A stretch of 62,314 nt of DNA, taken from assembly GCA_013697635.1 (NCBI GenBank), contig JACCWM010000206.1:1-62314 (forward strand). The letters run 5' to 3'. This stretch comes from Lujinxingiaceae bacterium. GTDB taxonomy: Bacteria > Myxococcota_A > Bradymonadia > Bradymonadales > Bradymonadaceae. The position numbers and the translations under genes were made by a program. A model generated the notes under the pieces. It did no database searches. It worked only from the letters and a program-made list of their open reading frames with translations, and was not told the origin of the DNA. Below are positions 1-62,314 of the stretch, in pieces; position 1 is the stretch's first letter; each line of letters begins with the position of its first letter.

Positions 1-2
1 CA

Positions 3-266
3 GCAGCAGCGGCGGCAAGCGCACGCGCTCCCGTGGCCGTTGCCACCGTCACCGTCGAAGAGGAGCCTGCTCAACAAGGAGAGCTTGAGGCCAGCGTCTC
101 GGTGGCTGCCGCCGAAATCGAGACGGCCAGCTTCCAGGAGCTCGACGAGGACTATACCGTCAAAGAGCTTCGCGAAGAGCTTCGCCGCCGCGACCTGCCG
201 GTCGCAGGCTCCAAGGCCGAGCTTATCGAGCGCTTACTTCACGCCGAGGCCGAAAGCCCGGAATGA
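3..266 (+). CDS. SAP-domain protein, C-terminal fragment (5' end outside window)
   Basis: The reading frame is open from the left edge to a TGA at 264-266, so this is the C-terminal part of a longer gene; the GTG at 33 need not be its start. The visible part begins Ala-rich, passes through an acidic Glu/Ala/Val stretch, and ends in a SAP-like helix-extended-helix motif (TVKELREELRRRDLPVAG, then SKAELIERLL). SAP motifs usually bind DNA or RNA and often sit at the end of nucleic-acid-binding proteins; this role follows from the family and is not shown here. The gene lies about 100 bases upstream of pyrE on the same strand. The full protein cannot be identified from this fragment. Confidence 0.7.
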   Translation, partial: AAAAASARAPVAVATVTVEEEPAQQGELEASVSVAAAEIETASFQELDEDYTVKELREELRRRDLPVAGSKAELIERLLHAEAESPE

Positions 267-363
267 TAAGTCTAGCGCTCGGTTTCAAGAGCGATGCACG
301 TCGGCTCTCACGGCGCTCATCGTTTTCCCGAGCCCCCCACTTTCTCCCTCAGGCACTATTGCC

Positions 364-924
364 ATGACATTTCGCGATCCTGACCGCCGCCGACTGGCAA
401 GCCTGCTCAAAGAGCGCTCCGTCAAAGTCGGGGAGTTTCGCCTGGCCTCCGGCCAAACCAGCTCGGTCTATGTCGACGTCAAAAAGACCAGCCTCACCGG
501 CGAGGGCGCCCAACTCATCGGCCTCGGCCTGTGGGACCTTTGCCAACAAGTCGCTCCTCAGGTGGTCGCCGCCGGTGGTCTGACCCTGGGCGCCGATCCG
601 CTCCTCACCGCCATGGCGATCGCCGCCCATCAAGACGGCAACCAGCTCGACTCGATCATCGTGCGAAAGGCCACCAAGGAGCATGGCACACGCCAGGCCC
701 TTGAGATGCCCGGCGAATTATTACCGGGCCAGCGCGTCGTGGCGATCGATGACGTCATCACCACGGCCGGCTCCACGCTCGAAGCGATCGCGCGCCTTCG
801 CGAGGCCGGCTTTGTTGTCGAGGACGCACTGTGCGTGGTTGACCGCCAATCCGGCGGCGAGCAGGCGCTCGCTGAGGCCGGCGTACGCCTCCACAGCCTT
901 TTTTTACTGCAAGACCTTCTCTAG
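364..924 (+). CDS. pyrE: orotate phosphoribosyltransferase
   Basis: A 186-residue protein that would convert orotate and PRPP to orotidine 5'-phosphate in the cytoplasm, the fifth step of pyrimidine synthesis. The PRPP-binding motif VVAIDDVITTAGS lies at residues 125-137, and KATKEHGT at about 102-109 fits the mobile catalytic loop with its lysines. The frame is open much further upstream, but the ATG at 364 gives the usual PyrE length and an N-terminus in line with the family. The Shine-Dalgarno sequence is weak. The stop lies 12 bases before the next gene, suggesting co-transcription with the alpha/beta hydrolase. Confidence 0.93.
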   Translation: MTFRDPDRRRLASLLKERSVKVGEFRLASGQTSSVYVDVKKTSLTGEGAQLIGLGLWDLCQQVAPQVVAAGGLTLGADPLLTAMAIAAHQDGNQLDSIIVRKATKEHGTRQALEMPGELLPGQRVVAIDDVITTAGSTLEAIARLREAGFVVEDALCVVDRQSGGEQALAEAGVRLHSLFLLQDLL

Positions 925-936
925 AGCGACCAGACC

Positions 937-1836
937 GTGCAAGAGAGCCATTTCCACATCGCCGAAGACGGCACCCGAATCTGGTACGGCACCGTGGGCC
1001 GTGGCCCGGCCATGGTCTTGTGTGACGGCCTGGCATGTGACGGCTTTATCTGGCCCTACCTGATTGACGACTTTTGCGACGACTTCACCATGGTTCGCTG
1101 GCACTACCGCGGCCATGGCGTCAGTGAAAACCCCAAAGTCGCCAAGAATACCTCGGTGATCGACTTCTGCCGTGATCTGCACGGCGTCCTCGAGGCCCTC
1201 GGCCTCGAGGAGGTCGTGCTCGTCGGCCACTCGATGGGCGTCCAAGTCATCTTGCAATACTATGATCTGTATCCCGATCAGGTCCGCGCCCTGATCCCGC
1301 TTTGCGGAAGCTACAAATATCCCTTGGATACCTTCCACAACACCGACCACTTGCGCCGGGCCCTACCCTACCTCAACCGCGCGCTCAACCTGGCTCCGGA
1401 AGCCATTCAGACCGTCTGGAAGACCCTGCTGCCGAGCAAGTTGTGGTACAGCGTTGCCGTGCGCTCGGCCGAGGTCAACGGTCGGCTGCTTCGACAAAAA
1501 GACTTCCTGCCCTATCTCGAGCACGCCTCCCACATGGATTTGACGGTGTTTTTGCGCATCATTGGCAGCCTGGCGACGCACTCCGCCGAGCATGTGCTGC
1601 CAAAGATCGCCGTGCCCACGCTGATCGTCGCCGGCGAGCACGATACCTTCACGCCGATGTTCCGTTCGGTCGAGATGGCCGAACTCATCGAGGCCAGTGA
1701 GCTCGTGATCGTGCCCAGCGGCACGCACGTCGCGCCGCTCGAGCTGCCCGATCTGGTCAACGCGGCCATCGAGAAATTTCTCGTACAACACGCGCTGCTG
1801 CCGCCGCGCGTACCGCTGGCGATCGAATCGATCTGA
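937..1836 (+). CDS. alpha/beta hydrolase-fold protein
   Basis: A 299-residue alpha/beta hydrolase. The nucleophile elbow GHSMG places Ser99, the acid is likely Asp236 (GEHD) and the base His264 (SGTH), so the catalytic triad is intact. The WHYRGHG segment at about 55-61 is the usual oxyanion and strand-4 region. The substrate cannot be inferred; the family includes esterases, epoxide hydrolases and haloperoxidases. The start is a GTG 12 bases after pyrE, because the next in-frame ATG would remove the first core strands. There is no signal peptide, so it is probably cytoplasmic. A minus-strand gene converges on it, ending only 7 bases downstream. Confidence 0.85.
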   Translation: MQESHFHIAEDGTRIWYGTVGRGPAMVLCDGLACDGFIWPYLIDDFCDDFTMVRWHYRGHGVSENPKVAKNTSVIDFCRDLHGVLEALGLEEVVLVGHSMGVQVILQYYDLYPDQVRALIPLCGSYKYPLDTFHNTDHLRRALPYLNRALNLAPEAIQTVWKTLLPSKLWYSVAVRSAEVNGRLLRQKDFLPYLEHASHMDLTVFLRIIGSLATHSAEHVLPKIAVPTLIVAGEHDTFTPMFRSVEMAELIEASELVIVPSGTHVAPLELPDLVNAAIEKFLVQHALLPPRVPLAIESI

Positions 1837-1843
1837 AAGCCTC

Positions 1844-2788
1844 TCAAATCTCCAGGCGAAACAGCTGCTGGCCCATCAAAATCAGGTCGCCGCGCTCAAT
1901 GCGACGCTCCTTTTGAAGGCGTATGTAGGTACCGTTGCTGCTGCCCAGGTCTCGCAGCATCGCCTTGCCATTGACCCGTGTCAAACGTGCGTGTTTGCCC
2001 GATACGAAGCCGTCGTCGCGAAAGAGAATCGAGCCCATCTCGCGCCCGATCGTGACGTCTTCGGTATGAAGCATGAACGCCTTGCTCACCAGATCTGGGC
2101 CGGCCACAAGTGCAAGCCGGCCCCAATAACCCGGATCGGGGCTGCCATGGCGCTTTGCTTTTGAATCGGCGGAGCCGGCCAGCGCTTCGACGCTCTCCAT
2201 GAAGTTGAACTTGAGCAACTCCTGGCCGATTCTAAGACAATCACCATCGTTGAGCTCGACTTCGTCGCGAATCCGAAGGAATACGCCGTTGAGGCTACCC
2301 TCGTCGCGCACGAGAAATCCGCCGTTGTCATAGGTGATCGTGGCGTGCTTGGGCGACAAAAAAGGATCGGTGGAGAGCGTCTCATAGGTGCTCGAGCGAC
2401 CCAACACGACCTCACCACGCGTCAACGCGATCGTTGCACCCTCGGTGCCGTCGGGACGAATGACGGTCAGCTTGCCCGCCGGTCGCTCGTCCACAACCGG
2501 TGACGGCGACGGCATCGGTGTTCGAGGCGGTTTGACATAGACTGGCGCTTCGATCTCGGGCGCTCTTGCCACCGCGGCTGCGGGTGCGGCCGTGTTGATC
2601 GCCCCGCCGCAGGCACCGCAAAACTTGAAATTGCTGGGCACGTGGGTTCCGCAGTGCGGACAATCGGTCGCATGAGGCTTGGCGACTTCGGCCACTGGCG
2701 CAGCCGGCTTGGAGATCGCCGATCCACAGCCCAGGCAAAACCTGTAGGCATCCTCATTCTCACGGCCACAATTTTTACAGATGATCAC
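1844..2788 (-). CDS. double zinc-ribbon, double FHA-domain protein
   Basis: A 314-residue cytoplasmic protein. Two short zinc ribbons come first (Cys4/7/18/21 and Cys43/46/57/60), followed by a Pro/Ala linker and two FHA domains. FHA1 (about 106-195) has GRSS, SPKHA and GSLNG; FHA2 (about 222-314) has GRE, SGKHA and GSSNGT. FHA domains bind phosphothreonine, so this is a plausible reader of the Hanks-type kinases encoded at 9, 52 and 54 kb, although no direct link is visible. The ATG at 2788 starts directly with the first ribbon (MIICKNCG). Its upstream region is shared with the divergent epimerase gene. Confidence 0.88.
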   Translation of the reverse strand: MIICKNCGRENEDAYRFCLGCGSAISKPAAPVAEVAKPHATDCPHCGTHVPSNFKFCGACGGAINTAAPAAAVARAPEIEAPVYVKPPRTPMPSPSPVVDERPAGKLTVIRPDGTEGATIALTRGEVVLGRSSTYETLSTDPFLSPKHATITYDNGGFLVRDEGSLNGVFLRIRDEVELNDGDCLRIGQELLKFNFMESVEALAGSADSKAKRHGSPDPGYWGRLALVAGPDLVSKAFMLHTEDVTIGREMGSILFRDDGFVSGKHARLTRVNGKAMLRDLGSSNGTYIRLQKERRIERGDLILMGQQLFRLEI

Positions 2789-2909
2789 GTCGCATTCTCC
2801 ATGGGAGAAGCCAGCCTCGCCGGCTCATATTCAAACCACCACGTCGCTTCCCTCCTAACAATTATCGGTCCATCGTGCAAGCTCAGCCATTCATCGACCC
2901 CAAACTGAA

Positions 2910-2938
2910 TTGACATTCAGTCACGGCTGGTCTACACG
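2910..2938 (+). promoter_or_regulatory. candidate sigma-70 promoter for the epimerase gene
   Basis: A perfect TTGACA (2910-2915) is followed after 17 bases by TACACG (2933-2938). The -10 hexamer is poor, matching 3 of 6, so the call rests on the -35 element, the spacing and the position 80-110 bases before the gene in a divergent intergenic region. Confidence 0.3.
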
Positions 2939-3020
2939 ACAGGCTCGGAATCTGGTGCGTTTCCTGATGAATGCCCTGACCACCGCCGGACCGACAAACC
3001 AATTCAATTGAGGTGTGAAC

Positions 3021-4124
3021 ATGGCAAAAGCCACTCAAAAGACAGCCACGCCGACCCGCGCCAAAAAAGATAAGCCTAAGACATTTCTGATCACCGGCGC
3101 TGCCGGCTTTCTCGGCCTGCACGTCGCCAGAAAATTTGCATCCAAGGCCAATCACAAGCTCGTCCTGCTCGACATCGCCCCCTACCACGAAGACGAGTAT
3201 CCTGAGGGTTGCGTCTTTGTTGACGGTGACGTTCGCGATGTCGAGTTGATGGACGCGCTGCTCGCCAGCCACAAGCCTGACGTCATTGTCCATGGTGCCG
3301 CGGCGCTTCCGCTTTGGAAGCCTCACGACATCTATGACATCAACGTGCGCGGCACGCTCAACGTGCTCACGGCCGCCGAGCGCGCAGGCATCAAACGAGT
3401 CGTCTTCATCTCGTCGACGGCCGTCTACGGTGTGCCTGACAAACACCCGCTCTTTGAGGATGATCCGATGATCGGTGTCGGACCCTACGGCGAGACCAAG
3501 ATCGAGGGCGAACTGCTCTGCGAAACCTTTCGCAAGCACGGTTTGATTGTGCCCATTATCCGCCCAAAGACCTTCATTGGCGTCGAGCGCCTCGGGGTCT
3601 TTCAGATCCTCTACGATTGGATCGAGAACGGAAAACGCATTCCAATCATCGGCGACGGCAACAACCGCTACCAACTGCTCGAAGTCGAGGATCTGGCCGA
3701 GTCGATCTGGCTGGCATCCTCGCTTGACGACGACGCCGTCAATGACACCTTCAACATCGGCGCGACGGACTTCAACACCGTACGCGAGGACGTGGGTGCC
3801 GTTTGCGCCTATGCCGGCACGGGGGCAAGCCCTCTGGGTACGCCGGCTGCACCGATCAAGGCCGCGCTTCGCGCCTTCGAGCGCGTCGGCCTCTCGCCGC
3901 TCTACGAGTGGGTTTACGGCACGGCCGACAAAGACTCCTTCGTCTCGGTCGACAAAGCACGCGAGCAATTGGGCTGGCAACCGCAGTACAGCAACGCCGA
4001 TGCCCTGATTCGCTCCTATCAATGGTACATCGACAACAAGCATCACATTCAACAAGGAACCGGTGTTACCCACCGCATCGCCTGGGATCAGGGGATACTG
4101 CGGGTATTCAAGGCGTTTTTGTAA
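3021..4124 (+). CDS. NAD(P)-dependent epimerase/dehydratase (extended SDR)
   Basis: A 367-residue extended short-chain dehydrogenase/reductase. The dinucleotide-binding motif TGAAGFLG is at residues 25-32, the strand ending in SSTAVYG at about 131-137, and the catalytic YxxxK is Tyr156/Lys160 (YGETK). Such enzymes act on nucleotide sugars or related substrates in envelope polysaccharide synthesis; the substrate here is unknown. The ATG at 3021 is preferred over the in-frame GTG at 3015 because the GAGG at 3010-3013 lies 7 bases before the ATG but only 1 base before the GTG. A Lys/Thr-rich tail of about 20 residues precedes the fold. Confidence 0.85.
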   Translation: MAKATQKTATPTRAKKDKPKTFLITGAAGFLGLHVARKFASKANHKLVLLDIAPYHEDEYPEGCVFVDGDVRDVELMDALLASHKPDVIVHGAAALPLWKPHDIYDINVRGTLNVLTAAERAGIKRVVFISSTAVYGVPDKHPLFEDDPMIGVGPYGETKIEGELLCETFRKHGLIVPIIRPKTFIGVERLGVFQILYDWIENGKRIPIIGDGNNRYQLLEVEDLAESIWLASSLDDDAVNDTFNIGATDFNTVREDVGAVCAYAGTGASPLGTPAAPIKAALRAFERVGLSPLYEWVYGTADKDSFVSVDKAREQLGWQPQYSNADALIRSYQWYIDNKHHIQQGTGVTHRIAWDQGILRVFKAFL

Positions 4125-4241
4125 CCCGCCGATAGCCAATGCCGAGCCGGTGTCGATGATCGGTTTTGCGAGTTCCTCCAGCTCGCCATTCAACGACTCG
4201 AAGCTCGCTCGCATCCTACTCCCCCTGTCCAAGGCCCCGGC

Positions 4242-5042
4242 GTGAGAGACTCCACCGATCGCTTTGCCTGGCGCGCGCTGCCTGCAGTGCTGACCCTTGC
4301 CTTGCTCCTCAGTGCTTGTGCGAGCCAGACGGTCGCCACCGGCGTGCGCCCCGTCTATCAGGGCGCTCGCGTGACTCAAATCGCGATCGTTCCCTTTTAC
4401 GCTCAGAGCAATTTCAGTCTGGACGCGCAGCCCTTCGATCGGCTGATCGCCCACTACGAGTCGGCGACCCAGCTATGGCTCGAGCGAGTCGGCTTCGACG
4501 TCATCGGCTCACGTGCGTTTCGACATCACTTGACCGAACTTGGCCTCTGGCAGGCTTTCAGCGACGGCGTGAGCCTGCGAAACTCCCTGGCCGGCTATTT
4601 CGAGCGCCGCGGCGCCCATCAGACCGCCTCGATCGAGGTCGTAACCCTCAAGGAAATGGCTGCTGACAACAAGTTGCCCGCGACCAACCTGCTCTTCGGT
4701 GAAGTGCTCTATCACAGCGAAGGCATCTGCCGCGTCGATGCCCGACGCTTCACCGACTATGCAAAGACCACGGTGATGGCGGATGCGCCAGACACGCTGC
4801 CCCGGCCCTGTATCGTAAGCCATTTCCAGGCAAAGCTCGTCGACGCACCCTCGGCTCAGACCATGTGGTTTAACCGATCGATGCGCGAGGTCCATACCGG
4901 GATCTTAGACGAGGCGCTCTCATCGGAGACGATCGTCACAACCGTCGACCTGACTCTGGGAAGCAAGGCCGGTTTGCACCAACTGCTGCCCCCATCCTCC
5001 GACGCGCACCCTGAACAGCAATCGGCAACCAGCTCACCTTGA
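4242..5042 (+). CDS. putative lipoprotein of unknown function
   Basis: A 266-residue protein with an N-terminal signal segment and a lipobox ending at Cys26 (LLSAC), so it is probably exported and lipid-anchored. The rest is soluble with two or three Cys residues; the segment VTQIAIVPF near residue 47 recalls lipoproteins of the CsgG/secretin-helper type, but the match is too weak for a function. The start is the GTG at 4242, 117 bases after the epimerase. Its last 9 bases overlap the 3' end of the convergent type III export gene, so the two transcripts would be antisense at their ends. Confidence 0.75.
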   Translation: MRDSTDRFAWRALPAVLTLALLLSACASQTVATGVRPVYQGARVTQIAIVPFYAQSNFSLDAQPFDRLIAHYESATQLWLERVGFDVIGSRAFRHHLTELGLWQAFSDGVSLRNSLAGYFERRGAHQTASIEVVTLKEMAADNKLPATNLLFGEVLYHSEGICRVDARRFTDYAKTTVMADAPDTLPRPCIVSHFQAKLVDAPSAQTMWFNRSMREVHTGILDEALSSETIVTTVDLTLGSKAGLHQLLPPSSDAHPEQQSATSSP

Positions 5043-7151
5043 GCCCTCCTTGAATCCAATGCGCCCTAGCGGCTGAATCTTGAGCGCTGGATCGAGCTCT
5101 TGGTAGGCCAGGACCACCGCGTTGGGCACCTCGAGTGCGATCAGACGCTTGAGAAAGCGTCGGATGCGCTGGTCGGTGAGCAGAATGGGAGCTCGCCCGG
5201 CCTCGACATCACGCTGCACTTGCTGGCTTACGCACTGAAGTATCGCGCGTGTCATATCCGGCGCCATCGCCAAAAAGCTGCCGGCTTCGGTGGTTCGTAT
5301 CGCACCTAAAATCGCCTCCTCGACCTCCCGATCCATCAAATAGACGATCACGCTTCCGTCTTTTCCTGCATATTTGTGTGTGATGTAGCGACGCAGCCCT
5401 TCGCGCACATCTTCGGTTAGCAACACAGCGTCCTTGTTCTTCCTGGCCCGCTCGGCCAGAATCTGGAGCACGCGCGGCAAGTTTCGAAGCGAAATCCCCT
5501 CGGCGGCAAGTCGCCGCAATATCTCGGTCAAATCCTGCAAACCAATCAGCCGGGGCACCACCTCCTGGACGGCGGCTGGATAGGGCCCCTCGAGCTGCTC
5601 GAGCATGCTCTGGACCATCTGCAATTCCACGAAGCCGTGCGCGTGCTTACGCAGCGCCGCCGTCAGACGAAGCAGTATGTAGCCCGCCTCGTCCCACGTC
5701 GAATAGCCCGCCTCCTCGAGAGCGGCCGCCTCGCTCTTCTCAACCCAACTGGCCGGCTGGCCGCTCACCGGATGCGTCGTCGCGCTGGCCTCGACCTTGA
5801 AGACCGCAAGCCCCGAAGGTTGCTCGTTGACGAGCACACGCTCAGCCGGCACCTGGCCTGTATCGATGGGCACCTCGTCGATGCTGATCACGAACTCGCG
5901 CGGCGCGCAGGCCACCGATTCCGTTCGTACCCGGATGCCAGGCACCTTGACCCCACGCTCGAAGAAGATCCCCTCACGCATCGACGGAATCATCTCCCGA
6001 AGCCACTTCTCGCCCTCCCCCTCAAGCGAAGCCGACAGGCCAATACCAATGTCTACCGACAGCGGCGTCAACGCCGGGATCATCACCCGCGCCTGTCGCG
6101 CGCCCTCGCGAGCCTCGTCATGCACTGATTGCACCTGCTGAGCCTCAGCCGGCGTCAACGTTGAGCCGGCGGCATCGGATTTGAACAGTCCGAACGCCAG
6201 CAGACCGACGATGGCTCCCATCGTCAAGAAGGGCACCGTCGGCAGACCAGGTACCAAGGCCAACAACGTGACCAGCGTTGCCGCGATTGCGATAGCCTTT
6301 GGCTGCGCCATGAGTTGGGCGAAGATGTCAGCGCCCAGGTGATCGGACTCCTCCTCGGAGGCCACACGCGTCACGATGATTCCGGAGGTCGTCGCAATCA
6401 GGATCGCCGGAATCTGGCTGACCAAACCGTCGCCAATCGTCAGCAGTGTATAGGTCTTGGCCGCCTCGCCGGCGCCCATCTCCATTTGAACCACACCGAT
6501 CACGATGCCGGCAACGATGTTGATCGCCGTCATGATGATGCCGGCAATCGCGTCGCCTTTGACGAATTTCATCGCCCCGTCCATTGCTCCGTAAAGCTGG
6601 CTCTCCTTTTGGACCAGGGCGCGCCGGCGGCGCGCCTCGCTCAGATCAAAGGCTCCCGCGCGCAAATCGGCATCGATCGACATCTGCTTGCCCGGCATCG
6701 CATCGAGCGTAAAGCGCGCCGCCACCTCCGAGACACGCTCCGAACCCTTGGCGATCACGAGAAACTGAATCAACGTCAGGATCAAGAAAATTACCGCGCC
6801 GACGATGTAGTTGCCCTGAACGACAAAATTGCCGAAGGACTCGATCACCTGACCCGCGTCGGCCTGCAACAAGATCAGCCGCGTCGAGGAGACGTTGAGC
6901 GCCAGACGAAACAACGTCGTGATCAGCAAGATCGACGGAAATGCCGCGATCTTCAGCGCGCTCGGGATATACAGGCTGACCATCAACAAGGTTACAGCGA
7001 GCGTGATATTCAGCGTCAGCAGAAGATCGAGCACAAAGGTCGGCAGCGGGATGATCAGCATGCCGATGATGCCGATGACCATCGCCGCAAGCGCAATATC
7101 GCTGTAGCGGCTGATAAAAGTGCGCATTCCACCGCGCAGCAGCGTGTGCAT
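5034..7151 (-). CDS. sctV: type III secretion export gate protein, FHIPEP family (SctV/FlhA)
   Basis: A 705-residue inner-membrane protein with about eight hydrophobic segments in the first 320 residues and a large cytoplasmic domain. The FHIPEP signature is present (RVSEVAARFTLD, MPGKQMSIDADL). The C-terminal IQPLGRIG resembles the injectisome SctV group (LcrD/YscV) more than flagellar FlhA, but this is a judgement by eye. Family members form the nonameric export gate for type III substrates. The frame continues upstream; the ATG at 7151 is chosen because AAGGGA lies a few bases ahead of it and the first membrane segment follows soon after. No other secretion or flagellar gene is visible in the window, which is odd for this family. 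Confidence 0.9.
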   Translation of the reverse strand: MHTLLRGGMRTFISRYSDIALAAMVIGIIGMLIIPLPTFVLDLLLTLNITLAVTLLMVSLYIPSALKIAAFPSILLITTLFRLALNVSSTRLILLQADAGQVIESFGNFVVQGNYIVGAVIFLILTLIQFLVIAKGSERVSEVAARFTLDAMPGKQMSIDADLRAGAFDLSEARRRRALVQKESQLYGAMDGAMKFVKGDAIAGIIMTAINIVAGIVIGVVQMEMGAGEAAKTYTLLTIGDGLVSQIPAILIATTSGIIVTRVASEEESDHLGADIFAQLMAQPKAIAIAATLVTLLALVPGLPTVPFLTMGAIVGLLAFGLFKSDAAGSTLTPAEAQQVQSVHDEAREGARQARVMIPALTPLSVDIGIGLSASLEGEGEKWLREMIPSMREGIFFERGVKVPGIRVRTESVACAPREFVISIDEVPIDTGQVPAERVLVNEQPSGLAVFKVEASATTHPVSGQPASWVEKSEAAALEEAGYSTWDEAGYILLRLTAALRKHAHGFVELQMVQSMLEQLEGPYPAAVQEVVPRLIGLQDLTEILRRLAAEGISLRNLPRVLQILAERARKNKDAVLLTEDVREGLRRYITHKYAGKDGSVIVYLMDREVEEAILGAIRTTEAGSFLAMAPDMTRAILQCVSQQVQRDVEAGRAPILLTDQRIRRFLKRLIALEVPNAVVLAYQELDPALKIQPLGRIGFKEGSR

Positions 7152-7263
7152 GGCGTCCCTTTTTCGCGTCGAAACCCGTTGATGGAGAACCCGTAAGCGA
7201 AACCTCCTAGATCTGTTATCGAAGCGAGGGCACCAAAAGTTGCCTACTAAATGCAAACAAACG

Positions 7264-7301
7264 AAAAAAAACCCGGCTGCCTGAAGGCAACCGGGTTTTT
7301 T
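7264..7301 (-). terminator. Rho-independent terminator of the Cys-rich lipoprotein gene
   Basis: A 12-base stem (7270-7281 with 7286-7297, one G-U pair) and TGAA loop are followed on the minus strand by a run of T (complement of 7264-7269). A T run also follows on the plus strand, so it could act both ways. It separates the lipoprotein gene from sctV. Confidence 0.85.
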
Positions 7302-7325
7302 ACATCACTTTGAGCTATTCAGCGC

Positions 7326-8645
7326 TCAGGTAAAGACGCACCACTCATCACCCGTAGGCTCAGTGCCGGTGTCGCCAGTGTCGGCCCCCACATCGGGCTC
7401 GCCGCCACCAACATCGGGCTCGCCACCGCCAACATCGGGCTCGCCGGCATCGGCATGACCGGCATCGCCGTCATGGTGTCCGAAGACTCCCGACGTGCCG
7501 GCGGTGCACGTTCCACCAGCACGGGTACAAAGACCACGCGATGCTTCCGTGGTGCACTTGAACTCACATCCGTTGGTTGCCTCGTTGCAGCGGCTCTCAG
7601 CCGGGCAAGCGCGCGTTGCACTGCACTCGGGCAAGCAACTACGCACGGGAGTGATCACGGGATCAGCGCCGCCAACGGCCGGTGCCTTCTCGCCGCCCAT
7701 GATCTGGCAGGAATAGCCGTCACGACAACTATCGTGTGACGTACAGGTCGGGCGACACTGGCCCGAAGGATTACCCTGGGGACCTTGAGCGTAGAAGCAA
7801 CCGGAGTTGGCACCACAGGGGTTGGTCTGCGTATTTCTGTTGACTTCGCCAACCTCAGCGTTTTGGATCAGCGGACACGGCTCAGCAACACAGTAACCAC
7901 CGATGTATCCGGTCTGCTGAGTCTGACCATTTTGCGTGGCCGTCTCTGGAATACAAAAGGGGAAAAGGCTGCCACCCTCGCACTGTGAGTCGTCGGTACA
8001 GGCGGCACCCAGGTTGCTTGGCGCTTCGCAACCACAAGGTCCCTTCAAGCCAGCGATGATTCCACAGCGCAACCACTCCGTGTCAGCGCAAGTCAGCTTG
8101 ACTCCATCGGAGTAAACGAAGCTCTTGCGGTCGGCACGGTACTGAGCGGCCTGCGGCCCCGTCATGTCGCCATAGCAGCCATTGTCGCTCGCGACCAGGG
8201 GGTCGCCGCTGACACACTCCATCTCGATTGCGGCGATGCTTATAAGTCCCGACGTATCACAGGTATCCTCGATGCAGCCGTAGATCAGATGACAATAGTC
8301 CTGGCAGAGCTGGCGATCTTCTTCGCTGGGGCCGCCATTGTTGGCGTTGTTATCATCGGTGTCGTCGCCACCGACGTCGGGGTCTTCGTTGTTGCCCGCA
8401 GCGTCCAAACAGATGCTGTTCGGCGCATCGCCCGTGCACTCTTGGGTCGCAGCACAATCAGCCTTCGTTTCGCATTTCTTGTAGCAACCCTTGACACCAC
8501 GCGCGCTGGCAGCGATTTCGCCGTCACCGCATGAATTTTCATTGTCCGATCCGCAAGCAATCACCAACATCGCGATCGCAAGGATTGCAAAACAACAACT
8601 CGCCAGTCTGGCCAATTTTTTGACGCCTTCTCTCGTGCTCAACAT
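7326..8645 (-). CDS. Cys-rich surface lipoprotein with a GEPDVGG repeat tail
   Basis: A 439-residue protein with a signal sequence and lipobox (LVIAC, Cys31), predicted to be anchored at the cell envelope. About 40 Cys residues lie in a mature part that looks like a chain of small disulfide modules (for example CETKADC and CTSHDSC). Two low-complexity acidic stretches occur, one near residues 83-107 and one at the C-terminus where GEPDVGG is repeated three times. Proteins of this build are frequent in deltaproteobacterial predators, but no function is assigned. The start is an ATG preceded by AAGG and GAGAGA. The gene is expressed alone, ending in a strong terminator. Confidence 0.8.
   Translation of the reverse strand: MLSTREGVKKLARLASCCFAILAIAMLVIACGSDNENSCGDGEIAASARGVKGCYKKCETKADCAATQECTGDAPNSICLDAAGNNEDPDVGGDDTDDNNANNGGPSEEDRQLCQDYCHLIYGCIEDTCDTSGLISIAAIEMECVSGDPLVASDNGCYGDMTGPQAAQYRADRKSFVYSDGVKLTCADTEWLRCGIIAGLKGPCGCEAPSNLGAACTDDSQCEGGSLFPFCIPETATQNGQTQQTGYIGGYCVAEPCPLIQNAEVGEVNRNTQTNPCGANSGCFYAQGPQGNPSGQCRPTCTSHDSCRDGYSCQIMGGEKAPAVGGADPVITPVRSCLPECSATRACPAESRCNEATNGCEFKCTTEASRGLCTRAGGTCTAGTSGVFGHHDGDAGHADAGEPDVGGGEPDVGGGEPDVGADTGDTGTEPTGDEWCVFT
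7390..7452. repeat. 21-base direct repeat, three copies, inside the Cys-rich lipoprotein gene
   Basis: Three near-identical 21-base units start at 7390, 7411 and 7432. They encode the GEPDVGG units near the C-terminus of the lipoprotein. In-frame units of this kind can gain or lose copies by slippage without breaking the frame. Confidence 0.85.
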
Positions 8646-8956
8646 GTCTCTCTACCTTCCGGGCTCTGGCTCCCAACATCGTCGCAGCACGCACATCAAA
8701 GATTAAGCGTCACTGCTTCGCGTCGAATGCTTCTCTCAAAATAATGACTCCATCCCGATGGGGATGGACCCGCGTAACACGCCAAAAAAATGGACACTCA
8801 CTCAGGAGCGAGCGTCGAGGACGGGTGGGAGGCGAAAGAACGCATGCGTTAAACATGAATCTGACCGCCACCCGAACGTTTGAGTGACTCTACCCAATCC
8901 CCAACTTGTGTCAAGCGCGGCTCTTGCGCAAGGCGCAAGGCCGTCGAGCTCGACTT
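8646..8956. other. 311-base intergenic region between two minus-strand genes
   Basis: It should carry the promoter of the Cys-rich lipoprotein gene, but no convincing hexamer pair was found. Two hairpins are visible: a 7-base stem with a GATG loop at 8750-8767, and CTTGCGC/GCGCAAG at 8923-8939 just after the kinase stop. Neither has a good T run. Nothing else was recognised. Confidence 0.5.
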
Positions 8957-10087
8957 TTAAGAGAGAGGGAAGTTGATGTCGTGATGGCGATTGAGAAAGT
9001 GCGGATCGGAGGCATTACCCGTGCGGCCCGTCGAGGCGAGCATCACGAAGGCCGCGTCGATACAGCGACGCAAAAAACTCAGCACCGGCGGCGGACTGGG
9101 CTGTGTGTGGGCCTGCGTGACGGTGCGATGCCACTGCGTGGTCGCCACGGGCTCCTCGATCACGGCCTCCCATGTCTCTGCCGGCGCAGCCATCGCGCCT
9201 TGGATGGCAAGCTCGAGTGCGTTGATCATCTCCGGCGCTGACGCAAAGCGCGCATCCGGCGTCTTGCTCAACGTGCGCATGATCACCGACTCCATCGCTG
9301 GCGACAGGCTTGGATTGACGTGGCTGGGCCTTTGCGGATCAACTGCGGCATGGGCCTGCATCAAATCTTGCACGGCCATGTTGTCGAAGGGACGCTTGCC
9401 ACAAGCTGCCTCGTAGAGCATCACCCCGATGCTGTACAGATCGCTTGCGGCACAGACCAATTCCGGATCACAGACCTCCTCGGGCGAGATGTAGGCGGCC
9501 GTGCCAACGATCTTGCTGCGCTCGTGGTCGGTCATCGGCTCAGCGACAAAGCGGGCCACCCCAAAATCGATGATCTTGGCCACGTAGCGACCTTCGACAT
9601 GGGTGATCAAGACATTGGCCGGCTTGAGATCGCGGTGCACCACGCCCTGGCGATGCGCGCTGGCCAGCCCACGAAGGATATCGACGAACACACAGGCAAG
9701 TGTCATCTCGTCGATCTCTTCGCCGTGATGCTCACGCCATTCTTCGAGCGTGAAACCATCGACGAACTCCATGACGAAGGCAAGGCTCCCCTCACTCTCT
9801 AATATCTCATTGAAGCGCACCACATTCGGGTGGTTCATGCGCATCATCACCCGAGCTTCACGATAGAATTTGAGCCGATTAATCGGATCGGCGACCAGAT
9901 GCGGATGCAGCACCTTGATCGCCACCGAATCGAAGTTGTCGATGCGCCTGGCGCGGTAGACGTAGCTCGTCGCGCCCGTGCCGGCGAAACCGTTGATCAC
10001 ATAGGGACCGATCCGGTCGCCGTAGCGCAAGGTTGCCAACGGCTTTTCGCTCCGATCTGGTTGCCGACGAATTTGACTTGATGACAT
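8957..10087 (-). CDS. Hanks-type Ser/Thr protein kinase (soluble)
   Basis: A 376-residue kinase with no membrane segment. The fold runs from about residue 27 to 290: glycine loop GFAGTGATSYV, VAIK lysine Lys58, catalytic HRDLKPAN with Asp153, DFG at Asp174, and an APE-like SPEE. It should phosphorylate Ser or Thr on cytoplasmic targets; the substrates are unknown. The tail after 290 is Pro/Thr-rich and shows no sensor domain. The frame is open to 10147, but the ATG at 10087 is chosen because GGAGGG sits 4 bases before it. It lies downstream of rpoD on the same strand with a gap of more than 100 bases. Confidence 0.9.
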   Translation of the reverse strand: MSSSQIRRQPDRSEKPLATLRYGDRIGPYVINGFAGTGATSYVYRARRIDNFDSVAIKVLHPHLVADPINRLKFYREARVMMRMNHPNVVRFNEILESEGSLAFVMEFVDGFTLEEWREHHGEEIDEMTLACVFVDILRGLASAHRQGVVHRDLKPANVLITHVEGRYVAKIIDFGVARFVAEPMTDHERSKIVGTAAYISPEEVCDPELVCAASDLYSIGVMLYEAACGKRPFDNMAVQDLMQAHAAVDPQRPSHVNPSLSPAMESVIMRTLSKTPDARFASAPEMINALELAIQGAMAAPAETWEAVIEEPVATTQWHRTVTQAHTQPSPPPVLSFLRRCIDAAFVMLASTGRTGNASDPHFLNRHHDINFPLS

Positions 10088-10201
10088 GCGACCCTCCATG
10101 GTCTCGACGCCCGCTTCATCCTGAAGCGACTCAGCGTCTTTGAGCACTCATGTTCGCAAAGCCTGGGCGGCTGTCAAAAAATCAGCGCGGGAAATGCGCT
10201 T

Positions 10202-11833
<1,632 letters not shown>

Positions 11834-11904
11834 AATTACAGCCCTGTGAATCAAGGTTGAATTGAACTCTGAGCCGAGGCCCTTTGGCAACTTGCACGGC
11901 GCTA

Positions 11905-11934
11905 ATCTTAAAACGTGACAAATTACTCACTCAA
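11905..11934 (-). promoter_or_regulatory. candidate promoter of rpoD
   Basis: On the minus strand TTGAGT (11929-11934) is followed after 18 bases by TAAGAT (11905-11910). The hexamers match the sigma-70 consensus at about 4 of 6 each, and the position, about 70 bases before the rpoD start, is suitable. Confidence 0.3.
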
Positions 11935-12400
11935 ATGACTGGAAATTGGTTTTGGATTTCGTCAAACTAAGCCTTATCGTTACTGGTGTTGCGACTGATT
12001 TATCTAAATGCATGTTTCATGCCACGGTCAGAAGCTCAGCCAGACAACAAACATCGCACCCAATGCCGTGGAATTTCAACAACTTTCACACACCATCGAT
12101 TGGGGTGCCGTGACGCCGATCCTGCACGAATGCGACATTTTTGTCACGCGACACGCAATTTTTGTGTTCCCAGGGCCTGGCGGCTCGATACCGATGCGCC
12201 CGGATGATGTTGGGGTTCAAGGGTCACGATGATGGTGTAAGACCACTCCAACGCTTTGGACTATGGTGACTTGACGTCTTCCAACAAGTAACGCCAAGTT
12301 GGGTGGTATTCTTCCCGAATACAGGCTCAGCCCACCACAGTTATGGCTCAAGCGCCAGAAAACAGTCCTGAGTGGGCGCAAAAGGCGCGACGCGGAAATT
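11935..12400. other. 466-base region without a gene, between rpoD and the merR-like gene
   Basis: Short open frames here have no Shine-Dalgarno sequence, no family resemblance and unlikely composition. It is more AT-rich near rpoD, as expected for an upstream control region. I looked for a tRNA, which often follows merR-like genes in this cluster type, and found no D-arm/T-arm pair on either strand. Nothing else can be supported. Confidence 0.45.
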
Positions 12401-13090
12401 CTAGGCGCGACCTTCAGAGAGTACGACCAAGTGCTCGACTTCAAGGCGCATCGCACGCAGCATACTGCGCCGGCGCTCGTCTTGCATTGACGCGCTCTGG
12501 CTTTGTTGGTGGCGCAGCTCGTCGATCACCCGATGGGCTTCGCGCAGCTCGATCTCTTGGCGTCCAAGCGCCTCAAGAAGGGCTTCGTCGCTGGCCGCCG
12601 CCACGGGTTGAACAACGCTGCAATGCAGTGATTCAATCGCCTGCTCGGCGGCGCTGAGCTGAGCCAGCGCGACATCGCGCTCATCGCAGGCCGTCTCAAA
12701 GGCTTGACGTGTTTCCTCAGAGCTTGCACAGATCACGGCCAGATCTTCTTGCAGCTGCCGGTTCTCGGCGCGCATCGCGCTGAGTGCGGCTTCGACTTGG
12801 CCGGCAAATAGATCTTGCTGGGGCTGAGCCTCAGCCTCCTCCGAGCCCGAAGCGTTGCGCTCGAGTTGCCGTCTCGCTCCAGCGATGGTGTACATCTCGC
12901 TGTAGAGCAGATCGCGTATGGTCGCCAACAACTCAATATCCTCACGCTGGTACACACGCTGGCCGCTCTTGGTCTTCTCTGGCGCGAGCAGATCGAACTC
13001 GCTCTCCCAATAGCGTAGCACGTAGGGCTCAACATCGAGGAGTTTGGCAACTTCGCCAATCTTGAAAAACGTTTTCTCAGGAATCTCCAT
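12401..13090 (-). CDS. MerR-type HTH protein with long coiled coil
   Basis: A 229-residue protein. Residues 7-75 form a MerR-like winged helix (FFKIGEVAKLLDVEPYVLRYWE, then RVYQREDIELL). The rest is Ala/Glu/Gln-rich and strongly heptad-like, a probable coiled coil from about 100 to 222, instead of a metal- or drug-binding domain. Genes of this type commonly follow ihfA in deltaproteobacteria; their targets are not established. It is the last gene of the pheS-pheT-ihf-merR run on the minus strand, about 80 bases after the IHF gene. Confidence 0.85.
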   Translation of the reverse strand: MEIPEKTFFKIGEVAKLLDVEPYVLRYWESEFDLLAPEKTKSGQRVYQREDIELLATIRDLLYSEMYTIAGARRQLERNASGSEEAEAQPQQDLFAGQVEAALSAMRAENRQLQEDLAVICASSEETRQAFETACDERDVALAQLSAAEQAIESLHCSVVQPVAAASDEALLEALGRQEIELREAHRVIDELRHQQSQSASMQDERRRSMLRAMRLEVEHLVVLSEGRA

Positions 13091-13170
13091 AGCGTCTCGT
13101 CCGGGCTCCCGCTTCAGGAGGCTATTGTGGTGGCTTTGCGTCGACTCGCATCAGAGCATCGATGACGCGA

Positions 13171-13461
13171 CTACTCCCGCTTTCCATTGAGCTGATCCTT
13201 GAGAACCTGGCTGACCTTGAAGCGCAACACTTTGCGCTCCGGGATCATGATCTCAACGCCCGTGCGCGGGTTGCGCCCGACGCGCTCGCCTTTCTTGCGG
13301 ACCTCAAATTTGCCAAAACCACTGACCTTAAGCTCGTCGCCGGCTTCGAGGGTCTCTTTGATCGCCTCGAACACCGCGTCGACGTAGTCTGTTGCTTCCT
13401 TCTTGGTGATTCCAACACGTGCATACACACTGTCGACGATACTGGCTTTCGTCATGGTCAT
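13171..13461 (-). CDS. ihfA: integration host factor alpha / HU-family DNA-binding protein
   Basis: A 96-residue DNA-bending protein of the HU/IHF family. The helical dimerisation part is at residues 1-45, KVSGFGKFEVRKKGERVGRNP marks the beta-saddle, and the flexible arm carries RNPRTG. Position next to pheT, as in many Proteobacteria, supports the alpha subunit of IHF. The start could be the ATG at 13461 or 13455; AGGAG lies about 9 bases before the first. The frame runs further upstream without an obvious ribosome site. Partner subunit ihfB is not in the window. Confidence 0.88.
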   Translation of the reverse strand: MTMTKASIVDSVYARVGITKKEATDYVDAVFEAIKETLEAGDELKVSGFGKFEVRKKGERVGRNPRTGVEIMIPERKVLRFKVSQVLKDQLNGKRE

Positions 13462-13738
13462 CTTCTCGTTCTCCTCAAACACAAATTGGCACACATTCAT
13501 CACTCCTGCCAGCTCATCGAGGGCAGCAAAAGCCTTGTAGCTATCCGCTTGGATTCATTCAAGTAAATCCTCGCAATGAACGCAAAAAAACAATCTTTAG
13601 CGCTAAAGTCGTCTTGAACCCCAGCTTGAGACCAGCGAACTGCTCTGTGTGAAGACCGCTCTGAGGGCAGTGTAAAACATCCAACGCCTTCGGCAAAGCC
13701 GCCATTTTCGTGATTTGAGATTAGTCGCGAGAAAAACC

Positions 13739-16222
13739 TCAACGAAGCTGTGCGCCGACCGTTTCGGCCAGCCAGGCGATCAACAAGCTGTTGGCGCGCT
13801 CGACCTCGCCCTCGGTCAACGTGCGATCGGCCGCTCGGTAGATGATCGACAATGCCAGGCTGCGCTTGCCTGCAGGAATCTGCTCGCCCTGGTAGAGATC
13901 GAAGAGCTCGACCGACTCCAGGATCTGGCCGAAGGCCTCCTCTTGTCGTGCCAGCGTATCGATGGCCTTGCGCAACTGGCTGTAGGGCGCGTCCCGATCG
14001 TAGAGCAGCGCAAAGTCGCGTGCGCTCGCTGGATGGCGCGGCAGGGCTTTCAATTTTGGCTGGTGGCGCGTCAAACCGAGCAAAACCTCAAGGTCGATCT
14101 CGGCAACGAACACGGGAGCGTCGAAACCCTCGCGCTGTGCGATCTCCGGGTGGATCTGCCCGGCGCTAGCAACCAGCCGACCGTCAACTGTCCAGCAAGC
14201 CTGCACACCCGGATGCAAATACGACTCCAGCACGGCCCCCGGCGCCCAGCTAGCCACCGAGGTTTCGAAGGGTGTTGCCAACGCCTCGATCAAGCCTTTG
14301 GCATCGAAGAAGTCCCACGCACGACTCTTGCTCCAATGGGGTGCCGTGCGCCCGCTGAGCAAAAAGGCGATCGTGCGCGACTCACGCGCCTGAAAGTAGC
14401 GTCGACCGGACTCGAACAGCGCAATCTCGTCGATTCGTTGTGCTCGATTGGTGCGAAGGTTCTCCAACAGGCTCGCCACCAGCGTCGTGCGCATCAAGGA
14501 GTGTCCCTTGACCAACGGGTTGGAGATGCGTGGTGCAAGGCGCCGGCAATCGTTGTCCGCGAGCAGCAGCTCGTCGAGTTGCTGCTCGCTCATGAAACTG
14601 TAATTGACCGCCTCATAGAGCCCATGGTCGAGCAGGCAGCTGCGCATCCAGCGCAACAGATCGCGATCACTGCGCGAGATGATCGTTGCGCGCTCTTCGC
14701 TCTCGGGGCGTCGGCTGTGCACATAGCCCAGCTGGCCGCTTGGTAGCGCACTTGGGACGTGGTCGTAGCCATAAAGCCTGGCAATCTCTTCGACCAAATC
14801 GACATCGCGTTCGAGATCACCGCGCCAGCTCGGAACGCCGACACGCCACGCGGTCTCGGATGCTTCATCCAACGTCAAACCAAGCGATGTCAAAAAACCA
14901 GCGGCCTGCTCCTGGCCAATACGCGTGCCAAGTAGACGATTCGCGTGGTCCTTCTCGAGGCTGATCTGATGTGGGAGGCGCGCTGCGTCGGCCTCGACAT
15001 GGATCACACCCTGGCGAACCGCGGGGGCTGCAGCCTTACCAGGGCTTGCCTGTTCAAACCAGGCGATCGCGCGCTGAAGGTTCTCCAAAATCGCCCCCGG
15101 ATCGACGCCGCGCTCAAAGCGATGGCTCGACTCGGTGTGCATCGTATGGCGACGCGCAGAACGGCGCACGCTCTTCGGATCGAAATAGGCGCACTCGACC
15201 AGGATGCGACGAGTCTGCTCGCTAACCTCGGTGCCGACGCCTCCCATGACCCCGGCAATGGCCACGGGTCGCTCCTGATCGGCGATCACCAGATCATCGA
15301 CGCTGAGCGTGTATTCGCGGTGGTCGATGCCGATGATCTTCTCTCCGGCGCGCGCGCGGCGCACCACGATCGTCTGACCCGAGAGCTTGTCGAGATCGAA
15401 GGCGTGCAGGGGTTGACCGACATCCATCATCACGAAATTGGTCACGTCGACCAGATTGTTGATGCTACGCATGCCCAGCGAGGTCAGGCGTTGTCGAAGC
15501 CACATCGGACTTGGGCCGACGGTGACCTCTTCGAGCACGGCAAGGGCATAGCTTGGGCATCCGTCACGATCCTCTACACGAAGCGTCGCTGCCTCCTCGA
15601 TGCGCCCGGCCCGGCCCTGCGCCCACAAAGCCGTTGGCAGCGCGCTACGCGCCGCGCGCAGCGGGCGTTTGAAGATCGCGGACACCTCGCGCGCGATGCC
15701 CAGATGGCTCAAACAGTCCGCCCGATTGGGCGTCAAGCCGATGTGCAAGAGCGTGTCTCGAAGACCGAGCGCCTCAAACACCGGCTGACCAATCGTGAGA
15801 TCTTCGGCCAAAATTAACAGACCCTCGCTCTCCTTGGCCAGCCCAAGCTCCTGCTCGCTACAAAGCATGCCCTGCGAGAGCACGCTCATGACCTTTCGCT
15901 CGACGATTGCAAAATCAATCGCCGGCGGCTGGCTGCCCGCAAGCGCCACGGGCACACGGTCGCCAGCCTTCATGTTCTTGGCCCCGCACACGATCTGCAG
16001 AGGCGACGCCAGGCCGGTGTCCACCGTGCAGACGACGAGGCGGTCGGCCTTCGGGTGTTCTTCGATGCGCTCGATGCGCCCAACGACGATGTCCAGGCTC
16101 TGACCCAAATGCTCGACGGCTTCGACCTCGAGTCCAGCCATCGTCAGCGCCCGCTCGAGCTCGCTGACCGCCAGATCACTTACGTCGATCCAATCATTGA
16201 GCCAATTTAAACTGATCTTCAT
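13739..16222 (-). CDS. pheT: phenylalanyl-tRNA synthetase beta subunit
   Basis: An 827-residue beta chain of the (alpha-beta)2 enzyme that charges tRNA-Phe. Seen in order are an N-terminal tRNA-binding EMAP-like domain (about 38-150), the B3/B4 editing region (about 210-390), B5 (about 410-480), the catalytic-like core, and a C-terminal ferredoxin-fold anticodon-binding domain (about 730-827, starting near LPRHPASARDFALLYD). Length is normal for the family. It follows pheS by 45 bases. The start MKISLNWLNDWIDV is the standard PheT N-terminus. Confidence 0.96.
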   Translation of the reverse strand: MKISLNWLNDWIDVSDLAVSELERALTMAGLEVEAVEHLGQSLDIVVGRIERIEEHPKADRLVVCTVDTGLASPLQIVCGAKNMKAGDRVPVALAGSQPPAIDFAIVERKVMSVLSQGMLCSEQELGLAKESEGLLILAEDLTIGQPVFEALGLRDTLLHIGLTPNRADCLSHLGIAREVSAIFKRPLRAARSALPTALWAQGRAGRIEEAATLRVEDRDGCPSYALAVLEEVTVGPSPMWLRQRLTSLGMRSINNLVDVTNFVMMDVGQPLHAFDLDKLSGQTIVVRRARAGEKIIGIDHREYTLSVDDLVIADQERPVAIAGVMGGVGTEVSEQTRRILVECAYFDPKSVRRSARRHTMHTESSHRFERGVDPGAILENLQRAIAWFEQASPGKAAAPAVRQGVIHVEADAARLPHQISLEKDHANRLLGTRIGQEQAAGFLTSLGLTLDEASETAWRVGVPSWRGDLERDVDLVEEIARLYGYDHVPSALPSGQLGYVHSRRPESEERATIISRSDRDLLRWMRSCLLDHGLYEAVNYSFMSEQQLDELLLADNDCRRLAPRISNPLVKGHSLMRTTLVASLLENLRTNRAQRIDEIALFESGRRYFQARESRTIAFLLSGRTAPHWSKSRAWDFFDAKGLIEALATPFETSVASWAPGAVLESYLHPGVQACWTVDGRLVASAGQIHPEIAQREGFDAPVFVAEIDLEVLLGLTRHQPKLKALPRHPASARDFALLYDRDAPYSQLRKAIDTLARQEEAFGQILESVELFDLYQGEQIPAGKRSLALSIIYRAADRTLTEGEVERANSLLIAWLAETVGAQLR

Positions 16223-16267
16223 GCGATTCTCGTCATCACGTTGATTATTCTGGGTGTCGCAAGGCGA

Positions 16268-17299
16268 TCAGAACTGGCGCAAGAAGCGCAGATCGTTCTC
16301 AAAGAAGAGGCGAATGTCGTTGATACCAAGCTTGAGCATGGCGATACGCTCCACACCGAGCCCAAAGGCAAAGCCGGTGTACTTTTTGGAGTCAATGCCG
16401 ACCGCATCGAAGACGTTGGGATCGACCATGCCCGAGCCAAGCACCTCGAGCCAGCCCGTGTTGCTGCAGACGCGACAGCCCTTACACGCGCAAAAGATAC
16501 AACCAATGTCGACCTCGGCGCTGGGCTCGGTGAAGGGAAAGAAGCTCGGCCGAAAGCGCACGGGCGTGCCAGGACCAAAGCAGCGCTCGGCAAAATGCGC
16601 GAGCGTGCCCTTCAAGTCCGCAAAGGTGACGTTGGTGTCGACGAGCAGGCCCTCGATCTGGTGGAAGACCGGGCTGTGGGTGATGTCGCTGTCGACGCGA
16701 TAGACGCGCCCCGGCGAGATCACGCGCAGCGGCGGCGCATAACCAAGCATGGTGCGTATCTGCACCGGACTCGTATGGGTGCGCAAGAGCCGCCCATCAT
16801 CGAGCATAAAGGTATCCTGCATGTCGCGCGCCGGGTGATCGGGCGGAAAGTTCAAGGCCTCGAAGTTGTAGAAGTCCGACTCGATCTCCGGTCCCTCGGC
16901 GACGTCGAAACCCATCTCGGCAAAGATGTCGATCAGCTCCTCCTCAACCTGGCGAAGTGGATGGCCACTGCGCACCGGCGGCCGACGCGCGGGCAAGGTC
17001 ACGTCGATGCGCTCGCTCTCCATGCGCCGAGCGAGCTCGTCACGCTCGAGGCGCGCAAGCTGGCCCTCGTAGGCCTGCTCGATGGCACTCTTGCACTGAT
17101 TGGAGGCCTGGCCGGCGATGCGCTTGTCCTCATGAGCCAGCGAGGGAAGCACCTGCATGAGTTCTTGCACCACGCCCTTTTTGCCCAGGTAGCGGTTCTT
17201 GACCTGAATGGCGTCCTCTTTGCGCGCAACCTGTGCCAACTCCGCCACGGCCTGGTCGGCGAGCTCGCCGAGCCGTACTTCCAGTTCCGAAACATTCAT
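16268..17299 (-). CDS. pheS: phenylalanyl-tRNA synthetase alpha subunit
   Basis: A 343-residue catalytic alpha subunit. The N-terminal coiled coil (about 1-90) is followed by the class II core: motif 1 near GHPLRQVEEELIDIF, motif 2 near LRTHTSPVQIRTM, and motif 3 near GFAFGLGVERIAML. The segment CIFCACKGCRVCSNTGW carries four closely spaced Cys, as in many bacterial PheS proteins. The ATG at 17299 matches the usual PheS start; the frame extends 75 codons upstream through the terminator hairpin and cannot be coding there. It should form a unit with pheT, ihfA and merR. Confidence 0.96.
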   Translation of the reverse strand: MNVSELEVRLGELADQAVAELAQVARKEDAIQVKNRYLGKKGVVQELMQVLPSLAHEDKRIAGQASNQCKSAIEQAYEGQLARLERDELARRMESERIDVTLPARRPPVRSGHPLRQVEEELIDIFAEMGFDVAEGPEIESDFYNFEALNFPPDHPARDMQDTFMLDDGRLLRTHTSPVQIRTMLGYAPPLRVISPGRVYRVDSDITHSPVFHQIEGLLVDTNVTFADLKGTLAHFAERCFGPGTPVRFRPSFFPFTEPSAEVDIGCIFCACKGCRVCSNTGWLEVLGSGMVDPNVFDAVGIDSKKYTGFAFGLGVERIAMLKLGINDIRLFFENDLRFLRQF

Positions 17300-17340
17300 A
17301 CTGCCTGACCTCGCAGGTGATCTTTGGAGAGAGCAAGAAA

Positions 17341-17386
17341 CAAAAACGCCCCGTAATTCATCGATGACGATGAGTTTTACGGGGCG
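17341..17386 (-). terminator. terminator or attenuator between rplT and pheS
   Basis: On the minus strand a 10-base GC-rich stem (17377-17386 with 17347-17356) encloses a second small stem (CATCG/CGATG, 17359-17372) and is followed by TTTTTGTTT. It stands 35 bases after the rplT stop and about 48 bases before pheS. There is no room for a separate Phe-rich leader peptide, so a simple terminator or partial read-through point is more likely than E. coli-type attenuation. Confidence 0.75.
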
Positions 17387-17420
17387 CCCGTGGGACAAAA
17401 TCGACGTGCCAGACTTTGGC

Positions 17421-17777
17421 TCAGGCGATGGCTTTCTTGGCGACCTGAACGACTTTTGCGAAGCCGGCCGGATCGAAGACTGCCATGTCTGCCAAGACCT
17501 TGCGATCGAGCTCGACGCCAGCAACGGACAACCCGTTGATAAAGCGGCTGTAGCTCAAATCGTGCTGGCGGGTCGCAGCGTTGATGCGCGCAATCCAGAG
17601 ACGGCGAAACTGGCGCTTCTTTTGGCGGCGATCGCGGTAGGCATAAACCCAGGAGCGGTGGACCGTCTCCTTGGCCGCACGAAAGAGCCGGCGACGGCCA
17701 CCGTAGAAACCCTTGGCGGCTTTCAAAATCTTGTTGCGTCGGCGACGCGCTTTGAATCCTCGTTTGACGCGGGGCAT
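17421..17777 (-). CDS. rplT: 50S ribosomal protein L20
   Basis: A 118-residue basic protein that binds 23S rRNA and starts 50S assembly. [19 protein letters not shown] is the classical start and the GGRRRLFR and [10 protein letters not shown] segments are conserved. The ATG at 17777 has GAGGAA about 7 bases upstream; the open frame before it is not coding. In many bacteria L20 also represses its own operon through the mRNA leader. Here rpmI lies 138 bases upstream. Confidence 0.96.
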
Positions 17778-17915
17778 GGGTAGTTCCTCAAATAGCAGAC
17801 TGTTCAGGTCACGAAAATCGTATCGGCCAAAAGCCGACCGTTCAGGACGCGGCGCGCGGCCATACAAAAGCTGCGCGCGGATCCCAGGACACGGTGGCTC
17901 ACAGGCCGGGGCTCG

Positions 17916-18116
17916 TTACTCGAGGCCAAGCTGACGCTTGACCTGATGCTCGTTGGTCGGATGCACGTAGCCGTTGGCACGAAGCTGGCGCTTACGCTTG
18001 GAGCTCTTCTTCGTCAGAATGTGAGCGCGAAAGCTGCGGCGATGCTTGATTCGACCGCTCTTGGTAAGCTTGAAGCGCTTGGCGGCGCCACGATGGGTTT
18101 TCATCCCGTTTGCCAT
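17916..18116 (-). CDS. rpmI: 50S ribosomal protein L35
   Basis: A 66-residue basic protein, [20 protein letters not shown] at its start, of standard L35 length. It is a small component of the large ribosomal subunit. It lies between infC and rplT, but a hairpin terminator and a candidate promoter stand between it and infC, so rpmI-rplT may be transcribed partly on its own. Confidence 0.95.
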
Positions 18117-18264
18117 GTTCTCTCTCCTCTGATCACGACCGGCTACAGCCGGAGAAGCAGTTGGTTCATTCTAGTCCATCTCGCGACCCTAGAGGTCATC
18201 GAACCCAAAGTCAGGCGCGAGCGGGGTGGCACTTGTACACGACTGAAACGCCCGATGCAACGGC

Positions 18265-18294
18265 ATTCTTTGCCGGATCCTTGCGGTAAGTCAA
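18265..18294 (-). promoter_or_regulatory. candidate internal promoter for rpmI-rplT
   Basis: On the minus strand TTGACT (18289-18294) is followed after 18 bases by AAGAAT (18265-18270). It sits directly after the infC terminator and leaves a leader of about 140 bases before rpmI, long enough for an L20-type regulatory structure, though none was resolved by eye. Confidence 0.4.
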
Positions 18295-18300
18295 ACCGCG

Positions 18301-18330
18301 AAAAAAAACACTCGCCAGGGCGAGTGTTTT
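18301..18330 (-). terminator. Rho-independent terminator after infC
   Basis: A near-perfect 12-base stem (18305-18316 with 18319-18330) has the top pairs left open as the loop. On the minus strand it runs into eight T residues (complement of 18301-18308). It stands 36 bases after the infC stop. Confidence 0.85.
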
Positions 18331-18365
18331 CCAACGTCTCAATCGCCTTTGGGGAGTCAACCCTC

Positions 18366-18887
18366 TTACTTTGAGCTCGCCTTGGGGGCAAGAAACATGG
18401 TCATGTTCCTACCTTCCATTCGTGCACTCTGCTCAATTTGAGCCGCGTCAGCGAGAATCTCGGCGGCACGGTCGAGCATGTCACGGGCGATCTCGGGATG
18501 GGTAATCTCGCGGCCGCGAAACATGACCGTGATCTTTACCTTGTTGTTCTCCTCGAGGAATCCGCGGGCTCGACGAAGTTTGGTTTGAAAGTCGTGGTCG
18601 TCGGTCTTGGGGCGAAGCTTGACTTCCTTGAGCTCGACACGCGTCGACTTCTTACGTGCTTCGGCCGTGCGCTTCTTCTGCTGATACTTGTACTTGCCAT
18701 AGTCCATGATCCGGACTACCGGGGGCTTGGCCGCCGGCGCAACTTCTACAAGATCCAGCCCAAATCGCTCCGCACGCTCGAGTGCGTCCTCTACGGTCAT
18801 GACGCCAAGTTGCTCGCCTTCCGGATCGATGACGCGTACTTCAGGAGCGCGAATTCGCCGGTTTATTCTGGGGTCTTTGTCGGCCAT
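18366..18887 (-). CDS. infC: translation initiation factor IF-3
   Basis: A 173-residue IF-3, which binds the 30S subunit and checks the start codon and initiator tRNA. The N-domain (INRRIRAPEVRVIDPEGEQL), the Lys-rich linker (YKYQQKKRTAEARKK) and the C-domain (MFRGREITHPE) are all present. The start codon is a plain ATG at 18887, unlike the AUU or other rare codons used for autoregulation in enterobacteria. It is upstream of rpmI and rplT but separated from them by a terminator. Confidence 0.96.
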   Translation of the reverse strand: MADKDPRINRRIRAPEVRVIDPEGEQLGVMTVEDALERAERFGLDLVEVAPAAKPPVVRIMDYGKYKYQQKKRTAEARKKSTRVELKEVKLRPKTDDHDFQTKLRRARGFLEENNKVKITVMFRGREITHPEIARDMLDRAAEILADAAQIEQSARMEGRNMTMFLAPKASSK

Positions 18888-18988
18888 GAACCTCGTTACA
18901 CACTCTGTGATGGGGAAGGCGACTGGGCCAGCCCACAGAAAATCTACACAACGCGTTCAAAACATCCGAACCAAAGGCGTTGCCATCC

Positions 18989-19015
18989 AAAAAATACAGG
19001 GCTCGAAAGCCCCTG
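18989..19015 (-). terminator. terminator after tRNA-Val
   Basis: On the minus strand a 7-base stem with one bulged G and a TTCG tetraloop (18997-19015) is followed by TATTTTTT. It lies 38 bases after the tRNA 3' end and should separate the tRNA transcript from infC. Confidence 0.75.
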
Positions 19016-19052
19016 CACTTCATTAATACTACATTTATGGAACTTGTCCAAA

Positions 19053-19124
19053 TAGGCACGGGCGGGATTGAACCGCCGACATCTACCGTGTCAGGGTAGC
19101 GCTCTCCCGCTGAGCTACGTGCCT
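19053..19124 (-). tRNA. tRNA-Val (anticodon GAC)
   Basis: All four arms can be drawn: acceptor AGGCACG/CGTGCCT with discriminator A, D stem GCTC/GAGC, anticodon stem CTACC/GGTAG with loop CTGACAC (anticodon GAC), variable loop of five, and T stem GGCGG/CCGCC with loop TTCAATC. The length is 72 bases and the 3' CCA is not encoded. Confidence 0.95.
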
Positions 19125-19178
19125 TTGGCGCGCCGTGGCAATCTCGACGCGATTTCGTGCTGTTCAAGCACGGTTGGG

Positions 19179-19206
19179 ATTTAACAATGCCCACTGGGAC
19201 TGTCAA
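19179..19206 (-). promoter_or_regulatory. promoter of tRNA-Val
   Basis: A perfect TTGACA (19201-19206 on the minus strand) is followed after 16 bases by TTAAAT (19179-19184). Transcription would begin about 48 bases before the mature tRNA, leaving a leader that contains a 6-base hairpin (19156-19172). Confidence 0.55.
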
Positions 19207-19338
19207 CTTGTTTTTGCAAAACACCGCACGCATCACAAGGGACGCCGAGCTTTCGATCAACGTGAGGCTCTGCTAAACTATGCCCACGGACCATAAATTT
19301 GGCTCCACCCGAGCCCAACGCTAAAACACGCAAGGTCG

Positions 19339-19827
19339 ATGCTCAAATCATTGCTCAAAGACATTTTGGATCACAGCGCCACGGTGAGCGCGCGCGCCGC
19401 GCCCACGCCCGCCATGCTTCAGCAGGTGTGGCCAACCCTGGTCGGTGAGGAGCTCGCGCGCTGCACGCATCCGGTGGGCTGGCGAGCGGGCGTGCTCGAT
19501 CTCGAAGTGAAAACAGCGAGCTTGCTCGTGGAGTTTGAGCGCCAGCGCCCCGTGCTTCGAGCGCGCATCGCAGCGCTTTTGCCCTGGCCTCTGACGGACA
19601 TCACCCTGGCGCTGGCGCCTCGCACGCGGAAGTTTCACGTAGCCCTGGCCGTTGTAAGCGATGAGCGCGGCGTCGATTTGAGCCCTTCGATCCGCGCACA
19701 AGAGCTTTCAGCGGCGCTGCTCACGGATTTGGAGCGTCTCGACGAGGACACCCGCGCATGTCTGCTGCGCATCGGCCAGCGCGTGCGCACGCTGGCCAGC
19801 CGCCCCCCGGATGATCGTGGAGCATGA
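19339..19827 (+). CDS. DUF721 (DciA-like) protein
   Basis: A 162-residue protein. Its first 90 residues fit the DUF721/DciA family: a helix with LQQVWPTLVGEELARCTHP, then a strand-rich part (GVLDLEVKTASLLVEFERQRP) typical of the KH-like fold. DciA loads the replicative helicase in bacteria that lack DnaC or DnaI; that role is known for the family and inferred here. The C-terminal half is specific to this protein. The start is the ATG at 19339. It stands alone on the plus strand, divergent from the tRNA. Confidence 0.75.
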   Translation: MLKSLLKDILDHSATVSARAAPTPAMLQQVWPTLVGEELARCTHPVGWRAGVLDLEVKTASLLVEFERQRPVLRARIAALLPWPLTDITLALAPRTRKFHVALAVVSDERGVDLSPSIRAQELSAALLTDLERLDEDTRACLLRIGQRVRTLASRPPDDRGA

Positions 19828-20098
19828 AGGCTCAATCCAAGCGAATGTGCGAACTACACCTTGCGCACCAGTCGCGATTTCGATATGGAAACAGGGGCTG
19901 GCGTTCAGTTTGAACCGGTCTGGCGCAATCGAGCCCCGGCTCGGTGGCCACAGACCATGAGCCCCGTCCTATGAGCCGGTGTCCCTCAGGCTAGCGTCCA
20001 CGCCTTCGCGTGGAGATCAGGTCGCTCTCGGCCCCATCGAAGATGACCGGCCGTGACTTCAATTCTTACGTTGTAGAAACAGGCGAGCCCCACAACCC

Positions 20099-22219
20099 AT
20101 GTTGGAAACCTCCCACAAGACCTTCGATTCATTTTATCTCAGCGATGAGATGCTCCGCGCACTGCGCGCCGTGGCCTACCACGCGCCGACTCCTGCACAG
20201 GTAGCATCCATCCCCTTGATCATGGCCGGCATCGACATCATCGTGCAGGCCCAGACCGGTTCGGGAAAAACGGCGGCCTTCGCCATTCCCGTGATCGAAA
20301 TGCTCGAGCATCATCCGGGCAAGGTCGAGGTTCTCGTCATCGTTCCGACCCGTGAGCTTGCCAAGCAAGTTTGCGAAGAGTTCGAGCGCCTGGGCGCCTA
20401 CAAGGATCTCTCGGCAACGGCGATCTACGGTGGTACCTCCTACGAGCCTCAGTTCGCCGCCTTGCAGACCGCACAAATTGTCTGTGCCACGCCCGGGCGC
20501 CTGATCGATCACCTCAATCGTGGCACCATCGACCTGAGCCAGTTGCGCGTTCTCTGCCTGGACGAAGCCGACGAGATGCTCTCGATGGGCTTTCGCGACG
20601 ACATCGAAGCTGTGATCAGGCACCTGCCCGAGGAGCGCCAGAGTCTGCTCTTCTCGGCCACGATCACCGAGGACATCAAGGCGCTTGCCAACCGGATTCT
20701 CTTTTATCCGGAGTTCATCGCGCTCTCGACCGACTCGGTAGCCACGGCCGATGTCACCCATTACTATTACAACGTGCGCGGCGTCGGTCGTCCCCGTGAC
20801 CTGATCAAGGTGCTCGAATTCGAGGAGCCGGACAGCGCGATCATTTTTTGCAACACCAAGGACGACACCTTCACGGTGACCTCGTTTCTCAAGCGCCACG
20901 GCTACCGCGCCGACGTGCTCAACGGCGATCTTCCCCAGGCCGAGCGCGAGAAGACGCTGGCCGCGCTGCGTGCCGGCCGAATCGACTTCATCGTCGCCAC
21001 CGACGTGGCCGCGCGCGGCATCGACATCTCCGACTTGAGCCATGTCATCAATTACGCGCTGCCGGAGTCGGCCGAAGTCTACATTCACCGCACCGGCCGC
21101 ACCGGTCGCGCGGGCAAAAAGGGCATCGCAATCAGTTTGATCGCGCCCACCGAAGTAACGACCTTTTTTCAGGTCACCAAACTCTACGACGTCAAGATGC
21201 AAAAGCGCGAGTTGCCGACCACCGAGGACATCGTCACGGCCAAACAGGGCCGCGCGCTGGGACGCCTGGGCGATCAACTCGGACAACTTGGCAAGCTGCC
21301 TTACGGCGGCAAGCTCGGCATGGCGGAGCAATTGCTGGGCAGCCTCCCAAGCAATGGCGAGCCCGCACAGCTCCACCAGATCAAGCTCGTCGCACGGCTT
21401 CTCGCGCTGGCCGATCGGGTGCTCAAGGGCGAGCCGTTGAGCGTCGCACCCAACGCCGACGCAAAAAAGAGCGCCGTCAGCCCTGTTGCTCCTGAGCCTG
21501 AGCCTGCTCATCAAACGCCAGCCTCGCCAGCTCCTGTCGAGGCAGCGAGCGAGCCAGTTCAGCTCGAAGAGGCAGCGCCCCTTGCGCCTGTTGTCGAGGC
21601 CCCCGTCAAGGAAATCCAGGAGCGCCCGCGTCGCGGCGCTTCCCGCAGACAGGAGGAAACACGCCCTGCCCCGGCAGCCGAGCGCCTCCAGGCCGAGCCT
21701 GCCGTTGCCGTCGAAGCCGAGGCTGCCGTCGAGGTCGAGGTCGAGCCGCTCGCTCAAGCGCAGGTCGCACCGGCTGCTCCCGCCGAGCCAATCGTCGATC
21801 ATGAACGCCCCAAACGCGTTCGTACCCGCAGAGCACACCTCGCGAACAGCGCGACAGACGCTACATCGCCTGGCGAGGCTGTCCAGGCGGCTCCCGAAGC
21901 GCCGGCTCGCGTCACCGCGAGCCAGACCGAAGACGCGCCGGCCGAGGCCGTTGAAGGTGAAGATGAGAGCGTTTCGAGCAGCGTGATGCGAAAAATGTAT
22001 CTCAACGTCGGGAAGGAGCGATTGGGCGATGCGATCTCCATTATCGATATGATATGTTTCATGGCCGGCGTGGATCCGGAGGATATCGGGGAGGTTACGC
22101 TCGAGAACACCTACAGCTACGTGCAGGTGCGACGCGACTACTTCCACGACATCATCGCCGCGCTCCATCAGCAAGAGTGGGAAGGCGCCACGCTGACGGC
22201 TCAACCGGCCAGAAAGTAG
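20099..22219 (+). CDS. DEAD-box RNA helicase with DbpA-like C-terminal domain
   Basis: A 706-residue ATP-dependent RNA helicase. Motif I AQTGSGKT is at residues 51-58, motif II DEAD at 155-158, motif III SAT near 188, and motif VI HRTGRTGRAG near 335. Residues about 450-620 form a low-complexity Ala/Pro/Glu linker. The last 75 residues (RKMYLNVGKERLGD onward) fit the DbpA/CsdA RNA-recognition domain. Likely roles are ribosome assembly and RNA turnover in the cold. The ATG at 20099 has no strong Shine-Dalgarno sequence. A long leader precedes it, with a 7-base hairpin at 19997-20014. Confidence 0.92.
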   Translation: MLETSHKTFDSFYLSDEMLRALRAVAYHAPTPAQVASIPLIMAGIDIIVQAQTGSGKTAAFAIPVIEMLEHHPGKVEVLVIVPTRELAKQVCEEFERLGAYKDLSATAIYGGTSYEPQFAALQTAQIVCATPGRLIDHLNRGTIDLSQLRVLCLDEADEMLSMGFRDDIEAVIRHLPEERQSLLFSATITEDIKALANRILFYPEFIALSTDSVATADVTHYYYNVRGVGRPRDLIKVLEFEEPDSAIIFCNTKDDTFTVTSFLKRHGYRADVLNGDLPQAEREKTLAALRAGRIDFIVATDVAARGIDISDLSHVINYALPESAEVYIHRTGRTGRAGKKGIAISLIAPTEVTTFFQVTKLYDVKMQKRELPTTEDIVTAKQGRALGRLGDQLGQLGKLPYGGKLGMAEQLLGSLPSNGEPAQLHQIKLVARLLALADRVLKGEPLSVAPNADAKKSAVSPVAPEPEPAHQTPASPAPVEAASEPVQLEEAAPLAPVVEAPVKEIQERPRRGASRRQEETRPAPAAERLQAEPAVAVEAEAAVEVEVEPLAQAQVAPAAPAEPIVDHERPKRVRTRRAHLANSATDATSPGEAVQAAPEAPARVTASQTEDAPAEAVEGEDESVSSSVMRKMYLNVGKERLGDAISIIDMICFMAGVDPEDIGEVTLENTYSYVQVRRDYFHDIIAALHQQEWEGATLTAQPARK

Positions 22220-22288
22220 GAGCAGCACCTGCTGCCATATCGTAGTCGACGGGCTCCCAGGTGAGTCCAATCTTCGCGGAGAAATTCC

Positions 22289-22849
22289 ATGCGCCATCGG
22301 CAATTGCTCGCTCACTCCAGGATCGTTCTCGTATTCTTAGCGGCGCTGATGTTCACCGTTGTCGGCTGTGAGCAAGAGGCCGCGACCCCGATCGACGAGA
22401 TCGTCGTCGATCCGTCACTGCCGCCGGCCGTGGTCGATCTGCCCCCTGCCCCGCCCGCATCGGCCTACGTTATTCTCGAGACGAACTCCGATGGCTCACT
22501 GCGCGTCGCTGGCCTGATCAGCAATCAGACCAAGCATCTTGGCCAGTCGGTCGAGATTTCCGCCGAGATCGTCTCGCTCTCGGCCGACTGCGACCCCAAG
22601 AAGGCCAAGTTGGCGAACACGGAGTGCCAGGAGCCCCACTTGGTCATCAAGGACAACCGCGATGCTGAAAAACAATTGCTCGTGGTCGGCTACAAAGAAG
22701 AGTTCGTCAAAAAGGCCAAGCTCAAGGTCGGCGACAAACATCTCTTTCGCGGCGTCTATCAAAAGGTCGCTCAGGGCTTTGTGGCATCCGAGGACGGCTT
22801 GCTTTTGCTCGACGCAGTCGGCGAGCACGAAGTAATCGCCCAGAAGTAA
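22289..22849 (+). CDS. putative lipoprotein of unknown function
   Basis: A 186-residue protein with a signal peptide and lipobox at Cys27 (TVVGC), followed by a Pro-rich spacer and a compact domain of about 120 residues with two Cys (SADCDPKK, NTECQE). The domain alternates short strands (VEISAEIVSL, LVIKDN, LLVVGYKEEF, KHLFRGVYQKV), suggesting a small beta-barrel such as an OB-like fold, but no family is recognised. The ATG at 22289 lies 69 bases after the helicase gene and may share its transcript; a bidirectional terminator follows. Confidence 0.75.
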   Translation: MRHRQLLAHSRIVLVFLAALMFTVVGCEQEAATPIDEIVVDPSLPPAVVDLPPAPPASAYVILETNSDGSLRVAGLISNQTKHLGQSVEISAEIVSLSADCDPKKAKLANTECQEPHLVIKDNRDAEKQLLVVGYKEEFVKKAKLKVGDKHLFRGVYQKVAQGFVASEDGLLLLDAVGEHEVIAQK

Positions 22850-22870
22850 ACCGCTGAGCTTCAATCAAAA

Positions 22871-22924
22871 CGACCATAAAAAAGCGTGCCCACCACCTGT
22901 GGAGGGCACGCTTTTTTATGGTCG
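22871..22924. terminator. bidirectional terminator between convergent genes
   Basis: A perfect 21-base inverted repeat (22871-22891 with 22904-22924) has a 12-base loop that itself pairs. T runs lie inside both arms, so it can stop transcripts from the lipoprotein gene on the plus strand and the methyltransferase gene on the minus strand. Confidence 0.9.
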
Positions 22925-22943
22925 TTAAGAACGCTCTACCGTC

Positions 22944-24623
22944 TCAGCCCTTGCTCTTCTTTTCAGCAAGCACGAGCAGGCGGCTGCTGGCCGGGCCGAG
23001 GAAATAGCCGCGGTGATGACGCTCGCCGCTGACTTCGAGCACGGCAAAGCCTGACAGGTTGAGCATCTGGCGCAGCTCATGGAGCGAGTAAAGGCGCACA
23101 TAGCTGTGTTGCTCGAGCGGCGGTGAGCCGTCCTCATAGATGAACGAGCGCTTGGCGTGCATGACGCTCAAGTTGTAGTCGAACTCGACCTCCTCGAGGA
23201 AGATGCAGTTGTTGCCCTCCCACCAGGTACGCGCGGGCATCTGACTGACGATGTAATCACGATTGACGACATCGATGAGAAAGCGTCCTCCAGGCTTCAA
23301 GGCGCGGTGAACGCCTTGTACGACCTTGAGGTTGGTGCGGTCGTCAAAGTAGCCAAGCGAGGTCTGCCAGATAAAGCAGCCATCGAAGATCTCCTGAAAG
23401 CCCAGCTCACGCATGTCGCCGTGAATGAACTTGATCGACTGAGATCGTTTTTTCGAGTCATTCAACGCTTTTTGCAACATCGGCATGGAGAGATCCAGGC
23501 CGACCATCTCGTAGCCACGCTGGCTCAACTCGATCGAATGGCGCCCGAAACCGCAGGCCAGATCGAGGATGCGCGACTCCTTCTTGAGGTTCAAGCTCTG
23601 GACGATGAACTCGACATCGCGATCGGTCTGATGGCTGAGGTCATTGGGCAGTGTGCGAAGAAACTCCTCGCTAAACGCTTCCTGAAACCAGATATCGCGC
23701 GGGCGCGACTTCTTGGGACGCTCGGTGACCTTTTGGGCGGCCTTTTGCTCTTCGAGCAGTTCTTGAACCAGGCCACGCATCTCCGGGTCTTCTTTGCCCG
23801 GGCTGCGAGCCGGAGCGCTGGCCGCTGCGGCCGGAGCTGCCGGAGCTGCTGCGGCGGCCGGAGCAGCTGCTGCAGCTGGCGGTGCGGCGCTAGGCGCAGC
23901 ACGTGGCTTGGGCGGGGGCTTGGTTAAGAACGCCTCGTCGATCTCGAGAGCGTCGCTGTCGAGCTCAATGGGCTCGGGTTGAATCTCGGGCAAGGCCGGG
24001 GCCTGGCTGCGCGCGGGAGCAGGCGCCTGCTCGACAGGTGCTGCCAACTCGGCGCTGGCCCGAGCGCGCTGGCGTGCGATATCGCGCGCTGCTTTGGGAG
24101 GGCCTTCCTGCCAACGCTTGATGAGCACGCGCGGCGGCAAGATGATAATCTCCGGCGCCAGGCGCTGGTCGAGCAGCAGCGTGGAAACACTGACTTCCGC
24201 GGATCGGCGGCTCAGGTATTGGTCGAGTTGGTGTCGATCGACGGCCTGCATCTGAATGGTCTTGACCATCGATTGCCGGTCGTATTCGACCGCTTCGGGC
24301 GCACCCACATGGGTGGCTTCGTCGAACTCGCTGTCGCCGTCAACCTTTCGAGTGGCTCCCGTACGTCGTCGAGCAATGATCGCTGCGGCGGGCACTTCGG
24401 TGCTTCCCACACCAGCCTCGTCAGGAACACGAAAGGTCGGCATCTCAAAGCCCAACGTGTCGATGTCGTCGACCATTTCCCTGGGTGGTTGCGTGGTTGA
24501 CCCCACCTCTTCGGTCAATTCGATGACATCGCTATCTTCATCCATCGCACGATCCAAGCCTGCGGTTTTGTCAGCAGAATTTGGCACTGATTCGAACTCC
24601 TCAGTCCTGACTGGAATAGCCAA
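22944..24623 (-). CDS. class I methyltransferase with long disordered N-terminal half
   Basis: A 559-residue protein. The C-terminal part (about 320-559) is a Rossmann-type methyltransferase: motif I ILDLACGFGRHS near 355, MVGLDLS after it, and ALKPGGRFLIDVVN near 470. The first half is acidic and then Pro/Ala-rich, with an Ala/Pro run near 245-275, and contains no recognisable domain. The target is unknown. The start is uncertain: the longest frame begins with TTG at 24623, and an ATG at 24545 would remove 26 residues; neither has a clear ribosome site. Convergent with the lipoprotein gene through the shared terminator. Confidence 0.8.
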   Translation of the reverse strand: MAIPVRTEEFESVPNSADKTAGLDRAMDEDSDVIELTEEVGSTTQPPREMVDDIDTLGFEMPTFRVPDEAGVGSTEVPAAAIIARRRTGATRKVDGDSEFDEATHVGAPEAVEYDRQSMVKTIQMQAVDRHQLDQYLSRRSAEVSVSTLLLDQRLAPEIIILPPRVLIKRWQEGPPKAARDIARQRARASAELAAPVEQAPAPARSQAPALPEIQPEPIELDSDALEIDEAFLTKPPPKPRAAPSAAPPAAAAAPAAAAAPAAPAAAASAPARSPGKEDPEMRGLVQELLEEQKAAQKVTERPKKSRPRDIWFQEAFSEEFLRTLPNDLSHQTDRDVEFIVQSLNLKKESRILDLACGFGRHSIELSQRGYEMVGLDLSMPMLQKALNDSKKRSQSIKFIHGDMRELGFQEIFDGCFIWQTSLGYFDDRTNLKVVQGVHRALKPGGRFLIDVVNRDYIVSQMPARTWWEGNNCIFLEEVEFDYNLSVMHAKRSFIYEDGSPPLEQHSYVRLYSLHELRQMLNLSGFAVLEVSGERHHRGYFLGPASSRLLVLAEKKSKG

Positions 24624-24827
24624 CTTGAATTCCAGTCGGCATGGCCGGTTTCGGGCATGGGGCAGGCCCGATGTTCACTCGAACACCAGTTTTTCCAAGC
24701 CATGCTCACGCCGCTCGAGTGTACCCCAGGAGTTCGACTCTAACAAGCGTGTATGCCGTGGGCTGACGCACTCTTTCGCAGCACGATGCAAGGGGCGGGA
24801 GCGCGCCTCAAGCAGCGCACTGAAGCG

Positions 24828-25784
24828 CTACTTGCGATTGAGTGGATTATTGGCCAGTCGAGTGTTCAGACCGTCGAGTGCGTCGGCCAATTCCCGATCA
24901 GTAGACGGCCGCGCGTCGGCTATCAGCAAGGCTGTGCTGGGGTGATCGACGAGCAAGAGGGCCCGCGTGGCCTCGGCGCGCAGCCTGGCGTCACCGCTGA
25001 CAAAAATCGCAAAGAGGGCTTCGGCGGCAATCTGGCGCGTGCGATCGCCTTGTTGGCTGTTGGCAAGGCGTGTGGTCTGCCAGGCCCAGCTGTTGGCCAC
25101 ACTGCTCAGCGCGCCCATGGCCACGATCTTGCTGTCGGGGTTGGTCGTCTGCAACAGGTGTTGGGCCAAGAAGGTTGCCACGTCGGGCCGTCGTGCCGAG
25201 GCCAGGCCGGCGATGATCGCGTCTTGTTTCGACCCCGCTCTGGTGGCGATCTCGAGCAGCGCCGCAATCGATGCGTCGTCGTCGAGCTTGCCGAGCGCTT
25301 CGCTGGCCGCGCTCAGCACGACCACATTGTGCTCGTTGCCTTTGAGCACGGCCTGGAGCACCCCGAAGGCGCGTGGATCGCGCAGATCGCCGACGGCCTC
25401 GATCATCGCGGCGCGGTAAACCGTCCATGCGCTCAGGCGCATGCCACTGGCGATCGGGCTTTCGGTGGCGATGGCGCTCAACATCGGCAAGAGCGCCTCG
25501 GGCCCCAGAGCCTTGAACAGCCCACTGACCGGCGCCAGGCGCCCTCGCTTGTTGCGATCGGCGCGGATCACGCTGGCCTTGAGCTCATCGAGACGCACGA
25601 AGATCATCGGATTTTCGACGCGCAAGCGCTCAATCTGCGCCTTCAGTGGCACAAGCTCGGGTCTGTCGATTTCAGCCAAGTCTGCGCTCGGGCCGGACTG
25701 GGCCATCGATGGCTTGATGCCGGTCAACAAAGACGTTCCTGCGAAGATGCTGATGAGTGACACGATGATAAGTTTGCGTTTCAT
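24828..25784 (-). CDS. exported HEAT-repeat protein coupled to the PAD-like gene
   Basis: A 318-residue protein with a signal peptide (hydrophobic 6-25, likely cleavage after PSMA) and about six helical repeats of HEAT/PBS type from residue 90 onward (for example LRDPRAFGVLQAVLKG and SIAALLEIATRAG). Such solenoids usually bind proteins. The ATG at 25784 overlaps the TGA of the upstream gene as ATGA, so translation is probably coupled and the two products made together. GGGAG lies about 9 bases before the ATG. No catalytic motif is seen; a binding or scaffold role for the deiminase partner is an inference from coupling only. Confidence 0.8.
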   Translation of the reverse strand: MKRKLIIVSLISIFAGTSLLTGIKPSMAQSGPSADLAEIDRPELVPLKAQIERLRVENPMIFVRLDELKASVIRADRNKRGRLAPVSGLFKALGPEALLPMLSAIATESPIASGMRLSAWTVYRAAMIEAVGDLRDPRAFGVLQAVLKGNEHNVVVLSAASEALGKLDDDASIAALLEIATRAGSKQDAIIAGLASARRPDVATFLAQHLLQTTNPDSKIVAMGALSSVANSWAWQTTRLANSQQGDRTRQIAAEALFAIFVSGDARLRAEATRALLLVDHPSTALLIADARPSTDRELADALDGLNTRLANNPLNRK

Positions 25785-27835
25785 TGTGCGTGCTCCCACC
25801 AACGGTAATCTTTGGGAATCCGACGTTCGACATTGCTTCCACAGTGCACCTCGCCGATGTTGAGATGGTAAAGATCCCAGTTTTCGATCCAGTGGACGGT
25901 GATGTCGAGCTCAGCGAGCGCCTCTTCCATCTGGGCCTCAAATATGTCGACGCCGCCGATGACTGGTCCGTGCGGCTTGGGCGATCCGAAGTGCTTATCG
26001 TTGAAGGAAATCCCATTGACCGTTCCCGGCTGATAGGCCATCGAGGCGCCATAGGTCTTCTCGTGCAAAAACGGGATGCGCACGATCTCGGCCTCGACAA
26101 TGCCAGTGGCCTGCTTGAAGACCAGGAATTGCTCGTCAATCTTGATGGCGGCCTCGGCGCTCGCGGCCATGATCGCGGCGTCGTCGAGCACCTCGGCGAT
26201 GGTTACGGTTGCGGATTCACCCGGCGGGCAACCGGCTCGCGTGCAAAGATCGTAGTCGATCGCCTGATGCTTGCCGACGAACATGGGTACTTCGCCGTGG
26301 CCGGCGTCGCGCTGATTGATCAGCATCTGGCGAGCCATGACCGGATCGTTGAGCAGCAGACTCCAGCCGCGCGCATTGTCGGCTTTAACGTAGCTGAAGA
26401 TCTCATCGACGTGGGCCACGAGCAACCAGAGGGTGTCGATGTAGATGGGATCCTGCACGTTCTGGCCTACGAGCATGCGGTCAAAGGCGGCGTCGGGCAT
26501 GTTGCTGGCACTCTTGCCCCGAATCACCCGCCCGGCTGGATAGGCCACGCCGTTGTGCTCGTAGGGCGGGATCGTCTCGGTATTTCCAAAGGAATCGAGA
26601 GTATCGGAGGAATCGTGCACATCAAGGTAGCGTCCGATCTCCGGGTAGGAGCCTCGGGCGCGCTCACCGTACAACCAGAGGATCACGTCATTGAGATCGT
26701 AGCCGGCCAAATCGAAGGGATCTTGATTCTTGTCCGGGCTAAAGACCGTCACACCGGCGACGTCGGGGCCGCGAAGCTCGGTGTAGACGACCCGGCCGGC
26801 CTCGCGAAGCGGCTCCGGTAGCGGTTCACGGTAGTACTGATAGAGCAACGTGTAGAGATCTCTCATCGACTCGGGATATTCCAGATTCGCTGAACGAAAG
26901 TAGACTTGAATGGCCTGCATGCCTTCTTTGCTCGGCATCGCCATGTAGCCGTTTTCAAAGAAGTCCTGGGTCCACTGATCGTCGACAAACAGCGCCCGTA
27001 GTGGTTGGGCTACATCGGCAAGATCCATGGCGCGCTTCAAATCACGGATGAACGCCTGGCTCTCCGGATCCCTGGGAAAGCTCGAAGCGAAGACCGCGTC
27101 CGCCGGATCGAGGTGGTGTCGAAGGAGCACCGGTGCCTGGCGCAGTCGCACCGTATCGGACGATTCCTCCAAAATGCCGGGCGCGCGCACGCTGAGGGTG
27201 ATGTCGACCATGCCATCCCAAACCTCACGATCGCGAATGATGTCCTTGCCTTCTATGGCGAACTCAACGCCTGCACGCAGCGCGTCGGCGTCGAGCACGT
27301 CGTTCTCTGGATCGAAGACGACAAAGCTCGTGGCCTTCTCCTGACCATTGGTGTTTCGAAACAAGCGCACATGAGCGCGAGCGGCTTCATCGATCGACAC
27401 GCGTCCCTCGGCGCCAGCGAGCGCCCCCGGCCAGGGGCGCGTTTTGATTCGCGCCAGATCGCGCAAATCGTCGTCGCCATTGACGATCTCGTCGGTCGCG
27501 TCGTTGCAGGCAGCGAGCTCGGCGTCGCTGCCGTGGCTTGGACAGCGCAGCATATCGTCGTCGATGTTAGCCAGAAAAATCGCACCATGGGCCGCGGTCC
27601 AAACCGTCTTGGAGCCCGTCTCACCTGGATCGTCAAAATCGATGACGCCGTTGCGGTTTGAGTCGGCTACGATCTCGATCGTCGGCAGCGGGATGGGATT
27701 TCCCTGTTCATCGACGACGACTGCGCTCAGATTAGGTTCGACATCGGTGCCGCCGCACGCCGCGATCAGGACTGCGGCGAAGAGAACGACAAGGCGAGGT
27801 CCGAGGGCCGACCAGGGCATCCATTTGTTCGTCAT
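25781..27835 (-). CDS. protein-arginine deiminase family lipoprotein (PAD-like)
   Basis: A 684-residue protein with a lipobox at Cys27 (LIAAC), so it is predicted to be anchored outside the inner membrane. The C-terminal 400 residues match the animal-type protein-arginine deiminase catalytic domain. The four catalytic positions known from PAD4 are present: Asp291 (TQDFFENGY), His475 and Asp477 (AHVDEIFSYV), and Cys665 (GEVHCGSN). The HFGSPKPHGPVI segment is also characteristic. Residues about 35-245 resemble the PAD middle domain, with a calcium-loop-like DSNRNGVIDFDD at 58-69; the PAD N-terminal domain is missing. Members convert protein arginine to citrulline in a calcium-dependent way. The ATG at 27835 lacks a clear Shine-Dalgarno sequence. 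Confidence 0.88.
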   Translation of the reverse strand: MTNKWMPWSALGPRLVVLFAAVLIAACGGTDVEPNLSAVVVDEQGNPIPLPTIEIVADSNRNGVIDFDDPGETGSKTVWTAAHGAIFLANIDDDMLRCPSHGSDAELAACNDATDEIVNGDDDLRDLARIKTRPWPGALAGAEGRVSIDEAARAHVRLFRNTNGQEKATSFVVFDPENDVLDADALRAGVEFAIEGKDIIRDREVWDGMVDITLSVRAPGILEESSDTVRLRQAPVLLRHHLDPADAVFASSFPRDPESQAFIRDLKRAMDLADVAQPLRALFVDDQWTQDFFENGYMAMPSKEGMQAIQVYFRSANLEYPESMRDLYTLLYQYYREPLPEPLREAGRVVYTELRGPDVAGVTVFSPDKNQDPFDLAGYDLNDVILWLYGERARGSYPEIGRYLDVHDSSDTLDSFGNTETIPPYEHNGVAYPAGRVIRGKSASNMPDAAFDRMLVGQNVQDPIYIDTLWLLVAHVDEIFSYVKADNARGWSLLLNDPVMARQMLINQRDAGHGEVPMFVGKHQAIDYDLCTRAGCPPGESATVTIAEVLDDAAIMAASAEAAIKIDEQFLVFKQATGIVEAEIVRIPFLHEKTYGASMAYQPGTVNGISFNDKHFGSPKPHGPVIGGVDIFEAQMEEALAELDITVHWIENWDLYHLNIGEVHCGSNVERRIPKDYRWWEHAQ

Positions 27836-27846
27836 GGGGACCAGCG

Positions 27847-27875
27847 AAATAGGTTAATCACACAAACAAGTCAAA
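27847..27875 (-). promoter_or_regulatory. candidate promoter of the PAD-like/HEAT pair
   Basis: On the minus strand TTGACT (27870-27875) is followed after 17 bases by TATTTC (27847-27852). The -10 element is weak. Transcription would start only about 5 bases before the ATG, giving a nearly leaderless mRNA, which would fit the missing ribosome site. Confidence 0.3.
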
Positions 27876-28010
27876 AGGGGTGGCAAAGCCCGCCAGTGGG
27901 CACAATCAACCATTGCGCCACCGGCATCTTCGCTCTCGTCAAGCTCGTGTCGAGACTAGGGAGCGACCCTTCGCTTGTCAATCGTGACCGGCAATGCGTT
28001 GGTGCAGCGC

Positions 28011-28874
28011 TCAGGAACCCACGTCGACGTTGCCTATGATCTCACCCAAACGCAGCACCTGACCGGCCTCGAGCTCGTCTTTGAAGCGAAAGGCGGGGTT
28101 GGAAATCAGGACGATGACCGTCGAGCCCAAATTGAACACACCGAGCTCGTCGCCGTGGTCGACAGCGACCGCCTCGACCGGCTCGAACTCACGACGGCGG
28201 CGAAACTTGGTGTTGGTGACGAACTTGTCAAAGCTCAGCCCGATTCGCCCAACACAAGTCGCGCCGACCTTGATCACGGCGACCCGGCCGGCAGCCGGCG
28301 TCTCCAGGTAGCTTATCAGGCGCTCGTTGACGGCGAAGAGCTCGTCGATGTTGTCCACGGCGAACGGATTGACCGGAAAAAGATAGCCCGGGATATAGCT
28401 TATCTTGTCGATTCGCCCGCTGCTTGGGCTGTGAATCCGATGGTAATCGCGTGGCGAGAGGTAAATCGTCGCATAATGGCCATTGAGAAAGCGCTTGGCC
28501 TCCTCGCCGCTGTCGACCAGATCGATGAGACGGTACTCGCGGCCTTTGGCCTGCAAGAGCACCTCGCCGGTGATCGCGCCAAAGGCGCCAAGGCAGCCGT
28601 CAACCGGGCTAACGAGCACGTGGTCGTCTTGCGACGCGATCGTGCGCGCACCTTCGCACAAATTGCGCGTAAAGAACGCGTTGAGGCTGCAATACTCGCC
28701 GGGAGGACGCTCGCCTTCGCTGATGTCGATGCCGGCATAGCTTGCAAACGCCGAGTTGACGACGCGCTGCATCGGTGCGGGAAACTCCACGTCACAAATC
28801 GAGCCGAAAACACGACTGACGAAATTCTTGGGCAGACGTCGTAGCGCCTGCAACTTCACTTGATCCATTACCAT
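28011..28874 (-). CDS. psd: phosphatidylserine decarboxylase
   Basis: A 287-residue pyruvoyl enzyme that makes phosphatidylethanolamine at the inner membrane. Self-cleavage at the LGST motif (Gly250-Ser251) should yield alpha and beta chains with Ser251 becoming the pyruvoyl group. Asp92 (SPVDG) and His148 (YHRIHSP) fit the other residues of the processing triad. The length matches the bacterial type I enzyme. The ATG at 28874 has AAGGG 7 bases upstream. A hairpin at 28908-28932 lies in the leader region. Confidence 0.94.
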   Translation of the reverse strand: MVMDQVKLQALRRLPKNFVSRVFGSICDVEFPAPMQRVVNSAFASYAGIDISEGERPPGEYCSLNAFFTRNLCEGARTIASQDDHVLVSPVDGCLGAFGAITGEVLLQAKGREYRLIDLVDSGEEAKRFLNGHYATIYLSPRDYHRIHSPSSGRIDKISYIPGYLFPVNPFAVDNIDELFAVNERLISYLETPAAGRVAVIKVGATCVGRIGLSFDKFVTNTKFRRRREFEPVEAVAVDHGDELGVFNLGSTVIVLISNPAFRFKDELEAGQVLRLGEIIGNVDVGS

Positions 28875-29230
28875 GAGTTACCCTTCTGCGATCATTGAAC
28901 GAATTTGGCCCAAAGCGCTCTAGCTTTGGGGCAGCCGGGCTTGACAGCCCCGGGGTCGCGCACCAAGATTTGCAATAGCGCGGGCCATGACGTCAACGAC
29001 GATTTTACAACGCCTTCGCTCCAAAACAGGGCGCTAACTTGCTCAAGCGTCGTAATTGATTGGTGCAAACGCACTTTCCCCTAACGCCCGGGGGGATATT
29101 TTCTTCCTAGAAGCGTGTGACGGGTGCTGCCAAACACTGTGACGTCGGATGAAATCAAGGCCGACGGCGCGTTGTTTTTAACCAAGCCACCCGCACCATG
29201 ACACGAATGCCAGCCAGACGAGGCCAAAAT
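28875..29230. other. 356-base divergent intergenic region
   Basis: It lies between psd (minus) and a small membrane protein gene (plus). A hairpin with a 9-base stem and one bulge (28908-28932) sits in the psd leader. A TTGACA at 28941-28946 on the plus strand has no good -10 partner. No RNA gene or further open frame of quality was found. Confidence 0.4.
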
Positions 29231-29419
29231 ATGCGACGCACTGAAATGACCAAACAAAACGCAAAGTCCAAAGGCTACACGGCGCTGGGCGCGGCCACGG
29301 CGACCTTGCTTCTGAGCATATTGCTCACGCCCTACCTGCTGATGGCTGGCGGCCCGGTTACTCTGTGGTTGGCCTACCGCTGGATCCAATACCGTGCCGA
29401 GTGGGGCCTTCGCTTCTAA
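29231..29419 (+). CDS. small membrane protein
   Basis: A 62-residue protein with a basic N-terminus (MRRTEMTKQNAKSKG) and a hydrophobic segment from about 20 to 44, ending in a short polar tail with WIQYRAEWG. This is the pattern of a single- or double-spanning small membrane protein. The ATG at 29231 has GAGG 7 bases upstream, which supports it over longer in-frame starts; an ATG at 29246 is possible. An antisense frame of 122 codons overlaps it but has no ribosome site. Function unknown. Confidence 0.5.
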   Translation: MRRTEMTKQNAKSKGYTALGAATATLLLSILLTPYLLMAGGPVTLWLAYRWIQYRAEWGLRF

Positions 29420-29627
29420 GGTTGTGCCCAGGCCATAGCCGCATTGCAATGCGCTAAGCTGCCATCCAACAAGATTCAGCGCGCGCGAGCCGCTTCAAGA
29501 CTTGTGGCGGATCATTTTCTTTGCCCCTGGGCCGGACGGACAGTTGCGCCTGATCGAATCCCTCCTCTATAATCCCCCCGTTACAGCTCAGTTTCTCCAT
29601 TTCACCTGATTTTGTGGAAGTACCTCA

Positions 29628-31160
29628 ATGAATCGATATTTTGGTCTGCACACCCTCGAGGGCGAGTGGCACAGCCTGCTTCCTCGCTATTTGCTGCTGG
29701 CCGACCGGGTGGCAGGACGCCGCGTCTTGGACATCGGTTGCGGCACCGGCATTGGCTCATCGCTGCTCTTGGAGATGGGCGCCGAGCGCGTCGACGCGAT
29801 CGATCATCGCCCCGCCGTGCTCGAGATCGCGCGGATGAAGCACGCCAAACAGGGCCTGGATTTTCACGTGATGTTTTGGGAGGAGCTCGATTTTCCCGAG
29901 GATACCTTCGACATCGTGCTCTGCCTCGACCCAAGCTCTCCGGTGACCGATCCGAACCTGCTGTTGGAGATGCGCCGCGTGCTCAAGGCCGGCGGCGAGT
30001 ATGTCTGCGCCATCGAGCGCAAGAATATCAAAGGCATTGAGACGGTCTTGCCGCGCTATGGCTACGCCGACGCCGCGCAGAGCATCGACGTGCACGACCG
30101 CGGCGAGCGCGTGCCCCAGATCGGTGAGTTGACCAAACTCTTCGAAACGGTGGTCTCGGTCGTCCAACAGCCTCACCTGAGCTATGTCTTCGATCTCAAC
30201 CCGGAGCGAAAGGGCCATCTGGATCCCGAGGGCGAACATGTCGACGAGATGCGCAAAGTCTCGGCCAGCGGCGAGAGTGGGCTGTGGGGCGGCAACGAGG
30301 CTGGCGCCGAGGGAGCCGAGGCCGACCATGGGCCCGTGGATCGATGGATTTCGATGGACAACCAGTTCTGCTCGCACCGCGACGAGGCCAGCGTTGAGCT
30401 GTTGTTTTGCGGTGACAGTCACTTGCCACCGGCGCCAGTGCGCGAGATACGCATGCCCTACTATGCGCTCGTGGAGCGTCTGAATTTGATGACCAGCGAA
30501 TTGCAAAGCCGCGCGCGACAAGGCGAGGAAGAGGGTTTTGGCGAGCTTGTCGACAACGCGAGCACCGCGGACTTTAACGAGCGCGAGTTGACCGGAGAGT
30601 ATCGAGCGCTCACCCACTGGGAGGACGTTCGCGAGACGACGAACGCGCCGCTGCGCCGTGAGTATGCGCCGGCGCAGCAATCGGTCAACTACGAGCTCGA
30701 CGCCGACCAGCTTCTTTATATGCAACGCCAACTCGATCAGGTCGGTGTGCTCTACCATCAAGTGCGCACGGACATGGAAGATTTGGCCTACGATACGCGC
30801 CGTGAGCTGGCCGAGCGTGACCGCTATATCGAGCAACTCGTTGGCACGATCCATCGCTGGGAGCACCACTTCTACGGCGATCAAAGCGGCGCGACGACGC
30901 TCGACGGCGAAAAAACCGGGGTCTTTGACAAGCTCGAGCGCCCAGAACTCGAGTTCGCTGGCGATCTGCAGGCAGACGAGCAGCGCGCGCCGATCACCGA
31001 TGAAGCGACCCCCGATCAACCCGAAGCCAGCCTGGTGCGAGACGAAGAAGCTCCGATCGACGAGAGCAGCCCGGCTAGCGGCGCGAGCGGCGAAGACGGC
31101 AGCGTCGAAGAGCAAATCGCGCCTGCCGAGAAAAAAGAGGAAGAGGATCAGCCGGTCTGA
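29628..31160 (+). CDS. methyltransferase fused to a coiled-coil, acidic C-terminal half
   Basis: A 510-residue protein. Residues 20-200 are a class I methyltransferase: motif I VLDIGCGTGIGSS at 33-45, an acidic residue after VDAID, and VLKAGGEYVCAIER near 120-133. Residues about 200-300 form an additional domain, 350-430 is helical and probably coiled, and the last 80 residues are acidic and Ser/Pro/Glu-rich. The general layout, methyltransferase plus disordered part, mirrors the gene at 22.9 kb with the order reversed. The substrate is unknown. The start is the ATG at 29628. The FadL-type porin gene follows after about 60 bases. Confidence 0.8.
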   Translation: MNRYFGLHTLEGEWHSLLPRYLLLADRVAGRRVLDIGCGTGIGSSLLLEMGAERVDAIDHRPAVLEIARMKHAKQGLDFHVMFWEELDFPEDTFDIVLCLDPSSPVTDPNLLLEMRRVLKAGGEYVCAIERKNIKGIETVLPRYGYADAAQSIDVHDRGERVPQIGELTKLFETVVSVVQQPHLSYVFDLNPERKGHLDPEGEHVDEMRKVSASGESGLWGGNEAGAEGAEADHGPVDRWISMDNQFCSHRDEASVELLFCGDSHLPPAPVREIRMPYYALVERLNLMTSELQSRARQGEEEGFGELVDNASTADFNERELTGEYRALTHWEDVRETTNAPLRREYAPAQQSVNYELDADQLLYMQRQLDQVGVLYHQVRTDMEDLAYDTRRELAERDRYIEQLVGTIHRWEHHFYGDQSGATTLDGEKTGVFDKLERPELEFAGDLQADEQRAPITDEATPDQPEASLVRDEEAPIDESSPASGASGEDGSVEEQIAPAEKKEEEDQPV

Positions 31161-31221
31161 GTCCTGGCTGAGCTAACAGGGAGCTATGCCGTTTGACGGC
31201 GGCATTGGTGAGCGAGTCGTT

Positions 31222-32742
31222 ATGCACAAAACTCTGAGATCCCCACGGCTGGCAGCCGGCGTGTTCAGCCTGGCCGTTGGCCTCGGTGCCCTGGTTAGCA
31301 GCCCAGGCGAAGCTCACGCAGGCGGCTTCGAAGTGGGCGAGAATACGACCCAGGCCGTCGCCCGGGGCGGAACCGGGGTGGTCATGAAGCGCGATCCGAG
31401 CGCGATGTACTTCAACCCCGCCTTGTTGCCACGCGCGCGCGGCTATCAGTTGCTCGTCAACGCAAACCTGGTCAACCTCGACCTCGATTTTCAGCGTGAT
31501 CCTCTGATCTATAATCGGGGCAATCGCACCGTCCAAACCGACTTTGAGGCCGTGGCCAACCAAGGCGGCTTTTTCCCGGCGCCCTTTCTTACGACGAGCT
31601 GGGACGCGGGAATCGAGAACTTCGCGCTGGCGGCCGGCGTCTTTGGACCGAGCGCCTATGGCTCACCGTGCTTTGGTGAGCTGACTGCAGACGGATGTCA
31701 GCCCAACGGCGGCGCTGCGCGCAATATGATCGTCGACTCGAACATGATCGTCGTCTACTTCAGCCTGGGCGCGGGCTACCAATTCAACAATGTATGGGGC
31801 GGCGAGCTCAGCGTGGGCCTGACGTTGATGGCCGCCCACCTGCGCTCGAGCTTTATCAGCACCTTTGAGGCCGACCCCAACGCCGTCCCGCCCTGGGAGG
31901 AAGATCCTCAGATGGACGCGGTCTTTCGCGCCGAGGGCCTGACCGGCTGGGCGCCGACCGGCATCCTGGGCCTTGCCTACGCCCGCGACGGTTTTCGTCT
32001 CGGCGCAAGCTACCGTCCGCCCTATCACTGGGAGGCCAAGGGCAAGGCGAACATCGAGTTGCCCGTCTCCTTTCAGGATCTGGGGGCGGCACTGAGCGAC
32101 GACACGCTCACTTTCAGCACCTGGCATGCCGGCTCGCTTCGTCTGGGCTGGGGCTACGAGGGCGGCGTGCACCCGGGCAAGCCCGAGCGCGCGCGCCTGG
32201 AACTCGAGGCCAACCTGGTCTGGGAGAACTGGTCGCTCGTCGAAAACTTTCACGTCGCGATCGCCGGCCACCTCGAACTCCATGAGTTTGTCGACGAGGA
32301 GGGAAATCCCGCCATCGTCGGCGTGGCCGACATCTACCAGGCCAAGAATTTTCAGGACACCTACAGCCTTCGCCTGGGCGGCGGTTATGCCTTTTTGCCG
32401 TGGCTGAGCGGCCATGCCGGCGGCTTTCTCGAGACGGGCGCGCAGCCGGTGGCCTTCACCAATGTCGATTTCGTCAGCTGGGAGCGCTACGGCGCTGGCC
32501 TGGGCGCGACACTGCACCTGGGCAGCATCGACCTCGATCTGGCCTACATGCACATCTATTCGCCATCGCGCCGTGTCAGCGCCGGCGGCGTCTACAACCA
32601 GATCCCCTTGAGCGAGTGCACCGGTCCCAACTACGATCACGCGGCCTGCAATGGTGGTACGCCACCGGGCAACCCGCAGAACAACGGTAGCTGGTCATCG
32701 AGCGCGCAGATTGCGAGCATCGGCATGACGTGGCAATACTGA
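31222..32742 (+). CDS. FadL/OmpP1-type outer-membrane transport protein
   Basis: A 506-residue outer-membrane protein. The signal peptide ends at about AHA-GG (residue 33-34), and the mature chain begins GGFEVGENTTQAVARGGTG, typical for the FadL hatch region that includes an NPA-like motif (MYFNPALLP). The rest alternates short strands of a beta-barrel and ends in an aromatic residue (TWQY), as expected for BAM recognition. Members carry fatty acids or aromatic compounds across the outer membrane. The ATG at 31222 is chosen over 31186 because it gives a clean signal peptide. Confidence 0.88.
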   Translation: MHKTLRSPRLAAGVFSLAVGLGALVSSPGEAHAGGFEVGENTTQAVARGGTGVVMKRDPSAMYFNPALLPRARGYQLLVNANLVNLDLDFQRDPLIYNRGNRTVQTDFEAVANQGGFFPAPFLTTSWDAGIENFALAAGVFGPSAYGSPCFGELTADGCQPNGGAARNMIVDSNMIVVYFSLGAGYQFNNVWGGELSVGLTLMAAHLRSSFISTFEADPNAVPPWEEDPQMDAVFRAEGLTGWAPTGILGLAYARDGFRLGASYRPPYHWEAKGKANIELPVSFQDLGAALSDDTLTFSTWHAGSLRLGWGYEGGVHPGKPERARLELEANLVWENWSLVENFHVAIAGHLELHEFVDEEGNPAIVGVADIYQAKNFQDTYSLRLGGGYAFLPWLSGHAGGFLETGAQPVAFTNVDFVSWERYGAGLGATLHLGSIDLDLAYMHIYSPSRRVSAGGVYNQIPLSECTGPNYDHAACNGGTPPGNPQNNGSWSSSAQIASIGMTWQY

Positions 32743-32782
32743 TGGAACCCGATTCGGCTCTCACCCGCACCCCAGGCCCGCG

Positions 32783-33808
32783 TTGAAGGCGAACCTCTCA
32801 AACGACCGTCCCGGCGGCCTGCTTCGCCTCCAGGCCAACGGAGCGATCCTCGAGGCGCCGATTTTTTTCCAAGAGGCGCTCAATTTGCACCTGCGCGAGG
32901 TGGCCTCGATCTACCATCTCTTCGATGCGAGCGAGGCGCCCTATCTGTGCCTGTCGCGCATCTATTGTCATCCGCAAGGGGCGATGGAGTTTCACCTCAC
33001 CGTGCGCGGCGCCTTTGGCATCCAGCGCGGCTTTCGCTATTGGCATCTGGCCCAGGAGCACGCCGACCCGGCCGTGAGCACTTTTTTCATCGTCGACGAG
33101 AGCTCGAGCTTGCAGCACCAGGAGTGGTCGAATCGGCGCCAGCGCCGCGATATCCTCAACGACATCCAGACCTCGCTCTCGATGCACCTCAAGAACCGGC
33201 TTGCCGCCGTCCAGGTGCTCACCGAGATGGTGCGCGATTCGCCCCAGATGGCCAACGAGATCTCGCCGCGTCTGTTGGCGGCAGTCAGCGATCTCAACTA
33301 CGCACTGGGACGGGTTACCTCGACCTCGGATGCCTGGAATCCGCCGCGCGACTACCAAGATCTGCCGATCAGGCTCACCGATCTGGCCTCGATCATGGCC
33401 AGCTGGAGCATGGAGCGCACGGCCGTGGTCTGTCGCACCCACAGCGTCGATCGGGGAACGTTGATCGCTGCTTCCAGCGTCGAGCGCGTGATCTTGCCGG
33501 TAGCCCAAAACGCGCTCGAGTCGTCGCCGCGCGACTCCACGATCGCCGTGGATATCACTGAGGTGCGCGAGGGCTTTGCCCACATTGTGATCGAAGATTT
33601 TGGCGAGGGTATGAGCGATCGGGTGCGAAGCCGCGCCGAAGATCCGTTCTTCACCACGCGCCTGGGCCACCTGGGTCTGGGCCTGTCGCAGGCGCGCGAG
33701 GCCCTGCGCGTGGCCGGCGGCCAGTGGAAGATTGAATCGACTCCGAACGTCGGCACGCGCTTTACGATCTTGTTGCCGGTGACCACCGCCGCCCATCTTT
33801 TTCGCTGA
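32783..33808 (+). CDS. soluble sensor histidine kinase
   Basis: A 341-residue protein without membrane segments. Residues 10-110 are an uncharacterised input domain. A helical part contains a phosphoacceptor-like His135 in SMHLKNRLA. The HATPase part has the N box (AQNALESS, Asn243), G1 (EDFGEGM), an F box (FFTTR) and G2 (HLGLGLS). It should autophosphorylate on His and pass phosphate to a response regulator, perhaps the convergently encoded one at 34-36 kb. The start is a TTG at 32783, chosen because no in-frame ATG exists before the fold; a 14-codon frame (32742-32786) links the porin stop to this TTG. Confidence 0.82.
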   Translation: MKANLSNDRPGGLLRLQANGAILEAPIFFQEALNLHLREVASIYHLFDASEAPYLCLSRIYCHPQGAMEFHLTVRGAFGIQRGFRYWHLAQEHADPAVSTFFIVDESSSLQHQEWSNRRQRRDILNDIQTSLSMHLKNRLAAVQVLTEMVRDSPQMANEISPRLLAAVSDLNYALGRVTSTSDAWNPPRDYQDLPIRLTDLASIMASWSMERTAVVCRTHSVDRGTLIAASSVERVILPVAQNALESSPRDSTIAVDITEVREGFAHIVIEDFGEGMSDRVRSRAEDPFFTTRLGHLGLGLSQAREALRVAGGQWKIESTPNVGTRFTILLPVTTAAHLFR

Positions 33809-33832
33809 TTTGCAACACGTGGCCTGGCTGGA

Positions 33833-34222
33833 CTAGCTGGCTTGAAGCAACTCTTGAACCCCGGCCTGTACGTTGGCGGCATGCTTTCGCATCACGACCT
33901 GGGTAAAGCCAATCGTGGTCGCTCGCTCCGTGACGATGTGCCAGAAAAAGCCGGTATCGGCCAGCGGCAACGAGACGAAGATCGCCTCGCGGCCCGTCAG
34001 CACAAAGCCCTGCGGGCTCTGCGTGTAATCGAGCTCCCCCAGGGCGTGGGCGACCACGCGATAGAGATCGCTGTGATAGGCGTCGGCCCCGGATGTGTCG
34101 ATCGGGTCGCCGACGCTGAGCGCGAGCAGTGGCATGCCCGTCTCGTAGTTGACGACGCTTGCCAGCCGACAGCCAGGCAATTCACGGGTGATGCGCTTGA
34201 GCAAATCGTAGAGCGAGGACAT
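33833..34222 (-). CDS. roadblock/LC7-like protein
   Basis: A 129-residue protein with the alpha-beta pattern of the roadblock/LC7 fold: a first helix (LYDLLKRITRELPG), strands CRLASVVNYE and PLLALSV, a long helix containing YRVVAHALGEL, and strands GFVLTG and AIFVSLPL. Such proteins act as dimeric regulators of small GTPases or as scaffolds. The ATG at 34222 follows the response-regulator stop by 13 bases and has GAGGAA about 12 bases upstream, so the pair forms one operon. The C-terminal domain of that regulator looks like the same fold. No MglA-type GTPase is in the window. Confidence 0.7.
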   Translation of the reverse strand: MSSLYDLLKRITRELPGCRLASVVNYETGMPLLALSVGDPIDTSGADAYHSDLYRVVAHALGELDYTQSPQGFVLTGREAIFVSLPLADTGFFWHIVTERATTIGFTQVVMRKHAANVQAGVQELLQAS

Positions 34223-34235
34223 CGGGATCACTTCC

Positions 34236-35738
34236 TCAGGCAAGAGTGGTTTCGATTTCGAGGCCGAGCTGGCGCATCAAGACCAACGCGATGCCCAGGC
34301 TGGCTTTCTTTTCGATGATTGCCAGATGAAAATACGGGGTATTCTCAACGGCGCGAAGCAGGATGTACTCGTCGTCGAGAGCAATCTGCATCTCCTGGAG
34401 GCCGTCGCTTGCGTGCAGGGCGCGCACGGTCTGGTGCGCGCGCGTGACGATCTCGGAGAAATAGGCGGCCACGGCCTGCTCGTCGAGGTGCTTGAGCGCC
34501 GGCATATGAACGAACTCCACGGCGAGGCCTTCATCGGGCGAGATAAATCCCGTGTGGCGAAGCCCCGGACATTTGCCGGCAAAGAAGTTCAGGGCCTTGC
34601 GAAAGCCGTTGGCGCTTGGCATCGCCGCGCTGGGCACCTCGCGACGGCCGCCGCCAAGCGTCGGTGCCGCAAAGGCTTCGAACTCCTCGGAGTCGCCGCT
34701 GTCAAAGGGCCGGGCGGCGGTAATGATCGCCGAAAAAGCGCCGGATGCCGGCCGCTCTGAGACCGCAGCCATGGTCTGGGTCGTCGATGGGGCCGGGGCA
34801 ACCTCGAGCTCGCCCTCGCTGGCCATCTCCAAGATCTCGGCCTCCGAGAAGAGCATCAGGCCTGGATCTTCGGCCTCCTCGATGGCCACCGTTTTGGGGG
34901 CGGCCTCGCTGGCTTCACTGGTCTCACTCCAGGCACTGCTCAGCTCATTTTCGAGCATGCCGGCCACACCGACGCCAAGCGGCGTCATGCTGCGATTGGC
35001 GCGCTCGGTGGCGGACGCCGCCTGCGCCGCAGGCTTTTGTTGGGCTTCGTCGGCCTCCATGCGGTGCTCGTCGGCGCGGCGTACGCCCTCGAGCAGCAGA
35101 TCTTGCCAGCCCATGTCGATCGTGCGCCGATCTTCGTCAAAATCCGACTGCATGAAGATGTCGCCCTGGCGAAGCACCAGCATGTGGTAGACAGCCTCGG
35201 CCCCTGTGACATCGTTGAAATCGGCATGCACCACCTCGCCACGCTCAAAGACGATCCGGCCGCGATGATCGCGGTGCTTGAGGTGCAAGAGCGCGGTGCG
35301 CTTGGCCAAACACAGCATCTGGATGATGTCGGTCAGCTCCAGATCGCTTAATACGCCCTGAAAACCCTCTTTCTCGTCGAGGATCTCGAGGATTGCCTCG
35401 CGCAACTCGCTGACGTTAAAGGGCTTTTCAATGTAGTGGGTGATCCCGATGCGCTCGGCGAAATTCTGAATGCGGTGGGTTCCAAAGGCCGTTATGATGA
35501 TCACCCGCGCATCCGGCGCGACCTCTTTGGCGCGTAGGATCAGTTGGAAGCCGTCGACACTACCGGGCATCTTGATATCGCAGACGAGCAAATCGATGGG
35601 CTTGGAGCCCAACCGCTCGAGCCCCACCTCACCGCTGGTGGCCGTGTGCACTTGAATGTCTTGCCGATCGGGAAAGAGATTTCTCTCCAGAGCCCAGAGC
35701 AGATGCTCCTCTTCATCGACGATCAGAATGTGGTACAT
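34236..35738 (-). CDS. response regulator with PATAN (DUF4388) and roadblock-like domains
   Basis: A 500-residue protein. Residues 1-118 are a receiver domain with phosphoacceptor Asp54 (LVCDIKMPG) and Lys of EKPFN. Residues about 124-210 fit the PATAN/DUF4388 domain (FQGVLSDLELTDIIQML and GRIVFERGEVVHAD). A long acidic linker follows, and about 370-500 resembles a roadblock/LC7 domain. There is no DNA-binding or enzymatic output, so output is probably protein-protein. The ATG at 35738 gives a standard receiver start (MYHILIVDEEE); a longer frame to 35792 lacks a ribosome site. Confidence 0.85.
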   Translation of the reverse strand: MYHILIVDEEEHLLWALERNLFPDRQDIQVHTATSGEVGLERLGSKPIDLLVCDIKMPGSVDGFQLILRAKEVAPDARVIIITAFGTHRIQNFAERIGITHYIEKPFNVSELREAILEILDEKEGFQGVLSDLELTDIIQMLCLAKRTALLHLKHRDHRGRIVFERGEVVHADFNDVTGAEAVYHMLVLRQGDIFMQSDFDEDRRTIDMGWQDLLLEGVRRADEHRMEADEAQQKPAAQAASATERANRSMTPLGVGVAGMLENELSSAWSETSEASEAAPKTVAIEEAEDPGLMLFSEAEILEMASEGELEVAPAPSTTQTMAAVSERPASGAFSAIITAARPFDSGDSEEFEAFAAPTLGGGRREVPSAAMPSANGFRKALNFFAGKCPGLRHTGFISPDEGLAVEFVHMPALKHLDEQAVAAYFSEIVTRAHQTVRALHASDGLQEMQIALDDEYILLRAVENTPYFHLAIIEKKASLGIALVLMRQLGLEIETTLA

Positions 35739-35793
35739 GGTCCCCGTCTCAAGCAAAGAAGGCGTGCCGTCACAACTCACCGTGGAGTCCATT

Positions 35794-35823
35794 TTGCGGC
35801 TGTCGAACTGGGCCCTATATAAT
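35794..35823 (+). promoter_or_regulatory. promoter of the M61-like lipoprotein gene
   Basis: A perfect TATAAT (35818-35823) is preceded after 18 bases by TTGCGG (35794-35799). Transcription would start near 35830, after the ATG at 35825, which favours the ATG at 35849 as the true start codon. Confidence 0.5.
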
Positions 35824-35848
35824 CATGCTTTGGGTTGAGCGGCAAGCG

Positions 35849-37426
35849 ATGTCAAAGGCCATAAAACACGCAGTGGCCTACCTGTTGCTCGCGGGCTTTG
35901 CGACGATGCTCGCCGGTGCCTGCAGCTCCTCGCCGCGCGCATCGCTTGGCCAGGACGATGAGCTCGTCGGCCGTGCCCACAAGCCGCTGGCCAAGCCGGT
36001 GGAGCTTCGCCCAGGCGAGCTCTGGTATCAGCTTGTCGTGGGCAGCGAGCAGATGACTGTGCGCATGCGCCTGCTGCAGCCGGCCGCGCGGACGAGCTTC
36101 TTTTTACCCGGCCCCTGGGCGGGCCAGAACGACTTTGCCGAGGACATCAGCATCTCCGGGGCGAGCGGGCCGATGGGCGCCCTGCCCTTGACCATTCAAC
36201 GCTCGCTTGGCCGCATCGACGTCGAGACGCCCGGTGTCGCCTGGGTGGAGCTGCACTACACGGTCAAGCTGCACGACAAGGACGCCGAGCGGCTGCGCTA
36301 CCGCAGCCGGCTGCGAGACGAGGTCTTCTTCGCCTACGGCCCGACGTTTTTGATTTTGCCAAGCGACGGCATCTCGCGCCTGCTTCGCGACATTCCCGTC
36401 GAGGTGCGCGTGCCCGCCGACTGGGAGGTGGTCACGACCTGGCGCAGCGCACACGTCGGCCCCTCCAAGCAGGTGCCCTCAACCAACGTGCATGGCTTCA
36501 TCGTCGACGACGTGCGCAGCCTGCGCGATGCATTCGTGGCCGCCGGCCGCCAGATCGAGGCCCATCATCTGGCGATCGGCACCGAACGCATGACGATCGC
36601 GTTTGAGCCAGGCTTTACCCAGCGCAGCGCGCTGGTCGAGGCGATCGCGGCGATCGTCGCGGCCTACTCGGCGCGCTACGGCTCCCAGGGCGAGGTCTCG
36701 GCCTTCATCGGCGCGACCGATCGCATGGGCCCCGACGCCATGCGCGGCATGGGCCGGCGCGGTGGCTTCGTGCTTGAGCTGCCGCTCGACGTGGCGCTCG
36801 ACGATCAAACGCTCTTGCTCATCGCCCACGAGGCCTTTCACATGTGGAACGGCCATGAGCTCGTGCCCGAGCCCGTCCACGAGCGCCAGACGCGCTGGTT
36901 CAAGGAGGGCCTTACCCACTATGTGGCCCTGCAGACGCTTCGCGAGCTCGGCCTGATCGAGGAGCATACCGTGCGCGCCGGGCTCGCCCAGGCCGCCCAG
37001 TTCTACAACCGCAATCCGGCGATTCGCGGCGTCAGCACGGCCGGCATCGATCAGGTGCGCCTGCCCTATGATCAGGGCATGCTCCTCGCGCTCAAGCTCG
37101 ACGTCGCCATCCGCGCGGCCAGCGGCTCGCGGCTGAGCCTCAAGCACTGGCTGATGGACCTGCTGCTCAAGGCCCGCCACGCCCCCGGCCACTACGATCA
37201 AGACGCCCTGAAGCGCTCGCTGCTCGGTCTAGTCGGCCCGTCGGGCTCGTCACTTGGCGGCATCTGGGATCGCCACATCAATCGCCAGGTTCCGATCAAC
37301 GTCGCCGAGCTCTTCGAGTCGATCGGCCTGCACTGGATCGAAGGCAGCGACAGCTCGCTTCCCCGGCTATTGCCCTTCGAGGCCCCCAACTCAATGTATG
37401 GCCAGCTCTTCAAAGGCCCCGAATAA
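35849..37426 (+). CDS. M61-like gluzincin metallopeptidase lipoprotein
   Basis: A 525-residue protein with a lipobox at Cys25 (LAGAC). The zinc site is HEAFH at His327-His331, with the third ligand probably Glu353 (WFKEG, 22 residues later), the gluzincin arrangement seen in M1 and M61 peptidases. The N-terminal 200 residues are beta-rich, as in M61. An M61-type peptidase acting outside the cytoplasm is likely; specificity is unknown. The ATG at 35849 is supported by the promoter position. The next gene begins 12 bases after the stop, so the two are probably one operon. Confidence 0.8.
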   Translation: MSKAIKHAVAYLLLAGFATMLAGACSSSPRASLGQDDELVGRAHKPLAKPVELRPGELWYQLVVGSEQMTVRMRLLQPAARTSFFLPGPWAGQNDFAEDISISGASGPMGALPLTIQRSLGRIDVETPGVAWVELHYTVKLHDKDAERLRYRSRLRDEVFFAYGPTFLILPSDGISRLLRDIPVEVRVPADWEVVTTWRSAHVGPSKQVPSTNVHGFIVDDVRSLRDAFVAAGRQIEAHHLAIGTERMTIAFEPGFTQRSALVEAIAAIVAAYSARYGSQGEVSAFIGATDRMGPDAMRGMGRRGGFVLELPLDVALDDQTLLLIAHEAFHMWNGHELVPEPVHERQTRWFKEGLTHYVALQTLRELGLIEEHTVRAGLAQAAQFYNRNPAIRGVSTAGIDQVRLPYDQGMLLALKLDVAIRAASGSRLSLKHWLMDLLLKARHAPGHYDQDALKRSLLGLVGPSGSSLGGIWDRHINRQVPINVAELFESIGLHWIEGSDSSLPRLLPFEAPNSMYGQLFKGPE

Positions 37427-37437
37427 GGAGTCAACCG

Positions 37438-38289
37438 ATGTCTCAAGCGCTTCCCCTTCGTGTCTCGCCACTGGTCGAGGCCCACTTTGCCCTCGACGGC
37501 GGCGCGATGTTCGGCATCATCCCGCAGCCCTTGTGGGAGCGCACCAACCCCGGCGATGAGCAAAACCGCATCGACCTGGCCTGCCGCTGCCTGCTCGTCG
37601 AATACGCCGACAAGCGTGTGCTCATCGATGTCGGCATCGGCACCAAGTGGAGCCCCAAAGAGGTCGGCATCTACAACATCCGCGCCCAGGACGACGCCCT
37701 CAAGCGCGCGCTGGCTTTGCACAGCTTGAGCCCCGACGACATCGACGAGGTCGTGCTCACCCACCTCCACTTCGACCACGCCGGCGGCGTCTCCTACCTC
37801 GACGAATCCGGCCACACGCGCGCAAGCTTCCCTGGCGCTCGCCACTGGCTGCAAAAGCGCAACTGGGCCTGGGCCCAGTCGCCCAGCACACGCGATGGCG
37901 GCAGCTACCGCCCGGCGGACTTCGCCTTCTTCGACCACGCCGATGCCCCCAAGCTCGAGCTCGTCGACGGCCTGGCCGAGATCCTGCCCGGCATCGAGGT
38001 GATGCCTTGCCACGGCCACACGTTCGGCATGCAGATCGCAAAGATCACCACCGCACAGCACACCTACGTCTTCCTCGCCGACTTGATTCCGACCACCAGC
38101 CATCTGCGCGACCCCTATGTGATGGGCTACGATCTGCAGCCGCTGGTCACCGTCGAAGAGAAGCGCGAGATCTTGTACCACGCCGCACGCCACGACTGGA
38201 TCCTGGTCTTTGGCCACGATCCCGTCCGGGCCTTCGCGCGCGTCGAGATGGACAAACGCGGTCAACCAACGGCCATCCCCCACGCTTGA
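37438..38289 (+). CDS. metallo-beta-lactamase-fold hydrolase
   Basis: A 283-residue cytoplasmic protein. The metal motif HLHFDH covers His109, His111, Asp113 and His114; CHGHT near 195 and GHDP near 260 supply further ligands, so the dinuclear site is complete. The layout resembles quorum-quenching lactonases and related MBL hydrolases, but the sequence alone does not define the substrate. The ATG at 37438 has AAGGAG just upstream, 12 bases after the peptidase stop. Confidence 0.85.
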   Translation: MSQALPLRVSPLVEAHFALDGGAMFGIIPQPLWERTNPGDEQNRIDLACRCLLVEYADKRVLIDVGIGTKWSPKEVGIYNIRAQDDALKRALALHSLSPDDIDEVVLTHLHFDHAGGVSYLDESGHTRASFPGARHWLQKRNWAWAQSPSTRDGGSYRPADFAFFDHADAPKLELVDGLAEILPGIEVMPCHGHTFGMQIAKITTAQHTYVFLADLIPTTSHLRDPYVMGYDLQPLVTVEEKREILYHAARHDWILVFGHDPVRAFARVEMDKRGQPTAIPHA

Positions 38290-38509
38290 GCCAGCGCGCC
38301 AACGCCCGACGCGTGGGCCACGAGTGGTCGGAAGGAAAGCTGTTTTTTTCCCTTCCACGCAACTCCTGGCAATAATGGGGCCCGTGCGGACACTTCTAGA
38401 TCAAGACACCCCCGGTTTGCGATCCATTCGAGACATTGCTAGTTTCAAGGCCATCCTTGAGCGCCATGTCCAACGATGCGCAAGACTCTGTAATACAAGA
38501 GGAAATCCC

Positions 38510-40663
38510 ATGTTCAACCCCGAGCGATACGGCATTGTTTTCGCAGTTTATGCGGCCCTGCTCTTGGCGGCGGCGCCAAGCTTTGCCCAAGACGGTGCCC
38601 CTTCGGCCGTCGAGGCTTCGGCTGAGGAGCTGAAAACGCTCGGGCTGCTGACGCGCCAACTGCGCTCGGATCTGCGCGATATGGAGCGTGCCAACGTGAC
38701 GAGCCGCCCGCACACGGTCGAGGAGGCGCTCAAGCTCGTGGCGGGAGCCAAAACGCCTGCCAACATCTACCGCTGGGTGCGTGATACGATCGATTTTGAG
38801 CCTTATAACGGCGCGCTGCGAGGGCCATCGGGTGCCTTGGTGGCCGGTTCGGCGAACAGCATCGACCAGGCGCTTTTGCTCTCGGCGATGCTTCGCGAGG
38901 CGGGCTTCAAGACGCGCTTTGTCTCGGGCACGGTGCACGCCAATGACGCCGTCGATGTGCTTCGTCGCTTTGCCGGATCGGCCACGTTGATCGCGCCGGG
39001 CGACGAGGCGCTTGCCGCAACGCTGCGGGCCGATGATGTCTCCGACAGTACGCGCTACACCCAGCTCGTGCACACCCACGTCTGGGTCGAAGTCGAAGAA
39101 GACGGCCAGTTTCGAGCCGCCGATCCGGTGCTCTCTCCACTCTTTGGCATGACCCCTGCGGTCGCTGACCAGCGCTCGGAGACGTTGCCCGAGGATTTTG
39201 CGACCAGCATGGAGATCCAGCTCGTCTCGCACCTGACCGATGGTCAGGAGTCGGTCGTCTTGACCGTCTCGGGGCCCTTGAGCCTGTATGCCTACCGCGC
39301 GATTTCCCTTGGCTTTGTGCCCGACGCAGCGCGCAAGAACGCGCTTCGACCGGTGATCACGCTCGACGGTCAGTCGACCCAGGGCCAGATCATCCCACGC
39401 GAGCCGCTCGAGCGCCTCGAGCTTCGCTACGTGATGAAAATCGGGCGCCGTGAGTCGCGCTGGACGCAGACCCTGTACCGACGCAACGAGGGCGTCGACA
39501 TCTTCGCCTTCGATCAGCAGCACTTCGCTATCGGGGTGATCCCGGGCTGGACGGCCAACGATCAGGTTGCCAAGGTGGGCAGCCGCGGCGTCTCGGATGC
39601 GCTGGGCAGGCTCGACGGCTGGCTCGAGCGCCAGCGAAAGGGCGAGCGCGTGGGCGACGATTTGCACAAGAGCGTGCACGCCACCTTGAGCGATCTCTCG
39701 GCGCTCCTGCCCTTTGCTTTTTTGCGCAACCTCGACCGGCTAACCTTCGAGCTTGCCGACACCATGGGTGTTCGCCCGATTCTGCAGAGCCCCCGCGTCG
39801 TCACCACGGCGATCTTGCGCCAGGGCGACACCTTCCACGTGAGCATCGACATGCAGGGCGACGTGCTCGAGGCCATGCCCATGCGCGGCATTGCGCCTGT
39901 CGCCGCCACGGGCTTTTTGACGCTCTATGGCCGCATCAAGAACCAGCTCGAGGGCGCCTTTTTGGAGACGACCACGACTCGCAACCCGATCACCGTCGAC
40001 GCGCTCTTTCGCCAGGCCCAGCGCTCCAAGATCCGCTTTGCCACCTTGCACTCGAGCAGCATCGACGTGCTCGAAGGCTTCGATCTCGATGCCACGACCA
40101 AGGCCGAGCTGCGCGAGCAGGTCATGCGCCGCGGCCAGATATTGCTGATCCCCACCCAAAAGGTCGTGATCAACGACGTGCCCCATTACGGCTGGTGGGC
40201 CCTGCAGCCCCTGACGGGCATCTTGCGCGGCAACACCCACGACGCCCTGCTCAGCCTGCGCGCCTCCAATCTCGAGGCCACTCGCCGCGCCTCCTCGCCC
40301 AGCATTTTTGAGGGCACAGCGCGCCTGACCGCTCAACAGCTCTCGGCGATCACCCTCTCGCTCGACCAGGCCTCCCAGTACCGCACCATCCCCTGCCAGG
40401 CCCGCACCGACATCCAAACCATCTCGCGCGCCCTGTGCGCCACCAAGGGCGCGATCAAGCTGCCCACCCTGGCAGAATGCCTCAAAGAGGGCGCCGACAC
40501 CGGCGACGGCCTGCTCAGCTTCACCGCCCCCACCTGCCAGAGCCAGGTCGAGCCCACCCGCTGCGGCGCTGTCGTCGCCAACGCCTTTCTCGAAGGCAAG
40601 ATCGCCGTGGGTGCCCCGGCGGCCGAAGGCGTCGAGCAGCACGTTGTTGGCTATTGCCGATAG
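38510..40663 (+). CDS. exported transglutaminase-like protein lacking the catalytic Cys
   Basis: A 717-residue protein with a signal peptide cleaved after about PSFA (residue 26). Residues about 85-210 have the transglutaminase-core pattern: a segment SANSIDQALLLSAMLREAG where the Cys position is filled by Asn or Ser, then HTHVWVEVEEDG with His190, and the Asp205 of ADP. The Cys is therefore missing while His and Asp remain. Similar Cys-less members are known, but their function is unclear. The remaining 500 residues are not recognised; four Cys lie near the C-terminus. The ATG at 38510 has AGAGGA about 6 bases upstream. Confidence 0.72.
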   Translation: MFNPERYGIVFAVYAALLLAAAPSFAQDGAPSAVEASAEELKTLGLLTRQLRSDLRDMERANVTSRPHTVEEALKLVAGAKTPANIYRWVRDTIDFEPYNGALRGPSGALVAGSANSIDQALLLSAMLREAGFKTRFVSGTVHANDAVDVLRRFAGSATLIAPGDEALAATLRADDVSDSTRYTQLVHTHVWVEVEEDGQFRAADPVLSPLFGMTPAVADQRSETLPEDFATSMEIQLVSHLTDGQESVVLTVSGPLSLYAYRAISLGFVPDAARKNALRPVITLDGQSTQGQIIPREPLERLELRYVMKIGRRESRWTQTLYRRNEGVDIFAFDQQHFAIGVIPGWTANDQVAKVGSRGVSDALGRLDGWLERQRKGERVGDDLHKSVHATLSDLSALLPFAFLRNLDRLTFELADTMGVRPILQSPRVVTTAILRQGDTFHVSIDMQGDVLEAMPMRGIAPVAATGFLTLYGRIKNQLEGAFLETTTTRNPITVDALFRQAQRSKIRFATLHSSSIDVLEGFDLDATTKAELREQVMRRGQILLIPTQKVVINDVPHYGWWALQPLTGILRGNTHDALLSLRASNLEATRRASSPSIFEGTARLTAQQLSAITLSLDQASQYRTIPCQARTDIQTISRALCATKGAIKLPTLAECLKEGADTGDGLLSFTAPTCQSQVEPTRCGAVVANAFLEGKIAVGAPAAEGVEQHVVGYCR

Positions 40664-40709
40664 AGCCCGCAACTGCCGTCTAATCAAGCAACGACGCCAA
40701 AAGTCGTGA

Positions 40710-40727
40710 CCTCAGGGGACCCGACCT
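40710..40727 (+). repeat. REP-like 18-base repeat, copy 1
   Basis: Identical over 18 bases to copy 3 at 46630-46647. It supplies the stop codon and the last codons (LGRVP) of the JAMM peptidase gene on the minus strand. It lies about 5 kb from the transposase that is framed by the other two copies. Confidence 0.75.
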
Positions 40728-41200
40728 AGCCTCGATTGCTCGAAGGTCTCGACGCCGACAAAACTCGCCAGCGCGTCGTCGAAGCGAAAGAGCGTGGCGT
40801 GGTCGGCCTTGCCGGCGCGAACGGAGACCACCAGGTAGTCGGTGCCGGGATAGCTCGGGCTGAGCGGCTCGTCGTCGAAGTCACGAGGCAGGACGGCCGC
40901 GGCGATGTCTTCGGCGCTGAAATAATCGCCGACGTCAGGGTGGCTGTGGAAGACGGCGGCGACGCGCTCGTTGCGGTCCTCGGCTTTGACGAACTCGATG
41001 GGGTTGAGCATGTAGAAGTCGCGGGCGGTGCGGGGGTAGGATTCGGGATCCATGGCGTGGTACTTGTTGGCGAGGTTCTCGCAGGTGTGCACGCGGTAAG
41101 CGCCGCTGGCGTCTTGGAGGAGCAGGCCGCAGCCCTCTTCGGGGTAGGCGGCCTCGAGCCAGCTGACGATCGCTTGAAGGTTTTCGGCACTCCAGGGCAT
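40712..41200 (-). CDS. JAMM/MPN metallopeptidase (Mec-like)
   Basis: A 162-residue zinc peptidase. The JAMM motif is complete: Glu21 or Glu22 (YPEEGCG), His85 and His87 (HSH), Ser95 and Asp98 (SAED). In mycobacteria the homologue Mec releases cysteine from the CysO-cysteine adduct; in other systems such enzymes trim the C-terminus of the sulfur carrier. Here it follows a CysM-like gene by 6 bases and a CysO-like gene beyond that, so a role in protein-thiocarboxylate cysteine synthesis is well supported by context. Its C-terminal residues LGRVP and stop codon are encoded by a REP-like repeat. Confidence 0.88.
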   Translation of the reverse strand: MPWSAENLQAIVSWLEAAYPEEGCGLLLQDASGAYRVHTCENLANKYHAMDPESYPRTARDFYMLNPIEFVKAEDRNERVAAVFHSHPDVGDYFSAEDIAAAVLPRDFDDEPLSPSYPGTDYLVVSVRAGKADHATLFRFDDALASFVGVETFEQSRLGRVP

Positions 41201-41206
41201 GGGATT

Positions 41207-42147
<941 letters not shown>

Positions 42148-42151
<4 letters not shown>

Positions 42152-42429
42152 GCGCGTCCTCCGGCGATGGCGGGGATGATCGAGACCTGGTCGCCGTCGG
42201 CCACGGCCGTGTTGAGTTGCTCCAAAAAGCGGATGTCCTCCTCGTTGGCGAAGACGTTGACGAAGCGGCGCACCTGGCCGTTGTCGCTGAAGAGCTTGGT
42301 GCGAAGCTCGGGATGCGCCGAGGTCAGGTTCTCGAGCGCCTCGCCAACGGTGGCGCCCTCGACGAGGATGATGTCTTTGCCGGAGGTGAACTTGCGAAGG
42401 GGCGTGGGAATGCGAACGTTTACGGCCAT
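42148..42429 (-). CDS. cysO: CysO/MoaD/ThiS-like sulfur carrier with GG-Arg-Ala end
   Basis: A 93-residue beta-grasp protein: VNVRIPTPLRKFT at the start, VNVFANEEDIRFL, and DQVSIIPAIAGG at the end. The diglycine, at 90-91, is normally the very C-terminus that becomes a thiocarboxylate, but here Arg92-Ala93 follow. It would need trimming before activation, and the JAMM peptidase two genes away is the obvious candidate; comparable trimming is known for QbsE and HcyS-type carriers. The ATG at 42429 has AAGGAG 8 bases upstream. No E1-like activating enzyme is in the window. Confidence 0.88.
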
Positions 42430-42469
42430 GATCGGTACTCCTTGATTCGGGATGGGTCACTCAAAAAAA

Positions 42470-43411
42470 TTACTGCTGTGGAACGTAGCTCGTGGCAAAC
42501 AGCGGTTTGTTCTCCCAGCCGAGATAACGCTGACCGGAGTCCGGGTTGAGCGCGACGATGATCTCGTCGGACGAGAGTTCTTGCTGCAAATCGAGGGCAA
42601 CCTTGACGCAGGCCGCGCCCTTGGGGCCAAGCATCAAGCCTTCGGTGCGGGCGAGCTCGTCGCGCATCTCCCAGGTCTGGGCAAAGGTGATGCGGCGCAG
42701 CAGATTAAACTGGTGCTCGACCAGATCGGGATAGTCCACGTCGATGAGCACCGCGCCACCCACCTGCAACGAGGGATAGGTCTGGCGCAGCTCGCGGGCC
42801 ACATGGCGAAAGGTGCCGCCCGTGGTCACCGAGGTGATGAACGCGCCGAGCACGCGGCCCTCGAGCGCTTGCAGTATCTCACTGGCGATTGCCGAATAGG
42901 CGTCGCGCACCGCCTGGCGGCGATAACCGTCGACGTAGGTGCGATCGTAGCCCTGGCGCGTCCACTGCGCGGCCTCCTCGATCGCACCCTCGATGCCGGC
43001 CTCGGCCGGCGTCCAGACAAGCTCGCCACCGTAGCGCTCGACGATCGGCAGCAGGCGCTTGCTCGAGTCGGCCGGCGCAAAGACGCGCACCTTGATCGCG
43101 AGCACGCTGCCAAAGAGCGCGGCGGCCACAGCCGAGTCGTCAAGGCCGGCCAGCGCCACGCTGTCACCGGCGACGATGTTGCCGGCGAGCACGGCGCGCT
43201 CGAGGATCTCGGCCACGTAGCGATCGCGCATGCTGCCGCTCGGGTTCAAGTTCTCCATCTTGATGTAAATCGGGGCCTTGGTGGCGTCGCCAAGCCTTGT
43301 CAGGCGTACCAGCGGCGTGTTGCCTACCAGCTCGTCCATACGGCTGAGCACCGGCGCCGGCCCGCTCGCGGGCACAAAGTCATTGGGTCGAACCAGACTC
43401 TTAGATGACAT
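42470..43411 (-). CDS. cysteine-synthase homologue without the PLP lysine (probable pseudoenzyme)
   Basis: A 313-residue protein with the overall fold of cysteine synthase (start NTPLVRLTRL, end DSGQRYL). Three active-site elements are altered. The PLP lysine position is Arg62 (PSGSMRDR in place of GGSVKDR). The TSGNTG loop is replaced by AGLDDSA at 88-94. The NQ of the substrate region is lost. Only TTGGT of the glycine loop remains. It is therefore unlikely to form cysteine. The ATG at 43411 lies inside the end of the Rrf2 gene (11-base overlap) with GAGGGG 7 bases upstream, so the two are translationally linked. A sensing or partner role is an inference. Confidence 0.85.
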   Translation of the reverse strand: MSSKSLVRPNDFVPASGPAPVLSRMDELVGNTPLVRLTRLGDATKAPIYIKMENLNPSGSMRDRYVAEILERAVLAGNIVAGDSVALAGLDDSAVAAALFGSVLAIKVRVFAPADSSKRLLPIVERYGGELVWTPAEAGIEGAIEEAAQWTRQGYDRTYVDGYRRQAVRDAYSAIASEILQALEGRVLGAFITSVTTGGTFRHVARELRQTYPSLQVGGAVLIDVDYPDLVEHQFNLLRRITFAQTWEMRDELARTEGLMLGPKGAACVKVALDLQQELSSDEIIVALNPDSGQRYLGWENKPLFATSYVPQQ

Positions 43412-43856
43412 AGACGAACCCCTCATAACACATGCGCTGAATTCCCTGCGCCTCGCCGCGGTGCATCAAATCGGCCACGGTGACCGCCTCGAGCATCTGA
43501 CTGGTGCGCTCGACGATCTCGCGGCAGGCCTCGTCGGAGACATGCGTCGCATCCAGGCTGCGCTGCGCGCACTCGTCGTTGACGTCGGGCATCTGGGGCA
43601 GATCCTCGAGCGCCTCGAAGATGCGCGCAAGCGTGATATCCTCGGGCGCGACCACCAACAAGTAGCCGCCCTTGGGCCCGCGCTTGCTCTCGACGAGCTC
43701 GGCGCGCTTCAAGTCCTGGAAGATTTGCTCGAGAAAGCGCGCCGGAACCTGGGTGCGCTCAGCGATGTCGCGCACCTGCATGGGCTTAGCCCCGCCGTGG
43801 TAAGCCAGATCGAAGACGGCGCGAAGGCCGTATATTGCACGACAAGATGGTTTCAT
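43401..43856 (-). CDS. Rrf2-family regulator (CymR-like)
   Basis: A 151-residue winged-helix repressor type. The recognition part is MQVRDIAERTQVPARFLEQIFQ and the wing is RGPKGGY. Only two Cys lie in the region where IscR has its three cluster ligands, so an IscR-type Fe-S cluster is unlikely; the C-terminal EGFVYVI resembles CymR of Firmicutes, the cysteine-metabolism repressor. It heads the cysteine cluster, and its stop overlaps the pseudo-cysteine-synthase gene. In Bacillus and Staphylococcus CymR works together with CysK; a similar pairing here is possible. A palindrome at 43868-43884 lies just upstream. Confidence 0.88.
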   Translation of the reverse strand: MKPSCRAIYGLRAVFDLAYHGGAKPMQVRDIAERTQVPARFLEQIFQDLKRAELVESKRGPKGGYLLVVAPEDITLARIFEALEDLPQMPDVNDECAQRSLDATHVSDEACREIVERTSQMLEAVTVADLMHRGEAQGIQRMCYEGFVYVI

Positions 43857-43867
43857 GAAGCCTATTG

Positions 43868-43884
43868 TTGACCTATTCAGTCAA
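43868..43884 (-). promoter_or_regulatory. palindromic operator candidate for the Rrf2 regulator
   Basis: TTGAC-N7-GTCAA lies 12-28 bases before the Rrf2 start. Its surroundings match most positions of the IscR type 1 pattern with GAC and GTC half-sites. A possible promoter (TTGTCG at 43914-43919 and TTTAAT at 43893-43898, spacing 15) would place the palindrome at the transcription start, fitting autorepression. Confidence 0.5.
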
Positions 43885-44103
43885 GTTTAACCATTAAACC
43901 CGACTCGTTTACGCGACAATACCTACCTCAGGCGCTTTTGCTCGTCAATAGATGCATGTGCCGCAGTCGTCACCCCAAGAGAAACAGCGCCGGCCGGCCG
44001 GCTATTCTATTCATCTGGCTCAGCGGCCCATGTTGCGTGCGTGACCCATGGGCCTAACTTTGAAAGCGATCGTTAGGTGTAACCGCTGTTGCAAGGAGTC
44101 GAC

Positions 44104-44517
44104 ATGGCAGTTGAAGACCGACCAAGACGCGCGCGACCTGAAACCTCTCTTGGCATTTTATCCCTACTCGCAGGCTTTGCCGGACTGGTCAGCCTCTTCT
44201 CCTGCTGGATCTTCCCCCCGCTCAATTTCGTGCTCCCGATCATCGGCTCGATCACCGCGATCGTGCTTGGTATCATCACGTTGCGCCGCGTCGGCCGCGG
44301 CGCGATGGCCGAGACGAACAAGGGCCTGGCGATCGGCGGCATTTTGGCCGGCATCATCACACCGCTCTTTCTCGTCGTGCTCTTTGCCGCGACCTGGCAG
44401 GAGCTGCGCGTCCAGGAGCCCCCCGGCCAGGGCGTGCACGACCCGAACATCGGCGGCGGCCCCCAGGACGACGACTCACGCATGCATCGGCCCAACCATG
44501 AGCAGGCCGACGAGTAG
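44104..44517 (+). CDS. DUF4190-type membrane protein
   Basis: A 137-residue protein with two or three hydrophobic segments between about 17 and 100. The alternation (SLGILSLLAGFAGLVSLF, then IGSITAIVLGIITLRR and KGLAIGGILAGIITPLF) is the typical DUF4190 pattern. The N-terminus is basic and the C-terminal 35 residues are Gly/Pro/Asp/His-rich and probably outside the membrane. The ATG at 44104 has AAGGAG 6 bases upstream. Function unknown. It stands between the divergent Rrf2 gene and a convergent hydrolase gene. Confidence 0.75.
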   Translation: MAVEDRPRRARPETSLGILSLLAGFAGLVSLFSCWIFPPLNFVLPIIGSITAIVLGIITLRRVGRGAMAETNKGLAIGGILAGIITPLFLVVLFAATWQELRVQEPPGQGVHDPNIGGGPQDDDSRMHRPNHEQADE

Positions 44518-44546
44518 TTGGGCGGCGCGAGCGGCGTAGGGCCGGC

Positions 44547-45368
44547 TCAAACCACAGTGGCAAAGTGTTCGTGGAGCAGCGCGTTGATCTGCTCGGCCTG
44601 ATGAATCGGCACGCCGTGTGCGGCGTCGGCGATCTCGATAAAGCGTGCGCCCCCTAAGGCAGCGGCCATCGCCCGGCCAAACCTGGGCGGTGCGATCACG
44701 TCGTGCTCGGCGCTGATGACGAGCGTGGGGATGGTGGACAACGCGCTTAGCCGGGGCGTGGCGTCGTAGGCACGCATGGCAGCGACCTGCTTCATGGCGA
44801 CGGGCGGCTGCACGCCCAGATCGTGGCCGAAGAGCACAGCGAGTTCGCTGGCGAGGGCGTCGCGGTCGGCCGCCTTGAGGGCGGCCGGTGGCATGACGAA
44901 TTCGAGAAAAGCGTTTCGGCGCATGCGCCGGCTGCCGATCTGGGCGCGAAGCCCGATGCTGACCATCGGCCAGCTCACGCGCGTGGTGTCGCGACCGCTC
45001 GAGGCCGTGCACATCAGTACGAGGCTTCGCACGCGCTTTGGATGGGCCAGGGCGAGCTGCAGGGCGATGAAGCCGCCCATCGAGTGGCCGACGACGTGTG
45101 CCGACTCCCAGCCTTGCGCATCGAGCAGTGCGCCAACATCGTCGGCCATCTGCTCGATCGTCAGCCTACCGCCGACGGGTTGGCTCAAGCCCATGCCGCG
45201 GTTGTCAAAGCTCAGGCAGCGATAGCGCGCGCAAAGCCCCTCGACCTGCGGCCGCCAACCGTCGCCGTGCAAGCCCACCCCCTGAATGAAGAGCACGGGC
45301 GCCCCGTCGCCCTCGACCCGGTAGCTCAATGTGCAGCCGGCATGCTCGCAATTCAACACTTCACCCAT
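44547..45368 (-). CDS. alpha/beta hydrolase-fold protein
   Basis: A 273-residue alpha/beta hydrolase with complete triad: Ser96 (GHSMGG), Asp223 (SAEHD) and His251 (AAHGVPIH). LFIQGVGLHGDGW near 26-38 is the oxyanion region. It most resembles 3-oxoadipate enol-lactonase and haloperoxidase-like members, but the substrate cannot be assigned. The ATG at 45368 has GAGGAG 5 bases upstream. The stop lies 29 bases from the convergent DUF4190 gene. Confidence 0.88.
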   Translation of the reverse strand: MGEVLNCEHAGCTLSYRVEGDGAPVLFIQGVGLHGDGWRPQVEGLCARYRCLSFDNRGMGLSQPVGGRLTIEQMADDVGALLDAQGWESAHVVGHSMGGFIALQLALAHPKRVRSLVLMCTASSGRDTTRVSWPMVSIGLRAQIGSRRMRRNAFLEFVMPPAALKAADRDALASELAVLFGHDLGVQPPVAMKQVAAMRAYDATPRLSALSTIPTLVISAEHDVIAPPRFGRAMAAALGGARFIEIADAAHGVPIHQAEQINALLHEHFATVV

Positions 45369-45460
45369 GATTGCTCCTCACCCCTGTTTTAGCGACGCCT
45401 CGATGCTTGCACTAACCTCACGCTGGATCAGACGGCTCATCTTTGCAAGCCGAGGAGGTA

Positions 45461-45478
45461 AGGTCGGCTCCCCTGAGG
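45461..45478 (-). repeat. REP-like 18-base repeat, copy 2 (left of transposase)
   Basis: Inverted relative to copies 1 and 3, with one mismatch. It lies 92 bases upstream of the alpha/beta hydrolase start and about 195 bases before the transposase start. Confidence 0.75.
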
Positions 45479-45672
45479 CTCCGGCGCTCGTGGTGGTTAC
45501 GGGGCCCGGCGGCCATCTAAACATTTTTTCAGGTTTCGACTTGACCGGCTGAACAAGTGTTTAGAGTGGCGGGCTCGGTGGCTGGCGATCAGCGACAAAA
45601 TCAAAAACGAGTTCTTGCCGCGGGGAAGTCTGCGCGGGCGTGTAATGCTCTTGAATCCTTGAGAGATTGCAA

Positions 45673-46620
45673 ATGTCCTACCCGTTGCGCATCCAAAGAG
45701 CCGACTTCATCTACTTTGTGACCAATCGCTGCACCCACGAGATGTTTTTGTTGCGCCCCTGCCCGAAGGTCAACGCGATCATCTTGGGGTGTCTGGCGCG
45801 GGCGGTGACCAAACATGGGATTGAGATGATCGGCTTTGTTTTTATGGGAAACCACTTCCACCTTATTTTTCGAGCACCTGGGCTGAATATGGGCGAGTTC
45901 ATGCGCGACTTCGAGTCCTGGCTTGCGAGCAAGCTTAAGCGGCACTTGAAGGCGACGAGCACGATCTTTGCGAGGCGCTACACGTCGGTCGACCTGCTCG
46001 ACGATGCCACGGCTTTTGACAAGCTCATCTATGTGTTGGCCAATCCCTGCGCCTCCGATCTGGTGGACAAGCCCGAGCAGTATCCCGGGCTCTCGTCATT
46101 GTCCTACCACCTCGAGGCCAAGCCGGTTTGCGGGGGCTGGATTGAGCAGGAGAAGCTCACGCGCAACCGAAAACGCAATAAAGCCTACGACGTGGAGAAG
46201 GCCGTCACCTCCCACAGCTTCGAGCTTGCCGTGCTACCCTCTATGGCCGAGCTGAGCACAAGCGAGCGGGCCACAAAGATCGCCCAGGCGCTCAAGGAGA
46301 CCTGCGAAAGGCTTAAGCATGCGCGGGGCCGCAAGCGCGTCGTCGGCACTCGTCGCCTGCAGGGCATCGACCCATTTAGTCGACCCAAAGAGCCCAAGTT
46401 CAGTGCGTGCCCGCCCTGCTTGAGTCAACAGCCATCCAAGATCGATGAGCACCGCGAGCACCGCGCGAACACCACCAAGAGTTACTACCGCGCCCGCAGC
46501 CACGACCGCGATCCACGGCGCACGAGCCCGGCCAAGTATCCGCCAGGCACGACCCCTCCCGGCCATCAGCGCTGCGTACAGCATCCGACACTGGCGAGTA
46601 AATTCGGCGTGGTTACTTAG
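45673..46620 (+). CDS. REP-associated tyrosine transposase (Y1/IS200-like)
   Basis: A 315-residue HUH single-strand transposase. The HUH pair is His61-Phe-His63 (GNHFHLIF) and the catalytic Tyr is probably in KLIYVLANPCASDLV near residue 119, which matches the YI-NP pattern of RAYT proteins. The first 180 residues are the Y1 domain; the rest is a long basic, Cys-containing tail not usual for the family. The ATG at 45673 is preferred to the TTG at 45667. The gene appears intact. Opposed repeats at each side support its own mobilisation or the mobilisation of REP units. Confidence 0.88.
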   Translation: MSYPLRIQRADFIYFVTNRCTHEMFLLRPCPKVNAIILGCLARAVTKHGIEMIGFVFMGNHFHLIFRAPGLNMGEFMRDFESWLASKLKRHLKATSTIFARRYTSVDLLDDATAFDKLIYVLANPCASDLVDKPEQYPGLSSLSYHLEAKPVCGGWIEQEKLTRNRKRNKAYDVEKAVTSHSFELAVLPSMAELSTSERATKIAQALKETCERLKHARGRKRVVGTRRLQGIDPFSRPKEPKFSACPPCLSQQPSKIDEHREHRANTTKSYYRARSHDRDPRRTSPAKYPPGTTPPGHQRCVQHPTLASKFGVVT

Positions 46621-46629
46621 GGGCCTGGG

Positions 46630-46647
46630 CCTCAGGGGACCCGACCT
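46630..46647 (+). repeat. REP-like 18-base repeat, copy 3 (right of transposase)
   Basis: Starts 10 bases after the transposase stop and is identical to copy 1. A small GGGC/GCCC hairpin follows at 46653-46665. Confidence 0.75.
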
Positions 46648-46747
46648 CGCCAGGGCAAAATGCCCGTGATAGAGGGTGCCGATTGGCGAGCACTCGAATA
46701 TACTGGCGGCTCGTCGTGGCCGTCTCCTTGTTTGAGGTCGAGTCGTT

Positions 46748-49747
46748 TTGTATCGCATCATCTTCGCGTTCTTCTTCCTCTCCGGTTTCAGCAGTCTGGT
46801 CTTCGAGGTCATCTGGGCGCGTATGCTCATGAAGGTCTTTGGGACGACCAGCTTTGCGATCAGCACGCTGTTGACGGCGTTCATGGCGGGCCTGGCGCTG
46901 GGCAGTATCATCGGTGGGCGCTATGCCGGGCGTATCAAGCGCCCGCTGGTCGTCTATGCGCTGCTTGAGGGCAGCATCGGGGCCTATGCGCTGGTGGTGC
47001 CGCTTCTGCTCGGGCTCTTTCCGGGCGTCTACGGGCTGGTGTTCAACGAGTTCATCGATAACTTCTATGTGTTCAGCTTGCTGCGCTTTGTCGCGGTTTT
47101 TTTGGTCTTGTTCATCCCGACGACGATGATGGGGGCGACGCTGCCGATCGTGAGCCAGTGGATCGCGCGTCGCGAGCGGGTGTTTCAGGGCAGCATCGGG
47201 CTGCTCTACGGGGCGAACACGCTGGGGGCGTGTCTGGGGTGCTTGTTGGCGGGCTTTTTGTTGCTGCCGGCGCTGGGCCTGTCGATGACGAACACGATCT
47301 TTGCGCTGGTCAATTTTGGGCTGATGGCGCTCGTCTTGGTGTCGAGCCGGGCGCTGAGCAAGCAGCTGGCCGAGACCGATACCACGGCGGAGACGCGCGA
47401 GGACGACACGGCGCTCGAGGCGATGCTTGGCGTTGAGAAGGCCAGCGCGCCGTTGCCGCGCTGGATGCTGATGGCGACGCTGGGCGCGTTTGCGCTCACG
47501 GGCGCGATCTCGATGAGCTACCAGGTGCTGTGGACGCGCGCCTACGTGATCGTGCTGGGCAGCTCGACCTACTCGTTTACGCTGGTGCTCACGGGCGTGC
47601 TGATCGGGCTTGCGGGCGGAAGCGCGGCGATCTCGCCGCTGGTGCGGCGTATGCGCCGGCCGGTGACGTGGTTTGCCCTCACCCAGTTTGGCGTGGCCGC
47701 GAGCGCAACCTTGAGCTTTTTCGTGCTCGATCGGCTGCCGCAGTGGCTGTTCTCGAGGATGCGCGAGACGATCACCTCGCTTGGCGAGGTCTATCTGTAC
47801 AACTTCATGCTGGTGGGCGTGATCGTGCTGATCCCGTCGATTTTGCAGGGCATGAGCTTTCCGCTGGTGGTGCGCGCCGCCGTTCACGACCGCGAGCGCA
47901 GCGGCGTCGACGTGGGTCGCGCCTACGCCTTCAACACGAGCGGGGCGATCATCGGCAGCTTTGCGGCAGGCTTTGTGCTCATGCCGCTGCTGGGCTTGCA
48001 AGACGCCATCGCGCTCGTGATCGCGCTCAACTTGATCGTCGCCTCGGCGCTTGCCGTCTGCGAGCTCACCCAAGATCGCCAGCGCCGCCGCGTGATCACC
48101 CTGGCCGGCGTGGGTCTGATCGCGGCGAGCATGTTCTTCGTGGCGCCGCCGATCGACCGCGCCCGGCTGACGGCCGGCATGTTTCGCGTCTACTGGGCGC
48201 GCGAGCTCTTTACGCCCGAGCGCCTGGCCCGCGACAACCCCGAGCTGCTCTTCTACAAGGACGGGCTGACCGCCACGACCTCGGTCGAGAAGCGCGCCGG
48301 CCTGGTGACCCTGAAGGCCAATGGCAAGCCGGAGGCCTCGGACGGCGCCGATATGGCAACCCAGGTGCTCGTGGGGCTCTTGCCCTTCATCGTTCGAAGC
48401 GGCAACCCCGCAGCGGAGATCGGCGCCGAGCGCTCGGTGATGGTGGGCTTTGGAAGCGGTGTGACGGCCGGGGCGAGCTTGCAATGGCCGCTGGCCTCGC
48501 TCGAGGTCGTCGAGATCGAGGCCACGATGGTCGAGGCCTCGCGCTTCTTCGATCACATCAACAACCGCCCGCTCGAAGACCCACGCATGCGCCTGATCGA
48601 GAGCGACGGGCGCAACTACCTCGAGTACACGCGCCAGCGCTACGACGTGATCGTCTCGGAGCCGTCCAACCCCTGGATCGCCGGAGTCTCGGCGCTGTTC
48701 ACCGTCGAGCATTTCGAGCGGGTCAGCCACAAGCTCGAGCCCCACGGCGTCTTTGCCCAGTGGGTGCAGCTCTACGAGATGAGCCCCAAGAACGTGCAAC
48801 GCGTCTTTGCCACCTTCATGTCGGTGTTCCCACACGTGCACGCCTTCAGCTCGATGGCCAAGGGCACGGACTTGATCCTGATCGGCAGCAACGACCCGAT
48901 CGCGCTGCCGCCCGAAGGATATCAGCGCGCCTGGGAGCTCGAAGTCACGCGCGCCGAGTTGCAGCGCGTGGGCATCGAGCGCATCCACGATCTCTACGGG
49001 CTGATGTTCATGAGCCAACAAGAGATGAGCGCGTTCGCCCAAGGCGCCGAGCTCAACACCGACGACAACGGCCTGCTCGAGTTCGACGCGCCCAAGGACT
49101 TGATCCTCTACTGGGTGGGTGATCGCTACTTTGCCGAGCACTATTTTCGCACCGGGCGCTACGGCGATCCGCGTCCCTTCTTGCACGGCTGGCCCGACGA
49201 CGCGCGCTGGACGCGCCAGTGGACCGGCGAGCTTGCTCGCAGCCAGTGGATCGGCGGCAAGCCCCTGCTGGCCCAGGACATCTTGACCGATGCGGGCGTG
49301 CCGACGATCAGCGACCTTCCCCCGCTTCACGAGCCCTTCGACGCGCTCGAGGAGATCCATCTGGTGCTGCACGCCGAGAGCCTGGACTTGGCCCAGGCCA
49401 TGGTTCAAACCTGGCCGCTGCCCGAGAGTGCGATCCATGCGCGCGTGGCCGACACGCTCAAAAGCGCTTCACACGCGCAGGCCATGATGCTCGTGCACAG
49501 CGAAGCGCGCCCCGCCGCCGACGGCTACAGCGGCGAGCTGGGCCTGTTCTACGCCTACCTGCTCACCGAGCGCCGCTACTACCGCGACGCCTTGCGCCAG
49601 CTCGATCGCCTGCGCACCGAAGACGACGCGCTGATCGTCTCCAGCCTGCCCTTTTTGTTGCTCGACGGGTTCAACCAACAAAAACGCCGTCGCTACAACG
49701 AGAGCTTTAAGAGCTATCTCGCGGCAGGACGGCAGTTGATCGATTGA
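46748..49747 (+). CDS. MFS-type membrane domain fused to spermidine synthase-like domain
   Basis: A 999-residue protein. Residues 1-460 contain about twelve to fourteen membrane segments in an MFS-like arrangement. A spermidine synthase-like Rossmann domain follows (about 520-760) with MVGFGSGVTAGAS as the nucleotide loop and VSEPSNPWIAGVS in the active-site region. The last 200 residues look helical and TPR-like. Such fusions are widespread but their substrate is not known; true spermidine synthesis is unlikely. The start is a TTG at 46748 with GAGG 10 bases upstream, as the protein would otherwise lose its first membrane segment. A 941-codon antisense frame over it is rejected. Confidence 0.85.
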   Translation: MYRIIFAFFFLSGFSSLVFEVIWARMLMKVFGTTSFAISTLLTAFMAGLALGSIIGGRYAGRIKRPLVVYALLEGSIGAYALVVPLLLGLFPGVYGLVFNEFIDNFYVFSLLRFVAVFLVLFIPTTMMGATLPIVSQWIARRERVFQGSIGLLYGANTLGACLGCLLAGFLLLPALGLSMTNTIFALVNFGLMALVLVSSRALSKQLAETDTTAETREDDTALEAMLGVEKASAPLPRWMLMATLGAFALTGAISMSYQVLWTRAYVIVLGSSTYSFTLVLTGVLIGLAGGSAAISPLVRRMRRPVTWFALTQFGVAASATLSFFVLDRLPQWLFSRMRETITSLGEVYLYNFMLVGVIVLIPSILQGMSFPLVVRAAVHDRERSGVDVGRAYAFNTSGAIIGSFAAGFVLMPLLGLQDAIALVIALNLIVASALAVCELTQDRQRRRVITLAGVGLIAASMFFVAPPIDRARLTAGMFRVYWARELFTPERLARDNPELLFYKDGLTATTSVEKRAGLVTLKANGKPEASDGADMATQVLVGLLPFIVRSGNPAAEIGAERSVMVGFGSGVTAGASLQWPLASLEVVEIEATMVEASRFFDHINNRPLEDPRMRLIESDGRNYLEYTRQRYDVIVSEPSNPWIAGVSALFTVEHFERVSHKLEPHGVFAQWVQLYEMSPKNVQRVFATFMSVFPHVHAFSSMAKGTDLILIGSNDPIALPPEGYQRAWELEVTRAELQRVGIERIHDLYGLMFMSQQEMSAFAQGAELNTDDNGLLEFDAPKDLILYWVGDRYFAEHYFRTGRYGDPRPFLHGWPDDARWTRQWTGELARSQWIGGKPLLAQDILTDAGVPTISDLPPLHEPFDALEEIHLVLHAESLDLAQAMVQTWPLPESAIHARVADTLKSASHAQAMMLVHSEARPAADGYSGELGLFYAYLLTERRYYRDALRQLDRLRTEDDALIVSSLPFLLLDGFNQQKRRRYNESFKSYLAAGRQLID

Positions 49748-49794
49748 AGCGTCGGGGGCGATGGCTGAACTAAACCACCGCGACCCCGTGATGA

Positions 49795-51000
49795 TCAGTG
49801 ATTGTGACCGGCGTGGTCGTCGTGGTCATGACCTTCGTGGCCTTCGCCAGCAGAAGGATTGCCCATCTGAAGCTGAAGCTGGTCGAGACCGGGCATACCC
49901 ATCTGGGGCTCTTCCTTGGGCACGTTGACCACGATGTTGTCCTCCTTGCGCTCGATCTTGACGTCCTTCTTGAGATCGGCCAAGAACTCGGTGATCGCAT
50001 CGCGCATGATCGAGTTCTTGAGCTGGCCGTCGATGGTCTCGCGCACTTCCTCGAAGGGCAGCTGGCGCTCGTCACGACGATCGGTGACCTTGATGATGTG
50101 GAAGCCAAACTGCGTGCGCACCGGCGCGGAGATCTCGCCGACCTTGAGATCGAAGGCGGCCTTGGAGAACTCGGGCACCATGCGGTTGCGCGGGAAGAAC
50201 TCCAGCTCGCCGCCGCGCGGGGCGCTGGGGCCTTCGGACTTGGCGCGGGCAAGCTCGGGGAAGTCGACGCCGGGGGCGCGAGCCTCCTTGGCCAGCGCGT
50301 CGGCGAGCTTCTTCTTCTCAGCAACGGTCGCCTCGTCGGCGTTCTCCTCGAGCTTGATCAGGATGTGGCTCGCTTGAACCTCCTCTTCCTGAGCGAAGCG
50401 ATGCTTGTGCTCCTCGTAGAACTCGCGGGCCTTCTCATCGGTGACGTCGAGGTTGTGGGTCTTGGCCACGATCTTGCGAAGCGCGACGTCCTTGCCGATG
50501 TCCTCGCGGATGATCTCCTCGGTGATCTGGTTGTGCTCGAGGAAGGAGGCGTAGACCTCCTCGCTGGGGAAGCGCGCCTTGAACTCGGCCAGTGCGGCGA
50601 CGATCTCGTCGGGGGTGACCTCAACCTTGTCGGCGGCGATCTTGCGCTCGATCAAGAACTCGTCGATGACGATGTCCATGGTCTGCTTCTTGTAGATCTG
50701 CAACATCTGGCCAGGAACGCTGCCGGGCATCTGCTGCGAGCGGCGGTGCGCGATCAGGTTGAAGCGATCGGCCGGGATCTCAGCACCGTCGACGATGGCG
50801 ATCGGGCCCTTGGCGTAAAACGGCAGCTCCTCGAGGTTGATCGCGGCAGCAGCCGCAGACGGCTGGACAACAGCCGCTTGCTCGGCTTGCTTGGCTTCGC
50901 CTTCGGGGGCCTTCTCCGGAGTTGCGGAGTCACAGGCTACGGTTCCACCAAGAGCAGCGGCAATGGCAAGGGCAAGAAAACGACGTCGGGCTGAAAACAT
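49795..51000 (-). CDS. parvulin-type peptidyl-prolyl isomerase lipoprotein with His-rich tail
   Basis: A 401-residue lipoprotein (lipobox TVAC, Cys23). After an Ala-rich linker, a SurA/PrsA-like helical region (about 65-200) precedes the parvulin domain (about 205-315), with VQASHILIKLEE, GGELEFFPRNRMVPEFSKAAF and QFGFHIIKVTDR. This is a chaperone-isomerase for exported proteins. The last 15 residues are almost only Gly, His, Asp and Glu (HEGHDHDDHAGHNH), a likely metal-binding tail not normal in the family. The ATG at 51000 has AAGGAG 7 bases upstream; the frame is open further but lacks support. Confidence 0.92.
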   Translation of the reverse strand: MFSARRRFLALAIAAALGGTVACDSATPEKAPEGEAKQAEQAAVVQPSAAAAAINLEELPFYAKGPIAIVDGAEIPADRFNLIAHRRSQQMPGSVPGQMLQIYKKQTMDIVIDEFLIERKIAADKVEVTPDEIVAALAEFKARFPSEEVYASFLEHNQITEEIIREDIGKDVALRKIVAKTHNLDVTDEKAREFYEEHKHRFAQEEEVQASHILIKLEENADEATVAEKKKLADALAKEARAPGVDFPELARAKSEGPSAPRGGELEFFPRNRMVPEFSKAAFDLKVGEISAPVRTQFGFHIIKVTDRRDERQLPFEEVRETIDGQLKNSIMRDAITEFLADLKKDVKIERKEDNIVVNVPKEEPQMGMPGLDQLQLQMGNPSAGEGHEGHDHDDHAGHNH

Positions 51001-51225
51001 GAACAACTCCTTGAAGAATAGCGTTTGTGACGATGAATCCATGGACAGATGCGTAGAACACCTACAACCTACGCCGTCACAGGTCAAGTGTTTGAGATTG
51101 GCCTTCGCAAACGCGGAAGTCGCGAAAGTCATGACAACAGCTCAACAGCAATTGTTTGGGAAGCATTCCACCACGTGAAAAGGGGGGGGTCGAGGCGGTG
51201 GCAAGTGCGTTTCAAAATCGTACGC

Positions 51226-52809
51226 TCAGACCGGCGGTTGAGCGCCGTAGATCGGCACGATGAACCGGGAGAGTAAGGACGCGTAGTGTTTGGAAAACCA
51301 TTCGGCGACCGCAGCGATCTGGGCGGCGCCAGGCGCCTCCGATCCCGGTGAGACAAACCAGGTTGGGTTTCGTAACAGCTCGGTGGCGAGCTGCTGGGGG
51401 CCGAGCAGATGGGCGATGATGATCACGCCCAGGCTCAAGGTCCACAAAAAGCGCCAGAAGCTGAAGCGCCAGTTGTCGGTGTGAGCGAGCACTGAGGCGA
51501 TCAGGGCAGCGCACGGGGCAACCGCGCCGATGGTCAAGCGAATCCAGGACTCCTGGTGGGGCAGGTGCGCCGTAATCAGGAGAAAGGCCACTGGCATGAG
51601 CACGAGCGCGAGCGCCGTCTCGGCGCCCTCGCCAGGCGTGCGTGGCAGACGCAGCCAGCGTCCGGTCCAAGCCAGGCGCTTGCGCCGTACCGGGTCCATC
51701 TCGCGGCGTGCATGCTGATCGTAGGCGCTGTAGTCGAGCTCGAGCGAGATGTCTTGCTGGCGCTGTTGTGCGCGCTCGACGAGCTGCTGTCCCAGGAGCT
51801 GGCCGCTCGAGGGGCCTGCGCTGGCCTGTTGCACGGCCAGCGGCACGGCGCCTGGAAAATCACCGGTGACGTCGCCCATCGGCGGCCCGGCCACGGCGTC
51901 GTCACTGATCACACGACCGGGGCGAAGCTGCACCTCGAGGCGATCAAGCGCAGCGAGCAGCTCGCCGGCGTCTTGGAAGCGGCGCCCGGCGTCTTTTTCG
52001 AGCATTTTAAAGAGCAGCGGATGCACGGGCGCGGGGATCGTGTCGATCTCCTTGAGTTCGAGCGGCTCCGCCGAGACATGGGCCGTAACCGCCCCCTCGA
52101 CGGTGTCGGCTTTGACGGCCTGAAAGCCGGTTAGCATCTCGTAGAAGAGCAGACCCAGCGCATAGAGATCGGCCGGCGGCCCGACGGTGAGGCCGCGCGC
52201 CTGTTCGGGCGCAATGTAGCGCGGCGTGCCCACGGCGATGCCCTCTCGGGTGAGCTCGACGACCGACTCGTCTTCGATGCGCGAGAGCACCTTGGCCATG
52301 CCAAAGTCGAGCACCTTGGCGTGGTAGCTGCCGGTGGGAGTGGGCGAGAGCATGACGTTGGCCGGCTTGAGATCGCGGTGGATCACGCCGGCGCTGTGCG
52401 CGATCTGCAAAGCCTTGGTGATCTGGCGCGTGACGTCGATCGCCACTTTGACCGTCATGGGCTTGTGGCGAACGGTCACGTCGAGCGTCTCGCCGTCGAC
52501 GTACTCGAGCACCATGAAGGTGACGCTCTCGAGCGTCTCGCCCCAGTCGTAGATCGCGATGATGTTGGGGTGGATCAGGTTGCGGATGACCTTCATTTCG
52601 CGCTGAAAGCGTCCGACGGCCGTGCGGCTCGTGCCGCTGGTGGCGGGCACAATGGCCTTGACCGCGACCTGCTCGCCGGTCTGCTCATCGATGGCGGCAA
52701 AGATCTTACCGTAGGCACCGGCGCCGATCACCTTGCCGATGCGATAGCGTCCCTCGAGGATATCGCCCTCATTGACCGCGCGGTTGTTTAATTCGTAGAT
52801 GCTTGCCAT
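51226..52809 (-). CDS. membrane-anchored Hanks-type Ser/Thr kinase
   Basis: A 527-residue kinase. The N-terminal domain (about 20-290) has the glycine loop GAGAYG at 29-34, Lys51 (VAVK), HRDLKPAN with Asp146 and DFG at Asp168, all intact. A Gln/Pro linker follows, and the last 120 residues hold three to four membrane segments (LVLMPVAFLLITAHL and others) with no extracellular sensor. The start at the ATG 52809 (MASIYELNNRAV) is the first before the kinase fold; the frame runs 149 codons upstream into the neighbouring kinase gene and is not coding there. No clear Shine-Dalgarno sequence; translation may be coupled to the upstream kinase gene that ends 38 bases before. Confidence 0.88.
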   Translation of the reverse strand: MASIYELNNRAVNEGDILEGRYRIGKVIGAGAYGKIFAAIDEQTGEQVAVKAIVPATSGTSRTAVGRFQREMKVIRNLIHPNIIAIYDWGETLESVTFMVLEYVDGETLDVTVRHKPMTVKVAIDVTRQITKALQIAHSAGVIHRDLKPANVMLSPTPTGSYHAKVLDFGMAKVLSRIEDESVVELTREGIAVGTPRYIAPEQARGLTVGPPADLYALGLLFYEMLTGFQAVKADTVEGAVTAHVSAEPLELKEIDTIPAPVHPLLFKMLEKDAGRRFQDAGELLAALDRLEVQLRPGRVISDDAVAGPPMGDVTGDFPGAVPLAVQQASAGPSSGQLLGQQLVERAQQRQQDISLELDYSAYDQHARREMDPVRRKRLAWTGRWLRLPRTPGEGAETALALVLMPVAFLLITAHLPHQESWIRLTIGAVAPCAALIASVLAHTDNWRFSFWRFLWTLSLGVIIIAHLLGPQQLATELLRNPTWFVSPGSEAPGAAQIAAVAEWFSKHYASLLSRFIVPIYGAQPPV

Positions 52810-52847
52810 GAAACCAGGGTGTTGTAAGGAGCAGCCCGATCGACGCG

Positions 52848-54569
52848 CTACCAGGGCAGAAACTTGCCTATCTGTATAAACATCGTGGAGCTGTGAACGG
52901 CGACGAACTGTGTGAGCGTCATCAGCGCGTCGATTTGTAAAAAGCCCGGCAGAAACTCGAAGAACCAGGTACTGTTTCGCTTGAGCCCCTGGGCCGCCGC
53001 ATTGTAGCCAAAGAGGGCAAAGAAGAAAGCCAAAGCCGCCATCATCGCCCAGACATTGCGGGTTACGGGCACAAACCAGCGGCGCACGGCACTCTTGTGC
53101 TGCACGGTCACGGTGGCAAAGCCTGCCCACAAGATCGCCAGGCCCGCAGGCAAGAACAGACCGGCGACCAGACGCATGATCGGCGCGAAGGCCATCATCG
53201 TCGAGGTGATCAGCACAAACATCGTGTAAAGCCCGACGGTGGCGAGCGCCGCGCAACCGAGGCCAAGGAGCGCGTTTTTGACGGCCTGGTCGCTGTTGTG
53301 GCGAGGCCTGCCCGAGGCGCTCATATTGTCGCTCGCTGGGCGCACGCGCTCACGCTGCTGGCGATGAACGCTGGCCATATCGAGCGACAAATGCTCGCTA
53401 CGCGCTGGCTTGGCTTTGGGCTGGGCTTGAGGCTGCGTTTTGGCTCGGGGCTGGCCCGGCTGCGGAAGCGGTGCCGGCGCACGGCGCCTGGGCGCCGACT
53501 GAGCGCCGAGAAAACCCTCGCCATAGTCTTCGTCGGGAAGATCGACGTAGCCCTTGCCCGAGAAGACGTCGCGCGTGCCGGGATCCTCGCGCGCCGGATT
53601 GCCCGGCAAGCTTGCCGCGGCCACAGCCGTGTCGGGCGGCGCCGGTCGCGTCGGTGCGCGTTGGGCCGCGGGCGTCGAGCTGTTCGCGCGGGCGGCCTGG
53701 GTCAACTCGTCGCGAAACTCCTGGGCCGAGGCGTAGCGATCGCGGGCATGCCGCGCGGTCGCGCGCAAAATGACCTTTTGCAACGGCAAAGCGATCGTGT
53801 TCATCTTGGAAAAAGGAAGGGCGGCCTCGTCGAGATGCTGGCGAGCGACGTTGGCCACGGTCTTGCCGTCGACACCGACCTCGCCGGTGAGCAGCTCGTA
53901 GAGGATCAACCCCAGACTGTAGAGATCGCTTGCCGGGCCGACGCCCTGACCCAAGATCTGCTCTGGGCTCATATAGATCGGCGTACCGATAAACTGGGTG
54001 GATTGGCGCCCGGTGACCGTGGCACTGATGTTGCTTGGGTCTTCGAGCATCTTGGCGACGCCAAAATCGAGCACCTTGACCACGTCACCTTGCGAGCTGA
54101 TCATGATGTTGGCCGGCTTGAGGTCGCGGTGCACGATGGCGTGTGCGTGCGCCTCGCCAAGGCTATCCAGGATCTGATCGCAGATATGGACGCATCGTTT
54201 GGCCGCCGAGGCGCCCTGAGCTGCGATGAAGCAGTCCAGCGTCTCGCCATCGACGTACTCGAGCACCATGTAATAGATGCGCTCGGCGGTTTCGCCAAAA
54301 TCGAAGATCGTCACGGTGCTCGTGCTGGTCAGACGGCTGACGATCTGCACCTCTTTGACAAAGCGCGCCGAGACCTCGGGGTGTTTTTCGACGACCTCGG
54401 GCTTGAGAAACTTCAGCGCGACGTCACGCCCCATGATCTCATGGCGGGCATGCACGACGCTCGCAAAGCTGCCCTCACCGAGCATCTCGATGATGCGGTA
54501 TTTGCCCTCGAACAGATGACCGGGGCTGAGGTACTCCTCCATCCGCGCTGTCAGGTTGTCGATCGACAT
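52848..54569 (-). CDS. membrane-anchored Hanks-type Ser/Thr kinase
   Basis: A 573-residue kinase. Glycine loop GEGSFA at 31-36, Lys53 (VALK), HRDLKPAN with Asp149 and DFG at Asp168 indicate an active enzyme. Residues about 300-430 are Pro/Arg/Ala-rich and disordered. The C-terminus has four hydrophobic segments, again without a periplasmic domain. It shares the plan of the downstream kinase, with which it lies in tandem (gap 38 bases), so they are probably paralogues made from one transcript. The ATG at 54569 begins MSIDNLTARMEEY. Confidence 0.9.
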   Translation of the reverse strand: MSIDNLTARMEEYLSPGHLFEGKYRIIEMLGEGSFASVVHARHEIMGRDVALKFLKPEVVEKHPEVSARFVKEVQIVSRLTSTSTVTIFDFGETAERIYYMVLEYVDGETLDCFIAAQGASAAKRCVHICDQILDSLGEAHAHAIVHRDLKPANIMISSQGDVVKVLDFGVAKMLEDPSNISATVTGRQSTQFIGTPIYMSPEQILGQGVGPASDLYSLGLILYELLTGEVGVDGKTVANVARQHLDEAALPFSKMNTIALPLQKVILRATARHARDRYASAQEFRDELTQAARANSSTPAAQRAPTRPAPPDTAVAAASLPGNPAREDPGTRDVFSGKGYVDLPDEDYGEGFLGAQSAPRRRAPAPLPQPGQPRAKTQPQAQPKAKPARSEHLSLDMASVHRQQRERVRPASDNMSASGRPRHNSDQAVKNALLGLGCAALATVGLYTMFVLITSTMMAFAPIMRLVAGLFLPAGLAILWAGFATVTVQHKSAVRRWFVPVTRNVWAMMAALAFFFALFGYNAAAQGLKRNSTWFFEFLPGFLQIDALMTLTQFVAVHSSTMFIQIGKFLPW

Positions 54570-54720
54570 CAGTACCTTTGTCGGACTGAGCGTTTGCTGT
54601 GTGTCAAACCAAAATGGAATCTAGCATTGAGTGGCTGTGCGCTTCAACTCAACAGCGCAACACGTCACGATGTTTATGCGCCCAACGCCGAGAAACCGAT
54701 GCCGCTTTTGAGCTAGACGC

Positions 54721-54753
54721 AAAAAAGGCCCGATGCTCGGGGCATCGGGCCTT
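54721..54753 (-). terminator. terminator of groES-groEL
   Basis: A 12-base stem (54742-54753 with 54725-54736) with a five-base loop runs on the minus strand into six T residues. It lies about 80 bases after the groEL stop. Confidence 0.85.
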
Positions 54754-54835
54754 CTTCGAAGGCGGCAACTTCACAAGTTTGCGAGGACATGGTCGGGGGG
54801 AACCAGGGCCTCGCTGCTCGCAAAGTGCGCAGGGC

Positions 54836-56494
<1,659 letters not shown>

Positions 56495-56563
56495 CTAAAA
56501 GTGTGGTGCGAGTCTTGAGAGTTCTATGGGAAAAACAAAGCCGTTCGGTTGTGTGCAAGCGCT

Positions 56564-56857
56564 TTAGCCGACGATGATCGCCAGGATCTCGTCTTCGCGC
56601 AAAATCAGGTGATCCTCGCCATTGATCGTGACGTCGGTGCCCGAGTACTTGCCGAAGAGGACGCGGTCGCCTTCCTTGACCTGCAGGGCGATCAGGTCGC
56701 CATTCTCGTGGCGCTTGCCCTTGCCGGTGGCGCGAACGACGCCTTCAAGGGGTTTTTCCTTGGCCGTATCCGGGATGATGATGCCCGAGGAGGTCTTCTC
56801 CTCGCCGGGGGTACGCTGAACAAGGACACGGTCATACAGGGGCTGAAATTTCGTCAT
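56564..56857 (-). CDS. groES: co-chaperonin GroES
   Basis: A 97-residue co-chaperonin forming the heptameric lid of Gro[22 protein letters not shown] includes the mobile loop, and [11 protein letters not shown] is conserved. The ATG at 56857 (MTKFQPLYD) begins about 55 bases after the CIRCE operator. Together with groEL it forms a two-gene heat-shock operon. Confidence 0.96.
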
Positions 56858-56912
56858 GAAACACCTCTTTGCGCTTGATGGATGTGAGTTGAAAAACTGA
56901 GCTTGGGGCCTC

Positions 56913-56939
56913 TTAGCACTCTCCAGGTGAGACTGCTAA
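56913..56939 (-). promoter_or_regulatory. CIRCE operator (HrcA-binding site)
   Basis: TTAGCACTC, nine bases, then GACTGCTAA. This is the CIRCE consensus with one mismatch in the right half (GACTGC instead of GAGTGC). It lies just downstream of the promoter and before groES, the usual place for HrcA repression of groE. hrcA itself is not in the window. Confidence 0.9.
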
Positions 56940-56947
56940 CGGCGGGG

Positions 56948-56975
56948 ACTTTAGCCACAGGCCATTTGAAGTCAA
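56948..56975 (-). promoter_or_regulatory. promoter of groES-groEL
   Basis: On the minus strand TTGACT (56970-56975) is followed after 16 bases by TAAAGT (56948-56953). Transcription would start close to the CIRCE element, as in other HrcA-controlled operons, so a vegetative promoter held by HrcA is more likely than a sigma-32 promoter. Confidence 0.6.
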
Positions 56976-57180
56976 GCGCTTTTTTTCACACGCCGGCACA
57001 AATCGGGTCTCGCCCGGGCCGGGCTCCACGACCGGCTGCGCGGCGAGTCGCGCCTTTGGGCACAAAGCACGCACGCCAATTGTTTTGAGGGTTGTTTCCT
57101 GGCGGGAATGATGATGTCTTGGCCATTCCCGCGCGTATTGTACACAAGCGATCGCGCCCGGCGCGCGCCCCCCCTCTTGC

Positions 57181-57207
57181 TTGCACAGGTTGCACAGGTT
57201 GCACGGG
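57181..57207. repeat. triple 9-base direct repeat upstream of proA promoter
   Basis: Three units of TTGCACAGG, the last one with one or two changes (TTGCACGGG), stand end to end directly before the -35 element of the proA promoter. Such spacing, close to one DNA turn per unit, is compatible with a cooperative protein-binding site. Confidence 0.8.
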
Positions 57208-57209
57208 GG

Positions 57210-57237
57210 TTGACTGCAGGTTTGGGCGCTCTATGAT
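57210..57237 (+). promoter_or_regulatory. promoter of proA
   Basis: TTGACT (57210-57215), 16 bases, then TATGAT (57232-57237), both 5 of 6 matches. Transcription would begin near 57244 and leave a leader of about 78 bases. Confidence 0.65.
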
Positions 57238-57321
57238 CAAGACAAGACGGCTCTTGAGGGCCATGTGCTCCAACGCAGATGATGCCTGACGAGGCTGTTT
57301 ACCCCGATGAAGTCCTAACGC

Positions 57322-58620
57322 ATGGAATCCAATCTGGAGAACCTCACCGAAGTTGCCGACATCGCTCGCCGGGTCCAAAGCGCCGCTCGCCAGTTGGCCC
57401 GCGAGAAGACAGCAGCCAAAGACGACGCCCTGCAGCGCATGGCCGAGGCCCTGGTCGACCAGGAGGCCGCGATCTTGTCGGCCAACACCGTTGATCTCGA
57501 GGCAGCACACCGGCGCGGCCTCGACGCGGCCTTTGTCGATCGTCTCGCGCTCAGCCCGGCGGCGATCGCCCAGATGGCCGCCGCCCTCGAAGAACTCACG
57601 CGCCTGCCCGATCCGGTGGGCGGCTACGACGAGCAGTGGGTCAGGCCCAACGGCCTGCAGGTTGGCAAAAAGCGCATTCCGCTCGGCGTAATCGGGATCA
57701 TTTATGAGTCGCGGCCCAACGTCACAAGTGACGCCGCCGGCCTGTGTCTCAAGAGCGGCAACGGTGTGATCTTAAAGGGCGGCAGCGATGCGTTTGCCTC
57801 CAATCGCGCCGTCTATACTGCGCTTCGCCAGGGCATCGCCAAGAGCCGGCTCTCAGCGGCAAGCCATGACGCTGTGGGTTTTATCGATACCACCCGCCGC
57901 GAAGCCGTCCAGGAGATGCTCGGCCTCGATCAATACATCGACGTGATCATCCCGCGCGGCGGCAAGGCCCTGATCGACTTTGTGCGCACCCATGCGCGCA
58001 TGCCCGTGATCAAGCACGACGAGGGCATTTGCCATCTGGTGATCGACGGCTCGGCACGAGCCGAGGACGTCGACGCGATCGCGATCAACGCCAAGACCCA
58101 TCGCCCGGGCGTGTGCAACACGGTCGAGACCCTGCTCGTCACCGACGACGGCGTCGAGGCGCACCTGGCCCGCGTGCTCACAAAGCTCGCCGCCCACGGC
58201 GTGCGCCTGCACCTGTGCGCGCGCTCAATGGCCGTCGCTCGCCAGAGCGACATCTCGCCCGAGCTGCTCTTCGAGGCCAGCGACGAGGACTATCGCACCG
58301 AGTACCTGGCCCTGGCGCTGAGCGTGCGTGTGGTCGCCGACCTCGATGCGGCGATCGCCCATATCGATCAGTACAGCTCGCGCCACACCGAGTCGCTGAT
58401 CACCCAGCGCCTGGCGGCCAGCCAGCAGTTCGTCGATCAGGTCGACAGCTCCGTGGTGATGATCAACGCCTCGACGCGCTTTAGCGACGGCGGACAGCTC
58501 GGCCTGGGCGCCGAGATCGGCATCAGCACCACGCGCATGCACGCCTACGGGCCGATGGGACTCAAGGAGTTGACCGCCACAAAGTTCGTCGTCATCGGCG
58601 ATGGACAGATACGCACTTGA
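57322..58620 (+). CDS. proA: gamma-glutamyl phosphate reductase
   Basis: A 432-residue NADPH-dependent enzyme that makes glutamate semialdehyde in proline synthesis. Aldehyde-dehydrogenase-like features are clear: IPLGVIGIIYESRPNVTSDA near 120-139, LKGGSDAFASN near 154, and the catalytic Cys in HRPGVCNTVETLL near 270. The length is normal. The ATG at 57322 starts MESNLENLTE. proB is not adjacent, unlike in many bacteria. The gene has its own promoter with a triple repeat upstream. Confidence 0.95.
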   Translation: MESNLENLTEVADIARRVQSAARQLAREKTAAKDDALQRMAEALVDQEAAILSANTVDLEAAHRRGLDAAFVDRLALSPAAIAQMAAALEELTRLPDPVGGYDEQWVRPNGLQVGKKRIPLGVIGIIYESRPNVTSDAAGLCLKSGNGVILKGGSDAFASNRAVYTALRQGIAKSRLSAASHDAVGFIDTTRREAVQEMLGLDQYIDVIIPRGGKALIDFVRTHARMPVIKHDEGICHLVIDGSARAEDVDAIAINAKTHRPGVCNTVETLLVTDDGVEAHLARVLTKLAAHGVRLHLCARSMAVARQSDISPELLFEASDEDYRTEYLALALSVRVVADLDAAIAHIDQYSSRHTESLITQRLAASQQFVDQVDSSVVMINASTRFSDGGQLGLGAEIGISTTRMHAYGPMGLKELTATKFVVIGDGQIRT

Positions 58621-58750
58621 CCGGCTGGGCGCAGCGCTTTAAAGCAGCGTGCAGCCACACGCAACAGGCGGCCTTTTTCACCAAGCCGCGATCCTCGAAC
58701 ATCTCAGGCGATGACGCCACGCTGGCGAGGATCTTTTCACCGGGAGACGA

Positions 58751-59200
58751 ATGAATAAAGACAGCGCAAAACCTATGAACGACACCGCCGCCAACGAAAA
58801 CATCGACGCCGAACTCCTTGAAGTCGTCAAGGGCCTGGCCGAATTGACCTGGGATTTGAAGGGTCTGAACACCGTGGCCATCGATCTGCGCACGATCGTC
58901 AGCTACACCGACTACGTCGTGATCTGCACGGGCACCTCCGAGCGCCACGTACAGGCCCTGGCCCGTCGCCTCGACACGGCCATGCGCGAGTCCGGCCGGC
59001 CACCGCTTGGCACCGAAGGCGTCGAGCACGGACGTTGGGCGCTGCTCGACTACGGCGACATCATCGTGCACATCTTCAACGGTGAGGCGCGCGCCGACTA
59101 CAACCTCGAGCGCATGTGGCTGGAAGCACCGCGCGTCGAATTCGAGAACCAGCCCAAAGATCTCTACGGCCACTTCGAGATGGAACAGTTCGGCGGCTGA
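58751..59200 (+). CDS. rsfS: ribosomal silencing factor RsfS
   Basis: A 149-residue RsfS/YbeB protein, which binds L14 and blocks subunit joining when nutrients are short. Core segments are TDYVVICTGTSERHVQALA, GVEHGRWALLDYGDIIVHIF and the C-terminal YNLERMW. An N-terminal extension of about 20 residues precedes the fold. The ATG at 58751 has GGGAG a few bases upstream. It is often beside rlmH; here rlmH is adjacent but convergent, with stops 4 bases apart. Confidence 0.93.
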   Translation: MNKDSAKPMNDTAANENIDAELLEVVKGLAELTWDLKGLNTVAIDLRTIVSYTDYVVICTGTSERHVQALARRLDTAMRESGRPPLGTEGVEHGRWALLDYGDIIVHIFNGEARADYNLERMWLEAPRVEFENQPKDLYGHFEMEQFGG

Positions 59201-59204
59201 GCCC

Positions 59205-59648
59205 TCACTTGTGATACGGCTCGCCGCGGATGATCGACATGGCGCGGTAGAGCTGTTCGGCGAGCATCATGCGCGCCATCTCGTGGGGAAAAGTCATCGG
59301 CGAGAGCGAGAGGCGGCGCTGGCAGCCCCGCTTGAAGTCGGCGTCGAGCCCGCTCGCGCTGCCGATGAAAAAGCTCACATGGCGCGTGCCCCCGATCATC
59401 CACTCCTCGATCCAGCGCGCGAACTGCTCGCTCGTCAAGCTCTTGCCATCCTCGTTGAGCGCGACGGTGATCGCTCCCGCAGGCGTTGCCCCCACCATCG
59501 CGGTCGCCTCGTCTTGGAGCGTTCGCCCCTCCCGAAGCTCGACCTCCTCAAACGGCAAATAGTGCTGTAATCGGCCCAGATACTCGTCGGTCAGGGCACG
59601 AAGGTTGGCGTCGCGCATCTTGCCCATGGCGACGATTGCGAGTTTCAT
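59205..59648 (-). CDS. rlmH: 23S rRNA pseudouridine-1915 N3-methyltransferase RlmH
   Basis: A 147-residue SPOUT methyltransferase that modifies position 1915 of 23S rRNA. MKLAIVAMGKM opens the fold, FFIGSASGLDADFKR is the cofactor-knot region, and LSLSPMTFPHEMARMMLAEQLYRAMSI is the conserved C-terminus. The length is close to that of E. coli RlmH. The ATG at 59648 has GGAGAG 6 bases upstream; a longer frame to 59735 lacks support and would overlap the next gene. Confidence 0.94.
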   Translation of the reverse strand: MKLAIVAMGKMRDANLRALTDEYLGRLQHYLPFEEVELREGRTLQDEATAMVGATPAGAITVALNEDGKSLTSEQFARWIEEWMIGGTRHVSFFIGSASGLDADFKRGCQRRLSLSPMTFPHEMARMMLAEQLYRAMSIIRGEPYHK

Positions 59649-59727
59649 GGGCGACTCTCCATCAAAAATTTTACATCCACAGGCAACTTTTCGCGCCATC
59701 TCGCGAAAATAAGACAAGGGAGCGCCG

Positions 59728-60564
59728 ATGACCACCGCCGTTTTGCGTCGATCGGCGCCTGCTGATCGATCACCATTTTCTCAAGAGACGGCCATGCCAC
59801 AGCTCAAAACCCTGTTTTCTGCCAGCATCGAAGCCGCAGCCAGGCTCGTCTTTCCCCCGCGCTGCCTGGGCTGCGAGCGCTACCTCGACGCCCACCAAAC
59901 ACTCGCCTGCGACGCCTGCCGACCCACGATCTATCGGCTCTCCGGCCCGGCCTGCCCAAGCTGCGCCTTGCCTCGCAACGATCTGCCTGGCCGCCCTTCG
60001 CCCGGCGTCGACGAGCTATGTTCGAGCTGTCTGGAGCTCCCACCAGGCTTTGAGCGCAGCTTTGCCTTCTATGAATACGAGGGCGTGATCGCCGAAGCGC
60101 TGCAACACGTCAAGTACGCCGGCGCGCTGCACAAGCTCGCCCCCATCGCCCGCGAGATGCGCCCCTGGCTGCTCCAAATCCTCGAGCAGCTAAGCCTCGA
60201 GGCCGACGCCTTGAGCCTCGTGCCGGTCCCCATGCACCTGAGCGACCTGCGCCGGCGCGGCTTCAACGCCCCCTCCCTGATGCTGCGCGAGCTGCTTCAC
60301 AAGTCGCGCTGGCAGATCGACGATCACATCGCCTTCAAGCGCCGCCCCAGCGCCGCCCAGGCTGGCCTCTCACGTGGCGAGCGCCAGAACAACGTGCGCG
60401 ACATCTTCGGGGTGCGCGCCGATCGGCCCGCCAGGGCGATCGCCGTGATCTTCGACGACGTCATGACCACCGGATCGACGGCCAGCGAGCTCGCCCTGGC
60501 GCTGCGGCAGGCAGGCTATGCGCGGGTGGTCGTCGTCGTCGTCGCACGCGCAATCGGCTATTAG
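59728..60564 (+). CDS. ComF-family phosphoribosyltransferase-like protein
   Basis: A 278-residue protein of the ComF/GntX family, linked in some bacteria to uptake of DNA or its use as a nutrient. Four Cys pairs near the N-terminus (46/49, 61/64, 76/79, 98/101) form zinc ribbons. The PRPP-type motif VIFDDVMTTGST lies near 244-255. The ATG at 59728 has AAGGGAG 6 bases upstream and is preferred over an ATG at 59794. Divergent from rlmH. Biochemical activity of the family is not settled. Confidence 0.88.
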   Translation: MTTAVLRRSAPADRSPFSQETAMPQLKTLFSASIEAAARLVFPPRCLGCERYLDAHQTLACDACRPTIYRLSGPACPSCALPRNDLPGRPSPGVDELCSSCLELPPGFERSFAFYEYEGVIAEALQHVKYAGALHKLAPIAREMRPWLLQILEQLSLEADALSLVPVPMHLSDLRRRGFNAPSLMLRELLHKSRWQIDDHIAFKRRPSAAQAGLSRGERQNNVRDIFGVRADRPARAIAVIFDDVMTTGSTASELALALRQAGYARVVVVVVARAIGY

Positions 60565-60710
60565 ACACCAGGCCGCGCGAGCAGCGAAGCTGGGAAGTCC
60601 CTGAAAAAAAGGGAGAAATATTCGCGCGAGGTGAATACGTTTGATCACAAGGGCAGTGATAATTTAAGACTCCCCAGATTCTTTTGGGGCTTGCCGCGAG
60701 TATTGAGTGC

Positions 60711-61217
60711 ATGAAACCGGCCTTGTTGCTGAACGCATCCTATGAACCACTGACGATTGTCTCGTGGAAAAAAGCGATCACGCTGATGTGGCTCGGTAAG
60801 GCCGAGGTGCTCTCGTCGCAGGAGCGCCATGTGCATGCCGCCACCGAGTCGTTTGCGCTGCCATCGGTGTTGCGCCTGATCGGACGCGTGCGTGTTCCCC
60901 GCCACCGCGTGCACTTCTCCAGGCTCAATGTCTATCGCCGCGATGCCTTTCGTTGCCAGTATTGCGGCGACAAGTTTACCGGCCCGGATCTGACCTTCGA
61001 TCATGTGCTCCCGCGAAGCCGCGGCGGCGAGACGATCTGGACGAACATCGTGACGAGCTGCCAGCCCTGCAATCGCCGAAAGTGCAGCCGCACGCCGGCC
61101 GAGGCACGCATGCCCCTGTTAAGCCACCCGCAGGAGCCGCGCTGGTGGCCCTTCTCCAGCGGCTCGGGTCAGGTCGACAACCACCCCGACGATTGGAAGC
61201 CCTACCTGTGGACCTGA
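60711..61217 (+). CDS. HNH endonuclease
   Basis: A 168-residue protein with a complete HNH site: Cys82/Cys85 (CQYCG), Asp97-His98 (FDHVLPRSRGG), Asn112 (TNIVTSC) and Cys117/Cys120 (CQPCN). The N-terminal part (LLLNASYEPLTIVSWKKA) is that of a widespread chromosomal HNH family of unknown role, not a phage or intein enzyme. The ATG at 60711 fits that family start. The upstream region has a small hairpin without T run. Confidence 0.88.
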   Translation: MKPALLLNASYEPLTIVSWKKAITLMWLGKAEVLSSQERHVHAATESFALPSVLRLIGRVRVPRHRVHFSRLNVYRRDAFRCQYCGDKFTGPDLTFDHVLPRSRGGETIWTNIVTSCQPCNRRKCSRTPAEARMPLLSHPQEPRWWPFSSGSGQVDNHPDDWKPYLWT

Positions 61218-61286
61218 TGGCCACACGCTTCTGCTTCTAAGGTGCGGCGCGCTTGCGCCGCCAAGCGCGCGTGCTAAGCTGAGGCC

Positions 61287-62141
61287 ATGATGCGTATCGC
61301 CGTGCTCGCTGACATCCACGCCAATCTGCCGGCCCTCGAGGCCGTCATCGAGGACATCGACCGCCAAGGCGTCGACGAGGTGCTCGTCGGCGGCGATCTG
61401 GTCGGCCGCGGCCCCCAGGGCAGCGCAGTCGTGCGCCGCATCAGCGAGCGCGGCTGGCGAAGCGTTCGCGGCAACCACGAGGACTACCTGCTCTCCTTTT
61501 GCCGCAGCGAGGTGCCCGCCAGCTGGCTATCCACCGAGGAGTGGGCGGCCTCGCGCTGGATGGCCGCCGAGCTCGACTCCGACAGCGCCGCCTACATCGA
61601 CGCCCTACCCTTCAGCATGACCTCCGCCCTCACCGACGAGCTTCGCCTCGTCCACGGCAGCCCCCGCTCCAATTGCGAGGGCATCGGCGTCTGGACGCCC
61701 GCCGAAGACCTCGAGAGCCACCTCTCGCTCGTCGACGAGAGCGTCTTGATCTGCGGCCACACCCACCGCACCATGGAGCGCCACCTGCCGCTCGGCCTGG
61801 TCGTCAACGTCGGCTCCGTGGGCCTACCCTTCAACGGCGATTGGCGCGCCCAATACGCCATCCTCACCCGCCTGCCCGATGGCTGGCACGTCGAGTTTCG
61901 CCAGATCCCCTACGACCGCGAAGCCTTCTTAAACGCCTACGAAAGCTCCGGATTCCTAGCCGACGGCGGCGTCACCGCCACCCTCCTCCGCATGGAGGTC
62001 TCCCACGCTCGCCCATTTCTCGTCCCCTTCATGAAATGGACGACTGCCCGCGATCTCGACATGTCCACCGCCCACATCGCCGACTTCCTCGACATCTACA
62101 ACCCCAACCGCCCGCTCGCCGAGTTCTTCGCGCTTTTGTAG
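61287..62141 (+). CDS. calcineurin-like metallophosphoesterase (YfcE/MJ0936 type)
   Basis: A 284-residue phosphoesterase. The metal motifs are Asp9 and His11 (ADIHAN), Asp37 (GGDLVGRGP), Asn63-His64 (GNHED), a His in LVHGSP and a final GHTH near 159. The site is complete. Substrates in the family range from phosphodiesters to diadenosine tetraphosphate. Two ATG codons open the gene; either may serve. No signal peptide. The gene ends just before the repeat at the right edge. Confidence 0.88.
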   Translation: MMRIAVLADIHANLPALEAVIEDIDRQGVDEVLVGGDLVGRGPQGSAVVRRISERGWRSVRGNHEDYLLSFCRSEVPASWLSTEEWAASRWMAAELDSDSAAYIDALPFSMTSALTDELRLVHGSPRSNCEGIGVWTPAEDLESHLSLVDESVLICGHTHRTMERHLPLGLVVNVGSVGLPFNGDWRAQYAILTRLPDGWHVEFRQIPYDREAFLNAYESSGFLADGGVTATLLRMEVSHARPFLVPFMKWTTARDLDMSTAHIADFLDIYNPNRPLAEFFALL

Positions 62142-62151
62142 CTGGTAGCGA

Positions 62152-62285
62152 CCTGGGGCATCGGCCACGGCGCGTTGGTGCTAGGGACGACGCTCGCCAG
62201 GGGCGTCGGCCAACGGCGCCCTTCGGGACGCCTATGGGCCTTTGCCCCAGGCTACACGACGGCCTGGATCGTCCCTTTCAGGGAC
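62152..62285. repeat. hairpin-rich, apparently non-coding repeat region
   Basis: An outer inverted pair CCTGGGGC/GCCCCAGG (62152-62159 with 62244-62251) encloses a GACGC/GCGTC hairpin and a strong hairpin at 62215-62232 (stem with TTC loop and one bulge). A further hairpin GTCCC/GGGAC is at 62271-62285. No convincing gene crosses it. The pattern recalls structured repeats near REP-type transposases, but the window ends before the next gene. Confidence 0.5.
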
Positions 62286-62314
62286 TCGCAGAGCGACGTG
62301 TCATTGATGCTGGT

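Follow-up and report, generated by a model that had tools for sequence, protein, structure and literature searches.

What would an enzyme of the protein-arginine deiminase (PAD) family do in a bacterium, in which compartment, and with which partner? The question is raised by a 62,314-nt stretch of DNA (the window) from contig JACCWM010000206.1 of a Lujinxingiaceae bacterium (GTDB Bradymonadaceae, Myxococcota_A; assembly GCA_013697635.1), in which a first-pass annotation had placed a lipoprotein of the animal-type PAD family. That annotation described PADs as long considered animal-specific, a view that is out of date, since a survey of PADs in bacteria appeared in 2021 (PMC8826395) and a PAD from Streptomyces is known to citrullinate citrulassin (PMC9266682, PMC12971885). 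The reading that we favour, with a probability of roughly 0.7, is that the gene encodes a calcium-dependent protein citrullinase of the cell envelope, which would act with a dedicated HEAT-repeat partner. Its basis lies in the sequence, namely the family, the catalytic residues and most of the calcium ligands, the export and lipobox signals, and a conserved gene pair (Table 1).

Table 1. Features of the PAD locus (positions in the window)
Feature	Position	Strand	Basis
PAD lipoprotein, 684 aa, P0001	25781..27835	-	ORF, PF03068 and PAD4 match
Signal peptide and predicted lipobox, residues 1-27 (LIAA-C27; +2 is Gly)	27755..27835	-	Cys aligned in 88/88 complete relatives
Divergent PAD middle domain, residues 55-215	27191..27673	-	Sub-threshold PF08527, phmmer, profile alignment
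Calcium loop D58-N60-N62-G63-D66 ('DSNRNGVID'), PADI2 site 6	27638..27664	-	Alignment
Catalytic PAD_C domain (PF03068), two matched stretches flanking a family-specific insertion	25793..27163	-	Pfam
Insertion, about residues 364-411	26603..26746	-	Alignment; split PF03068 match
Catalytic Asp291 (PAD4 Asp350)	26963..26965	-	phmmer and profile alignment
Catalytic His475 and Asp477 (PAD4 His471 and Asp473)	26405..26413	-	phmmer and profile alignment
Catalytic Cys665 (PAD4 Cys645)	25841..25843	-	phmmer and profile alignment
Exported HEAT-repeat partner, 318 aa	24828..25784	-	4-nt overlap of its ATG with the PAD stop (ATGA)
Phosphatidylserine decarboxylase gene, just upstream of PAD	28011..28874	-	Same order in two family relatives (L055, L056)

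Domain organization and active site of the PAD protein

The Pfam search that had been proposed as a check gave a highly significant match of the minus-strand ORF to PF03068 (E 1.5e-86; 291.3 bits against a curated cut-off of 25), and the plus-strand reading of the same interval is interrupted by internal stops. The PAD_M family PF08527 was matched below threshold (17.7 bits), no other Pfam family appeared at E up to 1, and NCBIfam had no model for the protein. Among PDB sequences searched with phmmer, human PAD4 was the top match (E 6.6e-42), followed by PAD1-3 and PAD6. A profile built from 28 bacterial PADs (25 from Myxococcota and three from Streptomycetaceae) aligned with human PAD4 in a single stretch covering chain positions 116-663 (E 3.4e-114), and this alignment runs unbroken across the middle domain, though PF08527 alone is sub-threshold. 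The match therefore comprises the middle and catalytic domains without PAD_N. Likewise, PAD_N was not found in the window PAD, in which residue 55 is preceded only by the signal peptide and a linker. On these alignments, the window PAD is of the two-domain type (divergent PAD_M and PAD_C) and not of the three-domain animal type. The insertion at about residues 364-411 is missing from the seven aligned relatives outside the window's family. The genome has one copy of the gene. An AlphaFold2 model of the protein, made with 8 aligned rows, was weak (mean pLDDT 60), and the Foldseek matches shown for it, which were all PADs or PAD-containing complexes, serve as a sanity check only.

The four residues named as catalytic in the annotation align with those of PAD4, and the tetrad is invariant in every covering member among 99 distinct relatives, two of which are cut by contig ends and miss some of these positions. 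Neither of the two outcomes that the annotation had named as refuting it, a missing PF03068 match or the loss of a catalytic residue, was thus seen. The two motifs singled out, VDEIFSYV and GEVHCGSN, are those expected at a PAD active site, and PAD4 W347 is kept as Trp288.

The assignment of residues to calcium sites follows in part the PAD4 and PAD2 structures; PDB titles include PAD2 mutants at D123, D169, D177, Q350 and E354, each determined at a defined calcium concentration. Site 1 is kept (PAD4 Q349, E353 and E411 correspond to Q290, E294 and E420), as are the ligand residues of the middle domain (N90, D92, D94, D112, D115, D123, D126 and E195). The sequence noted as calcium-loop-like indeed aligns with PADI2 site 6 (D123/D125/D127/E131), with D125-to-N and E131-to-D changes, and both changes have been reported in non-animal PADs (PMC8826395). 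The calcium-switch Asp (PADI2 D389) is kept as D358, with Asp at this position in 53/67 and 19/32 relatives, whereas actinobacteria and fungi are reported to have Gly (PMC8826395). Site 2 was not found: PAD4 E351 is replaced by F292, and D369 and S370 are not kept. The animal-type designation thus stands for the family and fails for the architecture, given the missing PAD_N and the lost site 2.

These features resemble those of the two-domain bacterial and fungal PADs of Cummings et al. (2021; PMC8826395), which also have a divergent PAD_M and a PAD_C without PAD_N, the catalytic residues, calcium sites 1, 3, 5 and 6 with the same site-6 changes, and no site 2. The lipoprotein signal and the HEAT operon partner of the window PAD, in contrast, are unmentioned there. 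With the three-domain PADs of Clade Ai, namely animal PAD1-4 and the cyanobacterial enzyme, the window PAD shares the catalytic tetrad, calcium site 1, the middle-domain calcium cluster and the C-terminal GEVHC motif; a cyanobacterial PAD is reported to be active and calcium-dependent (PMC8826395). The window PAD differs from the Clade Ai enzymes in lacking PAD_N and site 2, in its predicted export as a lipoprotein, in its substrate-contact residues, and in having insertions at about 327-341 and 364-411. Porphyromonas PPAD is similar in its nominal reaction and its envelope or extracellular location. However, it belongs to a different family, which was not among the Pfam matches at E up to 1, in agreement with the annotation's remark that the two are unrelated.

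In the profile alignment, the positions of PAD4 R374 and R639, which we take to be the substrate-contact arginines, are not conserved in the window PAD. The substrate preference of PAD4 is therefore not transferable, and because site 2 is changed as well, regulation and substrate choice must differ from PAD4. Free-arginine deiminases also belong to the wider amidinotransferase superfamily. Together with the altered contact residues, this membership would be compatible with a protein of the PAD fold whose substrate, used as a nutrient, is free arginine or some other guanidine compound, rather than proteins. We regard this as very improbable: both domains find their best matches in peptidyl-arginine deiminases, and one of the two is the calcium-binding middle domain, which is absent from free-arginine deiminases; moreover, no arginine-catabolism genes were recognised beside the PAD gene.

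The window PAD probably catalyzes protein citrullination in a calcium-dependent manner. By the PAD mechanism, the Cys665 thiolate would attack the guanidinium group while Asp291 and Asp477 hold it and His475 acts as the acid/base, and bound calcium would shape the cleft, so that arginines of proteins or peptides would be converted to citrulline.

Lipoprotein signal and predicted location

The predicted lipobox was correctly recognised in the annotation. A Cys in the lipobox register occurs in 88/88 complete relatives, a count that could be slightly high because start codons and signal peptides were chosen with a home-made heuristic favouring hydrophobic, lipobox-bearing starts, and the residue at -1 is Gly, Ala or Ser in 86/88. 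The conserved Cys is plainly visible in the alignment, whatever the start-choice score. As Asp occurs at +2 in just 3/88 complete relatives, most of these proteins would, by the E. coli rule, be placed in the outer membrane. The PADs of Myxococcota are thus predicted to be exported lipoproteins, and lipidation of the window PAD at Cys27 and its location in the outer membrane are probable. The two-domain enzyme would be exported and kept in the cell envelope, and export would bring an enzyme with a millimolar calcium requirement to a compartment where calcium is available.

The PADs of Streptomyces are members of the same family, being about 33% identical to the window PAD across 94% of its length. 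A signal peptide opens two of the three PADs from Streptomycetaceae plasmids, as it does the lipoprotein PADs. Unlike the window PAD, however, all three are without the lipobox Cys, and no HEAT-repeat neighbour was found at their three loci. According to PMC9266682 and PMC12971885, a Streptomyces PAD citrullinates citrulassin (Harris 2020), and such peptide-tailoring PADs are encoded apart from the peptide cluster. By analogy, the window PAD might be an exported tailoring enzyme acting on a lasso or other secreted ribosomal peptide encoded elsewhere, which the HEAT protein would present. Lasso clusters have been reported in Bradymonadales (PMC10368454), and lasso-type peptidase homologues are present in the window's genome and family. 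Nevertheless, PF13471 matches occur in 12/12 high-quality genomes of the family and a PAD in only five, so that PAD presence does not appear to track the lasso-type genes in the family; no ribosomal-peptide gene was recognised near PAD, and cytoplasmic precursor processing fits a lipoprotein poorly. We consider peptide tailoring a doubtful explanation.

The HEAT-repeat partner gene

The translationally coupled HEAT-repeat gene, which the first-pass annotation missed, is the most informative new feature of the locus. Its product begins with a signal-peptide-like segment and contains HEAT repeats (PF13646, E 6.2e-9). AlphaFold models it with confidence (pLDDT 86 overall) as an alpha-solenoid that extends from residue 42 onwards, and the structural neighbours of the model are of the generic HEAT type. 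It is thus an alpha-solenoid of the general kind found in PF13646 HEAT proteins (phycobilin lyase, NblB and alphaRep-like solenoids). No match to a named HEAT family was found, the scores being far under every specific NCBIfam cut-off, and, unlike those families, strong matches of the window type are confined to PAD-bearing genomes.

The neighbourhoods of 99 distinct PAD genes were searched with iterated HMMs; the 2,986 ORF segments taken from the flanks had been cut back so as to exclude the PAD coding sequence. A HEAT-repeat gene adjoins 94/94 PADs with readable flanks, always on the PAD strand (92 downstream and two upstream), and the five PADs without such a neighbour are all cut by contig ends. 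The HEAT partners were the sole matches of the partner HMMs among the flanking segments. Partners of the window type stand beside 62 PADs (60 downstream, two upstream), and a second HEAT type lies downstream of 32, two tandem PADs sharing one gene. Compared as profiles, the two types are related (hhalign probability 95%), a relationship that may be one of HEAT repeats at large. The ATGA overlap with the PAD stop recurs in 41/62 window-type and 12/31 second-type pairs, and a signal-like start was found in 60/62 and 29/31 partners, respectively. Individual arrangements vary: at one locus (L130:5303-8666), a tandem pair of PAD lipoprotein genes is followed by one HEAT-repeat gene, and at two others (L074:2893-5864 and L075:6888-9937) the order is reversed, with the HEAT-repeat gene immediately upstream of PAD.

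Within the window's family, the partner occurs in 9/9 PAD-positive and 0/12 PAD-negative genomes (Fisher p 3e-6), and the identities of PAD and partner correlate (r 0.78), although shared ancestry inflates both the Fisher p-values and the correlation. Among 379 Myxococcota genomes, window-type matches at E<1e-15 were found in 56, all PAD-bearing, so that no orphan partner was seen at this level; the weaker matches, with E values from about 1e-10 upwards, are to HEAT proteins of the generic kind. Because of the strict pairing, the translational coupling and the lack of orphans, we favour a direct physical role of the partner. Although a conserved gene arrangement does not by itself establish a complex, the two proteins probably form one, in which the partner most likely binds PAD and serves as its chaperone, regulator or inhibitor, or else brings substrates to it.

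A strict pairing of this kind also resembles effector-immunity pairs, and the partner diverges faster than PAD (median identity 29% vs 37%). Given the many predators in the phylum (PMC11509652, PMC7460792) and a plausible delivery as a surface lipoprotein or via outer-membrane vesicles, the PAD might be an offensive citrullinase directed against prey or competitors, with the HEAT protein as an immunity protein or inhibitor that shields the producer's envelope. However, the partner has no known immunity domain and no orphans, whereas immunity genes often stand alone. The pair is present in only a quarter of the phylum genomes and absent from most genomes of the window's family, and the lipid anchor suggests retention. 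The available part of a polymorphic-toxin survey does not mention deiminases. An offensive role is unlikely, though less so than peptide tailoring. For the envelope citrullinase that we prefer, working with a dedicated, co-translated and exported HEAT-repeat protein, the candidate targets would be the cell's own envelope, prey or a secreted peptide.

Distribution and significance

PF03068 was found in 94/379 genomes sampled evenly across Myxococcota, with up to four copies in some. In the tree, the window PAD groups with the PADs of its own family (96) within a 37-row clade (98), and the PADs with the second HEAT type form one clade (100). No relative was found in phage records, and only four plasmid relatives were seen, all in Streptomycetaceae. 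The 2021 survey of Cummings et al., which used 2019 data, lists PADs in 295 bacterial species, including 69 Proteobacteria (PMC8826395); we infer that many of the latter are myxobacteria, which were then placed in that phylum.

Other genes beside PAD are conserved only inside single families. The phosphatidylserine decarboxylase gene is likely a neighbour and not part of the PAD system. Further upstream, a divergent block (29628-33808) encodes a SAM methyltransferase, a FadL/TodX-type outer-membrane protein and a further gene, and is syntenic in L055, L056 and L060. The HEAT gene is followed on its strand by a methyltransferase gene (22944-24623), the product of which has a long N-terminal region of low complexity, rich in Ala and Pro. 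At eight loci of one family (f12), PAD is preceded on the same strand by a gene whose product, about 1,100 residues long, matches Glucodextran_B and, weakly, LBP/BPI/CETP-like domains (for example, L098:88-3327, L104:8445-11552 and L138:2717-6031), which is a candidate PAD substrate or co-factor there.

While the PAD family is already known in bacteria, neither its phylum-wide lipoprotein form nor its pairing with a HEAT gene turned up in the literature searched. A search of the open-licence literature for a link of a bacterial PAD to a HEAT-repeat partner or to lipoproteins returned none, and the HEAT protein seems not to have been described before as a PAD partner. Beyond the first-pass annotation, the analysis adds the PADs of 94/379 phylum genomes, the lipobox Cys in 88/88 relatives and the HEAT gene at 94/94 loci. 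With somewhat better than even odds, these may represent a previously undescribed two-component system for extracytoplasmic citrullination in Myxococcota, in which a lipid-anchored calcium-dependent PAD is always paired with an exported HEAT partner for control or substrate presentation, and citrullination would be a common envelope or extracellular modification in this predator-rich phylum.

To our knowledge, protein citrullination has been studied almost only in animals, whose PADs reside in the cytosol or the nucleus and require calcium levels above those of a resting cell. About a quarter of the sampled Myxococcota species genomes carry a PAD, compared with less than 1% of the bacteria covered in 2021 by Cummings et al., and the proposal is therefore testable in cultured strains. 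If it is true, the export of a PAD lineage to a calcium-replete compartment would provide a natural setting for the calcium requirement, and the fixed partner would be a candidate natural PAD regulator, giving citrulline in proteins a bacterial biology.
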